In this document: positions 1 through 64,000 of the stretch, piece by piece
How positions within the stretch are numbered: the first letter of the stretch is position 1
Layout of the letters: each line of letters begins with the position of its first letter
From: Vicingus serpentipes
GTDB lineage: Bacteria > Bacteroidota > Bacteroidia > Flavobacteriales_E > Vicingaceae
Direction: 5' to 3'
NCBI RefSeq assembly: GCF_007993035.1
Contig: NZ_VOOS01000002.1
Coordinates: 1-64,000 of the forward strand
Length of the DNA: 64,000 bases
Position numbers and translations under genes: made by a program
The notes under the pieces: generated by a model
The model's input: only the letters and a program-made list of their open reading frames with translations
The model's database searches: none
What the model was told of the DNA's origin: nothing

Positions 1-1
1 A

Positions 2-64
2 TTATTTACAGCACCAGCAACATGTAACGGTTGTGGAGCTAACGCAGGAACTATATCTAAATAA
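2..64 (+). CDS. C-terminal tail of an upstream gene (partial)
   Basis: An open frame enters from the left edge and stops at the TAA at 62-64. The 20 visible residues include TAPATCNGCGANAG, a Cys/Gly/Ala-rich tail. No function can be assigned. The stop lies 7 bases before the ATG of the next gene, so the two may be co-transcribed. The alternative is that this is a chance open frame, because only 63 bases are visible. Confidence 0.4.
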   Translation, partial: LFTAPATCNGCGANAGTISK

Positions 65-71
65 TAAACAA

Positions 72-3000
72 ATGAGATTATACAAATACATATTTGTTCT
101 TGTCTGTTTATTTTTTCAAGTAAACTTAGTTTCTGGAGCATGTGATTTTACTTCTTCAGAACCTGTGGTAATAATACCCTCTGGTACACATAATTCTGCA
201 GTTGGATATACTCAAATTTATGTTTTAACTGATTTTAATGGCGATATAATAGCAACTAGTTCAACAGGAAACTTTGGTATTCAAAATTTTGGAAGTTATA
301 ATGCCTACTCAATAAATTATGATAATTCAAATGCTCCTGTAATTCCGGTTGTAGGAGTTAATATTAGTTCAATAAATACAGGTTGTTATAATATTTCTTC
401 AGCTTTACCTATTACTGTTTGTAATACCTCTGTCGATAGTGTTTGTGAAAATTCAGGTAATGATATTGTAATTGCAATGAACCCTAATTATAATTTTGCT
501 ACTGGTTATAATCAGATACTGGTTATGGTCGATAATGCAACAGGTAATATTGTTTCAATAAAAAATTTAGATTTAATTACAGGCTCAGCTACTTTTACAA
601 CAGATGCTGTAACTGGAGAATTAACACTTGGTAACTATACTGTTTATGCTGTAAACTATCAAACCCCAGAAACATTAGCTACTCTTGGTCTATTGTTGGG
701 TAACGCTTGGCCAGGAACTTTTGGTGCAGCTTGTGCAAATTCATCAGGTGGTGATTTAATAAAAGTAGAATCTTGTTGTGGTCCTATTACATTCGATTTA
801 GATTCAACTGATTTATTATGCTTTAATGATTTTTCAGGGCAAATTAATGTCTCAAATATTAATGGAGGTACGCCTAATTATAATTTTAGTATTGATAATA
901 TAACTTACCAGACGAGTACAAACTTTTCTAATCTTGACACCGGGAACTATACAGTTTACATTAGAGATACATTAGGTTGTTTAGATTCTAGTTTTACTCA
1001 AATAAATCAACCTGCTGAATTAGATTTATCATTTTTAGTTGATTCCGTAAGATGTTTTGGTGGTAATACAGGTCAAATTTCGGTTTCATTAACAGGAGGT
1101 TCAATACCTTATAATTTTAATTGGAGTTCATCATTAAATGCAGATAGTATTGAATCAAATTTATTTGCCGGCTTGGATACTTTAAATGTTACCGATAATA
1201 ATGGTTGCTCTATAGATACTATTATTGAAGTTTATGAACCAACAAATCTAGTTTACTCATCAAATATTATAAATGCTAATTGCGGTGTTGCTGATGGTAG
1301 TATTAAAATTAATATGTCAGGAGGTATTCCAAACTATCAATATAGTTTAGACAATGGAGTAACTTTTTTACCTTCAGATTCTTTTCCAAATTTATCTGCT
1401 GGTCTTTATGATGTAGTAGTTGAAGATGCAAAAGGTTGTCAATTTATTATTCAGGAAAATATAATAAATAATGGAGCACCAGTTATTGATAGTTTAATTG
1501 TTATCAATCCATTGTGTAATGGCCAAACAGGTCAAATTAATGTTTATGCATCTGGAGGTACCGGAATTATTCAATATAATTTAGATGGAGGTTTGTTTCA
1601 AACAAATAATGATTTTACAAATTTAATTGCAAATACATATACTGTTAATATTGAAGATGAGAACAATTGCACATTAGATTCAGTTGTTGAAATAATAGAG
1701 CCATCAGCTTTAAATTCTCAAATACAAGTAACTGATGTTTCCTGCTTTGGTTTAAACGATGGAGAAATATCTGTTACAGTTTCTGGTGGTACTTCTCCTT
1801 ATTTTTATAGTTGGACTTCATCTGCAAATACGGATAGTACTGAATCAAATTTATTTGCAGGTATTGATACATTAACAGTTACAGATAATAGCGGTTGTTT
1901 TTTCGATTCAATAATTACTGTTAATGAACCAATTGATTTTACTGTAGATATTTTAGTTGTCGATTCAATTGATTGTTTTGGAAGTGATAATGGAATCCTT
2001 TCAGCCTCAGTATCACCAAATCCAAATGATTATCAATATAATTGGGTCTCACCTATAGTATTAAATAGTCCAGTAATAACAGATCTTACAACAAATATAT
2101 ATACTGTTGTAGCAACTAATATTTTAACTGGTTGTACCGATACTAATTTTATTGATTTAATTGAACCTGAAGAGTTAGTTTTAACTCTGGATTCTAATCA
2201 GCAAATTTGTATTGGTCAAACTGCAGTACTTACTTCTAATGTAAATGGTGGAACAGGTGTTATTGGGTATAATTGGAATAATGGGTTACCAAATAATGCT
2301 TTGCAAAATGTATCTCCAATTTTAACTACAGAATATACACTAAATGTAACAGATGAAAATGGATGTATTTCTGATACACTTTCTGTATTAATTAGTGTTA
2401 GAGATTCATTACATATTGTAGCCTTTAATGATACTACAATATGTGAAGGTAGTCAAGTTAATATTAGCTCTCTTGCAAATGGAGGAGACGGTAATTATAA
2501 CTTTAACTGGAGCAATGGAATTAACACTGCTCAATTTAATGATTCGCCTAACAACTCAATTAATTACGTAGTAACATTAACTGATGGTTGTGGATCTCCA
2601 GCTGTTTATGATACAGTTAAAGTTGTGGTAAATCAATTGCCAATTGCTTCATTCAATAGAGATGAAGTAGAGGGATGTTATCCAGTTTCTTCAGCTTATT
2701 TTGCAAACGCGTTTGATGCTACAAATCAATATAGCTGGGTGTTATCAAATGGAGATGTAGTTTCAAATTTAGATTCACTTGTAGCTGATTTTAATACTCC
2801 TGGCTGTTATGATTTAACATTAAATGTTACAAGCGCAGAAGGTTGTGTTTCTAATTCCACTTTCTTAAATGCAATTTGTGTATATGATTATCCTGTTGCC
2901 AGTTTTGAGTCTATTTTAAATGATGATGAGTTTAATAGCACGCTTATTAACTTTAATAATCTTTCAACAGGAGGAACAATTTTTAATTGGACATTTGATA

Positions 3001-3425
3001 GTTTTGGAAACTCAGATTTACAGGATCCTTCTTTTGAATTTCCTTTAACAGACAGTATAGGTGTTTATGAAGTTTGTTTAGATGTTGAAAATATTTACGG
3101 ATGTAGTAATTCAATCTGTGATCTTATTGATATTATAAATGAAGATTTGTTCTTTATACCTAATACTTTTACTCCTGATGGAGACAATAGAAATGACATA
3201 TTTATTCCTGTTATTTCAGGTTATGACCGTTCTAATTATCAATTCCAGATTTTTGATAGATGGGGTGAGTTAATTTTTGAAACAGATGATATTGATACTG
3301 GATGGGATGGAGTTTATAAAGGTACGGTGGTTCAACAAGATGTTTATGTTTGGAAAATCACAGCAAAAAAAATAAAAACACAAGAAATAGAGAATTATAT
3401 AGGTCATGTTAATGTTCTAAAATAG
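72..3425 (+). CDS. SprB-repeat surface protein with type B T9SS (CHU_C) C-terminal domain
   Basis: Large secreted cell-surface protein of 1117 residues from this start. I chose the ATG at 72 rather than the GTG at 33 because the hydrophobic signal peptide (RLYKYIFVLVCLFF) begins here and the upstream frame only stops at 64. After an N-terminal region of about 230 residues come about six SprB-type repeats of 75 residues, each with a Cys-F-G, a central GG-P-Y-F-W and a closing D-x-GC motif. Two Ig-like repeats and one or two PKD-like domains follow. The last 90 residues (FIPNTFTPDGD, IFDRWGELIF, GWDG, YVWKI) are the gliding-motility-associated C-terminal domain, which in this family targets proteins to T9SS export. 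Repeats 2 and 5 share SNLFAGxDTL, which suggests internal duplication. The ligand is unknown; adhesion is inferred from the family. Confidence 0.88.
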   Translation: MRLYKYIFVLVCLFFQVNLVSGACDFTSSEPVVIIPSGTHNSAVGYTQIYVLTDFNGDIIATSSTGNFGIQNFGSYNAYSINYDNSNAPVIPVVGVNISSINTGCYNISSALPITVCNTSVDSVCENSGNDIVIAMNPNYNFATGYNQILVMVDNATGNIVSIKNLDLITGSATFTTDAVTGELTLGNYTVYAVNYQTPETLATLGLLLGNAWPGTFGAACANSSGGDLIKVESCCGPITFDLDSTDLLCFNDFSGQINVSNINGGTPNYNFSIDNITYQTSTNFSNLDTGNYTVYIRDTLGCLDSSFTQINQPAELDLSFLVDSVRCFGGNTGQISVSLTGGSIPYNFNWSSSLNADSIESNLFAGLDTLNVTDNNGCSIDTIIEVYEPTNLVYSSNIINANCGVADGSIKINMSGGIPNYQYSLDNGVTFLPSDSFPNLSAGLYDVVVEDAKGCQFIIQENIINNGAPVIDSLIVINPLCNGQTGQINVYASGGTGIIQYNLDGGLFQTNNDFTNLIANTYTVNIEDENNCTLDSVVEIIEPSALNSQIQVTDVSCFGLNDGEISVTVSGGTSPYFYSWTSSANTDSTESNLFAGIDTLTVTDNSGCFFDSIITVNEPIDFTVDILVVDSIDCFGSDNGILSASVSPNPNDYQYNWVSPIVLNSPVITDLTTNIYTVVATNILTGCTDTNFIDLIEPEELVLTLDSNQQICIGQTAVLTSNVNGGTGVIGYNWNNGLPNNALQNVSPILTTEYTLNVTDENGCISDTLSVLISVRDSLHIVAFNDTTICEGSQVNISSLANGGDGNYNFNWSNGINTAQFNDSPNNSINYVVTLTDGCGSPAVYDTVKVVVNQLPIASFNRDEVEGCYPVSSAYFANAFDATNQYSWVLSNGDVVSNLDSLVADFNTPGCYDLTLNVTSAEGCVSNSTFLNAICVYDYPVASFESILNDDEFNSTLINFNNLSTGGTIFNWTFDSFGNSDLQDPSFEFPLTDSIGVYEVCLDVENIYGCSNSICDLIDIINEDLFFIPNTFTPDGDNRNDIFIPVISGYDRSNYQFQIFDRWGELIFETDDIDTGWDGVYKGTVVQQDVYVWKITAKKIKTQEIENYIGHVNVLK

Positions 3426-3485
3426 ATTTTAATCAGACATTTTAATTTTTGTAAAAAAAATATTTTTTAGCTGCCTAAATGGTTG

Positions 3486-3493
3486 TAAGTTTG
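3486..3493 (+). promoter_or_regulatory. Possible -7 element for the ilv operon
   Basis: TAAGTTTG matches the Bacteroidota -7 consensus TAnnTTTG. The -33 element is poor (only a T-run near 3463-3468). If used, transcription would start near 3497 and the leader ORF would have a 5' UTR of only about 5 bases. A promoter farther upstream is an alternative. Confidence 0.3.
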
Positions 3494-3501
3494 TACCAGT
3501 T

Positions 3502-3570
3502 ATGAAAATAAAAGTTATTATACCATCTATCGTCAACATTATTATTAATAATGTAACAGGGATGGTGTAA
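3502..3570 (+). CDS. Leader peptide of the ilv operon (Ile/Val-rich)
   Basis: A 22-codon ORF from ATG 3502 to TAA 3568-3570. Seven of its 22 residues are Ile and four are Val; none is Leu. Codons 5-7 read GTT ATT ATA, codons 10-11 ATC GTC and codons 13-15 ATT ATT ATT. This is the expected control peptide for an operon that makes isoleucine and valine but carries no leucine genes. The ORF overlaps RNA segments 1 and 2 of the attenuator, and its stop codon overlaps the end of segment 2. It is too short for ordinary gene calling. The call is an inference from codon content, position and the matching RNA structure. Confidence 0.8.
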   Translation: MKIKVIIPSIVNIIINNVTGMV

Positions 3571-3627
3571 CTAGTTTTATATAGTAAAGTTTAGTTTAAA
3601 AGCCATCCAAAAGGATGGCTTTTTTTT
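3520..3627 (+). promoter_or_regulatory. Transcription attenuator of ilvEDBNCA
   Basis: Four segments give three alternative pairings. Segment 1 ATACCATC (3520-3527) pairs with segment 2 GATGGTGT (3561-3568), 8 pairs with one G-U. Segment 2 GGATGGT (3560-3566) pairs with segment 3 GCCATCC (3602-3608), 7 pairs with one G-U, forming the antiterminator. Segment 3 AGCCATCC (3601-3608) pairs perfectly with segment 4 GGATGGCT (3613-3620), followed by a T-run, forming the terminator. Segment 1 lies inside the leader ORF among its Ile/Val codons. A ribosome stalled for Ile- or Val-tRNA would mask segment 1 and favour 2:3. A ribosome reaching the stop would mask segment 2 and allow 3:4. The pairings are read directly; the mechanism is inferred from known amino-acid attenuators. 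Confidence 0.82.
3601..3627 (+). terminator. Intrinsic terminator of the ilv attenuator
   Basis: The 8-bp stem AGCCATCC / GGATGGCT has an AAAA loop and runs into T(8) at 3620-3627. It sits 26 bases upstream of ilvE and after the leader stop codon, so it ends leader transcription rather than an upstream gene alone. Confidence 0.85.
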
Positions 3628-3653
3628 ATTAAAAAAATTAAAAACAAAAAAAA

Positions 3654-4544
3654 ATGTATTACAACGAAAACACAACAGTATTCTTAAATGGAAAATGGTT
3701 AAAAGCATCAGAAGCTAAAACTGATTTATATGCTCAAACATTACACTACGGTAATGGTGTGTTTGAAGGTATTAGATCTTATGATACCGAAGATGGTGTT
3801 CAAGTTTTTAAAGCCAAAGAACATTACGAAAGATTACTATATTCTGCACAAAAAATGCACATTAATATGAATTATACTGTTGAGGAATTAACTTCACTTA
3901 CTTACGAATTGTTAGAGAAAAATAATTTAAAAGATGCCTATATTCGTCCTTTAGTTTATCTAGGAGCAAATATGAGTTTACAGCCAACTGAAGAAGTAAA
4001 TGTGTTTTTGTGTGCATGGGAATGGGGTAAATATTTAGGTAATGATTTATTAAACTTAATGACTTCTTCATATCAACGCCCAAATCCTAAATCTTGCCAT
4101 GTAGAAGCAAAAGTGGTTGGTCATTATACAAATTCTATATTAGCAACTACTGAAGCAAAAAGTAAAGGTTTTGATGAAGCATTATTATTAGATGCAAAAG
4201 GAAATGTGGCTGAAGGACCAGGAGCAAACTTTTTTTATGAAAAAGATGGTGTAATTTACACGTCACCTTTAGGAAATATTTTACCAGGAATAACAAGATC
4301 TACAGTAATAGGATTGGCTAAAGAGTTAAATTTTAAAGTGGTTGAAAAATATTTTACACCAGAAGAAGTAAAAGGAGCTGATGGAGCTTTCTTTACAGGG
4401 ACTGCAGCAGAAGTTGCAGGAATAGCTTCTTTAGATGGTGTTAATTTTAAAATGAAATGGGAAGATACTATGGGCTCTGAATTAGCTAGAATGTATAAGC
4501 ACAGAGTATCTTCAAGAGAATATAAAAGTTTTGATTTAGTATAA
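3654..4544 (+). CDS. ilvE: Branched-chain amino-acid aminotransferase (class IV)
   Basis: Final transamination step for Ile, Val and Leu, PLP-dependent and cytosolic. The 296-residue length is typical of fold-type IV enzymes. The expected PLP lysine is K153 in [10 protein letters not shown], and the conserved glutamate is E187 in [17 protein letters not shown] near residue 37 and the GI(T)RSTV phosphate-binding segment near 212 are present. The ATG follows an A-rich stretch with no Shine-Dalgarno sequence, as usual in Bacteroidota. It is the first structural gene after the attenuator, and ilvD starts 10 bases later. D-amino-acid aminotransferase belongs to the same fold, but the operon context argues for IlvE. 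Confidence 0.95.
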
Positions 4545-4554
4545 TATAAAAATT

Positions 4555-6231
4555 ATGGAACTAAATAAGTTTAGTAAAAGAGTATCTCAAGATGATACAC
4601 AACCAGCAGCGCAAGCCATGTTGCATGCAATAGGTTTAACAAAAGAAGATTTTACAAAACCCTTTGTTGGAGTTGGCAGTACAGGTTATGAAGGAAATCC
4701 TTGTAACATGCATTTAAACGGATTAGCTCTTCATGTTAAAAAAGGTATAAATAAAGCAAATGGAGTAGGCTTAGTTTTTAATACTATAGGTGTGAGCGAT
4801 GGAATATCTATGGGAACTCCTGGCATGCGTTATTCTTTGCCTTCAAGAGATGTAATTGCAGATTCAATGGAAACTGTAGTTGAAGGGATGAGTTATGATG
4901 GATTAGTAACTGTTGTTGGGTGTGATAAAAATATGCCTGGAGCTCTAATTGCGATGTTAAGATTAAATCGTCCTTCTATTTTGGTTTATGGTGGCACAGT
5001 AGATTCAGGAAGTTGTCATGGGAAAAAATTAGATATTGTTTCTTCATTTGAAGCATGGGGAGCAAAGATGGCAGGAACAATGGATGAAAAAGAATTTCAA
5101 GAAATTATAGAAAATGCAGTACCTGGAGCTGGTGCTTGCGGTGGAATGTATACTGCAAACACAATGGCTTCGGCAATTGAAGCACTAGGTATGGCTTTAC
5201 CTTATAATTCTTCAAACCCTGCTTTAAGTGCTGATAAAGAAAAAGAAAGTTATAATGCAGGAAGTCAGGTAGTAGAATTGTTAAAATTAGATTTGAAGCC
5301 TTCAGATATAGTAAATAAAAAATCGATTGAAAATGCTATTACATTAGTAACAGTGTTAGGAGGTTCAACTAATGCTGTGTTACATTTTTTAGCAATTGCT
5401 GATGCTGCTCAAGTAGATTTTACGTTAGAAGATTTTAAAAGAATAAGTGATCAAACACCATTCTTGGCTGATTTAAAACCAAGTGGAAAGTATCTTATGG
5501 AAGATGTGCATAAAATAGGAGGTACACCGGCTGTTTTAAAATATTTATTAAACAAAGGGATGCTTCATGGTGATTGTCTTACGGTAACTGGAAAAACATT
5601 AGCTGAAAATTTAGCGGAAGTTCCAGATTTATTGGAAAATCAAGATGTTATTCGTCCGCTTGAAAATCCTTTAAAAGAAACAGGCCATATTAGAATTTTA
5701 GAAGGAAATATTGCTTTAGATGGTTCGGTAGCAAAAATAACAGGTAAAGAAGGCTTGAAATTTACTGGTACTGCTAAAGTTTATAATGGAGAATATGAAG
5801 CAAATGATGGGATAAGAAATGGCGAGGTAAAAAAAGGTGATGTTGTGGTTATAAGATATGAAGGACCAAAAGGAGGACCAGGAATGCCAGAAATGTTAAA
5901 ACCTACAGCTGCAATAATGGGAGCAGGCTTAGGTCAAGATGTGGCACTAATTACTGATGGCCGTTTTTCTGGTGGTACTCATGGTTTCGTTGTAGGACAC
6001 ATTACACCTGAAGCACAGATTGGAGGTAATATAGCTTTATTAAAAGATGGCGATGTGATTACAATAGATGCTGAATTGAATACGATAAATGTTGATTTAA
6101 CGGATGAACAATTAGCTGAAAGAAGAAATAATTGGATAGCACCTGAACTTAAAGTAAAAAGAGGTGTTTTATACAAATATGCAAAAACTGTTTCATCAGC
6201 ATCTTTAGGGTGTGTTACCGATAAATTTTAA
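4555..6231 (+). CDS. ilvD: Dihydroxy-acid dehydratase
   Basis: Dehydrates 2,3-dihydroxy-isovalerate and its methylvalerate analogue to the 2-keto acids, the third common step of Val/Ile synthesis. The 558-residue length is normal. The three conserved cluster cysteines are visible: C50 (GNPCNMH), C123 (GCDKNMPG) and C195 ([10 protein letters not shown]), the pattern of [Fe-S] enzymes of the IlvD/Edd family. The C-terminal [10 protein letters not shown] and [10 protein letters not shown] motifs are intact. IlvD rather than 6-phosphogluconate dehydratase is supported by flanking ilvE and ilvB, 10 and 3 bases away. Confidence 0.97.
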
Positions 6232-6234
6232 GAA

Positions 6235-7956
6235 ATGGAAGATTTAAAAGTTGAAAAAAAGAAGACAAAACTTAAAATAAGTGGAGCTGAAGCTGTTGTA
6301 AAGTGTTTGCTAGCTGAAGGTGTTGATTTAATGTTTGGATATCCTGGCGGAGCAATTATGCCAGTTTACGATGCTCTTTACGATTATCAAGATAAATTAA
6401 ATCACGTTTTAACAAGACATGAACAAGGGGCTATTCACTCAGCTCAAGGTTATGCTCGTTCTTCAGGTAAAGTTGGTGTTTGTATAGCTACATCAGGACC
6501 CGGAGCGACTAATTTAATAACGGGAATAGCTGATGCTCAAATTGATTCTACTCCTTTAGTCTGTATTACAGGTCAAGTTCACTCACATTTATTAGGTACT
6601 GATGCATTTCAAGAAACTGATGTTGTAGGTATATCAATGCCTGTAACAAAATGGAACTGTCAAGTTACTAAAGCAGAAGATATACCAGCAGCTTTAGCTA
6701 AAGCATTTTATATCGCTCGTTCAGGAAGACCTGGACCTGTTTTAGTTGACATAACTAAAGATGCTCAGTTTGGCGAATTTGAGTTTCACTATGAGAAATG
6801 TAATCAAGTAAGAAGCTATGTAGCTAAACCAAAAGTAGATTTAGCAAGTGTTAAAGCAGCAGCAGATTTAATAAATCAAGCAAAAAAGCCTTTTGTATTA
6901 TTTGGTCAAGGAGTTATTTTAGCTGAAGCTGAGGAAGAATTTAAAGCGTTTATCGAAAAAGCTGGATTACCTTCAGCATGGACTATTATGGGGTTATCTG
7001 CATTAGCAACAAATCACCCTTTAAATATTGGTATGTTGGGGATGCATGGTAATTATGCACCAAATGTTTTAACTAACGAATGTGATGTTTTAATTGCTGT
7101 AGGAATGCGATTTGATGACAGGGTTACTGGAAATTTAGAAAAGTATGCTAAACAAGCAAAAGTTGTTCATTTGGAGATTGACCCTGCTGAAATCGACAAA
7201 AATGTAAAAAGTACTGTTGCAGTTTTAGGTGATTGTAAAGAATCGCTTAAGGAACTTACTAAATTAGTAGATAAAAAAACACATCTAAATTGGCTAAATA
7301 AATTTTATGAGTTAAGAGAAATTGAAAAAACGAAAGTAATAGATGCTGAAACTAACCCAACTGATGGAGAATTAACTATGGGGGAGGTTATTTCAAGAAT
7401 AAATGAAGTAACTAAAGGAGAAGCAATAGTTGTTACAGATGTAGGACAACACCAAATGATTGCGTGTAGATATGCAGCTTTTAATCAAACCAAAAGCATG
7501 ATAACTTCTGGAGGGTTAGGTACAATGGGCTTTTGTTTACCAGCAGCAATAGGAGCTAAATTTGGTGCACCAAATAGGCAAGTAATAGGTGTTATTGGCG
7601 ATGGTGGATTTCAAATGACAATTCAAGAATTAGGGACTATATTTCAAACTAAAATAGATGTTAAGCTATTAATCCTAAATAATGAGTTTTTAGGAATGGT
7701 TCGTCAATGGCAAGATTTATTTTTTGATAAACGCTATTCTTCAACTGAAATGGTTAATCCTGACTTCCAAACAATAGCAAAAGGATATGGTTTGGCTACT
7801 AATAAAGTTGATAAAAGATCATTATTAGATGATGCAATAAAGGAAATGTTGAATCATAAAGGATCTTACCTTTTAGAAGTAATGGTTGGAAAAGAAAATA
7901 ATGTATTTCCAATGGTTCCTACAGGAGCTTCAGTGTCAGAAATACGTTTAGATTAA
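6235..7956 (+). CDS. ilvB: Acetolactate synthase, large catalytic subunit
   Basis: ThDP-dependent condensation of two pyruvates, or pyruvate plus 2-ketobutyrate, the first common step of Val/Ile synthesis. The 573 residues carry the cofactor-activating glutamate E63 in RHEQGAIHSAQGYAR, a central FAD-binding domain (FDDRVTGN near 293), and the ThDP/Mg motif GDGGFQ (455-460) ending in NN at 482-483. It starts 3 bases after ilvD and is followed 12 bases later by the regulatory subunit gene, which confirms the biosynthetic AHAS type over a catabolic acetolactate synthase. Confidence 0.96.
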   Translation: MEDLKVEKKKTKLKISGAEAVVKCLLAEGVDLMFGYPGGAIMPVYDALYDYQDKLNHVLTRHEQGAIHSAQGYARSSGKVGVCIATSGPGATNLITGIADAQIDSTPLVCITGQVHSHLLGTDAFQETDVVGISMPVTKWNCQVTKAEDIPAALAKAFYIARSGRPGPVLVDITKDAQFGEFEFHYEKCNQVRSYVAKPKVDLASVKAAADLINQAKKPFVLFGQGVILAEAEEEFKAFIEKAGLPSAWTIMGLSALATNHPLNIGMLGMHGNYAPNVLTNECDVLIAVGMRFDDRVTGNLEKYAKQAKVVHLEIDPAEIDKNVKSTVAVLGDCKESLKELTKLVDKKTHLNWLNKFYELREIEKTKVIDAETNPTDGELTMGEVISRINEVTKGEAIVVTDVGQHQMIACRYAAFNQTKSMITSGGLGTMGFCLPAAIGAKFGAPNRQVIGVIGDGGFQMTIQELGTIFQTKIDVKLLILNNEFLGMVRQWQDLFFDKRYSSTEMVNPDFQTIAKGYGLATNKVDKRSLLDDAIKEMLNHKGSYLLEVMVGKENNVFPMVPTGASVSEIRLD

Positions 7957-7968
7957 AAATCGGAAAAA

Positions 7969-8508
7969 ATGAGTAAAACACAATTTACAATATCTGTTTT
8001 TACAGAAGATCAGATTGGATTATTAAATAGAGTAAGTATAATATTTACAAGAAGGCATATAAATATTGAAAGTATAGCTGCTTCTGAGAGTGAAATTAAA
8101 GGAATACACCGTTATACAATTGTAATTACAGAGGAAGAAGAATTAGTAATTAAGGTAGTAAAGCAATTAGATAAGCAAGTTGATGTTGTGAGAGCTTTTT
8201 ACCATACAAATGAAGAAGTTGTATTTCAAGAAATAGCATTGTATAAAGTAGCTACAAATGTTTTAGCGGCTGGAGGAAATGCGGAGAAAATTGTACGAAA
8301 ACATAATGCTAGATTTTTAACTGTAGAACCAGCATTTACAATTATTGAAAAAACTGGACATAAAGAAGAAACTCAGCTATTATTTGACGAATTAGCACCT
8401 TACGGCATTTTAGAATTTGTCAGGTCAGGGAGAGTGGCTATAACAAAACCAATGAAAGAATTAAGGGAATATTTAAACGAATTAGAAATTGCATCAGCAA
8501 ATAAATAA
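7969..8508 (+). CDS. ilvN: Acetolactate synthase, small regulatory subunit
   Basis: Regulatory partner of IlvB that normally confers valine feedback inhibition and raises activity. The 179 residues start with an ACT domain (FTISVFTEDQIGLLNRVSII, residues 6-25, with the GLLNRV turn), followed by the C-terminal ACT-like domain of the longer IlvN/IlvH form. The product is cytosolic and lies between ilvB and ilvC with short gaps. Whether it is valine-sensitive cannot be read from the sequence. Confidence 0.93.
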   Translation: MSKTQFTISVFTEDQIGLLNRVSIIFTRRHINIESIAASESEIKGIHRYTIVITEEEELVIKVVKQLDKQVDVVRAFYHTNEEVVFQEIALYKVATNVLAAGGNAEKIVRKHNARFLTVEPAFTIIEKTGHKEETQLLFDELAPYGILEFVRSGRVAITKPMKELREYLNELEIASANK

Positions 8509-8517
8509 AGAAATAAG

Positions 8518-9993
8518 ATGAAAAATTACTTCAATACATTACCACTAAGAAAACAGTTAGAGCAACTTGGAACTTGCGATTTTATGGATTCATCAGAATT
8601 TGATGAAGGAACAAGTAAACTAGAAGGTAAAAAAATTGTTATCGTTGGATGTGGCTCTCAAGGGTTAAATCAAGGACTAAATATAAGAGATTCAGGATTA
8701 GATGTTTCATACACTTTGAGAGATTCTGCAATTAATGAAAAAAGAACCTCTTATTTAAATGCTTCTGAAAATGGTTTTAAAGTGGGTACATATCAAGAAA
8801 TGATCCCTACAGCTGATTTGGTAATTAACTTAACTCCAGATAAGCAACATACTTCAGTTGTTCAAGCGGTTATGCCATTAATGAAAAATGGTGCTGCACT
8901 TTCATATTCTCATGGTTTTAATATTGTTGAGGAAGGTATGGAAATCAGAAAAGATATTACCGTTGTAATGGTAGCTCCTAAATCACCGGGTACTGAAGTG
9001 AGAGAAGAATTTAAAAGAGGATTTGGAGTACCAACTTTAATAGCTGTTCATCCAGAAAATGATCCAAATGGAGATGGTTTGGAGATAGCAAAAGCTTATT
9101 GTGTAGGAACAGGTGGTCATAAAGCAGGTGTGTTACATTCGTCTTTTGTTGCGGAAGTTAAATCTGATTTAATGGGAGAACAAACCATATTATGTGGGGT
9201 ATTACAAACTGGCTCTATATTATGTTTTGATAAAATGGTTGAAAAAGGTGTAGAACCTGGTTATGCTGCAAAACTAATTCAATATGGATGGGAAGTAATT
9301 ACAGAAGCATTAAAGCATGGTGGAATTACTAACATGATGGATAGACTTTCAAATCCTGCAAAAATAGCAGCGTTTGATATTGCTGAAGAATTAAAAGAAA
9401 TAATGACTCCTTTATTTCAAAAACATATGGATGATATTATGTCTGGTGAATTTTCGAAAGGCATGATGAAAGATTGGGCGAATAATGATGCCGATTTATT
9501 AAAGTGGAGAGCTGAGACAGGTGAAACAGCTTTTGAAAAAACAGAAGCAATATCTTCTGAATTATCAGAACAAGAATATTTTGATAATGGATTGTTGATG
9601 GTAGCTTTTGTAAAAGCTGGTGTAGAGTTAGCTTTTGAAACAATGACAGAAACTGGAATAAAAGAAGAGTCGGCTTATTACGAATCGTTGCATGAAGCAC
9701 CATTAATTGCAAATACAATTGCTCGTAAAAAACTGTTTGAAATGAACAGAATAATAAGTGATACAGCTGAATATGGTTGTTATTTGTTTGATCATTCATG
9801 CAAGCCTTTATTAGCTGATTTTATGAAAAAAGTTGATATCAATTTAATTGGTAAAAACTTCAATGAAAATATAAATACTGGAGTCGATAATAAAGAATTG
9901 ATAGAAGTGAACGAATTAATCAGATTTCATCCGATAGAAATAATTGGTTATGAGTTAAGAGAATCGATGACTGAAATGACTAATTTAAATTAG
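8518..9993 (+). CDS. ilvC: Ketol-acid reductoisomerase, class II (long form)
   Basis: Mg- and NADPH-dependent isomerisation and reduction of acetolactate, second common step of Val/Ile synthesis. The 491-residue length with a duplicated knotted C-terminal domain is the class II, E. coli-like form; class I is about 330-340 residues. The Rossmann motif [17 protein letters not shown] begins near residue 42. The acidic metal ligands are expected in the [15 protein letters not shown] segment near 213, and [11 protein letters not shown] is conserved. It starts 9 bases after ilvN and 6 bases before ilvA. Confidence 0.97.
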
Positions 9994-9999
9994 GTTTAA

Positions 10000-11259
10000 A
10001 TGAAAACAGCTACTTATTTTCCAAAATTAGAAGATGTAAAATTTGCCTCTAGTATTTTAAAAGATGTGGCATCTGAAACTCCTTTGATGATAAATTTTAA
10101 TGCATCAAAAGAGCATGATGCAACCATTTATTTAAAAAGAGAAGATTTACAAAATGTAAGATCTTACAAAATTAGAGGTGCTTTTAACAAAATAAGTAGT
10201 TTAACTAATGATGAATTAGCTAAAGGAGTAGTGTGTGCTAGTGCGGGAAATCATGCTCAAGGGGTTGCGTTTAGCTGTAGGTACAAAAAAATAAAAGGCG
10301 TAATATTTATGCCTTTACCAACTCCTCAACAAAAAATTGAACAAGTTAGAATGTTTGGAGAAGACTACGTTCAAATTAAATTAGTAGGAGACACTTTTGA
10401 TGATGCACAGTTAGCTGCTAAAGAGTTTTGTACAAATAATCAGATGACATTTATTCCTCCATTTGATGATGAGAAAGTAATAGAAGGTCAAGCTACGGTT
10501 GGGTTGGAAATATTAGCGCAAGCTAAAGCTCCTATAGATTACCTTTTTTTACCAATAGGGGGTGGTGGATTGGCTGCAGGAGTCATTTCCGTTTTTAAAC
10601 AATTGTCTCCAAATACAAAGGTTGTTGGAGTAGAACCAGAAGGAGCGCCTTCAATGAGTACTTCAATAAAAAATGGAGAGAATACCAAATTATTAAATAT
10701 AGATAAGTTTATCGATGGCGCTGCCGTTCAAAAAGTAGGAGATTTAACTTTTCAAATTTGTAAAGATAATTTAGCTGATATGGTAGTTGTGCCTGAAGGC
10801 AAAGTTTGTGAAACCATTTTAAAATTGTACAATAAAGATGCTATAGTTGTTGAGCCAGCTGGAGCATTATCGTTAGCTGCTTTAGATCAATATCATGAAG
10901 AGATAAAAGGAAAAAATGTAGTTTGTGTATTAAGTGGAAGTAATAATGATATTACTCGAATGGAGGAAATAAAAGAAAGAGCACTTTTATATAGTGGATT
11001 AAAACATTATTTTATTGTCAATTTTGCGCAACGAGCAGGAGCTTTAAAAGAGTTTGTAAATGATATTTTAGGTCCAAATGATGATATTACCTATTTTGAG
11101 TTTTCTCAAAAAAATAATAGAGAAAAAGGCCCTGCAGTTGTTGGAGTTCAACTAAAGTCTAAAGAAGATTTACAGCCTTTAATGTTGAGAATGATGGATA
11201 GAGGTGTATTAGGAGAGTACTTAAATGAGAAGCCTAATTTGCTAAATATGATTATCTAA
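10000..11259 (+). CDS. ilvA: Biosynthetic threonine ammonia-lyase
   Basis: PLP-dependent deamination of threonine to 2-ketobutyrate, the committed step to isoleucine. The Schiff-base lysine is K57 in VRSYKIRGAF, and the phosphate-binding glycine loop GGGGLAAG is near 187. The C-terminal 85 residues look like a single ACT-like regulatory domain, so the 419 residues match the shorter Bacillus/Corynebacterium type rather than the 514-residue E. coli enzyme with two. The presence of ilvA explains why the leader peptide senses Ile as well as Val. It is the last ilv gene in the run; no leu genes follow. Confidence 0.94.
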   Translation: MKTATYFPKLEDVKFASSILKDVASETPLMINFNASKEHDATIYLKREDLQNVRSYKIRGAFNKISSLTNDELAKGVVCASAGNHAQGVAFSCRYKKIKGVIFMPLPTPQQKIEQVRMFGEDYVQIKLVGDTFDDAQLAAKEFCTNNQMTFIPPFDDEKVIEGQATVGLEILAQAKAPIDYLFLPIGGGGLAAGVISVFKQLSPNTKVVGVEPEGAPSMSTSIKNGENTKLLNIDKFIDGAAVQKVGDLTFQICKDNLADMVVVPEGKVCETILKLYNKDAIVVEPAGALSLAALDQYHEEIKGKNVVCVLSGSNNDITRMEEIKERALLYSGLKHYFIVNFAQRAGALKEFVNDILGPNDDITYFEFSQKNNREKGPAVVGVQLKSKEDLQPLMLRMMDRGVLGEYLNEKPNLLNMII

Positions 11260-11275
11260 GATTGTATTTATAAAT

Positions 11276-11300
11276 ATTAAGATAGGTATTCTTAATTTTA
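11276..11300 (+). terminator. Weak AT-rich hairpin after ilvA
   Basis: The 7-bp perfect inverted repeat ATTAAGA / TCTTAAT has a 7-base spacer and is followed by TTTTA. It has only one G-C pair per arm, so it may slow rather than stop RNA polymerase. It is the only candidate for the end of the ilv operon before queE. Confidence 0.25.
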
Positions 11301-11308
11301 CCTTTCTT

Positions 11309-11962
11309 ATGATAAATGAAATTGATTTAGCTTCGTTAAAAGAAAAAGAATTACTTGAAAAAGGTTTAAAACTTCCAATTATGGAAGAGTTTTATTCCAT
11401 TCAAGGAGAAGGATATAACTCAGGAAAAGCAGCTTATTTTATTCGAGTTGGTGGTTGTGATGTTGGATGTCATTGGTGTGATGTGAAAGAAAGTTGGAAT
11501 CCTAATACTCATCCATTAACTGATATTTCTCAAATTGTAAAAAACATACAAAAATTCCCAGCTAAATCCATAGTTGTTACAGGGGGTGAACCAACCATTT
11601 ATAATTTAGAAGAAATTACAACACAGTTACTTCAAATTGGTGTTGAGTTGTTTTTAGAAACATCCGGAGCTTACAAATTAACTGGAAAGTGGCACTGGAT
11701 TTGCTTATCTCCAAAGAAAAACAAATTACCTTTAAAAGAAAATTACAGCTTAGCTCACGAATTAAAAGTGATTATACACAATAAGCATGATTTGAGATGG
11801 GCTGAAGAACAAGCTGAATTTGTAAATAAGAAGTGTAAATTGTATCTTCAACCTGAATGGAGTAAAGTAGACGAGATTATGCCGATTATAATTGATTATG
11901 TAATGGAAAACCCAAAATGGAATGTTTCGCTACAAACCCATAAATACATGAAAATACCTTAA
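11309..11962 (+). CDS. queE: 7-carboxy-7-deazaguanine synthase (radical SAM)
   Basis: Radical SAM enzyme that contracts 6-carboxytetrahydropterin to 7-carboxy-7-deazaguanine in queuosine/7-deazaguanine synthesis. The Fe-S motif is C50-x3-C54-x2-C57 (GCDVGCHWCD), with the SAM-binding VVTGGEPT segment near residue 93. EEFYSIQGEG near 26 is the family's substrate-side motif. At 217 residues it is a typical short QueE. The next pathway partner in this window, queD, lies 41 kb away. The downstream OmpA-like gene begins 2 bases after the stop, so the two are probably co-transcribed although functionally unrelated. Confidence 0.93.
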   Translation: MINEIDLASLKEKELLEKGLKLPIMEEFYSIQGEGYNSGKAAYFIRVGGCDVGCHWCDVKESWNPNTHPLTDISQIVKNIQKFPAKSIVVTGGEPTIYNLEEITTQLLQIGVELFLETSGAYKLTGKWHWICLSPKKNKLPLKENYSLAHELKVIIHNKHDLRWAEEQAEFVNKKCKLYLQPEWSKVDEIMPIIIDYVMENPKWNVSLQTHKYMKIP

Positions 11963-11964
11963 CT

Positions 11965-13917
11965 ATGAGATTATCTTCAATTCTAATAATTCTTGGTTTA
12001 TTGTTTGCTAGCTTTTCAATAAAGGCGCAAGATAAAAAATATACTAGCTCTAATAAAAAAGCAATTAAGCTTTACGAAGAAGGAAAGAATGCATACGATA
12101 TGCGTAATAATGAACTTGCTGAGCTTAATTTTTTAGAAGCATTAGAAAAAGATCCAAATTTCGCTGAGCCTGAATTATTATTGGCTTATGTTTATACAGA
12201 AACAGGAAGATATGAAGAGGCAATTGAACACTATAACAAATCAATAGCTATAAAACCTGATTTGTTTCCAGAAGCTCACGCTTCTGTTGGCCTGCTTGAA
12301 TTACGATTTGGTAAATATGAAGAGGCTCAAAAAAACCTAACGAACTATTTTAAGTTTACCGACTCGCCATTAATGATGAAAGAGCCTGCAAAAAAAGGAT
12401 TAATTGATTGCGAGTTTGCAATGGAAGCATTGCAGCATCCAGTTCCTTTTGAACCAAAAAATTTAGGAGAAGGAATTAATAGTGAGTTACCTGAATATTT
12501 TCCTTCACTTTCGGCAGATGGAATGTATTTATTATATACACGTAGATTGAATTCAGAAAAAACATACGATGGGTTTAACGAAGATTTTTATGTAAGTAAA
12601 TATGATGGACATAATTGGTCTAAAGCAATAAATTTAAAAGGAATTAACAGCTTAAACAATGAAGGTGCTCCAACAATATCGCCAAACGGACAATTTTTAA
12701 TTTTCACATCTTGTGCCGATATGAATGGTTATGGACCAGATAGAAAAGGTTATGGAAGTTGTGATTTGTTTTATGCTTATAATATTGGTGGTAAATGGAC
12801 AAATCCTAAAAACTTAGGAACACCAATTAATACTCAACATTGGGAAACTCAACCTTCTTTTTCTTCAGATGGTAAAACCCTTTATTTTATAAGAGGTTTT
12901 AGAACAAGAGGAGGAATTAAGCAACAAGATATTTGGACTAGCGAATTGAGTGATGGAGGAGTTTGGTCAACACCATCACGTTTAAGTGATGTAATTAACA
13001 CTGATGGTAGAGAAGAATCTGTATTTATTCATCCAGATAATAAAACGTTGTATTTTTCTTCTGATGGACATCCTGGAATGGGAGGATTAGATTTGTTCAT
13101 GAGTACAAAAAATGAAGACGGACAGTGGACAACCCCAGTTAACTTAGGCTATCCAATTAATACATTTAGTGATGAGAATAGTTTATTAGTTGATGCAGAA
13201 GGTAAGCTAGCATATTTTGCTAGTAACAGAGAAGGTGGTTTTGGAGAGTTAGATTTATATGCTTTTGAATTACCAGAAAATGCTCGTCCAAATAGAGTAA
13301 CTTACTTAGCAGGAAAGGTTTATGATGCAGAAACTAAAGAAGTTCTTCCAGCACGTTTTGAGTTGATTAACTTACAAACCAAAGAAGTAGCAGTTCAGTC
13401 TTATGCTGATGAAGTAACTGGTGAATACTTAGTTTGTTTGCCGGTAAATAAAGATTATGCCTTGAATGTTTCTCAACCAGGTTATTTATTTCATTCTGAA
13501 AACTTTACTTTAACTGAGGGTACTATTGATAAGCCTTTTAAAAAGGATGTACCAATGCATAAAATTAAAGTGGGGCAAAGTGTAGTACTCAAAAATGTAT
13601 TTTTTGAAACCGCTAAATTCGATTTAAAAACACGTTCAGAAATTGAGTTAGATAAATTGGTTGATTTCTTGAATAAAAATGAAAAACTTAAAATTGAATT
13701 GAGCGGACACACCGATAATGTTGGGGATAAAAAAATGAACCAAACTTTATCTGAAAATAGAAGTAAGGCTGTGTTTGATTATTTGGTGAAAAAAGGAATT
13801 GACGCTACCCGATTAACTACTAAAGGTTATGGAGATACTCAACCGATAGCTACTAACGATACTGATGCCGGTAGAGCCGAAAATAGAAGAACCGAATTTA
13901 AGGTTATAGCAAATTAA
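11965..13917 (+). CDS. OmpA-family envelope protein with TPR and PD40 propeller repeats
   Basis: Periplasmic/outer-membrane-associated protein of 650 residues. In order: signal peptide 1-21 (IILGLLFASFSIKAQ), TPR repeats about 30-150, a beta-propeller of PD40/WD40-like blades about 165-440 (YFPSLSADG, PTISPNGQ, PSFSSDGKT), a carboxypeptidase-regulatory-like domain about 445-515, and a C-terminal OmpA peptidoglycan-binding domain about 540-650 (LSGHTDNVGD, LSENRSKAV, ENRRTEF). This order resembles PorE, a T9SS accessory protein that binds peptidoglycan, but no lipobox cysteine is visible and Bacteroidota carry many paralogues. A PorE-like role is therefore only a possibility. Confidence 0.88.
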   Translation: MRLSSILIILGLLFASFSIKAQDKKYTSSNKKAIKLYEEGKNAYDMRNNELAELNFLEALEKDPNFAEPELLLAYVYTETGRYEEAIEHYNKSIAIKPDLFPEAHASVGLLELRFGKYEEAQKNLTNYFKFTDSPLMMKEPAKKGLIDCEFAMEALQHPVPFEPKNLGEGINSELPEYFPSLSADGMYLLYTRRLNSEKTYDGFNEDFYVSKYDGHNWSKAINLKGINSLNNEGAPTISPNGQFLIFTSCADMNGYGPDRKGYGSCDLFYAYNIGGKWTNPKNLGTPINTQHWETQPSFSSDGKTLYFIRGFRTRGGIKQQDIWTSELSDGGVWSTPSRLSDVINTDGREESVFIHPDNKTLYFSSDGHPGMGGLDLFMSTKNEDGQWTTPVNLGYPINTFSDENSLLVDAEGKLAYFASNREGGFGELDLYAFELPENARPNRVTYLAGKVYDAETKEVLPARFELINLQTKEVAVQSYADEVTGEYLVCLPVNKDYALNVSQPGYLFHSENFTLTEGTIDKPFKKDVPMHKIKVGQSVVLKNVFFETAKFDLKTRSEIELDKLVDFLNKNEKLKIELSGHTDNVGDKKMNQTLSENRSKAVFDYLVKKGIDATRLTTKGYGDTQPIATNDTDAGRAENRRTEFKVIAN

Positions 13918-13927
13918 GATATACATC

Positions 13928-13954
13928 ATTCCGGTTTTGATCAGGAATTTTTTT
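13928..13954 (+). terminator. Weak terminator candidate after the OmpA-like gene
   Basis: ATTCC (13928-13932) pairs with GGAAT (13944-13948) and runs into a T-stretch to 13954. The stem is only 5 bp with an 11-base loop, so this is a marginal call. Confidence 0.25.
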
Positions 13955-13973
13955 AGATTGGATGTAAAGGGAA

Positions 13974-14882
13974 ATGAAGGTAATTAAATACATACTTCTG
14001 TTATTGATAAGTTTGAATTTCTTCTCACCTCTAAAAGCTCAACTCGACACGCTAAACAAAAAAAGATTAACCACCGTAATTGCATCAGAAGCAACTATTT
14101 ATAGCGGAACAATGGTTGGGTTAAGCCAATTGTGGTATAAAGATGTCCCAACTACTTCTTTTCACACTTTTAATGATAACCAAGAATGGTTACAAATGGA
14201 CAAAATAGGACACGCTGTAACATCTTATTATGTTGGTATGGCTGGTTATGAGGTGTTAAAGTGGAGTGGGGTAAGTGAGAAAAAAGCAACTTGGTATGGA
14301 GGAACTCTTGGTTTATTTTTATTGACCTCAGTGGAAGTTTTAGATGGTTACTCTGCCGATTGGGGTTTTTCTACTGGCGATATGGTTGCCAATGTTTCAG
14401 GTACTGGTTTGTTTATTGCGCAACAATTAGCTTGGAAAGAACAACGTGTGTTATTAAAGTATTCTTTTCATACAACCGATTATGCTGCTGTAAGACCAAA
14501 TGTTTTAGGAAGTAATTTAAGCGAACAAGTTTTAAAGGATTATAACGGACAAACTTATTGGTTGAGTGCAAATATTGCTTCTTTCTTAAAAAACGACGCA
14601 AAGTTCCCTAAATGGCTTAATTTGGCTATTGGTTATGGTGCTGATGGAATGTTAGGCGGACATGATAATGTTTTTGTAACAGATGGTGTTTATTACGATT
14701 ATAGTACAACTGAAAGAAAAAGACAATTTTACCTCTCGTTAGATATTGATTTAACCCGCATAAAAACCAAAAGTAAATTTGCCAATACGGTGCTAGGTGC
14801 ATTTGGTTTTGTTAAGTTTCCTTTCCCAGCACTAGAGTTTAATCAAAATGGACAAACCAAGTTTAAAGGGTTTTATTTTTAG
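13974..14882 (+). CDS. DUF2279 family periplasmic/outer-membrane protein
   Basis: 302 residues with an N-terminal signal peptide (YILLLLISLNFFSPLKAQ). The body has small-residue-rich amphipathic stretches and the motif DKIGHAVTSYYVGMAGYE (about 76-93), characteristic as I remember it of the DUF2279 (YfiM-like) family. DGYSADWGFSTGDMVANVSG follows near 125. The function of the family is not established. The C-terminal alternating pattern (FYLSLDIDLTRI) suggests membrane beta-strands. A strong inverted repeat follows the stop by 20 bases. Confidence 0.7.
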   Translation: MKVIKYILLLLISLNFFSPLKAQLDTLNKKRLTTVIASEATIYSGTMVGLSQLWYKDVPTTSFHTFNDNQEWLQMDKIGHAVTSYYVGMAGYEVLKWSGVSEKKATWYGGTLGLFLLTSVEVLDGYSADWGFSTGDMVANVSGTGLFIAQQLAWKEQRVLLKYSFHTTDYAAVRPNVLGSNLSEQVLKDYNGQTYWLSANIASFLKNDAKFPKWLNLAIGYGADGMLGGHDNVFVTDGVYYDYSTTERKRQFYLSLDIDLTRIKTKSKFANTVLGAFGFVKFPFPALEFNQNGQTKFKGFYF

Positions 14883-14886
14883 AGAT

Positions 14887-14945
14887 TTCGTTTAACGGTT
14901 AGTATAAACGGTCTTTTTAACGCCGTTTATACATTGTTACCTACA
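14887..14945 (+). repeat. Left copy of an inverted flanking element (about 59 bp)
   Basis: Begins TTCGTTTAAC (14887-14896) and ends GTTACCTACA (14936-14945), with 39 bases between. The interior holds a perfect 10-bp inverted repeat, GTATAAACGG (14902-14911) and CCGTTTATAC (14923-14932), with an 11-base T-rich loop. The same two end boxes recur in inverted orientation at 16034-16090, so the pair brackets the HTH/GNAT-like genes. The layout (short end boxes around a hairpin) recalls integron attC sites, but GTTACCT does not fit the GTTRRRY box. The hairpin could also terminate transcription of the DUF2279 gene. Confidence 0.6.
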
Positions 14946-14950
14946 GTCTA

Positions 14951-15490
14951 TTATTTAATTAATTCACTAATCTTAATATCCTTTTCAAGTTCTGGTCTCC
15001 ATTTTTCTTGACTTGACATGGTATCACATATTTTTTCGTGAAAATAAACCTGATACCAAGTCTTCTTATGAAAGTCACAAATGTTCTCATAAACCTTTTC
15101 AGAATGAATCATTAACTTCATTATGAATTCATCTTTAGGTTCTCTATGGTTGTTAATTACTTGACTAAGCCTAATGGGCTTAATATTAATGTCATCCGCA
15201 AATCTGTTTCTTTTTGAATATATTGTGTCAACATATAATTTAAGAAATTCAGAAAAGTGATTTCGATCGTCATATATTGGCTGTTTAATATATTCCTCCA
15301 TTTTTAGCTTTAACTGCATAAGTTTAGCACGAATAATCTGATCCTTAGATAGATTCTTCATCCTATTTAATCGTGCCTCCATCAGTAAAGTAGCCTCAGA
15401 TTTATACTCTTCGTTTGATTTGTATCTTGAGTCTAAACCATATTCAGCATCTTCAATAAAACCTTTGTTTTTCTTACTTTCCATGGTCAT
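14951..15490 (-). CDS. HTH (XRE/HigA-like) protein, putative antitoxin or regulator
   Basis: 179 residues, cytosolic, charged and largely helical. Residues about 80-132 look like a four-helix XRE-type HTH: FSEFLKLYVDTI, a short helix at NRFADDI, the recognition-helix-like RLSQVINNHREP, then DEFIMKLMIHSE. The N-terminal half is a likely coiled coil (LLMEARLNRMKNLSKDQI). The gene overlaps the stop of the upstream GNAT-like gene by 17 bases, so translation is probably coupled. Gene order (effector first, HTH second) resembles HigBA-type modules. The DNA-binding role is inferred from the helix pattern; a toxin-antitoxin function is a hypothesis. Confidence 0.55.
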   Translation of the reverse strand: MTMESKKNKGFIEDAEYGLDSRYKSNEEYKSEATLLMEARLNRMKNLSKDQIIRAKLMQLKLKMEEYIKQPIYDDRNHFSEFLKLYVDTIYSKRNRFADDINIKPIRLSQVINNHREPKDEFIMKLMIHSEKVYENICDFHKKTWYQVYFHEKICDTMSSQEKWRPELEKDIKISELIK

Positions 15491-15944
15491 ATAAATTTAT
15501 TAAGTTCAATATTTCTGGTACTTCTATACTCAGCGTCATCCCTGTTGGTATCATATTATATTTACAAATATAATGCTCAGCAATTTGACTCTTTGGTCTT
15601 AATGATACGCAAGCATATTCGGCATATTCGTTAACTGCAATTTTTGCTGAAAAGGCTATTAAGTTACCAGCAATCTTATCATACTTTTTACCTTCCCCTT
15701 TATTTTCCTTGGATACAGTCAAGAGTCTAATATGTACTCTCCATTCATTTGGAATTCTTTCTAATGAAATAAGACCTAAAATTTCACTTGATCCAACAAT
15801 TTGTAATTTATATACCTCATATTCATGTTCAACTTCCCAGTCAAAGAAATATCGACTTTTAGTTAAGACTTTATAGTCAACATCTTCTATGGGTGTAATT
15901 TCAATCTGATGCTCCACCTTGGATGAGGTATCTATTATTGTCAT
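15474..15944 (-). CDS. Small GNAT-like protein paired with an HTH gene
   Basis: 156 residues without signal peptide. The second half resembles a GNAT acetyltransferase core: a strand (VHIRLLTVS), a helix (YDKIAGNLIAFSAKIAVNE), a strand (YACVSLRPKS), then AEHYICKYNMIPTG, which corresponds to the usual helix ending in Y-x-K-x-G-F. The canonical acetyl-CoA loop Q/RxxGxG/A is degenerate (ENKGEGKK near residue 103), so activity is uncertain. It is the first gene of a two-gene unit with the HTH protein. The upstream region has a palindrome and a -7-like box. Known GNAT toxins acetylate aminoacyl-tRNA, but nothing here proves that role. Confidence 0.5.
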   Translation of the reverse strand: MTIIDTSSKVEHQIEITPIEDVDYKVLTKSRYFFDWEVEHEYEVYKLQIVGSSEILGLISLERIPNEWRVHIRLLTVSKENKGEGKKYDKIAGNLIAFSAKIAVNEYAEYACVSLRPKSQIAEHYICKYNMIPTGMTLSIEVPEILNLINLYDHGK

Positions 15945-15948
15945 ACGA

Positions 15949-15982
15949 CAAATATATGAAAAAGTTTCCTAAAAACGGAAAC
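15949..15982 (-). promoter_or_regulatory. Promoter/operator candidate for the GNAT-HTH pair
   Basis: On the minus strand TATATTTG (complement of 15949-15956) fits TAnnTTTG and lies only 4 bases before the start codon, so a transcript from it would be almost leaderless. Just upstream is a perfect inverted repeat GTTTCC-N7-GGAAAC (15964-15982), placed where an autoregulating HTH protein could bind. Both elements are visible; their function is inferred. Confidence 0.35.
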
Positions 15983-16033
15983 AATAATTTTAGAATTTCC
16001 GAATTTGGGAAGAATTAGTGCTAATTGTTAAGT

Positions 16034-16090
16034 TGTAGGTAACGCTTTTGTTGGAAACGTTTTAATGTTTTTTACATTGTGTTAAACGAA
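16034..16090 (-). repeat. Right copy of the inverted flanking element (about 57 bp)
   Basis: On the plus strand it begins TGTAGGTAAC (16034-16043) and ends GTTAAACGAA (16081-16090), the exact reverse complements of both end boxes of the element at 14887-14945. The interior is 37 bases against 39 in the left copy and has only a weak hairpin (AATGT/ACATT type). With the left copy it encloses about 1.1 kb carrying the two minus-strand genes. Confidence 0.55.
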
Positions 16091-16135
16091 GTTCGAGTAT
16101 TTTTCTGATAAAGTCAAGGGTTGTTAATTAAAAGT

Positions 16136-16167
16136 AAAAAGGCTAACCAATTGGTTAGCCTTTTTTT
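16136..16167. terminator. Bidirectional intrinsic terminator
   Basis: AAAAAGGCTAACC (16136-16148) pairs perfectly with GGTTAGCCTTTTT (16153-16165) around an AATT loop, with T-runs on both strands. It lies 17 bases past the 3' end of the DUF2911 gene and is oriented to stop it. Confidence 0.88.
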
Positions 16168-16184
16168 GTATAAAAAAGATGGAA

Positions 16185-17036
16185 TTATTTTCCTTCTAAT
16201 TCTTTAATTAATTTTTCGTTGTTAGCAACGTAACCATAATCTCCACCTTCATTAGCTTTAGCCATTTCAATAGATTTTTTAGCAGTTTCAATTGCTTCTT
16301 TTTTATTACCCATTTTAGCTAATATTTTTGCTTTTGTATGTACATACCAAAAAGCTTCTGGTCTTTTCTCAATTGCTTTGTCCATCCAAGTTACAGCTTG
16401 AGCTAAATCTTTATCGTTTTCTAAATAAAAACCAGCAGCAGCAGCATAAGAACCAGCACTTGGTCCGTCAACTAATTGATCTTTAATTTGTTTTTCAACT
16501 TGCTCAATAGCATTAGTTTCAACTAAAAAAGAAATTAAGGTGTTTTCCCACTTAATTTCCATGTTTGCACCAGTGTAAGTAAAGTGACTAAAATCAATAT
16601 CTAATGATTCTACTTTATCGTTTAATTTAGTTGGTTTTACAGTAAAACGAACAGCATCTTCTTCTTCTTTATATCCACCAGTTCCCCATAAAGTAAGGTT
16701 AGTGTTAAAAATTATTGTCCACTCATTTTCTCCTGGTATAGCATATAATGCATATTCACCCGCAGCTAGTTTGTTTCCTGCAACAGTTACAGGGTCACTA
16801 AATTTAACTTTTGTAGATGCATTTGCACCAGTTCTCCATAGGTTACCCCATTTTTCTAATTCACCAAAAATAACACGGTCTTTAACACCAGGTCTAGAAT
16901 AAGAAACTTCAACTTCAGTTAAACCAATTGTTTGTGTTAATGTAGCAGTTGGACTAGGTTGTGGAGCTTTAATTTGAGCATTAGCTGTTAATGCTATAAA
17001 CGAACTTGCTAATAGTAGTGTTTGTAATTTTTTCAT
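16185..17036 (-). CDS. DUF2911 domain protein with C-terminal TPR
   Basis: Secreted/periplasmic protein of 283 residues with signal peptide 1-20 (LLLASSFIALTANAQ). Residues about 25-175 form the DUF2911 domain, recognisable by SPTATLTQTIGLTEVEVSYSRPGVKDR, LWRTGANASTK and GEYALYAIPG. The C-terminal 100 residues hold one or two TPR-like helix pairs (DLAQAVTWMDKAIEKRPEAFWYV). The function of the domain is not known to me. It is probably transcribed alone, with a perfect terminator downstream. Confidence 0.85.
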   Translation of the reverse strand: MKKLQTLLLASSFIALTANAQIKAPQPSPTATLTQTIGLTEVEVSYSRPGVKDRVIFGELEKWGNLWRTGANASTKVKFSDPVTVAGNKLAAGEYALYAIPGENEWTIIFNTNLTLWGTGGYKEEEDAVRFTVKPTKLNDKVESLDIDFSHFTYTGANMEIKWENTLISFLVETNAIEQVEKQIKDQLVDGPSAGSYAAAAGFYLENDKDLAQAVTWMDKAIEKRPEAFWYVHTKAKILAKMGNKKEAIETAKKSIEMAKANEGGDYGYVANNEKLIKELEGK

Positions 17037-17060
17037 AGTTTAATTTTATAGATTAGTTTT

Positions 17061-17094
17061 CGAAATTATTAAATAATCTCTTTTTAAATGCAAA
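17061..17094 (-). promoter_or_regulatory. Promoter candidate for the DUF2911 gene
   Basis: On the minus strand TTTG (complement of 17091-17094), 22 bases, then TAATTTCG (complement of 17061-17068), one base off TAnnTTTG. The -7 box lies 24 bases before the start codon. Confidence 0.3.
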
Positions 17095-17110
17095 AATAAG
17101 GTCTAAAAAG

Positions 17111-18676
17111 TTACTGAGCTTGAATTTTATGATGAATGGCAAGAGCACATTTTTGTCCATCAATTGCTGCCGAAACAATACCTCCAGCATATCCTGCACC
17201 TTCGCCACACGGATATAACCCTTTAATTTGTGGGTGTTCTAATAATTCTCTATCTCTTGGAATTTTAACTGGAGATGAAGTTCTACTTTCTACAGCAACA
17301 ATTATAGCGTCTCTATTTAAATAGCCTGTAATTTTATTACCAAAAGCTTTAAATCCTCCTTGTAAATGTTCTACAATTGTTTTTGGTAAAATGGAGTGTA
17401 ATGGAGCTGAAACAACTCCTGGTTTGTATGAACAATCTGGTAATGTTGTCGAAGTTCTGTTGTTTATAAAATCTATTAAACGTTGTGCAGGAGCTATTTG
17501 TCCATTATTTGTAATTGTATCATTTCCTGCACCAACAAAAGTTGCTCTTTCAACAGCTTCTTGAAATTTTAATCCAGCTAAAGCGCCATATTTTTTGTAT
17601 GGTTCCAAATCTTCAGGTTCAACAGTAACAACAATTCCAGAGTTAGCAAAAGGATTATTTCGTTTTGATGGAGACCAACCATTAGTTACAATTTCTCCGG
17701 GAGCAGTTGCACATGGGGCAATTATACCTCCTGGGCACATGCAAAAAGAAAATACACCACGTTTTTTAACCTGTTGTACTAACTTATAGGAAGCAGGAGG
17801 GAGATGTTCACCTCGAATATCACAATGGTACTGAACAGCGTCAATTAAATCTTGAGAATGTTCTACTCTTACTCCTAAAGCAAAGGGTTTCGATTCTATT
17901 TCTATCCCTTTTTTATCTAATAAATAAAAAATGTCACGTGCAGAATGTCCTGTAGCTAATATTACTTGATCAGCTTGATACGTTTTATTGTTTTGATCAA
18001 TTACCCCCTTAATTTTATTATTTTCTAAAATAATATCAGTAACCTGTGTTTCAAAATGAATGATACCTCCATATTTTAAAACAGTTTCACGCATATCGGT
18101 TACAACTTTAGGTAACTTATTCGTACCAATGTGTGGGTGTGCGTCAACTAGTATATTTTCGTCAGCGCCATGTTCAACCAATACTTGTAAAATAGCATTT
18201 ACATCACCTCTTTTTTTAGAGCGCGTATATAGCTTACCATCAGAGTAAGTTCCAGCGCCACCTTCACCAAAGCAATAGTTTGAATTAGGATTTACAATTT
18301 GATTTTTAGTAATTGCAGCTAAATCTCGTCTTCTACTGCGAACATCTTTTCCGCGTTCTAAAACAATTGGTTGATAGCCAAGCTCAATTAGTTTTAAAGC
18401 TGCAAACATTCCGGCAGGACCAAATCCAATAACAATTACTTGTTTTTTGTTGGCTACATTTTGGTAAGTAGTTGTGTTTATTGCCGGAGGAATAGTTTCA
18501 TTGATGTAAATATCTATTCTAAGGTTAAATTTAACTGGAGTTCTTCTAGCGTCAATAGAACGTTTTCGAACTACAAACTCAAATTCTTTTTCTCTAATTT
18601 CTTTAGAAATAATTTTTCTTAAGTATTCTGGATTCGATGCTTCTTCAGGTAATACAACAATGTCTATTGTTCTCAT
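17111..18676 (-). CDS. FAD-dependent dehydrogenase (COG2509-like)
   Basis: 521-residue cytosolic flavoprotein. The dinucleotide-binding motif is internal (VIVIGFGPAGMFAALKL, residues 81-97), preceded by an 80-residue N-terminal domain, as in COG2509 uncharacterised FAD-dependent dehydrogenases. Other family marks are CFGEGGAGTYSDGKLYTR (about 143-160), ATGHSARD and a C-terminal LYPCGEGAGYAGGI. MCPGG near 325 supplies a cysteine. The substrate is unknown. It is the last gene of a five-gene minus-strand run, 14 bases after porT. Confidence 0.87.
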   Translation of the reverse strand: MRTIDIVVLPEEASNPEYLRKIISKEIREKEFEFVVRKRSIDARRTPVKFNLRIDIYINETIPPAINTTTYQNVANKKQVIVIGFGPAGMFAALKLIELGYQPIVLERGKDVRSRRRDLAAITKNQIVNPNSNYCFGEGGAGTYSDGKLYTRSKKRGDVNAILQVLVEHGADENILVDAHPHIGTNKLPKVVTDMRETVLKYGGIIHFETQVTDIILENNKIKGVIDQNNKTYQADQVILATGHSARDIFYLLDKKGIEIESKPFALGVRVEHSQDLIDAVQYHCDIRGEHLPPASYKLVQQVKKRGVFSFCMCPGGIIAPCATAPGEIVTNGWSPSKRNNPFANSGIVVTVEPEDLEPYKKYGALAGLKFQEAVERATFVGAGNDTITNNGQIAPAQRLIDFINNRTSTTLPDCSYKPGVVSAPLHSILPKTIVEHLQGGFKAFGNKITGYLNRDAIIVAVESRTSSPVKIPRDRELLEHPQIKGLYPCGEGAGYAGGIVSAAIDGQKCALAIHHKIQAQ

Positions 18677-18690
18677 TTTAATTTTAGATA

Positions 18691-19416
18691 TTACCCTTCA
18701 AAAGTTAAGGAAAGTAAAAACATTTTTGATTTTAGTTTTTCAATAGGATTTGAGAAAGCGTTATCTTCCTTAACATCAAGTCCTTTTAATCCGTATGACA
18801 TTTTTAATTCAACGCCAAACTTAAAATATTCGAGGTAAAAATCTGTTCCAAAACCAATTTGTCCCATAAAATCATTTGGCTTAAGTTTTACAATAATATC
18901 ATTTGGGTCTTTCGAATCATTAACTGCACTTTCGTTAGAGGCTAAATCTAAGCTATAAGCAAAACCTCCAATAATATAAGCGCTAAAGTTATTCACTCTT
19001 GTTGATTTAAATTTTAGATTTATGGGGAAATTAATTAGGGTAGATTCAATGTCTTTAACATACTTTTTTTCGCCATCTATAGTTTGAAATGTGTAGGTTA
19101 ATTTACGTTGAGCAAAGGCTAGGTTAGGGGTGAATCTTAAACTAAAATGTTCGCCTAAATGCATTGCAGATATTATTCCTAAATTAAATCCTGTAGTACT
19201 ATTTGGCTCTAAAATGTATAAAGAATCAGAACCTTCAACATTTGGGGAATAACGATCTAAGGCAAAGTTCGCAGAGTTAACTCCTAATAGAAAGCCAAAA
19301 TGCATAAAACGATGGTCAAACTTTGGTAAGTTTAAAGTTGTTGATTTTTGAGCCGATGTAAAGCCAAAAGTCAACAAGAAAAGGATTAATAATGTACGTT
19401 GTTTTGTCTTAAACAT
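18691..19416 (-). CDS. porT: PorT/SprT-like outer-membrane beta-barrel protein of T9SS
   Basis: 241 residues with a signal peptide (LLILFLLTFGFTSAQ) and alternating amphipathic strands ending in an aromatic C-terminal strand (KMFLLSLTFEG), the pattern of an 8-stranded barrel. PorT (SprT) is required for type IX secretion and gliding in Bacteroidota. Motifs FDHRFMHFGFLLGVNSANF and GIISAMHLGEHFSLRF match what I remember of the family. Location directly after ubiE is the usual flavobacterial arrangement. A generic OMP_b-brl protein is the alternative, but context favours PorT. Confidence 0.8.
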   Translation of the reverse strand: MFKTKQRTLLILFLLTFGFTSAQKSTTLNLPKFDHRFMHFGFLLGVNSANFALDRYSPNVEGSDSLYILEPNSTTGFNLGIISAMHLGEHFSLRFTPNLAFAQRKLTYTFQTIDGEKKYVKDIESTLINFPINLKFKSTRVNNFSAYIIGGFAYSLDLASNESAVNDSKDPNDIIVKLKPNDFMGQIGFGTDFYLEYFKFGVELKMSYGLKGLDVKEDNAFSNPIEKLKSKMFLLSLTFEG

Positions 19417-19442
19417 TTAGTACTAACGAGTAATTCTTAAAT

Positions 19443-20165
19443 TTATTTGGTAGCAGTATAAATTGATGCAATTCCAAACATTAATGGTATAGCTTTTGGA
19501 TTTTTATAACCTAATTTACCTAATATATCAACAAAATCTTGTCCATCAGGAAAAGCATTTACAGATTCAGGTAAGTAGGTGTAAGCAGCGTTATCTTTAG
19601 AAACCATTTTACCAATTCCCGGTAAAATTTTATTAAAGTAAAAATTATAAAGTTGCTTAATAGGGAAGTTTTTAGGTTTTGAAAATTCCAAAACAATCGC
19701 TCTACCGTTAGGCTTTAAAACTCTTAACATTTCAGCTAATCCCTTTTCAAGATTTTCAAAATTTCTTACACCAAAACCAACAGTGTAAGCATCAAATGTA
19801 GCTTCTTCAAAAGGTAAGTTTTCCGAATCACCTAGTTGTAAATCAATAATATGGTCAACTCCTTTTGTCTTCATTTTATCTTTACCAACGCTAAGCATTC
19901 CTTTAGAGATATCAATTCCAATAATTTTGTCTGGGTTAAGCTTTAATGCTTCTAGCGCAAAATCACCAGTACCTGTAGCTATATCTAAGATAACTTTAGG
20001 TTTATGGTCTTTTAATAATCGTATTGCTTTTTTCCTCCAAAGTATATCAATACCTAAAGATAAAAAGTGGTTTAAAAAATCGTAATTAGCAGAAATATTA
20101 TTGAACATAGTTGCTACCTGTTCTTTCTTACTTCCTTCTTTATTTTTATAAGGTATTACTGTCAT
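19443..20165 (-). CDS. ubiE: Demethylmenaquinone methyltransferase
   Basis: SAM-dependent C-methylation of demethylmenaquinone (MenG activity); Bacteroidota generally use menaquinone, so the ubiquinone reaction is unlikely here. The 240 residues carry the SAM motif ILDIATGTGDFALEAL (about 57-72), FDAYTVGFGVRNFEN (about 126-140) and the GGRAIVLEFSKP-like segment. The final step of menaquinone synthesis fits with the Na+-NQR in this window, which reduces quinone. The start is 4 bases after the heptose kinase gene. Confidence 0.94.
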   Translation of the reverse strand: MTVIPYKNKEGSKKEQVATMFNNISANYDFLNHFLSLGIDILWRKKAIRLLKDHKPKVILDIATGTGDFALEALKLNPDKIIGIDISKGMLSVGKDKMKTKGVDHIIDLQLGDSENLPFEEATFDAYTVGFGVRNFENLEKGLAEMLRVLKPNGRAIVLEFSKPKNFPIKQLYNFYFNKILPGIGKMVSKDNAAYTYLPESVNAFPDGQDFVDILGKLGYKNPKAIPLMFGIASIYTATK

Positions 20166-20169
20166 AAGT

Positions 20170-21165
20170 TTAAACCAATTTAGAAATGGCTTCTGATAAT
20201 AATTGATCTTTATCTATTGGTACTACACCAACTTTTTCACATACTAAACCTCCAGCTAGGTTTGAAATTTCAGCTATCATTTTTGGAGGTTGATTTAAAG
20301 CTAAACATAATGAAGCTACACTTATTACAGTATCACCAGCTCCAGAAACGTCAGCTATATTTCGATAATGAGCTGCTAAATGATGACTTTCTTTGTCGTC
20401 TTTTATAAAAACGCCATTCTCAGATAAGGTAATAAAGTTAAGAGTATTGTTTAATGATTTGTTTAATAAATCAACAGCTTCACTAACTTCAATAATATTT
20501 CTTGGATTAATTTCAATATTTAAACCTTCTTTCAATTCTTTTAAATTAGGTTTGAATAAACTAACATTTTTATAACTTAAAAAATTGCGTTTTTTTGGGT
20601 CAACAGTTGTTGGTATGTTATTTATGTTGCATAAACTAACAATGCTATCAATAACTTCTTGAGTAATTGTTCCTTTGTCGTAATCTTCAAAAATTACAGC
20701 GTCTACTTTTTTAGATTTTATTAACGATTCAATTTGTTTTATAAATAACTGATTATCGCTATTATTTAAAGGCTTATCTGTTTCTGAATCAACTCTTAAT
20801 ACTTGATGATTATTTCCAATAATTCTTGTTTTAACAGTTGTAATTCTATCCGTGCTTGTAATTATACCTTCATTTGAAAGTTGTTGTTTCTCAAGTAGTT
20901 GATTAAATAGCTTCCCATCTTCATCATTACCAATAACAGCACATAAAATAGGAGTTGCACCTAGTGCTTGAATGTTTAACGCGACATTAGCTGCTCCACC
21001 AAGTCTATTTTCTCTATTTTGAACAGAAACAATAGGAACTGGAGCTTCAGGTGAGATCCGATCAACTTTACCAAAATAGTATGCATCTATCATTACATCT
21101 CCAATAACTAAAACATTAAGTTTATTGAAGTCGCTAAATAGATTTATGATTTCGTTTTTATTCAA
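20170..21165 (-). CDS. rfaE1: D-glycero-beta-D-manno-heptose 7-phosphate kinase-type PfkB kinase
   Basis: PfkB-family sugar kinase of 331 residues. GDVMIDAYYFGKVDRISPEAPVPI (22-45) is characteristic of the kinase half of HldE/RfaE, with GGAANVALN near 56 and the catalytic base D278 in DVSGAGDTV. There is no nucleotidyltransferase domain, so it is the single-domain form (HldA/RfaE1), acting in ADP-heptose synthesis for lipopolysaccharide core. No other heptose gene is nearby, so the substrate is inferred from the family. It sits 4 bases from both neighbours. Confidence 0.85.
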   Translation of the reverse strand: MNKNEIINLFSDFNKLNVLVIGDVMIDAYYFGKVDRISPEAPVPIVSVQNRENRLGGAANVALNIQALGATPILCAVIGNDEDGKLFNQLLEKQQLSNEGIITSTDRITTVKTRIIGNNHQVLRVDSETDKPLNNSDNQLFIKQIESLIKSKKVDAVIFEDYDKGTITQEVIDSIVSLCNINNIPTTVDPKKRNFLSYKNVSLFKPNLKELKEGLNIEINPRNIIEVSEAVDLLNKSLNNTLNFITLSENGVFIKDDKESHHLAAHYRNIADVSGAGDTVISVASLCLALNQPPKMIAEISNLAGGLVCEKVGVVPIDKDQLLSEAISKLV

Positions 21166-21169
21166 AATT

Positions 21170-22366
21170 TTATTTTAAAGTTGCTAAAGCAGTTTTTATT
21201 CTTCTAATAGCTTCAGTTAAAGTTTGTTCTGATGCAGCATAAGATAAACGGATACAATCAGGATTTCCAAAGGCATCTCCAGATACTAAAGCAACTAATC
21301 CTTTATTTAAAATAAACATGCTTAAATCAGCAGAGTTATTAATCATTGTTTCTCCATCTGTTTTGCCAAAAAAGTTAGTTACATCTGGAAAAACATAAAA
21401 AGCACCTTTTGGTTCGTTTAGTTTTAAGCCTGGAATTTCTCCCATTTCTTTTAATACTAAATCACGTCTGCTTTTAAAAGCTTTTAACATCTCATCAGTA
21501 ACATTTGCATCAGCTTCTAAAGCTGCTTGAGCTGCTTTTTGAGCAATACTGCAAGTTCCAGAGGTAAATTGTCCCTGCATCTTAATACATCCCTCGGCAA
21601 TCCATTTAGGAGCACCAATGTAACCAATTCTCCATCCAGTCATAGCAAAACCTTTAGAAACGCCATTAACAGTTATTACTTGATCTTTTATAAAATCAAA
21701 TTGTGCAATACTTTCGTGTTTACTTAAAAAGTTAATGTGCTCATAAATCTCATCAGATACAATTAAAATGTTCGGATATTTTACAATAACATCTGCGATA
21801 GCTTTTAATTCTTCTTTTGTATAAACAGAACCACTTGGGTTACAAGGTGTGCTAAACCAAATCATTCTAGTTTTAGGAGTTATAGCAGCTTCTATTTGTT
21901 CTGGAGTAACCTTAAAATCGTTATCAATATTTGTTGTAATTGTAATTGGAGTTGCTTCAGCTATTTTAATCATTTCTAAATAGCTAACCCAGTATGGAGA
22001 AGGTAATAAAACTTCATCACCAGGATTAAGAATACTCAGTGCTAAGTTTGTTAAAGCATGTTTTGCTCCAGTAGAAACAACAATTTGTTCAGGAGTATAA
22101 TCTAGATTATTATCTCTTTTAAATTTCTTAGAAATAGCTTGTCTTAATTCAATATACCCTGGAACAGGAGTATAGTGTGAATAATTTTCGTCAATCGCTT
22201 TTTTTGCTGCTTCTTTAATAAAAGTTGGAGTGTCAAAATCGGGCTCACCAATACTTAAACTAATAATGTCTTTTCCTTCTGCAATAAGCTCTCTACTTAG
22301 TCTTGCCATAGCAAGTGTTTGAGATTCACTTAAACTATTTATTCTGTTTGATAAAATTTGTTCCAT
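21170..22366 (-). CDS. aspC: Aspartate aminotransferase-type PLP enzyme (class I)
   Basis: 398-residue fold-type I aminotransferase, probably transferring amino groups between aspartate and 2-oxoglutarate. The Schiff-base lysine is K238 in VNGVSKGFAMTGWRIGY. Conserved N176 lies in CNPSGS and Y/D in VSDEIYEH near 205. SIGEPDFDTP near 38 is typical of the Bacillus/Thermus (I-gamma) subgroup, and the substrate-carboxylate arginine is in CIRLSYAAS near the C-terminus. It is the first gene of the minus-strand operon aspC, rfaE1, ubiE, porT, FAD dehydrogenase. Prephenate aminotransferase activity cannot be excluded in this subgroup. Confidence 0.88.
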   Translation of the reverse strand: MEQILSNRINSLSESQTLAMARLSRELIAEGKDIISLSIGEPDFDTPTFIKEAAKKAIDENYSHYTPVPGYIELRQAISKKFKRDNNLDYTPEQIVVSTGAKHALTNLALSILNPGDEVLLPSPYWVSYLEMIKIAEATPITITTNIDNDFKVTPEQIEAAITPKTRMIWFSTPCNPSGSVYTKEELKAIADVIVKYPNILIVSDEIYEHINFLSKHESIAQFDFIKDQVITVNGVSKGFAMTGWRIGYIGAPKWIAEGCIKMQGQFTSGTCSIAQKAAQAALEADANVTDEMLKAFKSRRDLVLKEMGEIPGLKLNEPKGAFYVFPDVTNFFGKTDGETMINNSADLSMFILNKGLVALVSGDAFGNPDCIRLSYAASEQTLTEAIRRIKTALATLK

Positions 22367-22386
22367 ATGATTAAAAAAGTGAACAA

Positions 22387-22394
22387 CAAAACTA
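22387..22394 (-). promoter_or_regulatory. -7 element candidate for the aspC operon
   Basis: On the minus strand TAGTTTTG matches TAnnTTTG and lies 20 bases before the aspC start codon. The expected -33 region holds only TTTTA about 20 bases upstream, so the call is moderate. Confidence 0.35.
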
Positions 22395-22490
22395 ATAAAA
22401 TTGTAGTTATTATCTTAAAATAGTGGAACGATAAAACAGAAGTACTTTCTTTTTTAATACTTTTATCAATCTTTAAAATAAAAATATATT

Positions 22491-23012
22491 ATGGATACTT
22501 TTTTAGAACTTTTAAAATATACAGTTCCTTCTTTCATCATGTTTGTGGCTACATATTTAATTTTAAAGAAATTTATGGACAATGAGTACCGTAAACAGAT
22601 GTTAGAACTTAGAAAAGCTAATCAAAAAATAGCTACACCTTTAAGACTTCAAGCTTATGAACGTTTAATTTTATTTTTGGAGAGAGTATCAATAAATAAT
22701 GTTGTGTCGAGAGTTAATAGGCAAGGTATGGATGCAAAGTTATTACAATCTAGTTTAGTACAAACTATTAGAACAGAATTTGAACATAATATTAGCCAAC
22801 AAGTTTATGTTTCTGCTACTGTTTGGGAAACAACCAAAATTGCAAAAGAAGAGGTGATAAAAATTATAAATATTGCAGCAACTCAAGTTCCAGCAAATGC
22901 TACAAATGCTGAACTAAGTAAAAAAATATTTGATATAGTATTGAAATTAGAATCTTCACCTACTCAAATTGCAATCAATCAAATTAAAAATGAAGTGCGT
23001 CAGTTATTCTGA
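22491..23012 (+). CDS. Conserved membrane-anchored protein (DUF7935-like)
   Basis: 173 residues with one N-terminal membrane helix (LLKYTVPSFIMFVATYLIL, about 7-25) and a soluble helical remainder rich in charged residues (LRLQAYERLILFLERVS; QVYVSATVWETTKIAKEEVI). I recall similar proteins as conserved in flavobacteria under a DUF7935-like label but know no function. It is divergent from aspC, and its last 9 bases overlap tail-to-tail with the next minus-strand gene. The cytoplasmic orientation of the soluble part is a guess from the basic residues after the helix. Confidence 0.65.
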   Translation: MDTFLELLKYTVPSFIMFVATYLILKKFMDNEYRKQMLELRKANQKIATPLRLQAYERLILFLERVSINNVVSRVNRQGMDAKLLQSSLVQTIRTEFEHNISQQVYVSATVWETTKIAKEEVIKIINIAATQVPANATNAELSKKIFDIVLKLESSPTQIAINQIKNEVRQLF

Positions 23013-23861
23013 TTTACTAAAAGGGTATAAAGTAAAACCTATCGAGTAATTAATTTGTGTAAAAAAGAAATGCTGACTTGCTTTATCCGAAGCTGAAGGT
23101 GTTGTTCTAATATCAGGCATATTGATAAACCCATACTTTAACTCTGACCTTAAGAAAACATATTTAAAAAAGGTTAGATTTAAACCACCTTTTGCAGCAA
23201 AACCATAACCTGCAACATGGAATTCATCATTTCTTAGGTTATTAATTAACCTGACATTTGATTTGGGATAAGATATTCCTCCTCCAAAACCTAATAAAGT
23301 GTTTAGTTGAATTTTTTTAGGGTTAGAATGTATCTTAAGTAATTCTAATAAATCGTCATTTCTAGTAAGCTCTATGCTGATATAATTTAAACCGTCTGTA
23401 TGCTCAAAAGTTAAGAAATCGTAACTCATTATAATATCTTGGTTATTATATGTTCCATTATAAATATTATCAATGTCAATTCTTCCATCTATTTTTACCG
23501 TCTGAAATTGATCCATTACATATTTCATATGGTCAACACCAATAGAAATATCGTATTTATCATTAATGTAATATCCAATGCGATAATTGGTTTGAGGAAT
23601 TGTAAGTCTTGAAGGATTAAGGTATGGGTCTATGCCAAGTGGAGTTTGTCTGTCTTTTGCTTTAACATCATATAAAGTAAAATCATGATCGTCTCCTTTG
23701 AAATGAATATCAGAATTGGTGTACCAAGCAGAATTCCATCCCCAGAAGCCATAAAATCTACCTTTATTAGATCGTTTTTGAGTTGTTGCTTCAGAAGATA
23801 TTTCTTGCCCAAAAAAAGTAGAGGCAGAGATTAGAATTGTTAGAGTTAAAAGTAATCTCAT
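23004..23861 (-). CDS. Outer-membrane beta-barrel protein, function unknown
   Basis: 285 residues with a signal peptide (LLTLTILISASTFFGQ). The body alternates hydrophobic and polar residues in strand-length blocks (NYRIGYYINDKYDISIGVDHMKYV; FLRSELKYGFINM) and ends in a strand-like INYSIGFTLYPF before a short tail, all typical of Bacteroidota outer-membrane barrels. No substrate motif is evident. Its 3' end overlaps the plus-strand gene before it by 9 bases, and meaB lies 66 bases upstream. Confidence 0.65.
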   Translation of the reverse strand: MRLLLTLTILISASTFFGQEISSEATTQKRSNKGRFYGFWGWNSAWYTNSDIHFKGDDHDFTLYDVKAKDRQTPLGIDPYLNPSRLTIPQTNYRIGYYINDKYDISIGVDHMKYVMDQFQTVKIDGRIDIDNIYNGTYNNQDIIMSYDFLTFEHTDGLNYISIELTRNDDLLELLKIHSNPKKIQLNTLLGFGGGISYPKSNVRLINNLRNDEFHVAGYGFAAKGGLNLTFFKYVFLRSELKYGFINMPDIRTTPSASDKASQHFFFTQINYSIGFTLYPFSKSE

Positions 23862-23927
23862 ATTATTTTTAATGTGATATTTTTTGGTAAAAGTACTTTT
23901 AATATCTAATCGAAAATATGATAAAAA

Positions 23928-24944
23928 TTACTTTTTAAATTCATTAAGTAAAAGGTGTGCAGCTTTAAAAGGGCTAATTATTCCGTTTACAACATCATTT
24001 TCTATTTGAGGAAGTAGGGATTTAATTTTTTCGTTTTGATAAAACATATTTTTAATTGAATCAGATATAGTTTCATTTAGCCAAAATTTAGCTTGGTCTT
24101 TTCTATTTTGCTCAAACCAACCATTTAAATGTGTTAGCTCATTATGTTTATTAATTATTTCCCATGTTTTTTCAATTCCAATATTATTCAAAGCTGAGCA
24201 AGATTCTACTTTTGGTAGCCAACCACTTTTATTAGCAGGAAATAAGTGTAATGCATTTTTGTAATTCTGTTTAGCTAATTTTATTTTAGTTGAATCTTCG
24301 CTATCTGACTTGTTAATTAATATAGCATCAGCCATTTCCATGATTCCTCGTTTTATACCTTGTAACTCGTCTCCGGCTCCAGCTAGCATAAGTAATAAAA
24401 AGAAATCAACCATCGAATTCACATTAGTTTCTGATTGACCAACACCAACGGTCTCTATTAAGATAATATTAAATCCTGCCGCTTCACATAAAATAATTGA
24501 TTCTCTTGTCGCTTTTGCTACACCACCTAAAGCTCCAGCAGAAGGTGAAGGGCGAATAAAGGCATTGCTATTTATGGATAGGTCGTTCATCCTTGTTTTG
24601 TCACCCAAAATACTACCACCACTTTTTTGACTACTAGGATCAATAGCTAAAACAGCAACTTTTTTATGATGTTCATTTATTAAATACTTTCCAAAAGACT
24701 CTATAAAAGTACTTTTGCCAACTCCAGGAACACCTGTAATTCCAATTCGTTGTGATTTACCAGAGTAAGGCAAACACAACTCAATAATTTCTTCTGCAAT
24801 CTTATGGTTTTCTATTTTAGTACTTTCTAAAAGAGTAATAGCTTTACTCAAAATGGTAATGTTACCAGCGATAATAGCATCAAAATAGTAGCTTGCAGGA
24901 TTTAGAGTCTGTTTTTTTAGTTTTATTTTATTAATGTTTTTCAT
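23928..24944 (-). CDS. meaB: Methylmalonyl-CoA mutase-associated GTPase
   Basis: G3E-family P-loop GTPase (MeaB/ArgK) that chaperones and protects the B12-dependent methylmalonyl-CoA mutase. The 338 residues carry Walker A GVPGVGKST (71-79), the Mg/switch segment AIDPSSQKSGGSILGDKTRM, Walker B-like ILIETVGVGQSE, and the base-recognition motif NKSD (ILINKSDSED). The mutase genes are not in the window, so the partner is inferred from the family. The start is set by the ATG preceding KNINKIKLKKQ. Confidence 0.92.
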   Translation of the reverse strand: MKNINKIKLKKQTLNPASYYFDAIIAGNITILSKAITLLESTKIENHKIAEEIIELCLPYSGKSQRIGITGVPGVGKSTFIESFGKYLINEHHKKVAVLAIDPSSQKSGGSILGDKTRMNDLSINSNAFIRPSPSAGALGGVAKATRESIILCEAAGFNIILIETVGVGQSETNVNSMVDFFLLLMLAGAGDELQGIKRGIMEMADAILINKSDSEDSTKIKLAKQNYKNALHLFPANKSGWLPKVESCSALNNIGIEKTWEIINKHNELTHLNGWFEQNRKDQAKFWLNETISDSIKNMFYQNEKIKSLLPQIENDVVNGIISPFKAAHLLLNEFKK

Positions 24945-25095
24945 TAAAGTGTGAATGAAATATAAAAGTAATAAAAAATGAAATGGCGAATTTTTAAATT
25001 AATAGACAGAATTTGATTGTTAGTCGAAGCAACCTTTATTTTTATCTAACGTTTAATTATTAAGCCTAATTAGTTTCACTTTAAAATTATACGTT

Positions 25096-25197
25096 ATGGG
25101 ATCAGAGTTTATCTTTTTTATATCTATAATGGTGGCATTGATATTAATATTTACCGTTTTTTACTTTGTAAATAAAGCTAAAAAGAAAAGAAAATAA
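25096..25197 (+). CDS. 33-residue single-span membrane peptide
   Basis: ATG at 25096 to TAA at 25195-25197. After MGSE comes one uninterrupted hydrophobic helix of about 22 residues (FIFFISIMVALILIFTVFYF), then a strongly basic tail (KAKKKRK), which predicts an inner-membrane peptide with the C-terminus in the cytoplasm. A weak promoter, TTTG (25012-25015)-N21-TATTTTTA (25037-25044), lies upstream. The remaining 24945-25095 and 25198-25252 show nothing I can name. I do not recognise the peptide; the composition argues against a chance ORF but does not prove expression. Confidence 0.5.
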   Translation: MGSEFIFFISIMVALILIFTVFYFVNKAKKKRK

Positions 25198-25252
25198 ATA
25201 ATCAATTCGCTCGATTTTACTTGTTTAAACCATTTATCATTATTCTTTTCCA

Positions 25253-25315
25253 TTTGTGTAATAATGTAAATTGTTTAGATTTCTACATCTAAATTTGCTC
25301 AATTAATAAATTGAG
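25253..25315 (+). promoter_or_regulatory. Promoter with two palindromes before the efflux operon
   Basis: TTTG (25253-25256), 19 bases, then TAGATTTC (25276-25283), one base off the Bacteroidota -7 consensus. A perfect dyad TTTAGAT-N6-ATCTAAA (25274-25293) covers the -7 box and the predicted start site, the place a repressor would sit. A second perfect palindrome CTCAATT-AATA-AATTGAG (25298-25315) ends 6 bases before the first ATG and could be a second operator or an mRNA hairpin at the start codon. Confidence 0.5.
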
Positions 25316-25321
25316 TAGATT

Positions 25322-26446
25322 ATGGCTAAGCGTAAAATAATTATTTTAATTGTAGTTTTTTCATTGTTATTTCTTGTGGTATATAGATTAGCCACAGGTA
25401 AAGATGATGGTGCTAAAAAAGGAGCGGTAAAAGGAGATAACAACAAATATGTAAAGGTTCATGAAGTTAAAAATGATACTGTAGATATTTTTGTTACAGG
25501 ATTTGGTAGAGTTTCTTCTTCAAGAAATATAACGCTTTCAGCTGAAGTTCAAGGTGTCCTTTTATCTGGAGGAGTTGACTTGAAAGCAGGTCAGAGTTTT
25601 TCACAAGGACAATTACTTTTTAAAATAAATGATAAAGAAGCTCAATTAGCTTTAAAAGCTAGAAAAAGTGGCTTTTTAAATTTAATGGCATCTGTTCTGC
25701 CTGATATCAAAATTGATTTCTCGGATAATGTTACTGCTTGGTCTGGGTTCCTTGATAATATTGACTTAGACAATTCTCTTCCTGATTTACCTTCGTTTAA
25801 ATCAAATAAAGAAAAAACTTTTTTGGCAGCAAAAAATATTTTAGCAGAATACTACAACATTAAAGGTGATGAGGAAAGACTAAAGAAATATAGTGTTTAT
25901 GCACCTTTTAATGGAAGTGTTGTTGCTGTTACAGCTGAAACAGGAGCAATTATAAATCCTGGTTCACCAATAGCTACAATTATTAAAACGGTTGCTTTGG
26001 AAGTTGCAGTTCCTGTAAGTCCAGAAAATATCTCATTAATTAAAGTAGGTAATAAAGTGAATTTATTTAGTGAGAATAAAGAAATGAAATGGGATGGAAA
26101 AGTAGCTAGGATAGCACAAAACATTAATCCAAATACTCAATCAATAGATGTTTTTGTTAGTATAGAATCCAATATAGAGCAACAATTGTATAACGGAATG
26201 TATGTTGAAGCAAGTATTTATGCTGATAAAGTAGACAATGCTGATGAAATTTCGAGAAGGTCGTTTTTAAATGACCAAACTATATATACTGTTGTAGATA
26301 GTATGCTAATTAGAAAAAATCCAACAATCATAAAAAGAAACAAAAACACAGTAATAGTTAAGGGGTTGAACAGTGGAGAATTGGTTGTGATAGAACCAAT
26401 TCCTGGTGCGGTTGATAGTATGAAAGTAGCTCCAATTATTCAATAA
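25322..26446 (+). CDS. RND efflux periplasmic adaptor (HlyD/AcrA-like)
   Basis: 374 residues, membrane-fusion protein joining an RND pump to an outer-membrane channel. An N-terminal membrane anchor (IIILIVVFSLLFLVVYRLA) lacks a lipobox cysteine. The biotinyl-lipoyl halves are at about 75-110 (VQGVLLSGGVDLKAGQSFSQGQLLFKI) and 195-225 (YAPFNGSVVAVTAETGAIINPG), followed by the beta-barrel domain. The segment between the lipoyl halves is not a long heptad coiled coil, so the alpha-hairpin is short or atypical. It is the first gene of an eight-gene run; the pump gene starts 7 bases later. Confidence 0.88.
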   Translation: MAKRKIIILIVVFSLLFLVVYRLATGKDDGAKKGAVKGDNNKYVKVHEVKNDTVDIFVTGFGRVSSSRNITLSAEVQGVLLSGGVDLKAGQSFSQGQLLFKINDKEAQLALKARKSGFLNLMASVLPDIKIDFSDNVTAWSGFLDNIDLDNSLPDLPSFKSNKEKTFLAAKNILAEYYNIKGDEERLKKYSVYAPFNGSVVAVTAETGAIINPGSPIATIIKTVALEVAVPVSPENISLIKVGNKVNLFSENKEMKWDGKVARIAQNINPNTQSIDVFVSIESNIEQQLYNGMYVEASIYADKVDNADEISRRSFLNDQTIYTVVDSMLIRKNPTIIKRNKNTVIVKGLNSGELVVIEPIPGAVDSMKVAPIIQ

Positions 26447-26453
26447 GTATTAT

Positions 26454-29400
26454 ATGAGAAATTTAATTTCATTTTTTATACGTAAACCAATTTGGGCAAA
26501 TGCAATTATTGTAATTACTGCAATGTTTGGTATTACGGCTATTGTTACAATGGATAGTTCATTTTTCCCAGAACAAGATCCAAACAGAATAGGAATAAGT
26601 GTTTTTTATAATGGGGCATCTCCACTAGAAATGGAAGAGGGTGTTACCATAAAAATTGAACAAGCATTAAAAGGAATTTCAGGAATTGAAGAATTATTTT
26701 CGACATCTTCAGAAAATGTTGCCTCAGTAAATATTGTAGCTTATAAAGATGTAGATCTTGATGAAGTTTTAAGAGATGTTGAAAATGCTGTTGATGGTAT
26801 TAATAGTTTTCCAGCAGGCGCAGAGAAACCAACTATTGTGAAACAAAGAGGTTTTATGAATAGTAGAGCCTCTTTTATTTCATTATCAGGTGATGTTGAT
26901 ATTATTAAGCTAAAAGAAACTGCTGAGAAGATAGAGGATGAATTACTGAATACAGATGCTATTAGCCAAGTTTTAAAAGATGGATATCCAGCAACCGAAT
27001 TTTCTATTGAAGTAGAAGAGGAACAATTGTTAAGGTATAATTTAAAATTTGATGACGTAGCAAATGCAGTAAGATTTAACAATAGAGATGTTTCTGCTGG
27101 TTCTGTTAAGACAGATGGTGAAGAGTATCTAATTAGAGCAAAAGCTAAACAAAACACTGTACAAGGTATTGAAGATTTAGTGATAAGAACAACACCAAAT
27201 GGAGATATTATTACATTGGGTGATGTTGCTAAAGTCAAATATCAATTTGCTGATTCTCCAGTTAAAAGTTATGTTAATGGTGATAGAAATGTGACATTAA
27301 CGATAATGAAATTAGAGGATGAGGATTTAGGGGCAATTTCTGATGAAGTAAAAAGGTATGTAGAGGAATTTAATTCGAAGCATGATGATATGAAACTGAC
27401 TATTATGTTTCAGTTTTATGATATGTTAAAGCAGCGAATTGATATGTTGATGAATAATGGTTTTATAGGCTTGTTACTAGTTTTAATTGTTTTAGGATTG
27501 TTCCTTAATTTAAGATTGTCAATATGGGTGGCAGCTGGTATTCCTATTTCATTTTTAGGAATGTTTATAGTAGGCGCTTTATATGGTATAACTATAAATA
27601 TGATTTCGTTATTTGGAATGATACTCGTTGTTGGTATTATCGTTGATGATGGAATTGTAATTGCCGAAAATATTTATGCTCATTACGAAAAAGGTAAAAC
27701 ACCATATCAAGCAACTTTAGATGGGACAATGGAGGTAATATCTTCCGTATTCACTTCTGTTCTTACTACTGTTGTAGCTTTTAGTGTGCTTCTATTTATT
27801 GAAGGAATGGAACAAATGCAAGAAATGGCATTTGTAGTTATAGCATCATTATTATTCTCATTAATAGAGGCATTCTTAGTATTACCATCTCACTTAAGAA
27901 CTAAAAAATTACAGCAAAAAGAAAAATCAAACAACATCTTTTCTAAAATTAAACAAGCAGTTGAAAATAGCATCAGTTATTTAAAAGACAACGTTTATGG
28001 AAAAGGATTAAAGGCTATAATGTATAAAAAAAGGTTAAGACGTGCATTGGCTTTTTTCCCATTATTATTTATGATTTTAATTATTACACTTTTAACTAAT
28101 GGTATTATTAAATCAACTTTTTTTCCAGCTATACCATTCGATGACTTTAAAGTCGAGTTTGCATATAAATCTGGGGAACCTAAAGAAAAAACTACTGAAT
28201 TTATGTGGTATTGCTATGATCAAGTTATGGCAGTAAAATATGAATTGGAAGAAGAGTATGGAGATACTTTAATTACTTATGTTTCAGCTGTTATTGGAGG
28301 AACCGAGGAACTTGGAGAAAGCGGTTCACATGCTGGAATGGTAAGGGTTAATCTGGATGTTGAAGGAGCAGAGATTTCGAGTTTTGAAATCGCAAAAAGG
28401 GTTGAAAATAAAATTAAGAAAGATCCAACCTTAGAAAAATTTATGGTTGGAGGTGGAAACCGTTGGGGAAAACCAGTTGAAATTGCATTGAAAGGAGATG
28501 ATTATAGACAGATAAAAGAAGCTAAAGATTACTTAAAGAAAGAGTTAGCTAAAATGCCAGAATTAAAAGATATAACTGATAATGGAGGGCAAGGAAATAG
28601 AGAAATACTTCTAGAGTTAACTCAAAAAGCTAGAACTTTAGGATTAACCCATTTAGATATTACGAACCAAATAAGACAAGGATTTTTTGGAGAAGAAGTT
28701 CAGCGTTTAATTATTGGTACAGAAGAAGTGAGGGTTTGGGTTAGATATCCTGAACAAGATAGAAAGTCTTTGGGACAGTTGGATAATGTTAAAATTAAAA
28801 CAGCAACAGGCCAATTAATCCCGTTAAAAGAATTAGTTGAATATAAAATTGAAAGGGGAGAAGTTAGTATTAAGCATTTTGAGGGAGTTCGTGAAATAAG
28901 AGTTGATGCGGCTCAGGTTGATGCATATGCTTCAACTTCTGAAATTAACTTAGCTATAGAAGAAAAAATTGTGCCTCAGCTAAAAGCAAATTTTCCAGGC
29001 GTAAACGTTGAATTTAGAGGCCAAGCTGAATCCGCTCAAAAATCGGGTTCATCTATGGCTATAATAGGAGGGATATTAATCATGTTAATGTTATTAATTC
29101 TGTCACTTAATTTTAATTCATTATGGCAAGGATTAATGTTTTTTCCTATTATTTTGATTGGTCCTTTTTGTGCTATGTTAGGTCACGGTATTGAACACCA
29201 ACCTTTTTCATTGTTAAGTGTATGGGGAGTTATTGCTTTAATGGGAGTTTTAGTTAATGATGCTGTAGTATTTTTAGATAAATACAATAGAAACCTAAAA
29301 GAAGGAATGAGTTTAGTAGATGCAGCAATTGATGCTGGAACTTCTAGGTTTAGAGCAATTTTATTAACCTCAATAACTACCATTGCTGGTTTGTACCCAT

Positions 29401-29636
29401 TAATTCTTGAACCAAGTTTTCAGGCTCAGTTTTTAGTGCCAATGGCAATTTCCGTGGCTTATGGAGTATTGTTTGGAACAGTCTTTATTTTGATGTTTTT
29501 CCCTTTATTAATCTTATTATTTAATGATGTTAGAAAAGCTTTTAAATGGTTATGGACTGGAGTTAAGCCAATGCCTGAAGAAGTTGAGCCTACATTGATG
29601 GACGTAAAAAGAGATGCTGACATTATAAATAATTAG
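26454..29636 (+). CDS. RND family efflux transporter permease (AcrB-like)
   Basis: Proton-driven inner-membrane pump of 1060 residues, the normal RND length. An N-terminal helix (residues about 10-30) is followed by a large periplasmic porter domain, TM2-6 about 335-480, a second porter domain and TM8-12 near the C-terminus. The proton-relay aspartate pair typical of TM4 is D398-D399 in GIIVDDGIVIAENIY. The substrate class cannot be read; the family includes drug and metabolite exporters. With its adaptor and TolC neighbours it forms a complete tripartite pump. Confidence 0.92.
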   Translation: MRNLISFFIRKPIWANAIIVITAMFGITAIVTMDSSFFPEQDPNRIGISVFYNGASPLEMEEGVTIKIEQALKGISGIEELFSTSSENVASVNIVAYKDVDLDEVLRDVENAVDGINSFPAGAEKPTIVKQRGFMNSRASFISLSGDVDIIKLKETAEKIEDELLNTDAISQVLKDGYPATEFSIEVEEEQLLRYNLKFDDVANAVRFNNRDVSAGSVKTDGEEYLIRAKAKQNTVQGIEDLVIRTTPNGDIITLGDVAKVKYQFADSPVKSYVNGDRNVTLTIMKLEDEDLGAISDEVKRYVEEFNSKHDDMKLTIMFQFYDMLKQRIDMLMNNGFIGLLLVLIVLGLFLNLRLSIWVAAGIPISFLGMFIVGALYGITINMISLFGMILVVGIIVDDGIVIAENIYAHYEKGKTPYQATLDGTMEVISSVFTSVLTTVVAFSVLLFIEGMEQMQEMAFVVIASLLFSLIEAFLVLPSHLRTKKLQQKEKSNNIFSKIKQAVENSISYLKDNVYGKGLKAIMYKKRLRRALAFFPLLFMILIITLLTNGIIKSTFFPAIPFDDFKVEFAYKSGEPKEKTTEFMWYCYDQVMAVKYELEEEYGDTLITYVSAVIGGTEELGESGSHAGMVRVNLDVEGAEISSFEIAKRVENKIKKDPTLEKFMVGGGNRWGKPVEIALKGDDYRQIKEAKDYLKKELAKMPELKDITDNGGQGNREILLELTQKARTLGLTHLDITNQIRQGFFGEEVQRLIIGTEEVRVWVRYPEQDRKSLGQLDNVKIKTATGQLIPLKELVEYKIERGEVSIKHFEGVREIRVDAAQVDAYASTSEINLAIEEKIVPQLKANFPGVNVEFRGQAESAQKSGSSMAIIGGILIMLMLLILSLNFNSLWQGLMFFPIILIGPFCAMLGHGIEHQPFSLLSVWGVIALMGVLVNDAVVFLDKYNRNLKEGMSLVDAAIDAGTSRFRAILLTSITTIAGLYPLILEPSFQAQFLVPMAISVAYGVLFGTVFILMFFPLLILLFNDVRKAFKWLWTGVKPMPEEVEPTLMDVKRDADIINN

Positions 29637-29650
29637 TCAAGAAAATAAGC

Positions 29651-31000
29651 ATGAATAGTATAATTATTAAAACAATAAAAAATAGCCAACTTATAGTTTT
29701 AGGCTTATTGTGTTTAAGTTTTAATCTTAAAGCACAAGATAATTTATCGTTAAAAGATGCCATAGAAATTGGGTTGAAATCTAATTTTCAAATTCAAATT
29801 GCTGGAAAGAATATAGAGGTTGCTGAAAGAAACAATAATTGGTTAGAAGCTGGTGCTTTACCTTCAATTTCGGCTAATGCTAGTCAAGGTTTTAATTGGA
29901 GCGATAACAATAACCCTGCTTCTTTCATACAAGGTACTTCTCAATCTAACAGTCTTACTTATGGTGCTGATTTAAATTGGGTATTATTTAATGGGTTTAA
30001 GGTGAAAATATCAAAAGATAGATTACAGTACTTACAAGAGCAAAGCGAAGGAAATGCTGCAGTAGTAGTAGAGAATACTATCCAATCGATTATACTTGGT
30101 TATTACAATGTGTTATTACAACAAGAAAAATTGAATGCAATTCATAAACTACTAGAAGTATCATCAGATAGATACAAGTATATGCAGGATAAAAAAGATT
30201 TAGGGAGTGCTTCAACGTTTGATTTGTTACAAGTGAAAAATGCTTTGCTTACTGATTCAACAAACTATTTAATGCAAGAGTTAGCTTTTAAAAATGCACA
30301 GCGTAACTTAAATATGCTTATGGCTATAAATGTTGAAAATAAATATGTGTTAACAGATAAATTAGAACACACCAAAAATTTATTAAGTATAGATGGGTTG
30401 AAAGAAAAAATGTTGTCAAACAACCAAACTCTAAAAAATCAATACATCAATCAAAATATTCTTAAAAAAGATAAAAACTTAATGCGTGCAAACTTATTTC
30501 CAGTATTTTCTTTTAACACAGGAACTAATAAAACTATTAGTGGCTTTAAAGGAAACTCAATAAGTGGAGAGAGTATTAATACTAGTGGGAATGAATCGTT
30601 TACTTATTATGCAAATTTGTCGCTTACATTTACGTTGTTTAATGGGCACAAAACTCATAGGGCATATGGTAACTTAAAGATTCAAGAAGAAATTGCTGAT
30701 TTAACAATTAATGAAATGGAGTTGTCCCTAACAAATGATTTAATTTCTGCTTATGAATTATATTCAGCTCGTACAGCTATTTTATACTTAACAAAGTCAA
30801 CTTTAGAAAATGCTGAGTTAAACCTGCAAATAGCTACAGAAAAATATAAAACTGGAAGTATTTCTTCGTTTGAGTTTAGAGATATACAGACTTCTTACTT
30901 AAATACTGCGGCAACACATTTAGAGTCTGTTTTTAATGCTATTTCAGGAAATACGGATATAGTAAGATTGACAGGAGGAATAATTGAAGATTTTAAATAG
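29651..31000 (+). CDS. TolC-family outer-membrane efflux protein (RND partner)
   Basis: 449 residues with a signal peptide (LIVLGLLCLSFNLKAQ) and two repeats of long helices and strand pairs, the TolC/OEP fold (LSLKDAIEIGLKSNFQIQIAGKNIEVAE at the start; YKTGSISSFEFRDIQTSYLNTA near the end). It provides the exit duct for the preceding adaptor-pump pair. It ends 38 bases before the ABC ATPase gene, the widest gap inside this run. Confidence 0.9.
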   Translation: MNSIIIKTIKNSQLIVLGLLCLSFNLKAQDNLSLKDAIEIGLKSNFQIQIAGKNIEVAERNNNWLEAGALPSISANASQGFNWSDNNNPASFIQGTSQSNSLTYGADLNWVLFNGFKVKISKDRLQYLQEQSEGNAAVVVENTIQSIILGYYNVLLQQEKLNAIHKLLEVSSDRYKYMQDKKDLGSASTFDLLQVKNALLTDSTNYLMQELAFKNAQRNLNMLMAINVENKYVLTDKLEHTKNLLSIDGLKEKMLSNNQTLKNQYINQNILKKDKNLMRANLFPVFSFNTGTNKTISGFKGNSISGESINTSGNESFTYYANLSLTFTLFNGHKTHRAYGNLKIQEEIADLTINEMELSLTNDLISAYELYSARTAILYLTKSTLENAELNLQIATEKYKTGSISSFEFRDIQTSYLNTAATHLESVFNAISGNTDIVRLTGGIIEDFK

Positions 31001-31038
31001 CGTAAACTATAGTTAATAGGCTTAATATTACCAATACA

Positions 31039-31740
31039 ATGATTGAAATAAAAGACTTACATAAATCTTATAAAATTGGTAAAAACTCATTACATGTTTT
31101 AAAGGGAATTAATTTTAATGTAAAAGAAGGTGAGTTAGTAGCGATAATGGGTTCTTCAGGTTCTGGTAAATCAACTTTGCTTAATATTCTTGGAATGTTA
31201 GATGTTGCCGATGAAGGGACTTATACTTTGGATAATTTTCCGATTAAAGATTTAGATGAAACAAAAGCAGCTAAGTATAGAAATAAGTTTTTAGGGTTTA
31301 TTTTTCAGTCTTTTAACTTAATTAATTATAAATCAGCACTCGAAAATGTTGCCTTGCCCCTTTATTATCAAAAAGTACCCCGCAAAGAACGTAATGAAAC
31401 TGCTTTAAGATATTTAGAAAAAGTAGGTTTAGCCGATTGGGCAACCCATTTGCCAAGTGAATTGTCTGGAGGACAAAAACAACGTATAGCTATTGCTAGA
31501 GCGTTAGCCGCTCAACCAAAAGTGTTATTAGCAGATGAGCCTACCGGAGCTCTTGATTCTACAACTTCTTATGAGGTTATGCAATTAATTCAAGAAATTA
31601 ATGATGATGGAAAAACTATTTTGGTTGTTACTCATGAAGATGATATTGCTAAGATGTGTAAAAGAGTAGTTATACTTAAAGATGGTGTAATTATAGAAGA
31701 TAAGTTTGTTGATCAAGTAAGAGCTTCTGACCATGTTTAA
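31039..31740 (+). CDS. ABC transporter ATP-binding protein (MacB/LolD type)
   Basis: 233-residue ATPase with Walker A GSSGSGKST (38-46), Q-loop FQSFNLI, signature LSGGQKQR (about 142-149), Walker B VLLADEP (about 161-167) and H-loop VTHEDD. The MacB/LolD subclass is indicated by GTYTLDN and the following FtsX-type permeases. It probably powers mechanical transmission through the periplasm rather than moving substrate across the inner membrane. It overlaps the next gene by 8 bases. Confidence 0.93.
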   Translation: MIEIKDLHKSYKIGKNSLHVLKGINFNVKEGELVAIMGSSGSGKSTLLNILGMLDVADEGTYTLDNFPIKDLDETKAAKYRNKFLGFIFQSFNLINYKSALENVALPLYYQKVPRKERNETALRYLEKVGLADWATHLPSELSGGQKQRIAIARALAAQPKVLLADEPTGALDSTTSYEVMQLIQEINDDGKTILVVTHEDDIAKMCKRVVILKDGVIIEDKFVDQVRASDHV

Positions 31741-32962
31741 TAGAGATAGTTGGCAAGAAATATTTGAAACAATCTCAAAAAATAAATTGAGAACATTTCT
31801 TTCAGGCTTTACAGTAGCTCTGGGTATATTCATTTTTGTCATTCTGTTTGGTTTTGGTAATGGACTAAAAAACTCATTTCAAGAGTTTTTTATGGATGAT
31901 GCTACTAATATTTTTAGACTATTTCCAGGTAGAACTAATATTCCTTACAATGGTTTTAAAACAGGCCGTTTTATAGAGTTTGATAATAAGGATTTAGCTG
32001 AAATAGAGAAAAATTTTAAATATCAAATTCAATACACTACACCTCGTATAACCCGAAATTATTCAGTTAAATTTAAAAGTAAATCAAATAATTATGGATT
32101 AAGAGCTGTTGCTCCTGGGCATCAAAATGCAGAGAAAACGATCTTAATGAAAGGGAGGTATATTAATAATGAGGATTTAAAAAATAAAACCAAATACGCT
32201 GTTATTGGTCGCTTAGTTGAAAAAGATTTGTTTGAAGGGAAAGATGCTTTAGGTCAGTTTATTGATATTGGAAAAAGATCATTTAAGGTAGTTGGAGTTT
32301 TCCAAGATGATGGCGGAGATAATGAGGAAAGATATGTCTACATACCATATACTACAAATCAATTAATAGAAAAAAATACAGACAAATTAGAGCAAATTAT
32401 AGTGGCTTTCAAACCTGAAATTGGCTATGGGGGAGCTATGAATTTTGAAGAAGAATTGATGTCTTTTATGAAAAAGCGTCACAACATTCATCCAAATGAC
32501 CAGGGTGCAATTTATTTAAGGAATGTGGCTGATGATTTAGAGCAAAACCAACAGTTTGGAAGTTTGCTTCAAATGGTTGTATCATTTGTAGGCTTAGGAA
32601 CTTTAATAGCAGGAATTATTGGTATTAGTAATATTATGGTTTATGTTGTTAAAGAAAGAACCAAAGAATTAGGCATTAGAAAAGCAATTGGAGCTTCACC
32701 GAGGTCTGTTATTTTAATCATATTACAAGAATCAATTTTTATTACAACGGCAGCTGGTTACGTAGGTTTGTTTTCAGGTATAATGTTGCTTAGTTCTTTA
32801 GGTGATTCATTAGATGACTATTTTATTAAAAATCCATATATAAATACAGGTACAGCTATTTTTGCAACCATAATTTTAATTGTATTTGGAGCAATAGCTG
32901 GATATGTACCGGCAAGAAGAGCAGCCAGAATTAAACCAATTGTAGCTTTAAGAGACGAATAA
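31733..32962 (+). CDS. MacB-like ABC permease, first copy
   Basis: 409 residues: an N-terminal membrane helix (LRTFLSGFTVALGIFIFVILFGF), a periplasmic core domain (about 50-280) and three C-terminal helices of the FtsX type with the coupling motif VVKERTKELGIRKAIGASPRSV. MacB-family permeases form dimers; here a second, different permease gene follows at once, sharing one base, so a heterodimer is plausible. The start overlaps the ATPase gene by 8 bases. Confidence 0.9.
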   Translation: MFNRDSWQEIFETISKNKLRTFLSGFTVALGIFIFVILFGFGNGLKNSFQEFFMDDATNIFRLFPGRTNIPYNGFKTGRFIEFDNKDLAEIEKNFKYQIQYTTPRITRNYSVKFKSKSNNYGLRAVAPGHQNAEKTILMKGRYINNEDLKNKTKYAVIGRLVEKDLFEGKDALGQFIDIGKRSFKVVGVFQDDGGDNEERYVYIPYTTNQLIEKNTDKLEQIIVAFKPEIGYGGAMNFEEELMSFMKKRHNIHPNDQGAIYLRNVADDLEQNQQFGSLLQMVVSFVGLGTLIAGIIGISNIMVYVVKERTKELGIRKAIGASPRSVILIILQESIFITTAAGYVGLFSGIMLLSSLGDSLDDYFIKNPYINTGTAIFATIILIVFGAIAGYVPARRAARIKPIVALRDE

Positions 32963-34221
32963 TGTTGATATTTAATCGAGATACTTGGCAAGAAATATTT
33001 GGCTCTATTCAAAAGAATAAGTCTAGAACCATTATTACTGTAATAGGTGTGTTGTGGGGTATCTTTATTTATATTGTTTTGTCAGGCGCTGCAAAAGGAT
33101 TGGATAATGGCTTTGAAGAAAAATTTGAAGATGTAGCAATGAATAGTATGTTTGCTTGGGCTCAACAAACTAGTGTGCCTTATGCTGGTTTTAAAACAGG
33201 AAGGCCAATACAGTTAAAATTAAATGATGTTCAGGTTTTAAAAACTAGAATTCCTGAAATTCAATATATAGCGCCTCGAATAGTAAAGGGTGCCTTTGGT
33301 GGTGAATCTGGGAGTGTTGTTTTCGGTCAGCGGACAGGTTCTTATAGTATTTATGGTGACTATCCTGTATTATCTAAAATAGCAACACAAAAAATATACA
33401 ATGGAGGACGCTTTGTAAATAATAATGACATTGAAACAAACAGGAAGGTATGTGTAATTGGTGAACGAACACAAAAAGAACTTTTTGCTAAAGATGTTGA
33501 TCCTATTGGAAAGTTTATTAGAATTGATAACGTATTTTTCAGGGTTATTGGTGTTAAAAAGTTTGAAGATGGTGGCGGTTTTGGTGACGATGGAGATATT
33601 ACTATACCTTTTTCAACTTACCGAAAATTATATAATACAGGAAATGATGTTGGCTGGCTAGCTATTGCTGCTTATGATGACGCAGATGTTATTAAAGTTG
33701 AAGAAGATGTAAAAAAAGTATTGAAGAAAATTCATCAAATATCACCAGAGGATGAAAGAGCTATAGGTTCATTTAATTTAGGTGAACTATTTAATAAAAT
33801 TAACGGATTTGCTAAAGGCTTAACTTTCTTATCATTAGTAGTAGGTGTTGCAACGATTATTGCTGGAGTTATTGGTATTGGAAACATCTTGTTAATATCT
33901 GTTAAGGAAAGAACAAAAGAATTAGGCGTTAGAAGAGCTTTAGGAGCAACACCAAGCGAAGTAAGGGGTCAAATAATATTAGAGTCGGTATTTTTAACTT
34001 TAATTGCTGGAATTTTTGGTATTGTGTTAGGTTCATTTGTATTAAAAATAATAGATTCAGCAACACAAGAAACAGATATACCATACACTAATCCTACTGT
34101 TCCAATTCCTTATGTAATTGGGGCACTTGTTATTATGGTAGTATTAGGAACTTTAATCGGTTTAATTCCTGCTCAAAGAGCAGTTAGTATTAAGCCTATA
34201 GACGCTTTAAGAGAAGAATAA
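32962..34221 (+). CDS. MacB-like ABC permease, second copy
   Basis: 419 residues with the same layout as its neighbour: N-terminal helix (RTIITVIGVLWGIFIYIVLSGA), periplasmic core, and C-terminal FtsX helices with SVKERTKELGVRRALGATPSEV. It is clearly paralogous to the preceding permease (both start with FNRDxWQEIF). The TAATG junction at 32960-32964 shows translational coupling. Two unequal permeases suggest an asymmetric transporter, but homodimers of each cannot be excluded. Confidence 0.9.
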   Translation: MLIFNRDTWQEIFGSIQKNKSRTIITVIGVLWGIFIYIVLSGAAKGLDNGFEEKFEDVAMNSMFAWAQQTSVPYAGFKTGRPIQLKLNDVQVLKTRIPEIQYIAPRIVKGAFGGESGSVVFGQRTGSYSIYGDYPVLSKIATQKIYNGGRFVNNNDIETNRKVCVIGERTQKELFAKDVDPIGKFIRIDNVFFRVIGVKKFEDGGGFGDDGDITIPFSTYRKLYNTGNDVGWLAIAAYDDADVIKVEEDVKKVLKKIHQISPEDERAIGSFNLGELFNKINGFAKGLTFLSLVVGVATIIAGVIGIGNILLISVKERTKELGVRRALGATPSEVRGQIILESVFLTLIAGIFGIVLGSFVLKIIDSATQETDIPYTNPTVPIPYVIGALVIMVVLGTLIGLIPAQRAVSIKPIDALREE

Positions 34222-34246
34222 TTAATAAAAATAAATTATATAAATA

Positions 34247-35380
34247 ATGAAAAAAGTATTTAAGTACATTTTAATTGGAATCCTTGTTTTAGGAGTTATA
34301 TACGCTACTAACTTCTTCATTTCAACCAATAATCAAGATCCTATTAAGTATGAGTCGGTAGCTCCAATAAGAACAAATATTGAGAAGAAAACTGTAGCTA
34401 CTGGCAAAGTTGTTCCTGAAGACCAAGTAGAAATAAAACCTCAAATTTCAGGTATTATTGAGGAGGTATTTGTTAAAGAAGGAGAAATATTAAAATCGGG
34501 AGATTTAATTGCTAAAATTAAAGTCGTACCAAACGAAGCAGCTTTAAATAGTGCTTTAGGAAGAGTTGATAATGCTAAAATAGTTCTAAGCAATGCTCAA
34601 ATTGATTATGATAGAAATAAAGCTTTGTTTGATAAAAAAGTGATTTCGGCACAAGATTTTAATGGTGTTGAATTGCGTTTTAACCAAGCAAAACAAGAAT
34701 TAATTAATGCTGAGGCTGATTTACAGATAATAAAATCAGGAACAGCAGGTAGAGGTGCAGCAAATACAAATATTAGATCAACTGTATCAGGTACAGTATT
34801 AGATATTCCGGTTAAAAAGGGAGATCAAGTAATAGAGAGTAATAATTTTAACCCTGGAACTACCGTAGCAACTATTGCTGACTTAACTAATATGATTTTT
34901 GAGGGTCAAGTTGATGAGGCTGAAGTTGGAAAATTAAAAATTGATATGCCATTGCAAATTAGCTTAGGAGCAATAAACGACAAGACTTTCGAAGCAAAAC
35001 TTCGTTTTGTTGCACCTCAAGGTGTTGAAGAGCAAGGAGCAGTTCAATTTAAAATTGAAGCAAACGTATTTTTAGATACTAACTTTTTTGTTAGAGCTGG
35101 ATATAGCGCAAATGCTACCATTGTTATAGGTGAAAGCACAGATGTTTTGGCAATCAAAGAAGCATTGGTTCAATTTGATGAAGAAACTGAAGAGCCTTTT
35201 GTTGAAGTTGAAATTGGTGAACAACAATTTGAAAAAAGAACTATAGAGTTAGGAATTTCGGATGGTATAAATGTTGAGATTTTATCTGGTTTAAAAGAAA
35301 CCGATAAAGTAAAAGTTTGGAACATTACTGAACCAATTAAGAAAACAAGTGATAAGGACAAGAAAAAGAAAAGAAGATAA
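34247..35380 (+). CDS. Periplasmic adaptor of the ABC efflux system (MacA-like)
   Basis: 377 residues with an N-terminal membrane anchor (YILIGILVLGVIYATNFFI), lipoyl halves near 60-90 (VEIKPQISGIIEEVFVKEGEILKSGD) and 170-195 (STVSGTVLDIPVKKGDQV), an alpha-hairpin between them (AKIVLSNAQIDYDRNKALFD), a beta-barrel domain and a lysine-rich tail (KKTSDKDKKKKRR). It links the MacB-like permeases to the TolC protein encoded 4 bases downstream. Confidence 0.9.
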   Translation: MKKVFKYILIGILVLGVIYATNFFISTNNQDPIKYESVAPIRTNIEKKTVATGKVVPEDQVEIKPQISGIIEEVFVKEGEILKSGDLIAKIKVVPNEAALNSALGRVDNAKIVLSNAQIDYDRNKALFDKKVISAQDFNGVELRFNQAKQELINAEADLQIIKSGTAGRGAANTNIRSTVSGTVLDIPVKKGDQVIESNNFNPGTTVATIADLTNMIFEGQVDEAEVGKLKIDMPLQISLGAINDKTFEAKLRFVAPQGVEEQGAVQFKIEANVFLDTNFFVRAGYSANATIVIGESTDVLAIKEALVQFDEETEEPFVEVEIGEQQFEKRTIELGISDGINVEILSGLKETDKVKVWNITEPIKKTSDKDKKKKRR

Positions 35381-35384
35381 GCTT

Positions 35385-36710
35385 ATGAAATATTTATCAT
35401 TGATAATAACACTCTTTTTTATAGGGAATGTTAAAAGCCAAGAAACTAAAATTTGGACTTTACAAGAGTGTGTTAATTATGCTATAGAGAACAACCTGTC
35501 TGTAAAGCAATCTGAACTAGATAAAAATATTGCAGCCCAAGATGTTGTGGCTGCTAAATGGAGTTTTGCACCTAATTTAAATGCAAATGCCTCACATAAT
35601 TACAATTTTGGTTCATCTATCACGGCTTCTGGAGCTAGAGCTTCAGCCGATTTCCAATCTAATACTATTGGAGTTAACTCTTCTGTAAATTTATTTAATG
35701 GTTTTGCAAACATTCACACATTAAAGCAATCTAAAATTAGTGTAGAAGCACAAGAAGCAGCATTAACTAAAATGAAAAACGATATTTCGTTGAACGTAGT
35801 AAATGGTTATTTACAAGTATTGTTTGCAAAAGAACAAGTTAAAGTTGCTCAATCTCAAGTTACAATTAGTGAAACACAAGTTGCTCGAATCGAAGAATTG
35901 GTGAATGCTGGATCTCTGGCTGAAGGCGATTTATTTAATATAAAATCGACTTTAGCAACCGACCAACAAAATTTGGTTGTTGCCGAAAATACACAAGCTA
36001 TGGCAACTTTAAGATTGGCTCAATTGCTACAATTAAAAGAAGCTAGTATTGAAGTGCAAGATGTAAATATTGCAATTAGCGATCAAAGTATTTTAGGTAA
36101 TGATGTTATGGATATTTACAATAAAGCAAATGCATCTTTTCCTGAAATTAAGTTAGCCGAATTAAACATTGAAAGTGCAGAAAAAGGTGTTAAAATTGCT
36201 AAATCTAATTTTTATCCGAGCTTAACGCTAAATATGGGCATGAATACCATCTATCAACACAGACAGGGTACGCCAGATTTCTTTACTTTTTCAGAACAGT
36301 TAGATCAAAACCTAGGTAAGTCTGTTGGTGTTTCGTTAAATGTTCCAATATTTAATCGTTATCAGTTTAGAACAAATGTAAATAAGTCTAAAATCAATTA
36401 TTTAAGAACCGAATATTTGTTAGAGACTGAAAGATTAAGACTAAGAGAAACCATACAAACTGCTTATACAGATGCTAAGGCTTCATCTAAATCTTATGAT
36501 GCTTCAAAAATTTCTGTTGAAGCACAAACTAAAGCTTTTAATTATGCTGATGAACGTTACAAAGCAGGAGCTATTAACTCTTTTGATTTTAACCAAACAA
36601 AAAACAACTTGTTAAATGCTCAGTCACAGCTAATTCGTTCTAAATATGATTATGTTTTTAAGTTAAAAGTATTAGAGTTTTATTCAGGAGTTCCTATTGT
36701 TATTGAATAG
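35385..36710 (+). CDS. TolC-family outer-membrane efflux protein (ABC partner)
   Basis: 441 residues from the ATG at 35385. An in-frame GTG at 35349 lies inside the upstream gene and would precede the signal peptide (YLSLIITLFFIGNVKSQ), so it is rejected. The TolC/OEP repeats are evident (WTLQECVNYAIENNLSVKQS; YKAGAINSFDFNQTKNNLLNAQ). It is the second TolC of the same gene run, and its stop is 7 bases from the convergent Plug gene, with no hairpin between them. Confidence 0.9.
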   Translation: MKYLSLIITLFFIGNVKSQETKIWTLQECVNYAIENNLSVKQSELDKNIAAQDVVAAKWSFAPNLNANASHNYNFGSSITASGARASADFQSNTIGVNSSVNLFNGFANIHTLKQSKISVEAQEAALTKMKNDISLNVVNGYLQVLFAKEQVKVAQSQVTISETQVARIEELVNAGSLAEGDLFNIKSTLATDQQNLVVAENTQAMATLRLAQLLQLKEASIEVQDVNIAISDQSILGNDVMDIYNKANASFPEIKLAELNIESAEKGVKIAKSNFYPSLTLNMGMNTIYQHRQGTPDFFTFSEQLDQNLGKSVGVSLNVPIFNRYQFRTNVNKSKINYLRTEYLLETERLRLRETIQTAYTDAKASSKSYDASKISVEAQTKAFNYADERYKAGAINSFDFNQTKNNLLNAQSQLIRSKYDYVFKLKVLEFYSGVPIVIE

Positions 36711-36717
36711 TAGGCTT

Positions 36718-38091
36718 CTATTTATTCGTGTTTCTGGTCTTCATACCAATAAGCTGATCAAAATTTTCCATTGGGTTTCTGTAATAAACCAAAACAGTAT
36801 AATCGTTTTCAGTTTCGTAATAAGTACCTTCTATGTAAGAGATGTCGCCCACGTTTTTTGAGCCATCCTTTACAAAACAATACATGTAATTATAGTAACC
36901 TTGTTTTAAAAGAACAGTTTGCTGGTATTGTTTATTAATGGTGTCATAAGCCATTTTAAACTCCTCTTTAAATTTCCAATCGGTAAACTTGCCAAACAAG
37001 TAAATATTTCCACCATATCTTAGGGTGTCTCGCTTTAAATTAAAGGTAACATTTACATACTCTGCATCAGTTTCTGAATCGTTACTGTCATCTCGTTTAA
37101 CCAAGAAATTGCCATTTAAATCAGGTTGGGCATAATGCTTTCGGAATGCTCTAGGTAAATCTTCATACAAAATAATGTTCATCATTTTTTCAGCATTATC
37201 ATATTGTACTCTATATACATTTTGGCTATTAAAGTTCATCGATTTTATGTCAAAATTTCTAAACTCATTGTTACCATCAAATACATTTACAGCTTCGTAA
37301 TTATAATCTAATAAAGAACCATTAATAAATTTGGGTTTTAAACCACTAATAGCATTGTCCCACCTATAGTTTTGCATTAAAATAACCGTAATATTTTGGT
37401 AAGGATTATTTATTTCATAATTGTTATGGTTTACTTCAAAGTCAATTTCTTGTCTTGTAAATCGCTCATTAGGGTTAACCGATGGTTTTATAGTTATATT
37501 AACATCAGCATGGTTTTCATAAACTAAGAATCTCTTCGTAATCACAGCTTCATCTGGATAATCAGAATCATATACTTTAATAATGTAATTGCCAGATAGT
37601 TTTATACTAATGTTTTCGTTCGGGAAAGTTAAGTTGTAATGTATAAATGCTTTATCAGTGTTAAATGAATATTTATATTCTTTAATATCATCTTCGGTAT
37701 AGTTATCTAAATATTGATTAGGAGATAAATCAGAAGGAGTCCAATTAACATTACAATGGATAAAAGTATAATAGTACGTTTTTAAACTGGTGTTAAAATC
37801 ATCAAAGCTTAATTTTAGTTTTTCACTACTATTTAAGGGTAGAGTAGGGTAACTCAATTCATCCCTCAAATTGTAAAGCAAAACCGTTTTAATGTTTTTG
37901 TTGTATGTATAATCATCATATCTTAAATAGTTGTCATTTGCGTAAATATCTGTAGTGTCATTATTACTAATGTTAAGATATTGAAAGCTTTTAGTCTTAA
38001 ATCCAAAAAAAGAAAAAGAGATTGTAAAAACAAGTAAAAAAACAATTAGTGAGTTTTTCAAGAAAATCGAAAATATTTTATTCATCTTCAA
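36718..38091 (-). CDS. T9SS Plug protein (DUF5103)
   Basis: 457 residues with an N-terminal hydrophobic export segment (LIVFLLVFTISFSFFG). The following region (IKTVLLYNLRDELSYPTLPL, FIHCNVNWTPSDLSPNQYL, LTFPNENISIKLSGNYIIKVY) matches the DUF5103 family, renamed T9SS Plug after it was found closing the SprA translocon in F. johnsoniae. The second half contains a beta-sandwich reminiscent of a carbohydrate-binding/AMPK-like fold (LFGKFTDWKF). It should act in the periplasm at the outer-membrane translocon. Location divergent from nqrA is, as far as I recall, common in flavobacteria. Confidence 0.85.
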   Translation of the reverse strand: MKMNKIFSIFLKNSLIVFLLVFTISFSFFGFKTKSFQYLNISNNDTTDIYANDNYLRYDDYTYNKNIKTVLLYNLRDELSYPTLPLNSSEKLKLSFDDFNTSLKTYYYTFIHCNVNWTPSDLSPNQYLDNYTEDDIKEYKYSFNTDKAFIHYNLTFPNENISIKLSGNYIIKVYDSDYPDEAVITKRFLVYENHADVNITIKPSVNPNERFTRQEIDFEVNHNNYEINNPYQNITVILMQNYRWDNAISGLKPKFINGSLLDYNYEAVNVFDGNNEFRNFDIKSMNFNSQNVYRVQYDNAEKMMNIILYEDLPRAFRKHYAQPDLNGNFLVKRDDSNDSETDAEYVNVTFNLKRDTLRYGGNIYLFGKFTDWKFKEEFKMAYDTINKQYQQTVLLKQGYYNYMYCFVKDGSKNVGDISYIEGTYYETENDYTVLVYYRNPMENFDQLIGMKTRNTNK

Positions 38092-38157
38092 AATTAAGAC
38101 TTTGAGCGAAGTATATCTCTAGTCGGTAAAAAAATGTATAAAATTCTTAAAAATTGC

Positions 38158-38187
38158 TTTGAAAGGTAATAGTATTTTATAAATTTG
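38158..38187 (+). promoter_or_regulatory. Promoter of the nqr operon
   Basis: TTTG (38158-38161), 18 bases, TAAATTTG (38180-38187): an exact match to the Bacteroidota housekeeping promoter. The predicted start near 38191 leaves a 5' UTR of about 25 bases before nqrA. Confidence 0.65.
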
Positions 38188-38215
38188 TCAATTGATTTTT
38201 TAAAAACAGACGCAA

Positions 38216-39568
38216 ATGTCAAAAGACGTAAAAATTCGCAAAGGCACTAATATCAAGTTAAAAGGTGTTGCCGAAAAGTTATACGCTAATCCTGTACAAG
38301 TTTCTGACGTGGTTCTACGACCTGACGATTTTCCTAATTTAATACCAAAATTATGTGTTAAGTTGGGTGATAAAGTAAAAGCAGGTTCTCCTTTGTTTTA
38401 CGATAAAGGGAATGAACAAATTCTATTTACATCTCCAATTAGTGGAGAAGTTGTGGAGATTAATAGAGGAGACAAGAGAAGACTTTTAGAAGTAAAAGTT
38501 AAGGCAGATGGCGCTAATCAATTTGAAACTTTTAAACAAGGTGACCCAAATTCACTTTCAAAAGAAGAGATTTTGGCTACCATACTAAAAAGTGGTGTTT
38601 GGCCATTTTTCCGTCAACGACCTTATGATGTAATTGCAAATCCTAGTGATTCTCCTAAAGCGATTTACATTACAGCTATGGATACAGCTCCTTTAGCTCC
38701 AGATTATGATTTTGTAATGCATGGACAAGATGAATTGTTTCAAATAGGTTTAGATGCTATAGCCAAATTAACGGATGGTAAAGTTCATTTAAATGTAAAT
38801 GGAAATGACAACCCTGACGATGCTTATAAAAAAGCTAAAAACGTTCAAATAAATAAAATTTCAGGACCACATCCAGCAGGAAATGTTGGTGTTCAAATTC
38901 ATCATATTGATCCTGTTAATAAAGGAGAAGTTGTTTGGACACTTAAATCTCTAGATGTATTAACAATTGGTAAATTATTTAAAGAAGGAAAATTTGATGC
39001 TTCTAGAGTAATATCATTTGTTGGTTCTAAAGTAAATGCACCTAAGTATGTAAGAACAATATTAGGAGCAAATATTTCAGGAATTGTTACTGGAAATGTT
39101 GAAGACGGAGGGCGATACATTAGTGGTAACCCATTATCTGGTAAACAAATTCCAGAAAATGGATATTTAGGATTTTACGATTATCAATTAACAGTTTTAC
39201 CTGAGGGTGGAAATACGCAATTCTTTGGTTGGTTACCTTTCACAGGATTAAATAAATTTAGTTTATCTAGAACTGCATTGTCATTTTTAACTCCAAATAA
39301 AACGTATGATTTAAATACTAACGTTAACGGAGAAGAGAGAGCTTATGTTGTTACAGGAGAGTATGAAAAAGTATTCCCTATGGATATTTACCCTGTGCAA
39401 CTAGTTAAATCAATGATGATAGAGGATATTGATAAAATGGAAGCACTTGGAGTTTATGAAGTAGCTCCAGAAGATTTTGCACTTTGTGAATTTGCTTGTA
39501 CATCAAAAATTGAAGTACAGCGAGTTGTAAGAGAGGCATTAGATTTAGTAAGAAAAGAATGTAGTTAA
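38216..39568 (+). CDS. nqrA: Na+-translocating NADH:quinone reductase subunit A
   Basis: Peripheral cytoplasmic subunit of Na+-NQR, associated with NqrB. The 450 residues begin KIRKGTNIKLKGVAEK and carry the lipoyl-like SPISGEVVEINRGDKRRLLEV near 79, FRQRPYDVIANPSDSPKAI near 135 and the C-terminal CEFACTSKIEVQ segment, all typical of NqrA. It is the first gene of the six-gene nqr operon behind a strong promoter, and nqrB follows after 31 bases. The complex couples NADH oxidation to sodium export and fits a marine habitat. Confidence 0.96.
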   Translation: MSKDVKIRKGTNIKLKGVAEKLYANPVQVSDVVLRPDDFPNLIPKLCVKLGDKVKAGSPLFYDKGNEQILFTSPISGEVVEINRGDKRRLLEVKVKADGANQFETFKQGDPNSLSKEEILATILKSGVWPFFRQRPYDVIANPSDSPKAIYITAMDTAPLAPDYDFVMHGQDELFQIGLDAIAKLTDGKVHLNVNGNDNPDDAYKKAKNVQINKISGPHPAGNVGVQIHHIDPVNKGEVVWTLKSLDVLTIGKLFKEGKFDASRVISFVGSKVNAPKYVRTILGANISGIVTGNVEDGGRYISGNPLSGKQIPENGYLGFYDYQLTVLPEGGNTQFFGWLPFTGLNKFSLSRTALSFLTPNKTYDLNTNVNGEERAYVVTGEYEKVFPMDIYPVQLVKSMMIEDIDKMEALGVYEVAPEDFALCEFACTSKIEVQRVVREALDLVRKECS

Positions 39569-39599
39569 TTATTATAACGACTTTATTAAAATAGAATAA

Positions 39600-40745
39600 A
39601 TGAAGGCATTAGAGCAATTTATGCAAAAAATGAAACCGAAAGCTGACGGAAAATTTCCTTTAGCTCATGCGGTTTGGGATGGTACATATACCTTCTTGTT
39701 TGTTCCAGGGCATACAAATCATAACGGAACACACATTAGAGATTCAATTGACTTAAAAAGAACCATGATTATGGTTGTTTTAGCGTTAATTCCAAGTTTG
39801 TTATTTGGAATATATAACGTCGGTCATCAACATTTTTTAGCTATTGGAGAAATGGCTGAGTTTATGGATAAATTCCTTTACGGAGCTCTAAAAGTTTTAC
39901 CTATTGTAATTATATCTTACGGAGTGGGGCTAGGTGTAGAATTTGTATTTGCAGCCATTAATAAGCATGCAATACAAGAAGGTTTCTTAGTCTCAGGTAT
40001 GTTAATACCTTTAATCATGCCAGTAGATGTGCCATTATGGATGGTTGCTGTAGCTACAATTTTTGCAGTAGTTATTGGTAAAGAAGTATTTGGTGGTACA
40101 GGAATGAATGTAGTAAATGTTGCTTTAGTAGCAAGAGCATTTTTATTCTTTGCTTATCCTACTAAAATGTCAGGAGACAAAGTATGGATTAGTTTAGGAG
40201 ATGGAACAGCTGTAGATGGATTTTCTGGTGCTACACCTCTAGGTAAAGCAGTTGAAGGTGGTGTAGAAGCAATTCCTTCTATAATGGATTCTATTATTGG
40301 TTTAATACCTGGTTCAATTGGTGAAACTTCTGTTATTGCAATCGGTTTAGGAGCTTTAATATTAATACTTACAGGTATTGGTAGCTTTAGAATTATGCTT
40401 TCTATGTTTGTTGGTGGTTTATTAACAGGATTAGTTTTTAATGCTGTAGGTGGAAACCCTTATTTAGAAGTTCCAGCTTTACATCAATTAATGTTAGGTG
40501 GTTTTGCTTTTGGAGCTGTATTTATGGCTACCGATCCAGTTACTGCTTCACAAACTGCTAAAGGTAAAATAGTTTATGGTTTATTAATAGGTATTATAGC
40601 AATGCTAATTAGAGTTGCTAATCCAGCTTATCCGGAAGGAGTTATGTTGGCTATTCTTATAGGAAATGTATTTGCACCTTTAATTGATCACGTAGTAGTT
40701 AATGCAAATATTAAAAAGAGATTAAAAAGAGTTAAAATAGCTTAG
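39600..40745 (+). CDS. nqrB: Na+-NQR subunit B
   Basis: Integral membrane subunit with about ten helices, 381 residues. The covalent FMN attachment residue is T212 in FSGATPLGKAV, and a riboflavin/Na+ path runs through the membrane helices. FVPGHTNHNGTHIRDSIDLKR near 34-54 and DPVTASQTAKGKI near 316 are conserved. nqrC starts 2 bases later. Confidence 0.96.
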   Translation: MKALEQFMQKMKPKADGKFPLAHAVWDGTYTFLFVPGHTNHNGTHIRDSIDLKRTMIMVVLALIPSLLFGIYNVGHQHFLAIGEMAEFMDKFLYGALKVLPIVIISYGVGLGVEFVFAAINKHAIQEGFLVSGMLIPLIMPVDVPLWMVAVATIFAVVIGKEVFGGTGMNVVNVALVARAFLFFAYPTKMSGDKVWISLGDGTAVDGFSGATPLGKAVEGGVEAIPSIMDSIIGLIPGSIGETSVIAIGLGALILILTGIGSFRIMLSMFVGGLLTGLVFNAVGGNPYLEVPALHQLMLGGFAFGAVFMATDPVTASQTAKGKIVYGLLIGIIAMLIRVANPAYPEGVMLAILIGNVFAPLIDHVVVNANIKKRLKRVKIA

Positions 40746-40747
40746 TT

Positions 40748-41671
40748 ATGGCAGTAAATAGAGATAGTAACGTATATACAATAATTTTTGCTACTATAAT
40801 GGTAGTGGTTGTTGGTGGATTATTAGCTTTTGTTTCGATGGGATTAAAACCTCTTCAAAGTGCTAATGTATCAAACGAAAAAATGCAAAATATTTTACAA
40901 GCCATTGGTATTGAAGAAACAGATGGAGTTTCTAGAGAAGATGCAGGAAAAATGTTTAATGATTTTGTAAAAAGAAGAATTACAATAAACTATAATGGAG
41001 AAATTGTAAGTGATAAAACTTCTGAAGATGCAATTGATCCTACAGATAAATTAGATGCGTTTAACATTAATTTAAGAAAAGAATATTCTAAATATGTTAA
41101 GCCAATAATGAATACATATAAAGGTGATGATGCTAAAATTCAAGAAGCATTAGGAGCTTCAGAAGATATTCATTTTCCAATATTTGTTTGTGAAAACCAA
41201 GGTAAAATGTATTATGTAGTTTCTGCTAGTGGTAAAGGTTTATGGGATGATGTTTGGGGTTATTTAGGCTTAAATGATAATGCATCGGCAATTACGGGGT
41301 CGGTTTTTGACCACAAAGGTGAGACTCCTGGATTAGGTTCAAAAATTACCGAAGACTGGTTTCAAGATCAATTTATTGGAAAAACTATTGAAGAAAATGG
41401 TGCTTTTGCTCCAATAAAAGTTAAAAAACCAGGAAATGAATTAAATGAACATCAAGTTGATGGTATTTCGGGAGCAACATTTACAGGTGTTGGTGTTGAA
41501 GAAATGCTATCTAGAAACTTAAATGTTTATTACAGATTCTTTAAAGGTAATCCTGAATTTACAGGAACTAAAATTATTGAAGAACCTATTATAGAAGAAG
41601 TATTGAATGATTCAACTTTGATTAATTTAAACGATTCTTCAGTTGTTTTAAGTGTTATTGATTCAATTTAA
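40748..41671 (+). CDS. nqrC: Na+-NQR subunit C
   Basis: 307-residue subunit with one N-terminal membrane helix (TIIFATIMVVVVGGLLAFVS) and a periplasmic flavin domain. The FMN-linked threonine is T244 in DGISGATFTG. GETPGLGSKI near 191 is also conserved. The C-terminal 35 residues (IIEEPIIEEVLNDST onward) are an acidic extension beyond the usual end. nqrD follows after 32 bases. Confidence 0.95.
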   Translation: MAVNRDSNVYTIIFATIMVVVVGGLLAFVSMGLKPLQSANVSNEKMQNILQAIGIEETDGVSREDAGKMFNDFVKRRITINYNGEIVSDKTSEDAIDPTDKLDAFNINLRKEYSKYVKPIMNTYKGDDAKIQEALGASEDIHFPIFVCENQGKMYYVVSASGKGLWDDVWGYLGLNDNASAITGSVFDHKGETPGLGSKITEDWFQDQFIGKTIEENGAFAPIKVKKPGNELNEHQVDGISGATFTGVGVEEMLSRNLNVYYRFFKGNPEFTGTKIIEEPIIEEVLNDSTLINLNDSSVVLSVIDSI

Positions 41672-41703
41672 AAAATAATCGCTAAACGTAAATTTAAATT
41701 AAA

Positions 41704-42369
41704 ATGAGCGAAACAAAATCAGAATCTTTATTTTCTAAGAAAAATAAAGCTTTAATCACAAATCCATTAAACAAGATTAACCCTGTTACAATCCAGGTGT
41801 TAGGTATCTGTTCAGCTTTAGCTGTAACAGTACAAATGGATAACGCAATAGTTATGTCAGTTGCGGTAACTGCCGTTCTTGTATTAGGAAACTTAATTGT
41901 TTCTTTAATGAGAAATGTAATACCAAGCAAAATTAGAATTATCGTTCAATTGGTAATTGTAGCAGGTTTGGTTATTATAGTTGACCAAGTTTTAAAAGCT
42001 TATGTATATGATGTTTCTAAAAAACTATCTGTATTCGTAGGTTTAATTATTACTAACTGTATTATCATGGGACGTCTTGAAGCTTTCGCATTAGGAAACA
42101 AACCATGGGCATCTATTTTAGATGGTGTAGGTAATGGTTTTGGATATGGTTTAGTTTTAATAGTTGTTGCTTTTTTCAAAGAGTTATTTGGTTCTGGAGC
42201 ATTAACAATTCCAGGATTCGAAAAGTTTGAAATATTTAAGGCAATAGGTATTTATGACATGGGGTATATGGATAACGGATTAATGTTATTACCTCCATCA
42301 TCATTATTTATTGTAGGTATTTATATTTGGGTTCAGAAGTATAGAAATCCAGATTTAATTGAAAGCTAA
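41704..42369 (+). CDS. nqrD: Na+-NQR subunit D
   Basis: 221-residue integral membrane subunit, six helices, homologous to RnfE and NqrE. The conserved cysteine motif LIITNCIIMGRLEAFA (near 113) helps coordinate the intramembrane Fe-S centre shared with NqrE. LDGVGNGFGYGLVLI near 138 is typical. Confidence 0.95.
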   Translation: MSETKSESLFSKKNKALITNPLNKINPVTIQVLGICSALAVTVQMDNAIVMSVAVTAVLVLGNLIVSLMRNVIPSKIRIIVQLVIVAGLVIIVDQVLKAYVYDVSKKLSVFVGLIITNCIIMGRLEAFALGNKPWASILDGVGNGFGYGLVLIVVAFFKELFGSGALTIPGFEKFEIFKAIGIYDMGYMDNGLMLLPPSSLFIVGIYIWVQKYRNPDLIES

Positions 42370-42392
42370 TTATAACTTATTATATAAAAGAA

Positions 42393-43007
42393 ATGGAATA
42401 CATTAATATATTTATAAAAAGTGCCTTTATTGATAATATGATATTTACATTCTTCTTTGGAATGTGTTCATATTTGGCAGTATCTAAAACAGTTAAAACT
42501 GCAGTAGGTTTAGGATCAGCAGTAATCTTTGTATTAGTAGTGACTATACCAATCAATTACCTTTTAGAAACATACGTATTAGCAGAAGGTGCTTTGTCAT
42601 GGTTAGGCGAAGAATATGCAACAATGGACTTAAGCTTTTTAAGTTTTATAATGTTTATTGCTGTAATTGCTTCTATTGTTCAATTAGTAGAAATGTTAGT
42701 TGAGAAATTTTCTCCATCACTTTATGGAGCATTAGGTATTTTCTTACCACTTATTGCTGTAAACTGTGCAATTTTAGGAGCAGCATTATTTATGCAACAA
42801 AAACAATTTGCTAATATAGGAGAGGCTACGGTATATGGTCTTGGATCTGGATTTGGTTGGTTTTTAGCAATAGTATTAATTGCTGCAATTAGAGAAAAAA
42901 TTAAATACTCACATATTCCTGCTCCAGTAAGAGGAGTTGGTATGGCATTTATACTAACTGGTTTAATGGGCTTGGCTTTCTTAGGCTTTTTAGGTTTTGA
43001 ACTTTAA
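42393..43007 (+). CDS. nqrE: Na+-NQR subunit E
   Basis: 204-residue integral membrane subunit, six helices, inverted-topology partner of NqrD. Conserved FFGMCSYLAVSK near 21 and LPLIAVNCAILGAALF near 118 supply the cysteines for the shared Fe-S centre. It lies 23 bases after nqrD and 21 before nqrF. Confidence 0.95.
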   Translation: MEYINIFIKSAFIDNMIFTFFFGMCSYLAVSKTVKTAVGLGSAVIFVLVVTIPINYLLETYVLAEGALSWLGEEYATMDLSFLSFIMFIAVIASIVQLVEMLVEKFSPSLYGALGIFLPLIAVNCAILGAALFMQQKQFANIGEATVYGLGSGFGWFLAIVLIAAIREKIKYSHIPAPVRGVGMAFILTGLMGLAFLGFLGFEL

Positions 43008-43028
43008 TATATTTTTTAGATAGATATT

Positions 43029-44336
43029 ATGGATACTAGTGTAATAATAATAACAATCGTTGTTTTTTTAATTGTAGTTCTTGCGCTTACAAGTGTATTA
43101 TTGTTTGCAAAAGCTAAATTAATGCCTTCAGGTAAAATTAAAATTAACATAAACAACGGAGAAAGAGAAATTGAAGTAGATGGTGGTGATACACTATTAA
43201 ATACTTTGAGTGGTCAAGGTATATTTTTACCTTCTGCTTGTGGAGGTGGTGGTACATGTGTTCAATGTGTATGTCAAGTTCATAGTGGTGGAGGGTCAAT
43301 TTTACCTACTGAAATTCCAAACTTTACTCGTAAAGAAATCGCAACAAACCATCGTTTAGGCTGTCAGGTAAAAGTGAAAGAGGATATGGAGATTGAGATT
43401 GAAGAAGAAATACTTGGTATTAAAGAATGGGAAGCAACTGTTGTTTCAAATTACAATGTAGCTACTTATATCAAAGAGTTTATTGTTGAGATTCCAGAAG
43501 ATATGGATTACAAAGCAGGTGGGTATATTCAGATTAAAATACCACCATGTACTGTTAAATTTTCAGATATGGATGTTAAAGCACATCCACAAGATCATCC
43601 AGGAGAACCAGATAAATTTGAAAAAGATTGGGCTGAAGGTCCATTTGCTATCAGAAACTTAGTAATGAAAAATGACGAAGAAGTTGTTAGAGCATATTCT
43701 ATGGCTTCTTACCCTGCTGAAGGACGTAGAATTATGTTAAATGTTAGGGTTGCCGCTCCTCCTTTCGATAGAGCAAAAAATACATGGATGGATGTTAATC
43801 CTGGAGTTGCTTCATCTTATATCTTTAATCAAAAAGTTGGAGATAAAGTAATAGTTTCTGGTCCTTATGGAGAATTCTTTATCAATGATTCAGATGCTGA
43901 AATGTTGTATGTCGGAGGTGGAGCTGGAATGGCTCCAATGAGATCTCATTTGTATGAATTATTTAAAACGCTTAAAACAGGCCGAAAAGTGACTTATTGG
44001 TATGGAGGTCGTTCTAAAGGTGAATTATTTTATATCCATTACTTTAGAGATTTAGAAAAAGATTTTCCAAACTTTAGATTTTTCATGGCTTTATCAGAAC
44101 CTATGGAATCTGATAACTGGAAAGTAATGAAAGATATTGATGATAAAGAAGGAGATGGTTTCGTTGGCTTTATTCATAATGTTGTAATAGAACAATATTT
44201 AAATAAGCATGAAAATCCAGAAGATTTAGAATTGTATTTCTGTGGTCCTCCAATGATGAACAATGCAGTTCAAAAAATGGGTGAAGACTTTGGTTTGGCT
44301 GATGAGAACATAAGATTTGATGACTTTGGAGGTTAA
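43029..44336 (+). CDS. nqrF: Na+-NQR subunit F (NADH-oxidising flavoprotein)
   Basis: 435 residues. An N-terminal membrane helix (VIIITIVVFLIVVLALTSVLLF) is followed by a [2Fe-2S] ferredoxin domain with C71, C77, C80 and C112 (SACGGGGTCVQC ... GCQV), then an FAD/NADH reductase domain with the flavin motif RAYSMASYP and the NADH site GGGAGMAPMRSH. It takes electrons from NADH into the complex. It is the last gene of the operon, with a terminator 25 bases downstream. Confidence 0.97.
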   Translation: MDTSVIIITIVVFLIVVLALTSVLLFAKAKLMPSGKIKININNGEREIEVDGGDTLLNTLSGQGIFLPSACGGGGTCVQCVCQVHSGGGSILPTEIPNFTRKEIATNHRLGCQVKVKEDMEIEIEEEILGIKEWEATVVSNYNVATYIKEFIVEIPEDMDYKAGGYIQIKIPPCTVKFSDMDVKAHPQDHPGEPDKFEKDWAEGPFAIRNLVMKNDEEVVRAYSMASYPAEGRRIMLNVRVAAPPFDRAKNTWMDVNPGVASSYIFNQKVGDKVIVSGPYGEFFINDSDAEMLYVGGGAGMAPMRSHLYELFKTLKTGRKVTYWYGGRSKGELFYIHYFRDLEKDFPNFRFFMALSEPMESDNWKVMKDIDDKEGDGFVGFIHNVVIEQYLNKHENPEDLELYFCGPPMMNNAVQKMGEDFGLADENIRFDDFGG

Positions 44337-44360
44337 TTAATCTACATGATTTTTAATAAA

Positions 44361-44390
44361 AAAAGGTTCTATTATTTAGAGCCTTTTTTT
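44361..44390 (+). terminator. Terminator of the nqr operon
   Basis: AAAAGGTTCT (44361-44370) pairs with AGAGCCTTTT (44378-44387), one G-U pair, 7-base loop, T-run 44384-44390. Confidence 0.85.
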
Positions 44391-44396
44391 ATTTTT

Positions 44397-44422
44397 AAAA
44401 TAGTTTATAGTTAAACTATTTT
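44397..44422. promoter_or_regulatory. Perfect AT-rich 11-bp inverted repeat
   Basis: AAAATAGTTTA (44397-44407) and TAAACTATTTT (44412-44422) around a TAGT loop, directly after the nqr terminator and 44 bases before the next gene. It may be a second terminator or an operator; the sequence alone does not decide. Confidence 0.35.
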
Positions 44423-44465
44423 TTAATGGTAACTTATGTTATACTATTTCGTATTATAGCTAATT

Positions 44466-44924
44466 ATGAAAAGGTTTTTATTATTTACATACTTATTTAT
44501 ATTTCCAATGTTAATCTTCTCTCAAGTAAACTTTACAGGTTATCTTGTAGATGAAGAGAATAATAAGATGAGAGATGTTACCATTAATCTTTATGAGGAT
44601 AATAATCTTGTTTCTTCAGATAAGTGGGCTAAAAAGTTTTCTTATGACCTTGAATTGGAAAAATATTATACTCTAGAATTGATTAAAGAGGGTTTTATAC
44701 CTAAAAGAGTAGCTATATCAACGTTTGAGGGAGATAAAGGTGCAGACCCCTTTATGTTTGTTATGGAATTATTAAAAAAGCGTGAAGGTGTTGATGAGTC
44801 TGATTTAGATTTTCCTTCAGCCTTGATTGAATATAAAAAGAGTAAAGGAAGTTTCAATTTTAATGTACCATACTCGAAAAGTATTAAAAAAGAACAATCA
44901 GAAGTCCTAAATGTTGAAGATTAA
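44466..44924 (+). CDS. Small secreted protein with carboxypeptidase-regulatory-like fold
   Basis: 152 residues with a signal peptide (FLLFTYLFIFPMLIFSQ). Residues about 20-90 resemble the beta-sandwich of a CarboxypepD_reg-like domain (VNFTGYLVDEENNKMRDVTINLYEDN, then KEGFIPKRVAIST), common in Bacteroidota envelope proteins. The C-terminal 50 residues are polar and low in structure. No function is recognised. It overlaps tail-to-tail by 4 bases with the next gene. Confidence 0.55.
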   Translation: MKRFLLFTYLFIFPMLIFSQVNFTGYLVDEENNKMRDVTINLYEDNNLVSSDKWAKKFSYDLELEKYYTLELIKEGFIPKRVAISTFEGDKGADPFMFVMELLKKREGVDESDLDFPSALIEYKKSKGSFNFNVPYSKSIKKEQSEVLNVED

Positions 44925-45469
44925 AAACCTGATTTTTTCATGAACATTTTAACTTTTAAATGTTCAGGGGAATCTTTTCTATAAAACTCTAATTTTTCTT
45001 CAAACATCTTCTCTTGGTTTACATTTTTCGTAAAAAAAGTTCTGAGCTCTTCTGTCGAAAGAGAATCAGATCTTAAATTTTCTTCAACGAATTCAGCGTT
45101 AACAGCTTGAATGTAGAATTCATTTTTTCCAGTCCATCCATATTTTAAAAACATATATTTACCATTGTCAGATTCTATATTAAATATAGTTATAGCATCA
45201 ATCTCTGTTGCATAAGCTCTAAATTTATTACTTCCTTTTAATCGGTTTTTTGAATCAAATTCCTTGTGTGAAATTCCTACAACTGATTTTGCTAGTTTTT
45301 CTATACTTAGTTCCTCTCTTGAATAATCATCATGGTATGAAACCCAGTTATCAATTAAGTTTTTGTCAACTTTAAGCGATTCCTCATAAGTATTAAGTTC
45401 AACATCACTTTGATAAGGGCAACCCATTAAAATAGTACTTAATAAAATTAGAATAAAACTATATTTCAT
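44921..45469 (-). CDS. Hypothetical lipoprotein
   Basis: 182 residues. The N-terminus FILILLSTILMGC is a lipoprotein signal peptide with the lipobox cysteine at C16. The mature part is acidic and of mixed composition, with no recognisable domain (GISHKEFDSKNRLKGSNKF, MFLKYGWTGKNEFYIQ). Probably anchored in the envelope. Confidence 0.6.
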   Translation of the reverse strand: MKYSFILILLSTILMGCPYQSDVELNTYEESLKVDKNLIDNWVSYHDDYSREELSIEKLAKSVVGISHKEFDSKNRLKGSNKFRAYATEIDAITIFNIESDNGKYMFLKYGWTGKNEFYIQAVNAEFVEENLRSDSLSTEELRTFFTKNVNQEKMFEEKLEFYRKDSPEHLKVKMFMKKSGF

Positions 45470-45487
45470 ACGATTATCAGTTATTAA

Positions 45488-45519
45488 TTAGCGAATATTA
45501 AAAATAGATAATATTTTTG
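45488..45519 (+). promoter_or_regulatory. Promoter of the acyltransferase gene
   Basis: TTAG (45488-45491), 20 bases, TATTTTTG (45512-45519). The -7 box matches TAnnTTTG exactly and covers the in-frame TTG at 45517, so that TTG should be upstream of the transcript start. This decides for the GTG at 45535. Confidence 0.45.
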
Positions 45520-45534
45520 AGAAAAATAGGAATT

Positions 45535-46668
45535 GTGAATTTTGAAAATATAAGATCATATAACAATAGTGAATATTTGCCTGTAATTAATCGTTTGTTA
45601 GAAGAACCGGTATTCTTAGAAGCAATAAATTCATACTTTGAAGATTATTCAATAATAGAGCTTAAAGAACAGTTGTTGTCATATAGAACAATAAATGAGT
45701 TTCAATCTAATTTTGTATGTCGTTTTATTTATGAAATAGAAAAACGATCAATTTCACAAATAACTTTTAAAGGTTTAGAAAATATAAATGAAGAGAAAGG
45801 TGCTCGTTTGTTTATTTCAAATCACAGAGATATTGTTTTGGATTCTGCGCTAATTAACTTTGGTCTTGATAAATACAAGATGAACACATGTGAAATAGCA
45901 ATTGGTAGTAATTTGCTAGGTATTCCTTGGGTAAAAGATTTAGTTAGACTGAATAAAAGTTTTATTGTTCAACGTAATGTTCCAAAACAAGAGATGTTAG
46001 CTGCTTCAATACAACTATCATCTTATATTCAGTATACTTTATTAGAAAATAAACAGTCGATATGGATAGCTCAAAGAGAAGGGCGAGCTAAAGATGGTAA
46101 TGATAAAACAAATCCAGGTGTGCTAAAAATGTTTGCTTTAAGTTCTGATATAAATCTGATTGATTTTTATAAAAATATGAACATAACACCTGTGAGTATT
46201 TCTTATGAATATGACCCATGCGATGAATTGAAAATTACTGAATTACTAGCCAAGGAAAATGGTGAGAGCTATGTGAAAAGACCTAATGAGGATGTTCAGC
46301 ATATGGTTAGAGGAATTCAAGGAAAAAAAGGGAATATTAAAATTACCTTTTCAAATTTGATAAATGATCGAATAGAAGAGTTTAGAGATATAACAAATAG
46401 AAATGAGATAATTAAGCGAATTGCTTCAATAATAGATAAAGAAGTTTATTTAAATTATCATTTATGGCCTACAAACTATATTGCTTATGATTTATTGAAT
46501 AACTCAAATGAGTTTAAGTCTAAATATACATTCAATAAAAAAGAAGATTTTATTTGTTATGTTAAAGAAAAACTAACTTCAATAAATCAAAATAATGATG
46601 ATGCAAGAAGATTGTTTTTGAGTATGTATGCAAATCCTGTTAAAAACCGATTAGAAGCATTATCCTAA
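45535..46668 (+). CDS. PlsC-like glycerolipid acyltransferase
   Basis: 377 residues from GTG 45535; the TTG at 45517 is rejected because it lies in the -7 box. It probably transfers an acyl chain to a glycerophosphate or related lipid at the inner membrane. The active-site block is FISNHRDIVLD (H97, D103), where the usual H-x4-D is H-x5-D or, read differently, H-x-D. Motif III is WIAQREGRAKDG (E-G-R). The PxSI-like motif ITPVSISYEYDP near 220 is present. No membrane helix is evident. Family membership is clear; the precise substrate is not. Confidence 0.75.
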   Translation: MNFENIRSYNNSEYLPVINRLLEEPVFLEAINSYFEDYSIIELKEQLLSYRTINEFQSNFVCRFIYEIEKRSISQITFKGLENINEEKGARLFISNHRDIVLDSALINFGLDKYKMNTCEIAIGSNLLGIPWVKDLVRLNKSFIVQRNVPKQEMLAASIQLSSYIQYTLLENKQSIWIAQREGRAKDGNDKTNPGVLKMFALSSDINLIDFYKNMNITPVSISYEYDPCDELKITELLAKENGESYVKRPNEDVQHMVRGIQGKKGNIKITFSNLINDRIEEFRDITNRNEIIKRIASIIDKEVYLNYHLWPTNYIAYDLLNNSNEFKSKYTFNKKEDFICYVKEKLTSINQNNDDARRLFLSMYANPVKNRLEALS

Positions 46669-46977
46669 CCCAGGAAGAATACTCATTGCAGCTTGACTCA
46701 TTTCTCCTTGCTCAACTCTAGTAGCTTGTTCTAACGCTCTATTAGAAGCTTGTGTAATTGCAGACTCTATTTCTTGTTTAGTTGCAGATTGATGAAAATT
46801 ATCAAGTAAAGTTATTTCTTTAATGGTTCTATTGCCGGTAGCAATAACTCTACAAATACCTCCGTCTGCTTCACCTATAACAGTTATTTTATCCAGTTTA
46901 GCTTTAATTTCTTCTAATTGCTCTTGCATGGCTCCCATTTTACCAAGCATTTTTTTATTAAAAAAATTCCCTAACAT
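46660..46977 (-). CDS. YbaB/EbfC nucleoid-associated protein
   Basis: 105 residues, the standard YbaB size. The motif series QEQLEEIKAKLDKITVIGEADGG, VIATGNRTIKEITL and QASNRALEQA matches the family, a dimeric DNA-binding protein. recR and dnaX, frequent neighbours elsewhere, are absent. Its 3' end overlaps the acyltransferase gene by 9 bases, and the small membrane protein gene lies 1 base upstream. Confidence 0.85.
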   Translation of the reverse strand: MLGNFFNKKMLGKMGAMQEQLEEIKAKLDKITVIGEADGGICRVIATGNRTIKEITLLDNFHQSATKQEIESAITQASNRALEQATRVEQGEMSQAAMSILPGLG

Positions 46978-46978
46978 A

Positions 46979-47149
46979 TTAATTGTATTTTTTATTTAAA
47001 AATAGCAAGGTTACAAGCCAAATTACTAGACTCAATCCTGCAACAATTTTCATTACTAATGATTCTTTACCTTCAAAAAAATAAGTTATTCCCATAGCAA
47101 TAATTAAAGTTAAAACGACAATAATTTTGATTTTATCTTTTTGAAGCAT
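46979..47149 (-). CDS. Small two-helix membrane protein
   Basis: 56 residues from the ATG at 47149. An ATG nine codons upstream is possible, but LQKDKIK is a better cytoplasmic start. Two helices (IIVVLTLIIAMGITYFF and IVAGLSLVIWLVTLLFL) are joined by a short charged loop (EGKESLVMK). It is probably in one operon with ybaB (1-base gap). Function unknown. Confidence 0.6.
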   Translation of the reverse strand: MLQKDKIKIIVVLTLIIAMGITYFFEGKESLVMKIVAGLSLVIWLVTLLFLNKKYN

Positions 47150-47249
47150 AGATTTATTTTTGATCAAAATTAACAAAATGAGGGTAACATTTGTGAATAA
47201 GTATTAAGCTTTTTATCTATAAAAACAAGTAATTCATAGGAATATTGAT

Positions 47250-47257
47250 TAATTTTG
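47250..47257 (+). promoter_or_regulatory. -7 element before the caspase gene
   Basis: TAATTTTG matches TAnnTTTG; no clear -33 box is visible. It overlaps a TTG at 47255 that would extend the next reading frame, which argues against that TTG as a start. Confidence 0.35.
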
Positions 47258-47290
47258 TGGAGTATTGATTATGAATTAGTTATATCTAAA

Positions 47291-49636
47291 ATGATGAAAA
47301 AAATACTTTTAATATTTAATTTTTTGCTTTTAAGTATTACGATAATAAATGCTCAAAATTATTTTACGGCATATAAAAATGGAGAAAAGAGTTTTGCTAA
47401 TCAAGACTATACCAATGCAATAATTGAATTTACTAAAGTACTTGAATCTAAAAACGATCATGATAGAGCGTTAAACTATAGAGGTTTAAGTTATGAAAAT
47501 ACTAATGATTTAGATAAAGCAGTTTTGGATTTCAAACAAGCTATAACATTTAAATCAAAAGAAGCTGAATACTATTTAAATTTAGGAAGAGTATATTTTA
47601 AATTAAATAAGTTTACTGAAGCTGAAGCTGAATTAGTTAAAGCAATCGATAATGATAAGAAACTTGAAGAAGCTTATGAATATAGAACTTTAGCATTGAT
47701 TGCCTTGAAAAAATTTACTGAAGCAGTTTCTAATGCTGATGATGCTATTTCAAAAATTAAGAGTAGTAATAATTATTATTTAAAAGGAATATCTCAAGAT
47801 AGCTTAATGAATTATAAAGATGCTGCTTATAGTTTTAGTAGAGCAATATTTTATTCCAAAGAATCTGTTGAAGCTCATTTAGGTTTAGCTCATGCTAATC
47901 TTAAAATGGACATGTTTGATAAAGCTCTAGAAGTATGTGATAAGGGGCTTTTATTAGATCCAAAAAATGTTAAGGGTTTATTATTAAGATCAGAGATTAA
48001 TCTTGGAGCAAACAAAACTCAGCAGGCTTTAGATGATATTTCAAAAATAATAGCTCTACATCCAAATGAAACAGCTTATTATGTTAAAAGAGGAAATACA
48101 TTTCAACTTTTAAATCAGCATCAAAATGCAATAGCTGATTATAGTACTGCAATTCGATTAAATAAAGAGGATTATTTCCTTTATTATCAACGTGCAAAGT
48201 CATATGAGGTACTTTTAGATTACAAATCTGCAGTAAAAGACTATCAAACAATTAAAACGTTAACTCCTTATGATGGTAAAGCTTTAAAGTTATATGATGA
48301 AGCAAAACAAAGATTATATGAGTTAAGTAAAGAAAGTAATAATCCTAAAATTTTGATTGAATCTCCATCTGCTACTTTAGACGGGAAAATGCCTATAGCG
48401 AAAGGACTAGAATCATACATTATAAAAGGTCAAATTTTAGATGAAAGTAATATTGATTTTATCAAAATAAATGGTAAAGATGCTATTTTCAATAAAGATT
48501 CTATAAATCCTAAATTTGAATTCGAGTTGAAGTTAAATGATTTGAAAAATGTTACTATTTCTGCTTTTGATGTATATCAGAACTCTGAATCATGGCAGTA
48601 TGAAATTATAGAAACTGAAATTAATTCACCTATTATCAAATTAATGGCACCATATGCATCAGATGATGGTGCTATATATTTAGATTCAGATGATCCAACA
48701 CTTTACATTGAAGGGGTTATAAATGATGAAAGTTTGATAAAAAAAATAGTAATAGAAGGCTCTACAGCAAGTTTTGTTATAGATAAAACTAACCCAACTT
48801 TTTCGGCGAATATAAATATTATGAATAAGGATGGCTTTAAGGTTATAGCAGAAGATATCTATGGTAATATCGCAGAAAAATCATTTACGATTAATAGAGA
48901 AAATATTGCTTTATTAGGCGATAATCCTATGGGTAAAACATGGGTTATTTTTATTGAAAATTCCAATTATAAAACTTTTGCAAGTTTAGATGGACCAACA
49001 AAAGATGTTACAATGATGAAGTCTGCTTTTGCAAAATATAAAATTCACAATGTAATTCATAAATCTAATATGACTAAATCTCAGTTAGAAAAATTCTTTT
49101 CAATTGAGTTAAGAGATTTAGTTAGGAGCAACAGAGTAAATTCATTGTTAGTTTGGTATGCAGGTCATGGAAAATTTATTAATGAGTCTGGATATTGGAT
49201 ACCTGTAGATGCAAAGCGTGATGAAGAATTTACTTATTTCAATATCAATAACTTAAAAGCTGCAATGCAATCATATTCTAAATTTATAACTCATACTTTA
49301 GTTGTAACTGACGCATGTGAATCAGGACCATCTTTTTATCAAGCTATGCGTTCTACTCCTAAAGATAGAAGCTGTAATGACTGGCAAGCAACAAAGTTTA
49401 AATCATCTCAAGTTTTTTCTTCTGCTGGATATGAATTAGCTGTTGATAATTCTCAATTTACAAAGACATTTGCAAGTACTTTATCAGGCAATCCTAACTC
49501 ATGTATTCCTATAGAAACTATAGTTTCTAAAGTAAGTTCAGCAGTTCAAAAAAATGGGTCATCGCAAAAACCAAAATTTGGAAAAATTGCTGGGCTAGAA
49601 GATGAAAATGGAACTTTTTTCTTTATTAAAAAATAG
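47291..49636 (+). CDS. Secreted TPR protein with C-terminal caspase-like protease domain
   Basis: 781 residues from the ATG at 47291 (a second ATG follows at 47294). Signal peptide 1-22 (ILLIFNFLLLSITIINAQ), then about eight TPR repeats (25-340), two Ig-like beta domains (about 350-440 and 445-540), and a C14/metacaspase-like domain (about 548-781). The catalytic dyad is H626 in WYAGHGK and C676 in VTDACESG; the Asp two residues before the Cys is usual in metacaspases, which cut after Arg/Lys. The signal peptide places it in the periplasm or outside. It is followed 8 bases later by the propeller-SpoIIE gene, so the two are probably co-expressed. The substrate is unknown. Confidence 0.85.
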   Translation: MMKKILLIFNFLLLSITIINAQNYFTAYKNGEKSFANQDYTNAIIEFTKVLESKNDHDRALNYRGLSYENTNDLDKAVLDFKQAITFKSKEAEYYLNLGRVYFKLNKFTEAEAELVKAIDNDKKLEEAYEYRTLALIALKKFTEAVSNADDAISKIKSSNNYYLKGISQDSLMNYKDAAYSFSRAIFYSKESVEAHLGLAHANLKMDMFDKALEVCDKGLLLDPKNVKGLLLRSEINLGANKTQQALDDISKIIALHPNETAYYVKRGNTFQLLNQHQNAIADYSTAIRLNKEDYFLYYQRAKSYEVLLDYKSAVKDYQTIKTLTPYDGKALKLYDEAKQRLYELSKESNNPKILIESPSATLDGKMPIAKGLESYIIKGQILDESNIDFIKINGKDAIFNKDSINPKFEFELKLNDLKNVTISAFDVYQNSESWQYEIIETEINSPIIKLMAPYASDDGAIYLDSDDPTLYIEGVINDESLIKKIVIEGSTASFVIDKTNPTFSANINIMNKDGFKVIAEDIYGNIAEKSFTINRENIALLGDNPMGKTWVIFIENSNYKTFASLDGPTKDVTMMKSAFAKYKIHNVIHKSNMTKSQLEKFFSIELRDLVRSNRVNSLLVWYAGHGKFINESGYWIPVDAKRDEEFTYFNINNLKAAMQSYSKFITHTLVVTDACESGPSFYQAMRSTPKDRSCNDWQATKFKSSQVFSSAGYELAVDNSQFTKTFASTLSGNPNSCIPIETIVSKVSSAVQKNGSSQKPKFGKIAGLEDENGTFFFIKK

Positions 49637-49644
49637 ATTCTTAA

Positions 49645-52600
49645 ATGAATATTAATAGATTTTATATTGCCGGCAAGATCTTTTTCTTGTCGGCTCTTTT
49701 TTTGAGCGCAAATTTTGTTTTCAGTCAGAAATACCATTTTGATTCTTATAGTGTAAAAGAAGGTTTAGCTCAATCGAGTGTATATTCAATCCAACAAGAT
49801 AAAAATGGGTTTGTATGGATGGGTACAGCAAGTGGTTTATCTAAATTTAACGGCAAAGATTTTATAAACTATACAACTGAAAATGGACTAGCAGAAGGTG
49901 CTGTTAAATCTATTTACATTGATCAATCTGAACATATTTGGATTGGACATGTTGATGGTGGTATTTCTAGAATTGTTGATGGTAAGATAGAATTAGTGTT
50001 AAGTATGAGTGCAGATATTACTTCTTTTGAAGAGGATGCTGTAGGTAATTTGTGGGTTTCATCATTTAAAGGCGGAGTTATTAAAATTACAAATCCATAT
50101 ACACTTTCTAAAGACTCTTTAAAATTTAAACAGTACAAAGGCCAGGAAGGTTTGAGTGATGTTGTTTTCCAAGTTTATAAATTAATAGATAATACAATAT
50201 GTTTTGTTACTGATGTTGGTGTAAAATATTATAACATTGAAAAAGAGGAGTTTTTAAAATTTCAAATTGAAGACATGCCTTCTTATTTTCAGATTATATG
50301 TATGTTCGAAAGTAAGGAAGGAAATTTATGGTTTGGGTCATATAATGGTGGAGCATATGAGTATAGCAAAAAAGAAAGTAAATTAAAAATATATGACGTC
50401 AGAGATGGATTAGCTCATAATTGGATTACTTCTTTTTATCAAGATGCAAAAAACAATATTTGGATAGGGACTTGGGGAGGAGGAATAACAAAAGTTAATC
50501 CTAATAAATCACTTTTTTCTATTAGTAATGAGAATGGAATATTAGACAGTAAAATTAGATGTTTAAATGGTGATAGAGAAGGAAATTTATTGATTGGAAC
50601 TAAAGAAAATGGACTATTAATTTTTAAGGGAGAACAATTTCTTTCTTTTGGTGAAAAAGAAGGATTGTTAAATAATCAGGTTTGGGCTATACTCACAGAT
50701 GAAAAAAATCAAAATTGGATAGGTACAAATAAGGGGGTTACGGTAATAAATGAATTTAATGTAATAAAAAACTACAATGAGGAAAATGGATTAGCTTTTG
50801 AAGAAGTTCGATATATAAAAGAAGATAAAACAGGTAATATTTGGATTGGAACATGGGGTGGGGGCGTAATGCAGTACAACTCTAATTCAGATCGATTCGA
50901 TATGAGTTATAGAATTAACTCATTTATGCTGCAGCCACTAATTACAGCCTTAGAAGTTGATAAATCAAATAATTTATGGGTTGGAACTACTGATGGATTA
51001 GTTTATTATGAAATTAATAATCAACTATCTAATAGATTAACTCAAGATAATGGCTTGGCAGGAAATGATATTACAGCAATTTACTGTGACTCAAAAAATA
51101 AAATTTGGGTTGGAGCTAGAGGTAAAGGTATATCAACTATTGATGGTGTGGATATTCAGAAATTGGATTTAAATATTAAAATATCTCCAACATCAATAAT
51201 TGAAGATCAAAAAGGTAATATTTGGATAGGAACTGAAGGTAAGGGAGTTATTGTTTATAATGGTAAAAAAGTAATTGCAAAATATGGTTCTAAAGATGGA
51301 TTACTATCTGATTATATTTCATTATTAAATATTGATAATGAAGGCGCAATTTGGATAGGAACAAACAAAGGTTTAAATAAATTTAATCCTGTAGATCAAA
51401 AGTTTTATTCATATAATCAAAAAATGGGATATGTTGGTATTGAATCAAAAAACAATGCTACGTATAAAGATAAGGATGGAAGTTTATGGTTTGGAACAAT
51501 TAAAGGTGTTGTTAAATTAAATACTAATAAACTTCACGATAATAAATTAGAACCGTTAACTCAAATTACACGTTTTAGAGTAAATCTAGAAGATCGACCA
51601 TTAATCGATGGTACTGAATTAAATTATAGAGAAAAATCTATAGTCTTTGATTATGGGAGTATTTGTTTAACTAATCCTAATCAAGTTTACTATCAGGTAA
51701 TGTTAGAGGGAGCTGATGAAGATTGGAGACCTTTAACAAAGCAAACGATAGAAACCTATTCACCATTACCTCCTGGTAAATATAAATTTAAGGTAAAAGC
51801 CTCTAATAACAACGGAGTTTGGAATAGTGAACCAGAAACATTTAGTTTTAAAATAACACCTCCAATATGGCAGCGCACATGGTTTATTATAATTTGCATC
51901 TTACTAATTACAATTATTGTTTTTTCTTTTGTTAAGTATAGAGAGAAGCAGTTGATTAAAGAAAAGCAAATATTAGAAGAAAAAGTTATAGAGAGAACTG
52001 AAGAAGTAGTTCAGAAAAGTGCAGAGATAGCTCAAAAGAATAAAGATATCATTGATAGTATAACATATGCTAAAAGAATACAAGATGCTATTTTGCCTTC
52101 AAATGATATGTTTACAAAAGAATTGCCTCAAACATTTGTTTTGTTTGATCCAAAGGACATTGTGAGTGGTGATTTTTATTGGTTAGCAACAAAGGATAGT
52201 AAATCTTTATTTGCGGCAGTCGATTGTACAGGACATGGTGTACCAGGTGCATTTATGAGTATTGTAGGTTATAACTTATTAGATAAAATTGTTGGTGAAT
52301 ATGGAATTACAGAACCAGCTGAAATTTTAAATGAACTGAATAAAGGGGTTGAGGAGACACTAAGAAAAGGAGTAGATAGCCACCATATAAAAGATGGTAT
52401 GGATATAGCTTTATGCACTTTTGATAATCAAACTGGTATTCTTGAATTTTCAGGAGCGTATAATCCTTTATATATTATTTCTAAAAACAATTTAACTACT
52501 GATAAGGGAGAGGCTATTGGATATAATATGGTTGATGAAAATGGATTAATGTTATTTGAAGTTAAGGCTGATCGTTTTCCAATAGGAAGTTATTCTGAGA

Positions 52601-52857
52601 GTAATAAAAAGTATAACAATAATAGTTTTAAATTATCAAAAGGAGATACATTGTATTTATTTTCAGATGGTTATGCTGATCAGTTTGGTGGTCCAAATGG
52701 AAAAAAATTCAGGTATAAACAATTTAAACAATTATTACTTTCTATTAATTCAAAACCTATGGACGAACAAAAGGAAATTTTAATTGATGCTATGAGTGAA
52801 TGGAAAGGAAAGATGGAGCAAGTGGACGATATAATTGTAATAGGAACTAAATTGTAA
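49645..52857 (+). CDS. Membrane sensor: beta-propeller, Y_Y_Y, transmembrane helix, SpoIIE phosphatase
   Basis: 1070 residues. Signal peptide 1-27, two-component-regulator-type propeller blades about 30-630 (repeated W-I/V-G-T and GLxxxxI units), Y_Y_Y domain about 665-738, one membrane helix 746-765 (WFIIICILLITIIVFSFV), a coiled coil 767-815, and a C-terminal PP2C/SpoIIE Ser/Thr phosphatase 835-1070. Metal-binding acidic residues are in place: D843 (GDFYW), D860 (VDCTGHGVPGAF), D920 (DGMDIAL), D1008 (FSDGYAD) and D1061/D1062. In hybrid two-component sensors this ectodomain is fused to a histidine kinase; here the output is a phosphatase, implying partner-switching. No STAS or anti-sigma gene is in the window. 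Confidence 0.88.
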   Translation: MNINRFYIAGKIFFLSALFLSANFVFSQKYHFDSYSVKEGLAQSSVYSIQQDKNGFVWMGTASGLSKFNGKDFINYTTENGLAEGAVKSIYIDQSEHIWIGHVDGGISRIVDGKIELVLSMSADITSFEEDAVGNLWVSSFKGGVIKITNPYTLSKDSLKFKQYKGQEGLSDVVFQVYKLIDNTICFVTDVGVKYYNIEKEEFLKFQIEDMPSYFQIICMFESKEGNLWFGSYNGGAYEYSKKESKLKIYDVRDGLAHNWITSFYQDAKNNIWIGTWGGGITKVNPNKSLFSISNENGILDSKIRCLNGDREGNLLIGTKENGLLIFKGEQFLSFGEKEGLLNNQVWAILTDEKNQNWIGTNKGVTVINEFNVIKNYNEENGLAFEEVRYIKEDKTGNIWIGTWGGGVMQYNSNSDRFDMSYRINSFMLQPLITALEVDKSNNLWVGTTDGLVYYEINNQLSNRLTQDNGLAGNDITAIYCDSKNKIWVGARGKGISTIDGVDIQKLDLNIKISPTSIIEDQKGNIWIGTEGKGVIVYNGKKVIAKYGSKDGLLSDYISLLNIDNEGAIWIGTNKGLNKFNPVDQKFYSYNQKMGYVGIESKNNATYKDKDGSLWFGTIKGVVKLNTNKLHDNKLEPLTQITRFRVNLEDRPLIDGTELNYREKSIVFDYGSICLTNPNQVYYQVMLEGADEDWRPLTKQTIETYSPLPPGKYKFKVKASNNNGVWNSEPETFSFKITPPIWQRTWFIIICILLITIIVFSFVKYREKQLIKEKQILEEKVIERTEEVVQKSAEIAQKNKDIIDSITYAKRIQDAILPSNDMFTKELPQTFVLFDPKDIVSGDFYWLATKDSKSLFAAVDCTGHGVPGAFMSIVGYNLLDKIVGEYGITEPAEILNELNKGVEETLRKGVDSHHIKDGMDIALCTFDNQTGILEFSGAYNPLYIISKNNLTTDKGEAIGYNMVDENGLMLFEVKADRFPIGSYSESNKKYNNNSFKLSKGDTLYLFSDGYADQFGGPNGKKFRYKQFKQLLLSINSKPMDEQKEILIDAMSEWKGKMEQVDDIIVIGTKL

Positions 52858-52885
52858 TTTATTAATTTCGCGTAAAAATTATATT

Positions 52886-53326
52886 ATGTCAGTTATTAGA
52901 ATTACAAAAGAGTTTGATTTTGAAATGGCTCATGCATTACTTGGTTATGATGGTCCATGTAAAAATATACATGGACATTCATACAAATTAAAAGTAAGTG
53001 TAAAAGGAGATGTGAAAACTGGCTCTTCTGATTCTGATGAAGGTATGGTCGTTGATTTTGGTATTATTAAGAAGATTGTAAAAGATTTAGTTGTTGATGT
53101 CTATGATCATGCTTTAGTTCTAAATGAAAAAATGGAAATAAATGTATCTCAGTTTGAATTTATGAATAAACTAATTCGTGTTCCATTCCAACCAACTTGT
53201 GAGAACCTTTTAATTTATTATGCTGATTTAATAAAAAAAGAGTTGCCTGAAAATTTATCGCTTACCTACCTTTTTTTAAGAGAAACTCCAACTTCTTATG
53301 CGGAATGGTTTGAATCAGACAACTAA
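52886..53326 (+). CDS. queD: 6-carboxytetrahydropterin synthase
   Basis: Converts dihydroneopterin triphosphate to 6-carboxytetrahydropterin, the substrate of QueE. The 146 residues have zinc ligands H16 (FEMAHALL), H29 and H31 (NIHGHSY), catalytic C25 (GPCKN) and a C-terminal RETPTSYAEW with the substrate-anchoring Glu. A -7-like TAATTTCG (52863-52870) lies just upstream, so it may have its own promoter despite the 28-base gap after the SpoIIE gene. Confidence 0.93.
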   Translation: MSVIRITKEFDFEMAHALLGYDGPCKNIHGHSYKLKVSVKGDVKTGSSDSDEGMVVDFGIIKKIVKDLVVDVYDHALVLNEKMEINVSQFEFMNKLIRVPFQPTCENLLIYYADLIKKELPENLSLTYLFLRETPTSYAEWFESDN

Positions 53327-53455
53327 AAAATATTGATTTTTATCATTTTTTTTCCATTCTTCAATTTTGTATCTTTACCTTACTATGATTTTAAGAGTCA
53401 TCCAATATAAGGTTAGAATAAAGAAAGAACTCAAAAGAGATCCTGAGTGAATACC

Positions 53456-53475
53456 ATACTTTAAAGTTAAAGTAT
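53456..53475. promoter_or_regulatory. Palindrome in the 5' region of hmgA
   Basis: ATACTTT (53456-53462) and AAAGTAT (53469-53475) form a perfect repeat around AAAGTT, 25 bases before the hmgA ATG. A possible -7 box TATCTTTA lies at 53370-53377, which would leave a 5' UTR of about 118 bases. It may be an operator for tyrosine-catabolism control or an mRNA hairpin; no T-run follows, so it is not a terminator. Confidence 0.35.
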
Positions 53476-53500
53476 TCATTAATCAAAAAAATATTATAAA

Positions 53501-54661
53501 ATGCCAAGATATCACAAATTAGGTAATATACCTCAAAAAAGGCATACTGTGTTTAAAAGCCCAGAAGGAAAGTTTTATTATGAAGAACTTTTTGGAACTG
53601 TTGGTTTTGATGGTATGTCATCATTACTTTATCATACTCAAAGACCTACACAGGTAAAAGATGTGTTAAAATCATATTCTGTAGAACCAATTGCAGCAAT
53701 AGATAAAAACATGAAGTCGATTAGCCTAAAAGGATTTAAGGTTTCACCAAAGAATGATTATTTAGAAAGTAGAGTTCCTGTTTTATTTAACTCAGATTGT
53801 ATAATTGCTCTTGCATCACCAAAGCAATCGTTAACAGAATATTTTTATAAGAATACAGATTCTGATGAAGTTATTTTTATTCATAAAGGAACAGGGAAAC
53901 TAAGAACACTTCTAGGAAATATTGATTTTGAATATGGTGATTATTTAGTTATACCAAGAGGGATGATATATCAAATTTCATTCGATACAGAGGAAAATAG
54001 ATTGTTTATTGTAGAATCAAAACAACCAGTTTACACACCAAAAGGTTATAGAAATTGGTTTGGACAACATCTTGAACATTCTCCATTTTGCGAAAGAGAT
54101 ATACATCCACCATCTGAATTAGAAACTTATGATGAAACGGGTGAATTTATTGTAAAAGTTAAAAAGGAAGAAATGATTCATGAGTATGTTTATGCTGCTC
54201 ACCCTTTTAGTGTTGTTGGATGGGATGGATATAATTTTCCTTACAAATTCTCAATACATGATTTTGAACCTATAACAGGAAGAGTTCATTTACCACCTCC
54301 AATTCATCAAACATTTGAAACTACAACTTTTGTCATTTGTTCATTTGTACCTAGGTTGTATGATTATCATCCACAAGCTATACCTGCTCCATATAACCAT
54401 AGTAATATTGATTCTGATGAAGTATTATATTATGTTGATGGAGATTTTATGAGTAGAAATAATATAGAGCAAGGCCAAATTACATTACATCCTGCAGGTA
54501 TCCCTCATGGACCACACCCTGGAGCTATGGAAAGAAGTATTGGTCAAAAAGAAACTGAAGAATTGGCTGTAATGGTTGATACATTTAAACCATTGAAAGT
54601 AACAAAACAAGCATTAGATATTCAAGATGAAGATTATTTCAAATCTTGGTTAGAACATTAA
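53501..54661 (+). CDS. hmgA: Homogentisate 1,2-dioxygenase
   Basis: Fe(II) cupin that opens the ring of homogentisate to maleylacetoacetate in tyrosine/phenylalanine degradation. The 386 residues match the shorter bacterial form. Metal ligands are H300 (APYNHSNIDSDE), E307 and H336 (HPAGIPHGPHPG). GSG-like cupin strands (DEVIFIHKGTGKLRTLLG) lie near 122. hppD, which makes its substrate, follows after 26 bases. The later enzymes are not in the window. Confidence 0.94.
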   Translation: MPRYHKLGNIPQKRHTVFKSPEGKFYYEELFGTVGFDGMSSLLYHTQRPTQVKDVLKSYSVEPIAAIDKNMKSISLKGFKVSPKNDYLESRVPVLFNSDCIIALASPKQSLTEYFYKNTDSDEVIFIHKGTGKLRTLLGNIDFEYGDYLVIPRGMIYQISFDTEENRLFIVESKQPVYTPKGYRNWFGQHLEHSPFCERDIHPPSELETYDETGEFIVKVKKEEMIHEYVYAAHPFSVVGWDGYNFPYKFSIHDFEPITGRVHLPPPIHQTFETTTFVICSFVPRLYDYHPQAIPAPYNHSNIDSDEVLYYVDGDFMSRNNIEQGQITLHPAGIPHGPHPGAMERSIGQKETEELAVMVDTFKPLKVTKQALDIQDEDYFKSWLEH

Positions 54662-54687
54662 TATTTATTTAAAAAAAAGAAATTATT

Positions 54688-55845
54688 ATGAGTGATATAA
54701 AAAACGTTGAATACGGATTAGAAAAAATATTTGAAGGAGCACAAGATTTTCTTCCTTTATTAGGAACGGACTATGTTGAGTTTTATGTTGGTAATGCAAA
54801 ACAAGCAGCTCACTTTTACAAGTCAGCTTTTGGATTTCAATCATATGCATACAAAGGGTTAGAAACTGGTAATAGAGAATATGCTTCTTATGTAGTAAAA
54901 CAAGATAAAATTAAAATTGTTTTAACAACTCCATTAAATTCAAAATCTCCTATAAACGATCATATAGTAAAGCATGGAGATGGAGTAAAAGTTGTTGCTC
55001 TTTGGGTTGATGATGCTACAAAATCATGGGAAGAAACGACAAAAAGAGGCGCTAAATCTTTTATGGAACCAACTATAGAAAAAGATGAGCATGGAGAAGT
55101 TGTACGTTCAGGAATTTATACTTACGGAGAAACGGTACATATTTTTGTAGAACGTAAAAACTATAATGGAGTATTTTTACCTGGCTATCAAAAATGGGAG
55201 TCAGATTATAATCCAGAACCAACAGGTTTAAAGTTTATTGATCACATGGTTGGAAATGTTGGTTGGAATGAAATGGATAAATGGGTTAAGTTTTATGAAG
55301 ATGTGATGGGCTTTGTTAACTTTTTATCGTTTGATGATAAGCAAATTCATACTGAATATTCTGCTTTAATGAGTAAAGTTATGAGTAATGGAAATGGTAG
55401 AATTAAATTTCCAATTAACGAACCAGCAGAAGGTAAAAAGAAATCTCAAATTGAAGAATATCTTGATTTTTATGAAGGACCAGGAGCACAGCATATTGCA
55501 GTTGCTACAGATGATATAATTACTACAGTTAGTAAATTAAGAGCTAGAGGTATAGAATTTTTATCAACACCACCAGAGGAGTATTATAGAGCTGTACCAG
55601 GTAGGTTAGAAGAGCACAGTCATGAATTAAGAGAAGATATTGAAACCTTAAAAGGATTAGGTATTATGATTGATGCTGATGAAGAAGGTTATTTATTACA
55701 GATTTTCACAAAACCTGTTGAAGATAGACCTACTTTATTTTTTGAGATTATTCAAAGAATGGGAGCTCGAGGATTTGGAGCTGGAAACTTTAAAGCATTG
55801 TTTGAATCAATAGAAAGAGAACAAGAGAAAAGAGGAACTTTATAA
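54688..55845 (+). CDS. hppD: 4-hydroxyphenylpyruvate dioxygenase
   Basis: Two-domain VOC-fold Fe(II) enzyme converting 4-hydroxyphenylpyruvate to homogentisate. The 385 residues carry the iron triad H186 (FIDHMVGNV), H269 (GAQHIAVAT) and E353 (LFFEIIQRMG), and the C-terminal gate helix GFGAGNFKALFESIEREQ. With hmgA it forms the core of tyrosine catabolism, and a 13-bp-stem terminator follows 6 bases after the stop. Confidence 0.96.
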   Translation: MSDIKNVEYGLEKIFEGAQDFLPLLGTDYVEFYVGNAKQAAHFYKSAFGFQSYAYKGLETGNREYASYVVKQDKIKIVLTTPLNSKSPINDHIVKHGDGVKVVALWVDDATKSWEETTKRGAKSFMEPTIEKDEHGEVVRSGIYTYGETVHIFVERKNYNGVFLPGYQKWESDYNPEPTGLKFIDHMVGNVGWNEMDKWVKFYEDVMGFVNFLSFDDKQIHTEYSALMSKVMSNGNGRIKFPINEPAEGKKKSQIEEYLDFYEGPGAQHIAVATDDIITTVSKLRARGIEFLSTPPEEYYRAVPGRLEEHSHELREDIETLKGLGIMIDADEEGYLLQIFTKPVEDRPTLFFEIIQRMGARGFGAGNFKALFESIEREQEKRGTL

Positions 55846-55851
55846 TTTTTT

Positions 55852-55883
55852 AAAAAACGGAGTTAGTTAACTCCGTTTTTTTT
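55852..55883 (+). terminator. Terminator of hmgA-hppD
   Basis: AAAAAACGGAGTT (55852-55864) pairs perfectly with AACTCCGTTTTTT (55869-55881) around AGTT, with T-run 55876-55883. Confidence 0.9.
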
Positions 55884-55910
55884 ATATCTTTAAGTTTTAA
55901 ATTTAATATT

Positions 55911-56099
55911 ATGAAGAAAAATAGATTAATTGCAGTAGCTATAGCTTTATTTTTAGCTTTAATACCTTTTCAGCCAGCTTATATGAACTTATCTGTGGAA
56001 AGTGAATTATTACAAGTCTTTTCAATGGCATTAGTAATTATAGGATCAATAGTGGCAGTTTTGTTGTATAATAAAGATACAGGAGAAAGTCATCATTAG
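55911..56099 (+). CDS. Small two-helix membrane protein
   Basis: 62 residues: a first hydrophobic segment (LIAVAIALFLALIPFQPAY), a short polar loop (MNLSVESEL), and a second helix (VFSMALVIIGSIVAVLLYN), ending in DTGESHH. It is bounded by strong terminators on both sides, so it is a one-gene unit, which supports a real gene. Function unknown. Confidence 0.6.
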   Translation: MKKNRLIAVAIALFLALIPFQPAYMNLSVESELLQVFSMALVIIGSIVAVLLYNKDTGESHH

Positions 56100-56123
56100 A
56101 AATTTATATTCTTATCAGAAATA

Positions 56124-56153
56124 AAAAAGCAGCTATTTATAGCTGCTTTTTTT
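56124..56153. terminator. Bidirectional terminator
   Basis: AAAAAAGCAGCTA (56124-56136) pairs perfectly with TAGCTGCTTTTTT (56141-56153) around TTTA. It serves both the small membrane protein and the convergent cargo gene. Confidence 0.9.
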
Positions 56154-56172
56154 ATGATTAGACATAAAGAGT

Positions 56173-59100
56173 TTATTTCTTGACAATTTTTTGATATTTT
56201 ATGATTTCATTTTTCTCATTAAGAATTTGCATCATATATATTCCTGAACTCAATTTTTTAAATTCGTTTACTTTGTATGTGTTCATTTCTTTAGAGGTTT
56301 GAATTTTCTCCTTTAAAGTAATTCCAGTCATATTAGTATAACTTATCGTTAATACTTCATCGTTACTATCACTTAAATCGAAATACAAATTATCTGCAGA
56401 AGGGTTAGGGTAGATAGCAACATCTATTGAATTAATTGATTTAAGCACAATGATTCGTGAATGTTCATAATCACCATTAAAATCAATCTGTTTTAATCTG
56501 TAATAGTTTATTCCAGATAAAGATTCATCATCTATAAATTCATAATTATTTTCAATGTTTGAGTTTCCGTTACCGTCAACAATACCTACATCATCAAAGT
56601 TTTTTGCATCTTTAGCTCTTTGAATTATAAAATAATCATTATTTACTTCTGATTGAGTTGTCCAAATAAGTTTATTACCACCCTTATAGTTGTGTCCTTT
56701 AAAGTTAGTAAGTGTAACAGGAAGAATCCCAGTTGCACTCCAATTACTAACTGTAAATTCACAATAATCTCCAGCATACCCATCAACCATAAGGTAATAA
56801 TCATTACCAATTGTTAATCCAGTTGCAGTTACTGTACCAGAAGTTACATATCCAGGATTCCAACAGTTTGAAACTGAACTTAGAGAAGTACAACATCCGT
56901 TAGCATCTGTTGTTACATCGAAAACTTCTGCTTGTATACCATCATTCCAACTACAATTATCAATTGAGGTAAAATTAAAAGTTTCAGTAGTTGATGCAGC
57001 AGTAAATAAGTACCATGAATTATTTTCAATAGAGCCACAAAAGCTTGTTCCAGGATCATCATAAGTGTAATAATTATAAGTAGAACTTGTCCACCCCGAG
57101 CCACCTTGTGTAAGTATTGCAGGATCTGAACACCAATCATTTGTTGTGGGATTACCACATACAGGACAAGCGCCACAAGTTCCTCCACAATCTATACCTG
57201 TTTCAGTTCCATTTTGAATACCGTCACTGCATGTTGGAGCAGGACAAGCGCCACAACTTATTGTTGCTTCCCATCCAGCACTTGTTGAAGAGTAGTCTGA
57301 ATCCCAGTAAATAGTTAAACATCCTGAGTTAGCTGTTATAACTCCACCATTAGGTAATGATGAACCTGCGTATGTTCCTATAACAGGAGATGATAAGTCT
57401 GGACCGTTATATATTGTTAATTCATCACAACAAGATTCGGTATTAAAACTTGTAAAGGTCATAACTAAGCATTGACCAGGAGTGCTTGAACAATATGTTT
57501 TAAAATAGTTTTCATTATTTGAATAATTTGAACCAGAACCTCCTGTGTCATAAAAATTACCAGAACAAGCTGTAACAGGAGGTGGATCTGAACTTATGCA
57601 AACATCAAAATCTGTATCTTGACCACCAGAAGATGTATAAGTATAAACTCTAATGTAGTATGTCGCACCTATTGTTAAACCTGATGCGGTACTTGAATTA
57701 GCATCACTACAATATATCTGATTAAGTGAACCACAGCTACCAGAATATAAAACATGATACATATCAGTAACACTTCCTGTAACATTTAATAAATCTATAT
57801 AGTGAGTTGCATTTAAGGCAACAAAAGAAAACCAAACGTCATCGTCATCTGTACCAAAACAGGTATTTCCGTCAGAAGATCCAGTAGCTCCATGAATTGT
57901 TCCTGCTGTAGTAAATGTGCAAGTCTCATCATTATTTACAGTTACAACGGTAGGAGTAGAGCATTCATCATTTACAGGTGGAGGTTGAGGACTAGTTACA
58001 CATAAATCAAATGTCGTATTTTGGCCACTTGTTGAAGTATAGGTGTATACTCTAACATAATAAGTGTTACCAATAGTAAGTCCATTTAATGTGCTGCTGT
58101 TTGGATCGCTACATAATATAGCATTACCTAGAGAGCCACAAGTTCCTTCAAAAACAGAATGGTATAAATCTACAGTTGAACCAGAAATGTTTAATAAGTC
58201 TATATAATGAGTAGTATTTGTGGCAACAAATTCAAACCAAACATCATCATCGTCTCTGGTAGCTCCACAACTATTAGCATCTGTTGAACCAGATGCTAGA
58301 AGAACAGTACCTGGTGTTGTTGATGTACAATTTTCATCAGGATTAACTGTTGCTAAAGTTGCATTAGCACAATCATCATTTGTTGGTGGTGTTGGACAAG
58401 CTACACAACTAATAGAAGCATCCCAACCATCTCTCACACTACTACCATCAGAATCAAAAACAAAAGTTAAACAACCCGTTGAAGAGGATATGGTTCCACC
58501 ATTAGGTAAACTTGTCCCTGAATAACTTCCAATTAAAGGAGAAGATGTGTTTGGTCCATCGTATATATCTAAATAATCATAACCGGATTCTGTATTAAAG
58601 CTATTAAAGTCTATTTGTATACAATTTCCAGCATCAGAACAATAAGTCTGTTCTATAAGTTCACTGTCTGAATATTGACCTCCAGATCCCCCAGAATCAT
58701 AATAATTACCAGTACAAGTAGAAATAGGAGGAGGGTCTGAGTAAACGCAAATATCAAAGTCCGTATTTTGACCACCTGTTGTTGTGTTTGTATAAACACG
58801 AACATAGTAAGTTGTACCTGGTGTTAAAGATGTTAATGTTGATCCTAAATCATCATTACTACATAAAATTGCATTACCTAAAGATCCACAAGTTCCAGTG
58901 TAAACAGAGAGGTATAAATTAGTAAAACTTCCTGTTATATTTGTTAAGTCAATATAATGAGTAGAATTTACAGCAACAAAAGAAAACCAAACATCATCAT
59001 CATCTATTGTCGCGCCACAACTATTAGCATCGCTTGATGCAGTTGCAAGGTTTAAGGTTGCAGAAGTTGTTGTTGTACAGTTTTCATCAGTATTAACTGT

Positions 59101-60414
59101 TAATGCAGTTGCAGAGCCACAATCATCATTTGTTGGTGGTGTTGGACAAGCTACACAACTAATAGAAGCATCCCAACCATCTCTCACACTACTACCATCT
59201 GAATCAAAAACAAAAGTTAAACAACCCGTTGAAGAAGTTATGGTTCCACCATTAGGTAAACTTGTCCCTGAATAACTTCCAATTAAAGTAGAAGATGTGT
59301 TTGGTCCATCGTATATATCTAAATAATCATAACCGGATTCTGTATTAAAGCTATTAAAGTCTATTTGTATACAATTTCCAGCATCAGAACAATAAGTCTG
59401 TTCTATAAGTTCACTGTCCGAATATTGACCTCCGGCACCACCAGAGTCATAATAATTACCAGTACAAGTAGAAATAGGAGGAGGGTCTGAGTAAACGCAA
59501 ATATCAAAGTCCGTATTTTGACCACCTGTTGTTGTGTTGGTATAAACACGAACATAGTAAGTTGTACCAGGTGTTAATGATGTTAATGTTGACCCTAAAT
59601 CAGCATTACTACACAAAATGGCATTACCTAAAGATCCACAAGTTCCGGTGTAAACAGATAGGTATAAGTTAGTAAAACTTCCTGATATATTTGTTAAGTC
59701 AATATAATGAGTAGAATTTAATGCAACAAAAGAAAACCAAACATCATCATCATCTATTGTTGCACCACAACTGTTTGCATCACTTGATCCCGTAGCTAGA
59801 AAAACAGTTCCAGAGGTTGTTGTTGTACAATTTTCATCAGCATTTACTGTTAATAATATTGCGTTTCCACAATCATCATTTATTGGTGGAGCAGGAGGAG
59901 TATCAAAAGTTAGCTGCCAGGCATTAATAAAACCAGTGTCACCACCAGAGTCATCGGTAACACACAAGTTCCAAGTACCATTAGCATTCTGTCCATTATT
60001 GGCATCAGATAAATTACCTTCGGGTATATATGTGTTTTGAAATGGAGCAGAACCAGATGTGATAAGAGCGCTAGCTGTCATTTCAAAACAAGTAGGGGTT
60101 CCTCCATTGTTTGCTGCTCCATCACCGTAGTTATTTCCACCCCCACCATTATCAGTACTTAATTCAATTGGAGTTCCATCAGGAGCAACTAAAAAAATAT
60201 CTAAATCTCCATCATATGTATGATTAATTTTAATACAAACTGAGGTGAGACCATAAGTTCCATCTATTGTGCCTACTCCTGTAACTGCAATTCCTGAACA
60301 AACTTGTGCTCCTGCATCAGGAATAGTTACATTTGTTGTAGATGTAAAAGTTTGAGAGTATACATTGTTAATATAGAGTAATCCAAAAAGAAATAATGTA
60401 AATATATTTTTCAT
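56173..60414 (-). CDS. Large T9SS-secreted protein with P-domain, PPC and CUB repeats
   Basis: 1413 residues. Signal peptide 1-20, proprotein-convertase-type P domain about 22-172, then two 250-residue units (179-428 and 429-678), each a PPC-like beta domain plus a CUB domain. A third and fourth PPC-like domain (about 679-945), a third CUB (about 948-1057), a Cys-rich linker (CSDGIQNGTETGIDCGG), a further PPC-like domain, and a type A T9SS sorting domain in the last 80 residues (YPNPSADNLYFDLS to the terminal KIVKK) follow. No catalytic protease domain is present, so it is more likely an adhesin or binding scaffold; the ligand is unknown. The start overlaps the upstream gene by 4 bases (ATGA), indicating an operon. 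Confidence 0.88.
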   Translation of the reverse strand: MKNIFTLFLFGLLYINNVYSQTFTSTTNVTIPDAGAQVCSGIAVTGVGTIDGTYGLTSVCIKINHTYDGDLDIFLVAPDGTPIELSTDNGGGGNNYGDGAANNGGTPTCFEMTASALITSGSAPFQNTYIPEGNLSDANNGQNANGTWNLCVTDDSGGDTGFINAWQLTFDTPPAPPINDDCGNAILLTVNADENCTTTTSGTVFLATGSSDANSCGATIDDDDVWFSFVALNSTHYIDLTNISGSFTNLYLSVYTGTCGSLGNAILCSNADLGSTLTSLTPGTTYYVRVYTNTTTGGQNTDFDICVYSDPPPISTCTGNYYDSGGAGGQYSDSELIEQTYCSDAGNCIQIDFNSFNTESGYDYLDIYDGPNTSSTLIGSYSGTSLPNGGTITSSTGCLTFVFDSDGSSVRDGWDASISCVACPTPPTNDDCGSATALTVNTDENCTTTTSATLNLATASSDANSCGATIDDDDVWFSFVAVNSTHYIDLTNITGSFTNLYLSVYTGTCGSLGNAILCSNDDLGSTLTSLTPGTTYYVRVYTNTTTGGQNTDFDICVYSDPPPISTCTGNYYDSGGSGGQYSDSELIEQTYCSDAGNCIQIDFNSFNTESGYDYLDIYDGPNTSSPLIGSYSGTSLPNGGTISSSTGCLTFVFDSDGSSVRDGWDASISCVACPTPPTNDDCANATLATVNPDENCTSTTPGTVLLASGSTDANSCGATRDDDDVWFEFVATNTTHYIDLLNISGSTVDLYHSVFEGTCGSLGNAILCSDPNSSTLNGLTIGNTYYVRVYTYTSTSGQNTTFDLCVTSPQPPPVNDECSTPTVVTVNNDETCTFTTAGTIHGATGSSDGNTCFGTDDDDVWFSFVALNATHYIDLLNVTGSVTDMYHVLYSGSCGSLNQIYCSDANSSTASGLTIGATYYIRVYTYTSSGGQDTDFDVCISSDPPPVTACSGNFYDTGGSGSNYSNNENYFKTYCSSTPGQCLVMTFTSFNTESCCDELTIYNGPDLSSPVIGTYAGSSLPNGGVITANSGCLTIYWDSDYSSTSAGWEATISCGACPAPTCSDGIQNGTETGIDCGGTCGACPVCGNPTTNDWCSDPAILTQGGSGWTSSTYNYYTYDDPGTSFCGSIENNSWYLFTAASTTETFNFTSIDNCSWNDGIQAEVFDVTTDANGCCTSLSSVSNCWNPGYVTSGTVTATGLTIGNDYYLMVDGYAGDYCEFTVSNWSATGILPVTLTNFKGHNYKGGNKLIWTTQSEVNNDYFIIQRAKDAKNFDDVGIVDGNGNSNIENNYEFIDDESLSGINYYRLKQIDFNGDYEHSRIIVLKSINSIDVAIYPNPSADNLYFDLSDSNDEVLTISYTNMTGITLKEKIQTSKEMNTYKVNEFKKLSSGIYMMQILNEKNEIIKYQKIVKK
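58381..59130 (-). repeat. 750-bp tandem repeat, copy encoding residues 429-678
   Basis: Nearly identical to 59131-59880 at an exact offset of 750 bases. By eye roughly 17 mismatches in the first 480 bases, with more divergence near the right end of the unit. The period is a multiple of three, so the reading frame is kept. Confidence 0.9.
59131..59880 (-). repeat. 750-bp tandem repeat, copy encoding residues 179-428
   Basis: Second copy of the PPC+CUB unit, directly adjacent to 58381-59130. The near identity at silent positions indicates recent duplication or gene conversion. Confidence 0.9.
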
Positions 60415-60803
60415 TCATTTGCAAGATTAGGAGTAATAGTATCTTTTTTTACTAAATAATTAATACCAAATTTTTCAAATTCCATTATAAGGTCCTCTTT
60501 TTGCATAAGATAGTTATATGTAAAAGAGAATGTTAATAATTGTTCGTTATAATCAATAGAATCAATTTTATCATCGTATTTCAATAACTCTTCTTTTAGG
60601 TTTTCTATTGTTAATAATCCATATTTTTTGTATGAAAAATTTATAGTGTTTACTTCTCCGATACGAAGATTTTTATCAAAAATTGTTGGTTTAGGATTTT
60701 TATGTCTTTTGTCAAACTTTGATTTCTCTTTAATTTTTTGGGTTTGAGAAAAACCAATAAAAGAGAGACTTAAAAAAAATATAAATGTTATAAAATATTT
60801 CAT
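60411..60803 (-). CDS. Small secreted hypothetical protein
   Basis: 130 residues with a signal peptide (FITFIFFLSLSFIGFSQ). The mature part is lysine-rich at first (KIKEKSKFDKRHKNPK), then alternates strands and helices (GLLTIENLKEELLKYD, QLLTFSFTYNYLM), loosely like a ferredoxin-type fold. I do not recognise it. It is translationally coupled to the large cargo gene by a 4-base overlap. Confidence 0.6.
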   Translation of the reverse strand: MKYFITFIFFLSLSFIGFSQTQKIKEKSKFDKRHKNPKPTIFDKNLRIGEVNTINFSYKKYGLLTIENLKEELLKYDDKIDSIDYNEQLLTFSFTYNYLMQKEDLIMEFEKFGINYLVKKDTITPNLANE

Positions 60804-60812
60804 TTTGTAAGT

Positions 60813-60830
60813 TTAAGTGTTAACACTTAA
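60813..60830. promoter_or_regulatory. 18-bp perfect palindrome before the cargo operon
   Basis: TTAAGTGTT/AACACTTAA is fully symmetric with no spacer and lies 9 bases upstream of the minus-strand start codon at 60803. It is a likely binding site for a dimeric regulator; no clear -7 box is seen beside it. Confidence 0.4.
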
Positions 60831-61062
60831 CAAGACGTAATAAATAACTTAAAGTTGCTTGAAAAGTTTTAAATGTAAATCAGTTTTATGTTATAGGTGT
60901 AAAATTAACAAATAATGCTATTAAAAAAGGACCTGTGTTAATAAAATAATAGTGCTGTTATGTTAATATTTACAAGATGTAATTTGGTTTATTTGTTCTT
61001 AAAAGGAATAATTATAATTTATCAAAATGGGTTAGTTTTATTGTTTCAATAATGATAATAAC
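60831..61062. other. Intergenic stretch without recognisable gene
   Basis: AT-rich, no ORF of note on either strand and no strong hairpin. With the palindrome at 60813-60830 and the terminator at 61063-61090 it makes up the 308-base gap between two minus-strand units. I see nothing else in it. Confidence 0.6.
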
Positions 61063-61090
61063 AAAAAAGCATCCTAATAGGATGCTTTTT
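61063..61090. terminator. Terminator of the GNAT-peptidase operon
   Basis: AAAAAGCATCC (61064-61074) pairs perfectly with GGATGCTTTTT (61080-61090) around TAATA. It lies 21 bases past the 3' end of the minus-strand gene ending at 61112. Confidence 0.88.
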
Positions 61091-61111
61091 AGATTTATTT
61101 AAGTTGTTAGT

Positions 61112-61585
61112 TTATAAAGGCCATTTAGGAATGTCTTCATTTGTCCATAAAACACCCCATTGAACTTCAGAAAGTAAGCCATCTTCGAACCAAAAATTGA
61201 TGCTAGAAATTAATATTGATAAAAGCTTTTGATTTTCTTCTAATTCTTCAATTTCCATTTCACCGACTTCAGATTCATCAATTAGCGTTTTAAATTCTTC
61301 AAGAGGCATATCCTTAATATTTTTTCCTTGAAAACTTAAGTTGTCTGCATTTGAAGCAATGTTGGTTAATCTCCAATCATCCTCTTCATCAAAAGAAAAT
61401 GAAGTGTCTATGTCATCATAGTGCCAAACTTCAATAAAATATTCATTTTCATCGTCATCTTCATCAGAACTTAATTGTTCTATTTCAGTTGGTTCTCCAA
61501 GTTGTTTTTTTAGAGTTTCTCGATGAATACCAAATCGGATGGCATTAAGCCCTTTACCAATTAATATTTCTTGTGTTTCATTCAT
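61112..61585 (-). CDS. Acidic cytoplasmic hypothetical protein
   Basis: 157 residues without signal peptide, strongly acidic (SSDEDDDENEYF, FDEEDDWRL, EVGEMEIEELEENQ). The start GKGLNAIRFGIHRETLKKQLGEP resembles a short helix-strand recognition motif seen in BamE-like and immunity-type proteins, but the match is too weak to name. It begins 9 bases after the C1 peptidase gene and probably shares its transcript. Confidence 0.6.
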   Translation of the reverse strand: MNETQEILIGKGLNAIRFGIHRETLKKQLGEPTEIEQLSSDEDDDENEYFIEVWHYDDIDTSFSFDEEDDWRLTNIASNADNLSFQGKNIKDMPLEEFKTLIDESEVGEMEIEELEENQKLLSILISSINFWFEDGLLSEVQWGVLWTNEDIPKWPL

Positions 61586-61594
61586 TAGAAAAAA

Positions 61595-62839
61595 TTATTT
61601 AATGTTAAGTTTATTTTTTAAGTCTTTAGATAATGCGTCTTTATGAATCATAAAGTCTATTGTTTTGTATTTTACATAAGCAGCAGAAGCATAGAAGTAA
61701 CCATCTGAATAGTTTTCTTTACCCCAACTATTTTTAACAATATAATACTTATTTCCTTTCTGATCATAAACAATACCTGTTATATGCATTCCATGATCAT
61801 CTTGTGTTTGATAATTGTCAAATGCTTCTTGACGCATTTCTTGTGTAATTTTTTTCTCTTCAACAGGCTCGTCAAAGGCATTACTTACTTTATCTGCTCC
61901 TGCATCACTAAAATGTTTATTGTCTTTTCCTTTAACTTGAATTGTAGCTTCATCTTCAGGAACAATTGCTAAACCATTGCTAAATGAAAAACCTTTTTCA
62001 GATACATCGCTACCCCAAGCAATAGAATATCCATTCATAATTGCATCATTCATAATTTGTTCCATTTCATCCATAGGTACATTATAAATTGTACCAAAAC
62101 CCCAGTTGTCAGGAACTTCTAATACAAAAGTTTCATAAAATGGGTGATGTGTAAATGAACCAATAGCAACGTAATCATCCATATTTAATCCTAAACTTTC
62201 GGCATAAGATTTAGGGGTATACTTTTTACCATTAAATTCAAATTCTTCAGGAATCTTACCTAAATAAGCGTCTAATATTCCTTCAATGGCAGTTTGCCAT
62301 GATGTAGTTAATTTTCTTTGAGGATTCTTTACAATTTGATCAACTGTTGCTTTAAGGATTGCATCCATTTCAGCATGGTTATGTTTGTCTTCACCATAGT
62401 TTAATCCTTTATAAATTTCTTCTGGTACAATTCCATATTTTTTAATAATGTGTGGAATATCATGAAATGCTCCACCTGCAGCGAAATTAAAATTACCATG
62501 CATTCTTACATAAGTAATTGCTTTTTCTAAGTATGCGTTTCTTGCAATAAACATTTCAGAAAGTGAAACAGGTTTTTTTCCTGTTCTAATTAATTCTGAC
62601 TCTAAAAATGATAATGATGAAAATGACCAACAAGTACCAGTTCTACCTTGACTTTGAACATCAAGTGATTCAATATCTTTTAAAACGGTAAAATAATAAT
62701 GACCATCTTCTTTATTTTTAATGGTATCGTTTTGAATTTTATCTTCCGGTAAGGTGTGGTTTCCTTTGTCTTTATTTACTTGAGCTTGAAAAGTTCCAAT
62801 AAATAAAAATGAAGCAAGTGTGAGTGTAATTATTTTCAT
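61595..62839 (-). CDS. Secreted C1-family cysteine peptidase (PepC/bleomycin hydrolase type)
   Basis: 414 residues with a signal peptide (MKIITLTLASFLFIGTFQAQ). Papain-type catalytic residues: Q64 and C70 in QSQGRTGTCWSFSS, H352 in DHGMHITGIV, N370 in VKNSWGKEN. The length and the large insertion between Cys and His are those of aminopeptidase C/bleomycin hydrolase (C1B). Those enzymes are normally cytosolic, whereas this one should be exported. The terminal residues IK differ from the alanine-ended tail that controls aminopeptidase activity in the yeast enzyme. Second gene of a three-gene operon. Confidence 0.87.
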   Translation of the reverse strand: MKIITLTLASFLFIGTFQAQVNKDKGNHTLPEDKIQNDTIKNKEDGHYYFTVLKDIESLDVQSQGRTGTCWSFSSLSFLESELIRTGKKPVSLSEMFIARNAYLEKAITYVRMHGNFNFAAGGAFHDIPHIIKKYGIVPEEIYKGLNYGEDKHNHAEMDAILKATVDQIVKNPQRKLTTSWQTAIEGILDAYLGKIPEEFEFNGKKYTPKSYAESLGLNMDDYVAIGSFTHHPFYETFVLEVPDNWGFGTIYNVPMDEMEQIMNDAIMNGYSIAWGSDVSEKGFSFSNGLAIVPEDEATIQVKGKDNKHFSDAGADKVSNAFDEPVEEKKITQEMRQEAFDNYQTQDDHGMHITGIVYDQKGNKYYIVKNSWGKENYSDGYFYASAAYVKYKTIDFMIHKDALSKDLKNKLNIK

Positions 62840-62852
62840 ATGAATAAATTAA

Positions 62853-63971
62853 TTATAGTGATTTCTTCCAGCATCTTTTTCTTTTGTGCTGAATGTTTTC
62901 ATAGTTTTTCCAGTTTTGAATTACTTTTTGATTTGTTTCAAAAATACCAGTTGTTTCCATTTCTGTTACACCGTATTTTTCCATTACTTCATGTAACTCA
63001 TAAAATAAAACTGCTGTTACGCCTTTTGCTTGGTATTTAGGTAAAATACCTGTAAGCATTAAGTCTATTACTTTAGGTTTTTTTAATGCTTTATTTAAAT
63101 GATACCATCCAAAAGGGAATAAGCTTCCATTTGCTTTTTGTAAACCTTCAGAAAGGCTAGGTAAACCAATGATAAAAGCGATTAAATTATCCTCTTCATC
63201 AAATACTAATTTAACGAATTCAGGATTAAGTAGCATTAAATATCTTTTTACATAGTAGTCAATCATTTCTTTGTCTAATTGAACAACACTATGTAAATCT
63301 TTGAAAGCTTCGTTTAAAATTTCAAATAATTGAACTGCGTATTCTTGTAATTCAGAATTCTTTGTAAAACTTTTAACAGTAAGATTGCTTCTTTTCTTTA
63401 CAATTTCAGCACCTCTTTTTGCTTTTTCAGGCATCCCTTCTAAAAACAAACGAAATTCTATCCAGTCAATTTCTTTTTCGTAACCTAATCTTACTAAATG
63501 TTCTTGGTAATAGGGTAGGTGATATTCAGAAGCGGCAGAAGGTAAATGATCAAATCCTTCAACTAACATTCCTTGATGATCAAGGTTTGTGAATCCTAAA
63601 GGACCTTGAACTTCGGTCATTCCTTGGTCTTTTAGCCATTTTTCAGCTGTAGTAAATAATTTATCTACGACTTCTTTATCATTAATAAATTCAGCTCTAG
63701 AAAACCGACCAACCTTTGTGTTCGTTTTTTCGTTGTATTTATCATTGATTATCCCTCCAATTCTTCCAACGCATTTACCATCTTTATAGGCATTCCAAAA
63801 TTTTGCGTTACAAAATCTAAAAGCTGGATTATGCTCTGCTTTTAAAGCTTTTATTTCGTCTTTTTTAATAGGAGGTACCCAAAACTTGTTGTTTTTGTAA
63901 ATTGTAAACTGAACATTTACAAAGTCTTTGTAATCTTTTTCAGTTTTAACTTCTCTAACTTCAATCGCCAT
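62853..63971 (-). CDS. GNAT-superfamily N-acetyltransferase-like protein
   Basis: 372 residues, cytosolic. Start MAIEVREVKTEKDYKDFV and PAFRFCNAKFWNAYKDGKCVGRIGGIIN (about 49-76) are typical of a long two-domain GNAT family found in Bacteroidota. The second domain has KLVFDEEDNLIAFIIGLPSLS and ends in GVTEMETTGIFETNQKVIQNWKNY. Substrate unknown. First gene of the operon with the C1 peptidase (13-base gap); a -7 box lies upstream. Confidence 0.75.
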   Translation of the reverse strand: MAIEVREVKTEKDYKDFVNVQFTIYKNNKFWVPPIKKDEIKALKAEHNPAFRFCNAKFWNAYKDGKCVGRIGGIINDKYNEKTNTKVGRFSRAEFINDKEVVDKLFTTAEKWLKDQGMTEVQGPLGFTNLDHQGMLVEGFDHLPSAASEYHLPYYQEHLVRLGYEKEIDWIEFRLFLEGMPEKAKRGAEIVKKRSNLTVKSFTKNSELQEYAVQLFEILNEAFKDLHSVVQLDKEMIDYYVKRYLMLLNPEFVKLVFDEEDNLIAFIIGLPSLSEGLQKANGSLFPFGWYHLNKALKKPKVIDLMLTGILPKYQAKGVTAVLFYELHEVMEKYGVTEMETTGIFETNQKVIQNWKNYENIQHKRKRCWKKSL

Positions 63972-63991
63972 TATAATAAAAAATATAGAAT

Positions 63992-63999
63992 CAAATTTA
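63992..63999 (-). promoter_or_regulatory. -7 element of the GNAT-peptidase operon
   Basis: On the minus strand TAAATTTG matches TAnnTTTG exactly and lies 20 bases before the start codon at 63971. The -33 element would be beyond the right edge of the window. Confidence 0.45.
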
Positions 64000-64000
64000 G

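Follow-up and report, generated by a model that had tools for sequence, protein, structure and literature searches.

A probable Ile/Val-sensing transcription attenuator upstream of the ilv operon of Vicingus serpentipes and its recurrence in Bacteroidia

Introduction

Does the short ORF preceding the ilvEDBNCA operon of Vicingus serpentipes, a member of the Bacteroidota, control that operon through ribosome-mediated attenuation, as a sequence-only reading of the locus had proposed? This mode of control, known from ilvGMEDA, ilvBN and the his, trp and thr operons of Enterobacteria, requires a ribosome that follows close behind RNA polymerase. In Bacteroidota, Shine-Dalgarno sequences are rarely used. 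Vitreschak et al. (2004, FEMS Microbiol Lett) are said to have predicted attenuators by comparative genomics in Proteobacteria and Bacteroidetes/Chlorobi, some of them in Bacteroidetes.

More recently, the main text of a study of Flavobacterium psychrophilum speaks of "strong clues" that amino-acid operons there are preceded by leader-peptide attenuators (PMC9723704), and short ORFs reminiscent of leader peptides have been described in Bacteroides thetaiotaomicron (PMC7366714).

Results

Leader, terminator and operon

The leader lies between the stop codon of an upstream same-strand gene (3425) and the start of ilvE (Table 1), within a window (the whole stretch of DNA analysed) of 64 kb. Its 22 codons comprise seven Ile, four Val and no Leu, and among the 349 ATG-started ORFs of 15-30 amino acids on both strands of the window it has the highest Ile/Val fraction. 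When the region 3426-3653 was shuffled with dinucleotide content preserved, an ORF matching this richness arose in 0 of 2000 shuffles and a terminator with dG <= -10 in 14 of 2000. The combination of leader and terminator at 3502-3627 is the only such module detected in the window on either strand. A search at the Rfam gathering threshold, which included the T-box and known riboswitch families, returned no covariance-model match in the window.

Table 1. Features of the leader region and the ilv operon (positions in the window)
Feature	Position	Strand	Remarks
Bacteroidota sigmaA-type -7 box, TAAGTTTG	3486..3493	+	exact TAnnTTTG; spacing conserved in relatives
Leader peptide ORF, MKIKVIIPSIVNIIINNVTGMV and stop	3502..3570	+	ATG at 3502, TAA at 3568-3570; 11/22 codons Ile/Val, Leu 0; comparable leaders in relatives
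Segment 1, TACCATCT	3521..3528	+	within leader ORF; partner segment 2; fold z -2.65
Segment 2, GGATGGTG	3560..3567	+	final leader codons, abutting stop; partner segment 1 or 3
Segment 3, GCCATCC	3602..3608	+	partner segment 2 (antiterminator) or segment 4 (terminator)
Intrinsic terminator	3598..3627	+	stem 3598-3608/3613-3623 (segments 3 and 4); T-run 3620-3627
ilvE, branched-chain aminotransferase	3654..4544	+	TIGR01122 above cut-off
ilvD, dihydroxy-acid dehydratase	4555..6231	+	TIGR00110 above cut-off
ilvB, acetolactate synthase large subunit	6235..7956	+	TIGR00118 above cut-off
ilvN, acetolactate synthase small subunit	7969..8508	+	TIGR00119 above cut-off
ilvC, ketol-acid reductoisomerase	8518..9993	+	NF003557 and TIGR00465 above cut-off
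ilvA, threonine ammonia-lyase	10000..11259	+	TIGR02079 above cut-off

Folding of the window sequence gave a 1:2 hairpin of -13.7 (z -2.65), a 2:3 pairing of 3560-3566 with 3602-3608 of -15.1 (z -3.7) and a 3:4 stem with a dG of -16.3 (z -5.4) that runs into eight T residues. The 2:3 antiterminator and the 3:4 terminator are mutually exclusive, and the 5' half of the antiterminator is located at the leader stop. The sequence-only reading had counted half of the 22 codons as Ile or Val with none for Leu, and had placed a T-run after segment 4; both descriptions are accurate. It was also right that the operon holds Ile/Val genes without leu genes, as all six ilv genes were confirmed and leuA, searched for across the whole genome of V. 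serpentipes, was not found, which agrees with the lack of Leu codons in the leader. Its statement that the leader stop overlaps segment 2 does not stand, since the paired core sits directly before the stop codon instead.

As a separate observation on these genes, among genomes of the same genus and family (G001-G036) this type of ilvD is absent from the three congeners and most of the family, and a few members of another genus (g13) carry an IlvD 81-88% identical to that of V. serpentipes. The distribution would fit patchy loss or transfer of Ile/Val synthesis.

Proposed mechanism

The element very probably controls transcription by ribosome-mediated attenuation of the trp/his/ilv type, with charged tRNA-Ile and tRNA-Val as the signals. 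Transcription would start about 4 nt 5' of the leader ATG, and ribosomes would load nearly at the RNA 5' end without a Shine-Dalgarno sequence. With ample Ile and Val, the ribosome would reach the stop codon and cover segment 2, leaving segments 3 and 4 to form the terminator, and transcription would end short of ilvE. Under a shortage of Ile or Val, the ribosome would stall at the Ile/Val codons and leave segment 2 free for segment 3; the 2:3 pairing would then preclude the terminator and ilvEDBNCA would be transcribed. If translation were absent altogether, 1:2 and 3:4 would both form and termination would follow. The leader and its RNA switch thus most likely would turn on the Ile/Val genes only under Ile/Val shortage.

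Conservation of the module in related ilv loci

A scan of GTDB genomes for IlvD yielded 80 loci, mostly from Flavobacteriaceae with some from Saprospiraceae and Crocinitomicaceae. Under fixed thresholds, on which the counts depend, 70 Ile/Val leader and terminator modules were found in 51 of 84 related ilv loci, the counts not being independent because the loci are related; by eye, weaker Ile/Val leaders are visible in L053, L084, L098 and L102. A similar search of the 80 loci gave 71 modules within the 79 kb that lies upstream of ilv and 8 within the other 1.95 Mb, roughly a 200-fold difference in density. By the fixed criteria, no module is present in about a third of the 84 loci, and the control is therefore not universal.

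The leaders in the modules have 16-38 codons (median 20), of which 34% are Ile and 13% Val, and in all modules but two, 20-38 nt separate the leader stop from the terminator. Ile/Val leaders upstream of ilv operons recur in Flavobacteriales and in other Bacteroidia: class-level genomes from other families have comparable leaders, for example MQISIIITSVVVVNVIHTSASGML, MKKLTIIIISIIVVKPPG and MFRQQATIVVIIVIRPPGG, and some of the leaders are Leu-rich. Long hydrophobic ORFs (family f12) and GTG-started ORFs among the class-level hits were not accepted as leaders.

Co-variation of the alternative pairings

If segment 3 has to pair with both 2 and 4, segments 2, 3 and 4 should change together. In a swap test, the duplex energy of each segment-2 region with its own segment 3 was compared with that obtained with segment 3 of other modules. 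Across 81 modules, a set that may include a few doubtful leaders, the own 2:3 pairing averaged -9.3 versus -6.3 kcal/mol when swapped (z -12.6; 0 of 20000 permutations), and a separate run gave z -10.3. The difference persists in 18 non-redundant modules, a set used in this test because the loci are related (z -7.0; 0 of 20000 permutations), and control sequences taken from before the leader ATG or from beyond the T-run gave null results (z -0.3 to -1.3). The nearest relatives of the window have GGATGG as segment 2 and CCATCC as segment 3, with the exception of L032, where segment 2 is GAGAATGG and the terminator arms are CCCTTCTC and GAGAAGGG.

The 1:2 pairing behaves differently, with z -4.0 over all modules versus -0.2 in the 18 non-redundant ones, and is not supported as a generally conserved element; it is retained for the window. 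The earlier proposal of 1:2, 2:3 and 3:4 pairings thus holds for the window, where all three fold, whereas 1:2 finds no support across the non-redundant modules. Likewise, the comparison that it had suggested, of leader ORF and pairing segments in relatives, revealed recurrent leaders and joint change of segments 2, 3 and 4 and did not refute the proposal; for segment 1 no such change was supported in the non-redundant set.

Across the modules, segment 2 starts at or close to the leader stop. Ile/Val codons cluster at 4-14 codons from the stop, where their frequency is 0.47-0.83 per codon, and few occur among the final three codons. This layout is the geometry that the proposed switch would require, in which a ribosome positioned at the stop would cover segment 2 and one stalled at Ile/Val codons would expose it.

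Near-leaderless start

The -7 box of F. psychrophilum spans -12 to -5 according to the main text of PMC9723704. Applied to the box in the window, this spacing predicts that transcription begins near 3498, which is 4 nt upstream of the leader's start codon. The window's -33 element is weak. Counting a box when at least 5 of the 6 fixed positions match, we found one 7-10 nt before the ATG of the 5'-most leader in 33 of 50 loci, corresponding to a start about 4-5 nt upstream; the same spacing was seen before the first ilv gene in 1 of 50 and before the 3' modules of tandem pairs in 0 of 18. The predicted near-leaderless initiation is thus conserved among these Ile/Val leaders, and the suggestion that the leader has almost no 5' UTR gains from the conserved spacing. 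Leaderless mRNAs made up only 5.5% of those examined in F. psychrophilum, as given in the same main text. Extension to all leaders of the lineage is ruled out by the V. serpentipes genome itself, in which the box lies about 19-20 nt before the ATG of the his and asnA leaders; that of the trp leader lies 9 nt before its ATG.

Tandem modules and other leaders in the genome

Two complete Ile/Val modules stand in series in 18 of the 50 leader-bearing loci (L034, L036, L037, L040, L042, L043, L045, L046, L056, L064, L074, L088, L093, L095, L099, L104, L108 and L109); the window has one. Carriers include Tenacibaculum, Aquimarina, Gelidibacter, Bizionia and a Crocinitomicaceae genome (L099). The second ATG is usually 13-34 nt past the start of the first terminator's T-run, and the second module lacks a promoter box 7-10 nt before its ATG.

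The V. serpentipes genome also contains leaders followed by terminators that are His-rich before hisG (MKFIQLHHHHFHTCSQARS, L146), Trp-rich before trpE (MGMTKNTNWWWFSLNSINVN, L148) and Phe/Tyr-rich before pheA (MNKSITYFFYYFFNFKN, L152). On this evidence, V. serpentipes appears to rely on attenuation generally for amino-acid control. The Phe leader begins directly after the asnA stop codon, and upstream of asnA (L152:52-330) there are tandem Asn-rich leaders, MKTNFNNNFYFNPKN and MMNFYFNNNFNYATPPGGD, with a terminator after each. Asn-rich leaders precede asnA in three other families as well (L157, L169 and L173, the last in tandem). These look like an Asn-sensing attenuator of asparagine synthetase.

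Discussion

Alternative explanations

The hairpin could serve only the upstream gene, as its intrinsic terminator, and the ORF could be a chance AT-rich frame with many ATT codons. The terminator does lie downstream of a same-strand gene, and Ile codons are favoured in an AT-rich region such as this one, but this explanation is hardly credible given that no shuffle among the 2000 reached the richness of the ORF, that modules are some 200-fold denser upstream of ilv than elsewhere, that 2:3 co-varies across loci and that a promoter box separates the upstream gene from the leader. In other phyla, amino-acid operons are controlled by T-boxes or by proteins, TRAP among them, and a metabolite riboswitch, a T-box or an RNA-binding protein might be the sensor here, the ORF being incidental. 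We consider this very improbable: Rfam finds no match in the window at gathering threshold, only about 100 nt of mostly coding RNA precede the terminator, and divergent leaders retain their Ile/Val codons in frame even though their nucleotide sequences and terminators differ.

Leader peptides in other systems are also able to act on translation, and ilvE starts just 26 nt past the T-run, so the leader could regulate translation, by re-initiation or by freeing the ilvE start, or else Rho-dependent termination, rather than work through the intrinsic terminator. Against this stand the strength of the U-run terminator (z -5.4), whose 5' arm co-varies with the segment at the leader stop, and the position of the first gene in many relatives, 250-560 nt after the leader start and too distant for simple re-initiation; these mechanisms are clearly unlikely. 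Anatomy, conservation and 2:3 co-variation argue for the original proposal, that a ribosome-mediated attenuator controls ilvEDBNCA.

Relation to known attenuators

Like the attenuators of Enterobacteria, the V. serpentipes element has a short leader with regulatory codons, a terminator before the first gene and a mutually exclusive antiterminator, and would sense the operon's own products. Unlike them, its leader is compact (22 codons), unrelated in sequence and devoid of Leu codons and of an evident Shine-Dalgarno sequence, and the RNA is predicted to begin about 4 nt upstream of its ATG. The sequence-only reading had thought a complete attenuator in a Bacteroidota worthy of attention; the element is present, but it is less exceptional than supposed, attenuation having already been inferred in F. 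psychrophilum, as reported in the main text of PMC9723704. That system shares the class-level lineage, the inferred mechanism and structured 5' elements, there before genes such as pheA and hisG. The main text names no ilv operon or Ile/Val leader sequence and, unlike the present analysis, has no alternative-pairing test, near-leaderless spacing or tandem modules.

The doubled modules of the relatives may be compared with the tandem attenuators of Salmonella mgtCBR, which has two short ORFs in one leader region (PMC3641672). In both, two short ORFs affect, or in the relatives would be expected to affect, transcription into the coding region. However, mgtCBR is a magnesium/virulence operon, whereas the two modules of the relatives are rich in the same amino acids and precede biosynthetic genes; the window is single-module. 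In the literature searched, which did not cover most subscription journals, we found no report of tandem same-amino-acid biosynthetic attenuators. The mechanism class is already known. Three things appear to be new: the co-variation quantified across the lineage, the near-leaderless spacing, and the placing of modules in series in relatives.

We propose, with about even confidence, that these features define a distinct Bacteroidota variant of attenuation, in which the near-leaderless leader, with its -7 box 7-10 nt before the ATG, ties ribosome loading to the emerging 5' end and dispenses with a Shine-Dalgarno sequence. In this variant, the serial same-amino-acid attenuators of many lineages would give a multiplied, steeper response. 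A near-leaderless start would be a simple way to synchronize ribosome and polymerase in Bacteroidota, and tandem modules predict that read-through is the product of two switches. As attenuation needs a close-following ribosome, its wide presence in Bacteroidia would be comparative evidence for transcription-translation coupling. With no Rfam match for the element, such leaders are readily overlooked in annotation.

Codon bias and a conserved upstream stretch

In the 70 modules, GTC accounts for 40% of leader Val codons versus 9% in the first ilv genes, a preference that the window's own leader does not show, and the Ile codon ATA is under-used in the leaders. Choice of the most sensitive codon could account for this bias, as could shared ancestry or structure. 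A conserved stretch 150-250 nt upstream of ilvD, reading about TTGAACATCATAA, 20 nt, TTGATNATCAA and then GAGTTTAG, was not seen in the window and occurs with or without a leader in ten loci (L039, L056, L063, L065, L069, L070, L072, L077, L082 and L110); it is perhaps a regulator site or an RNA element.
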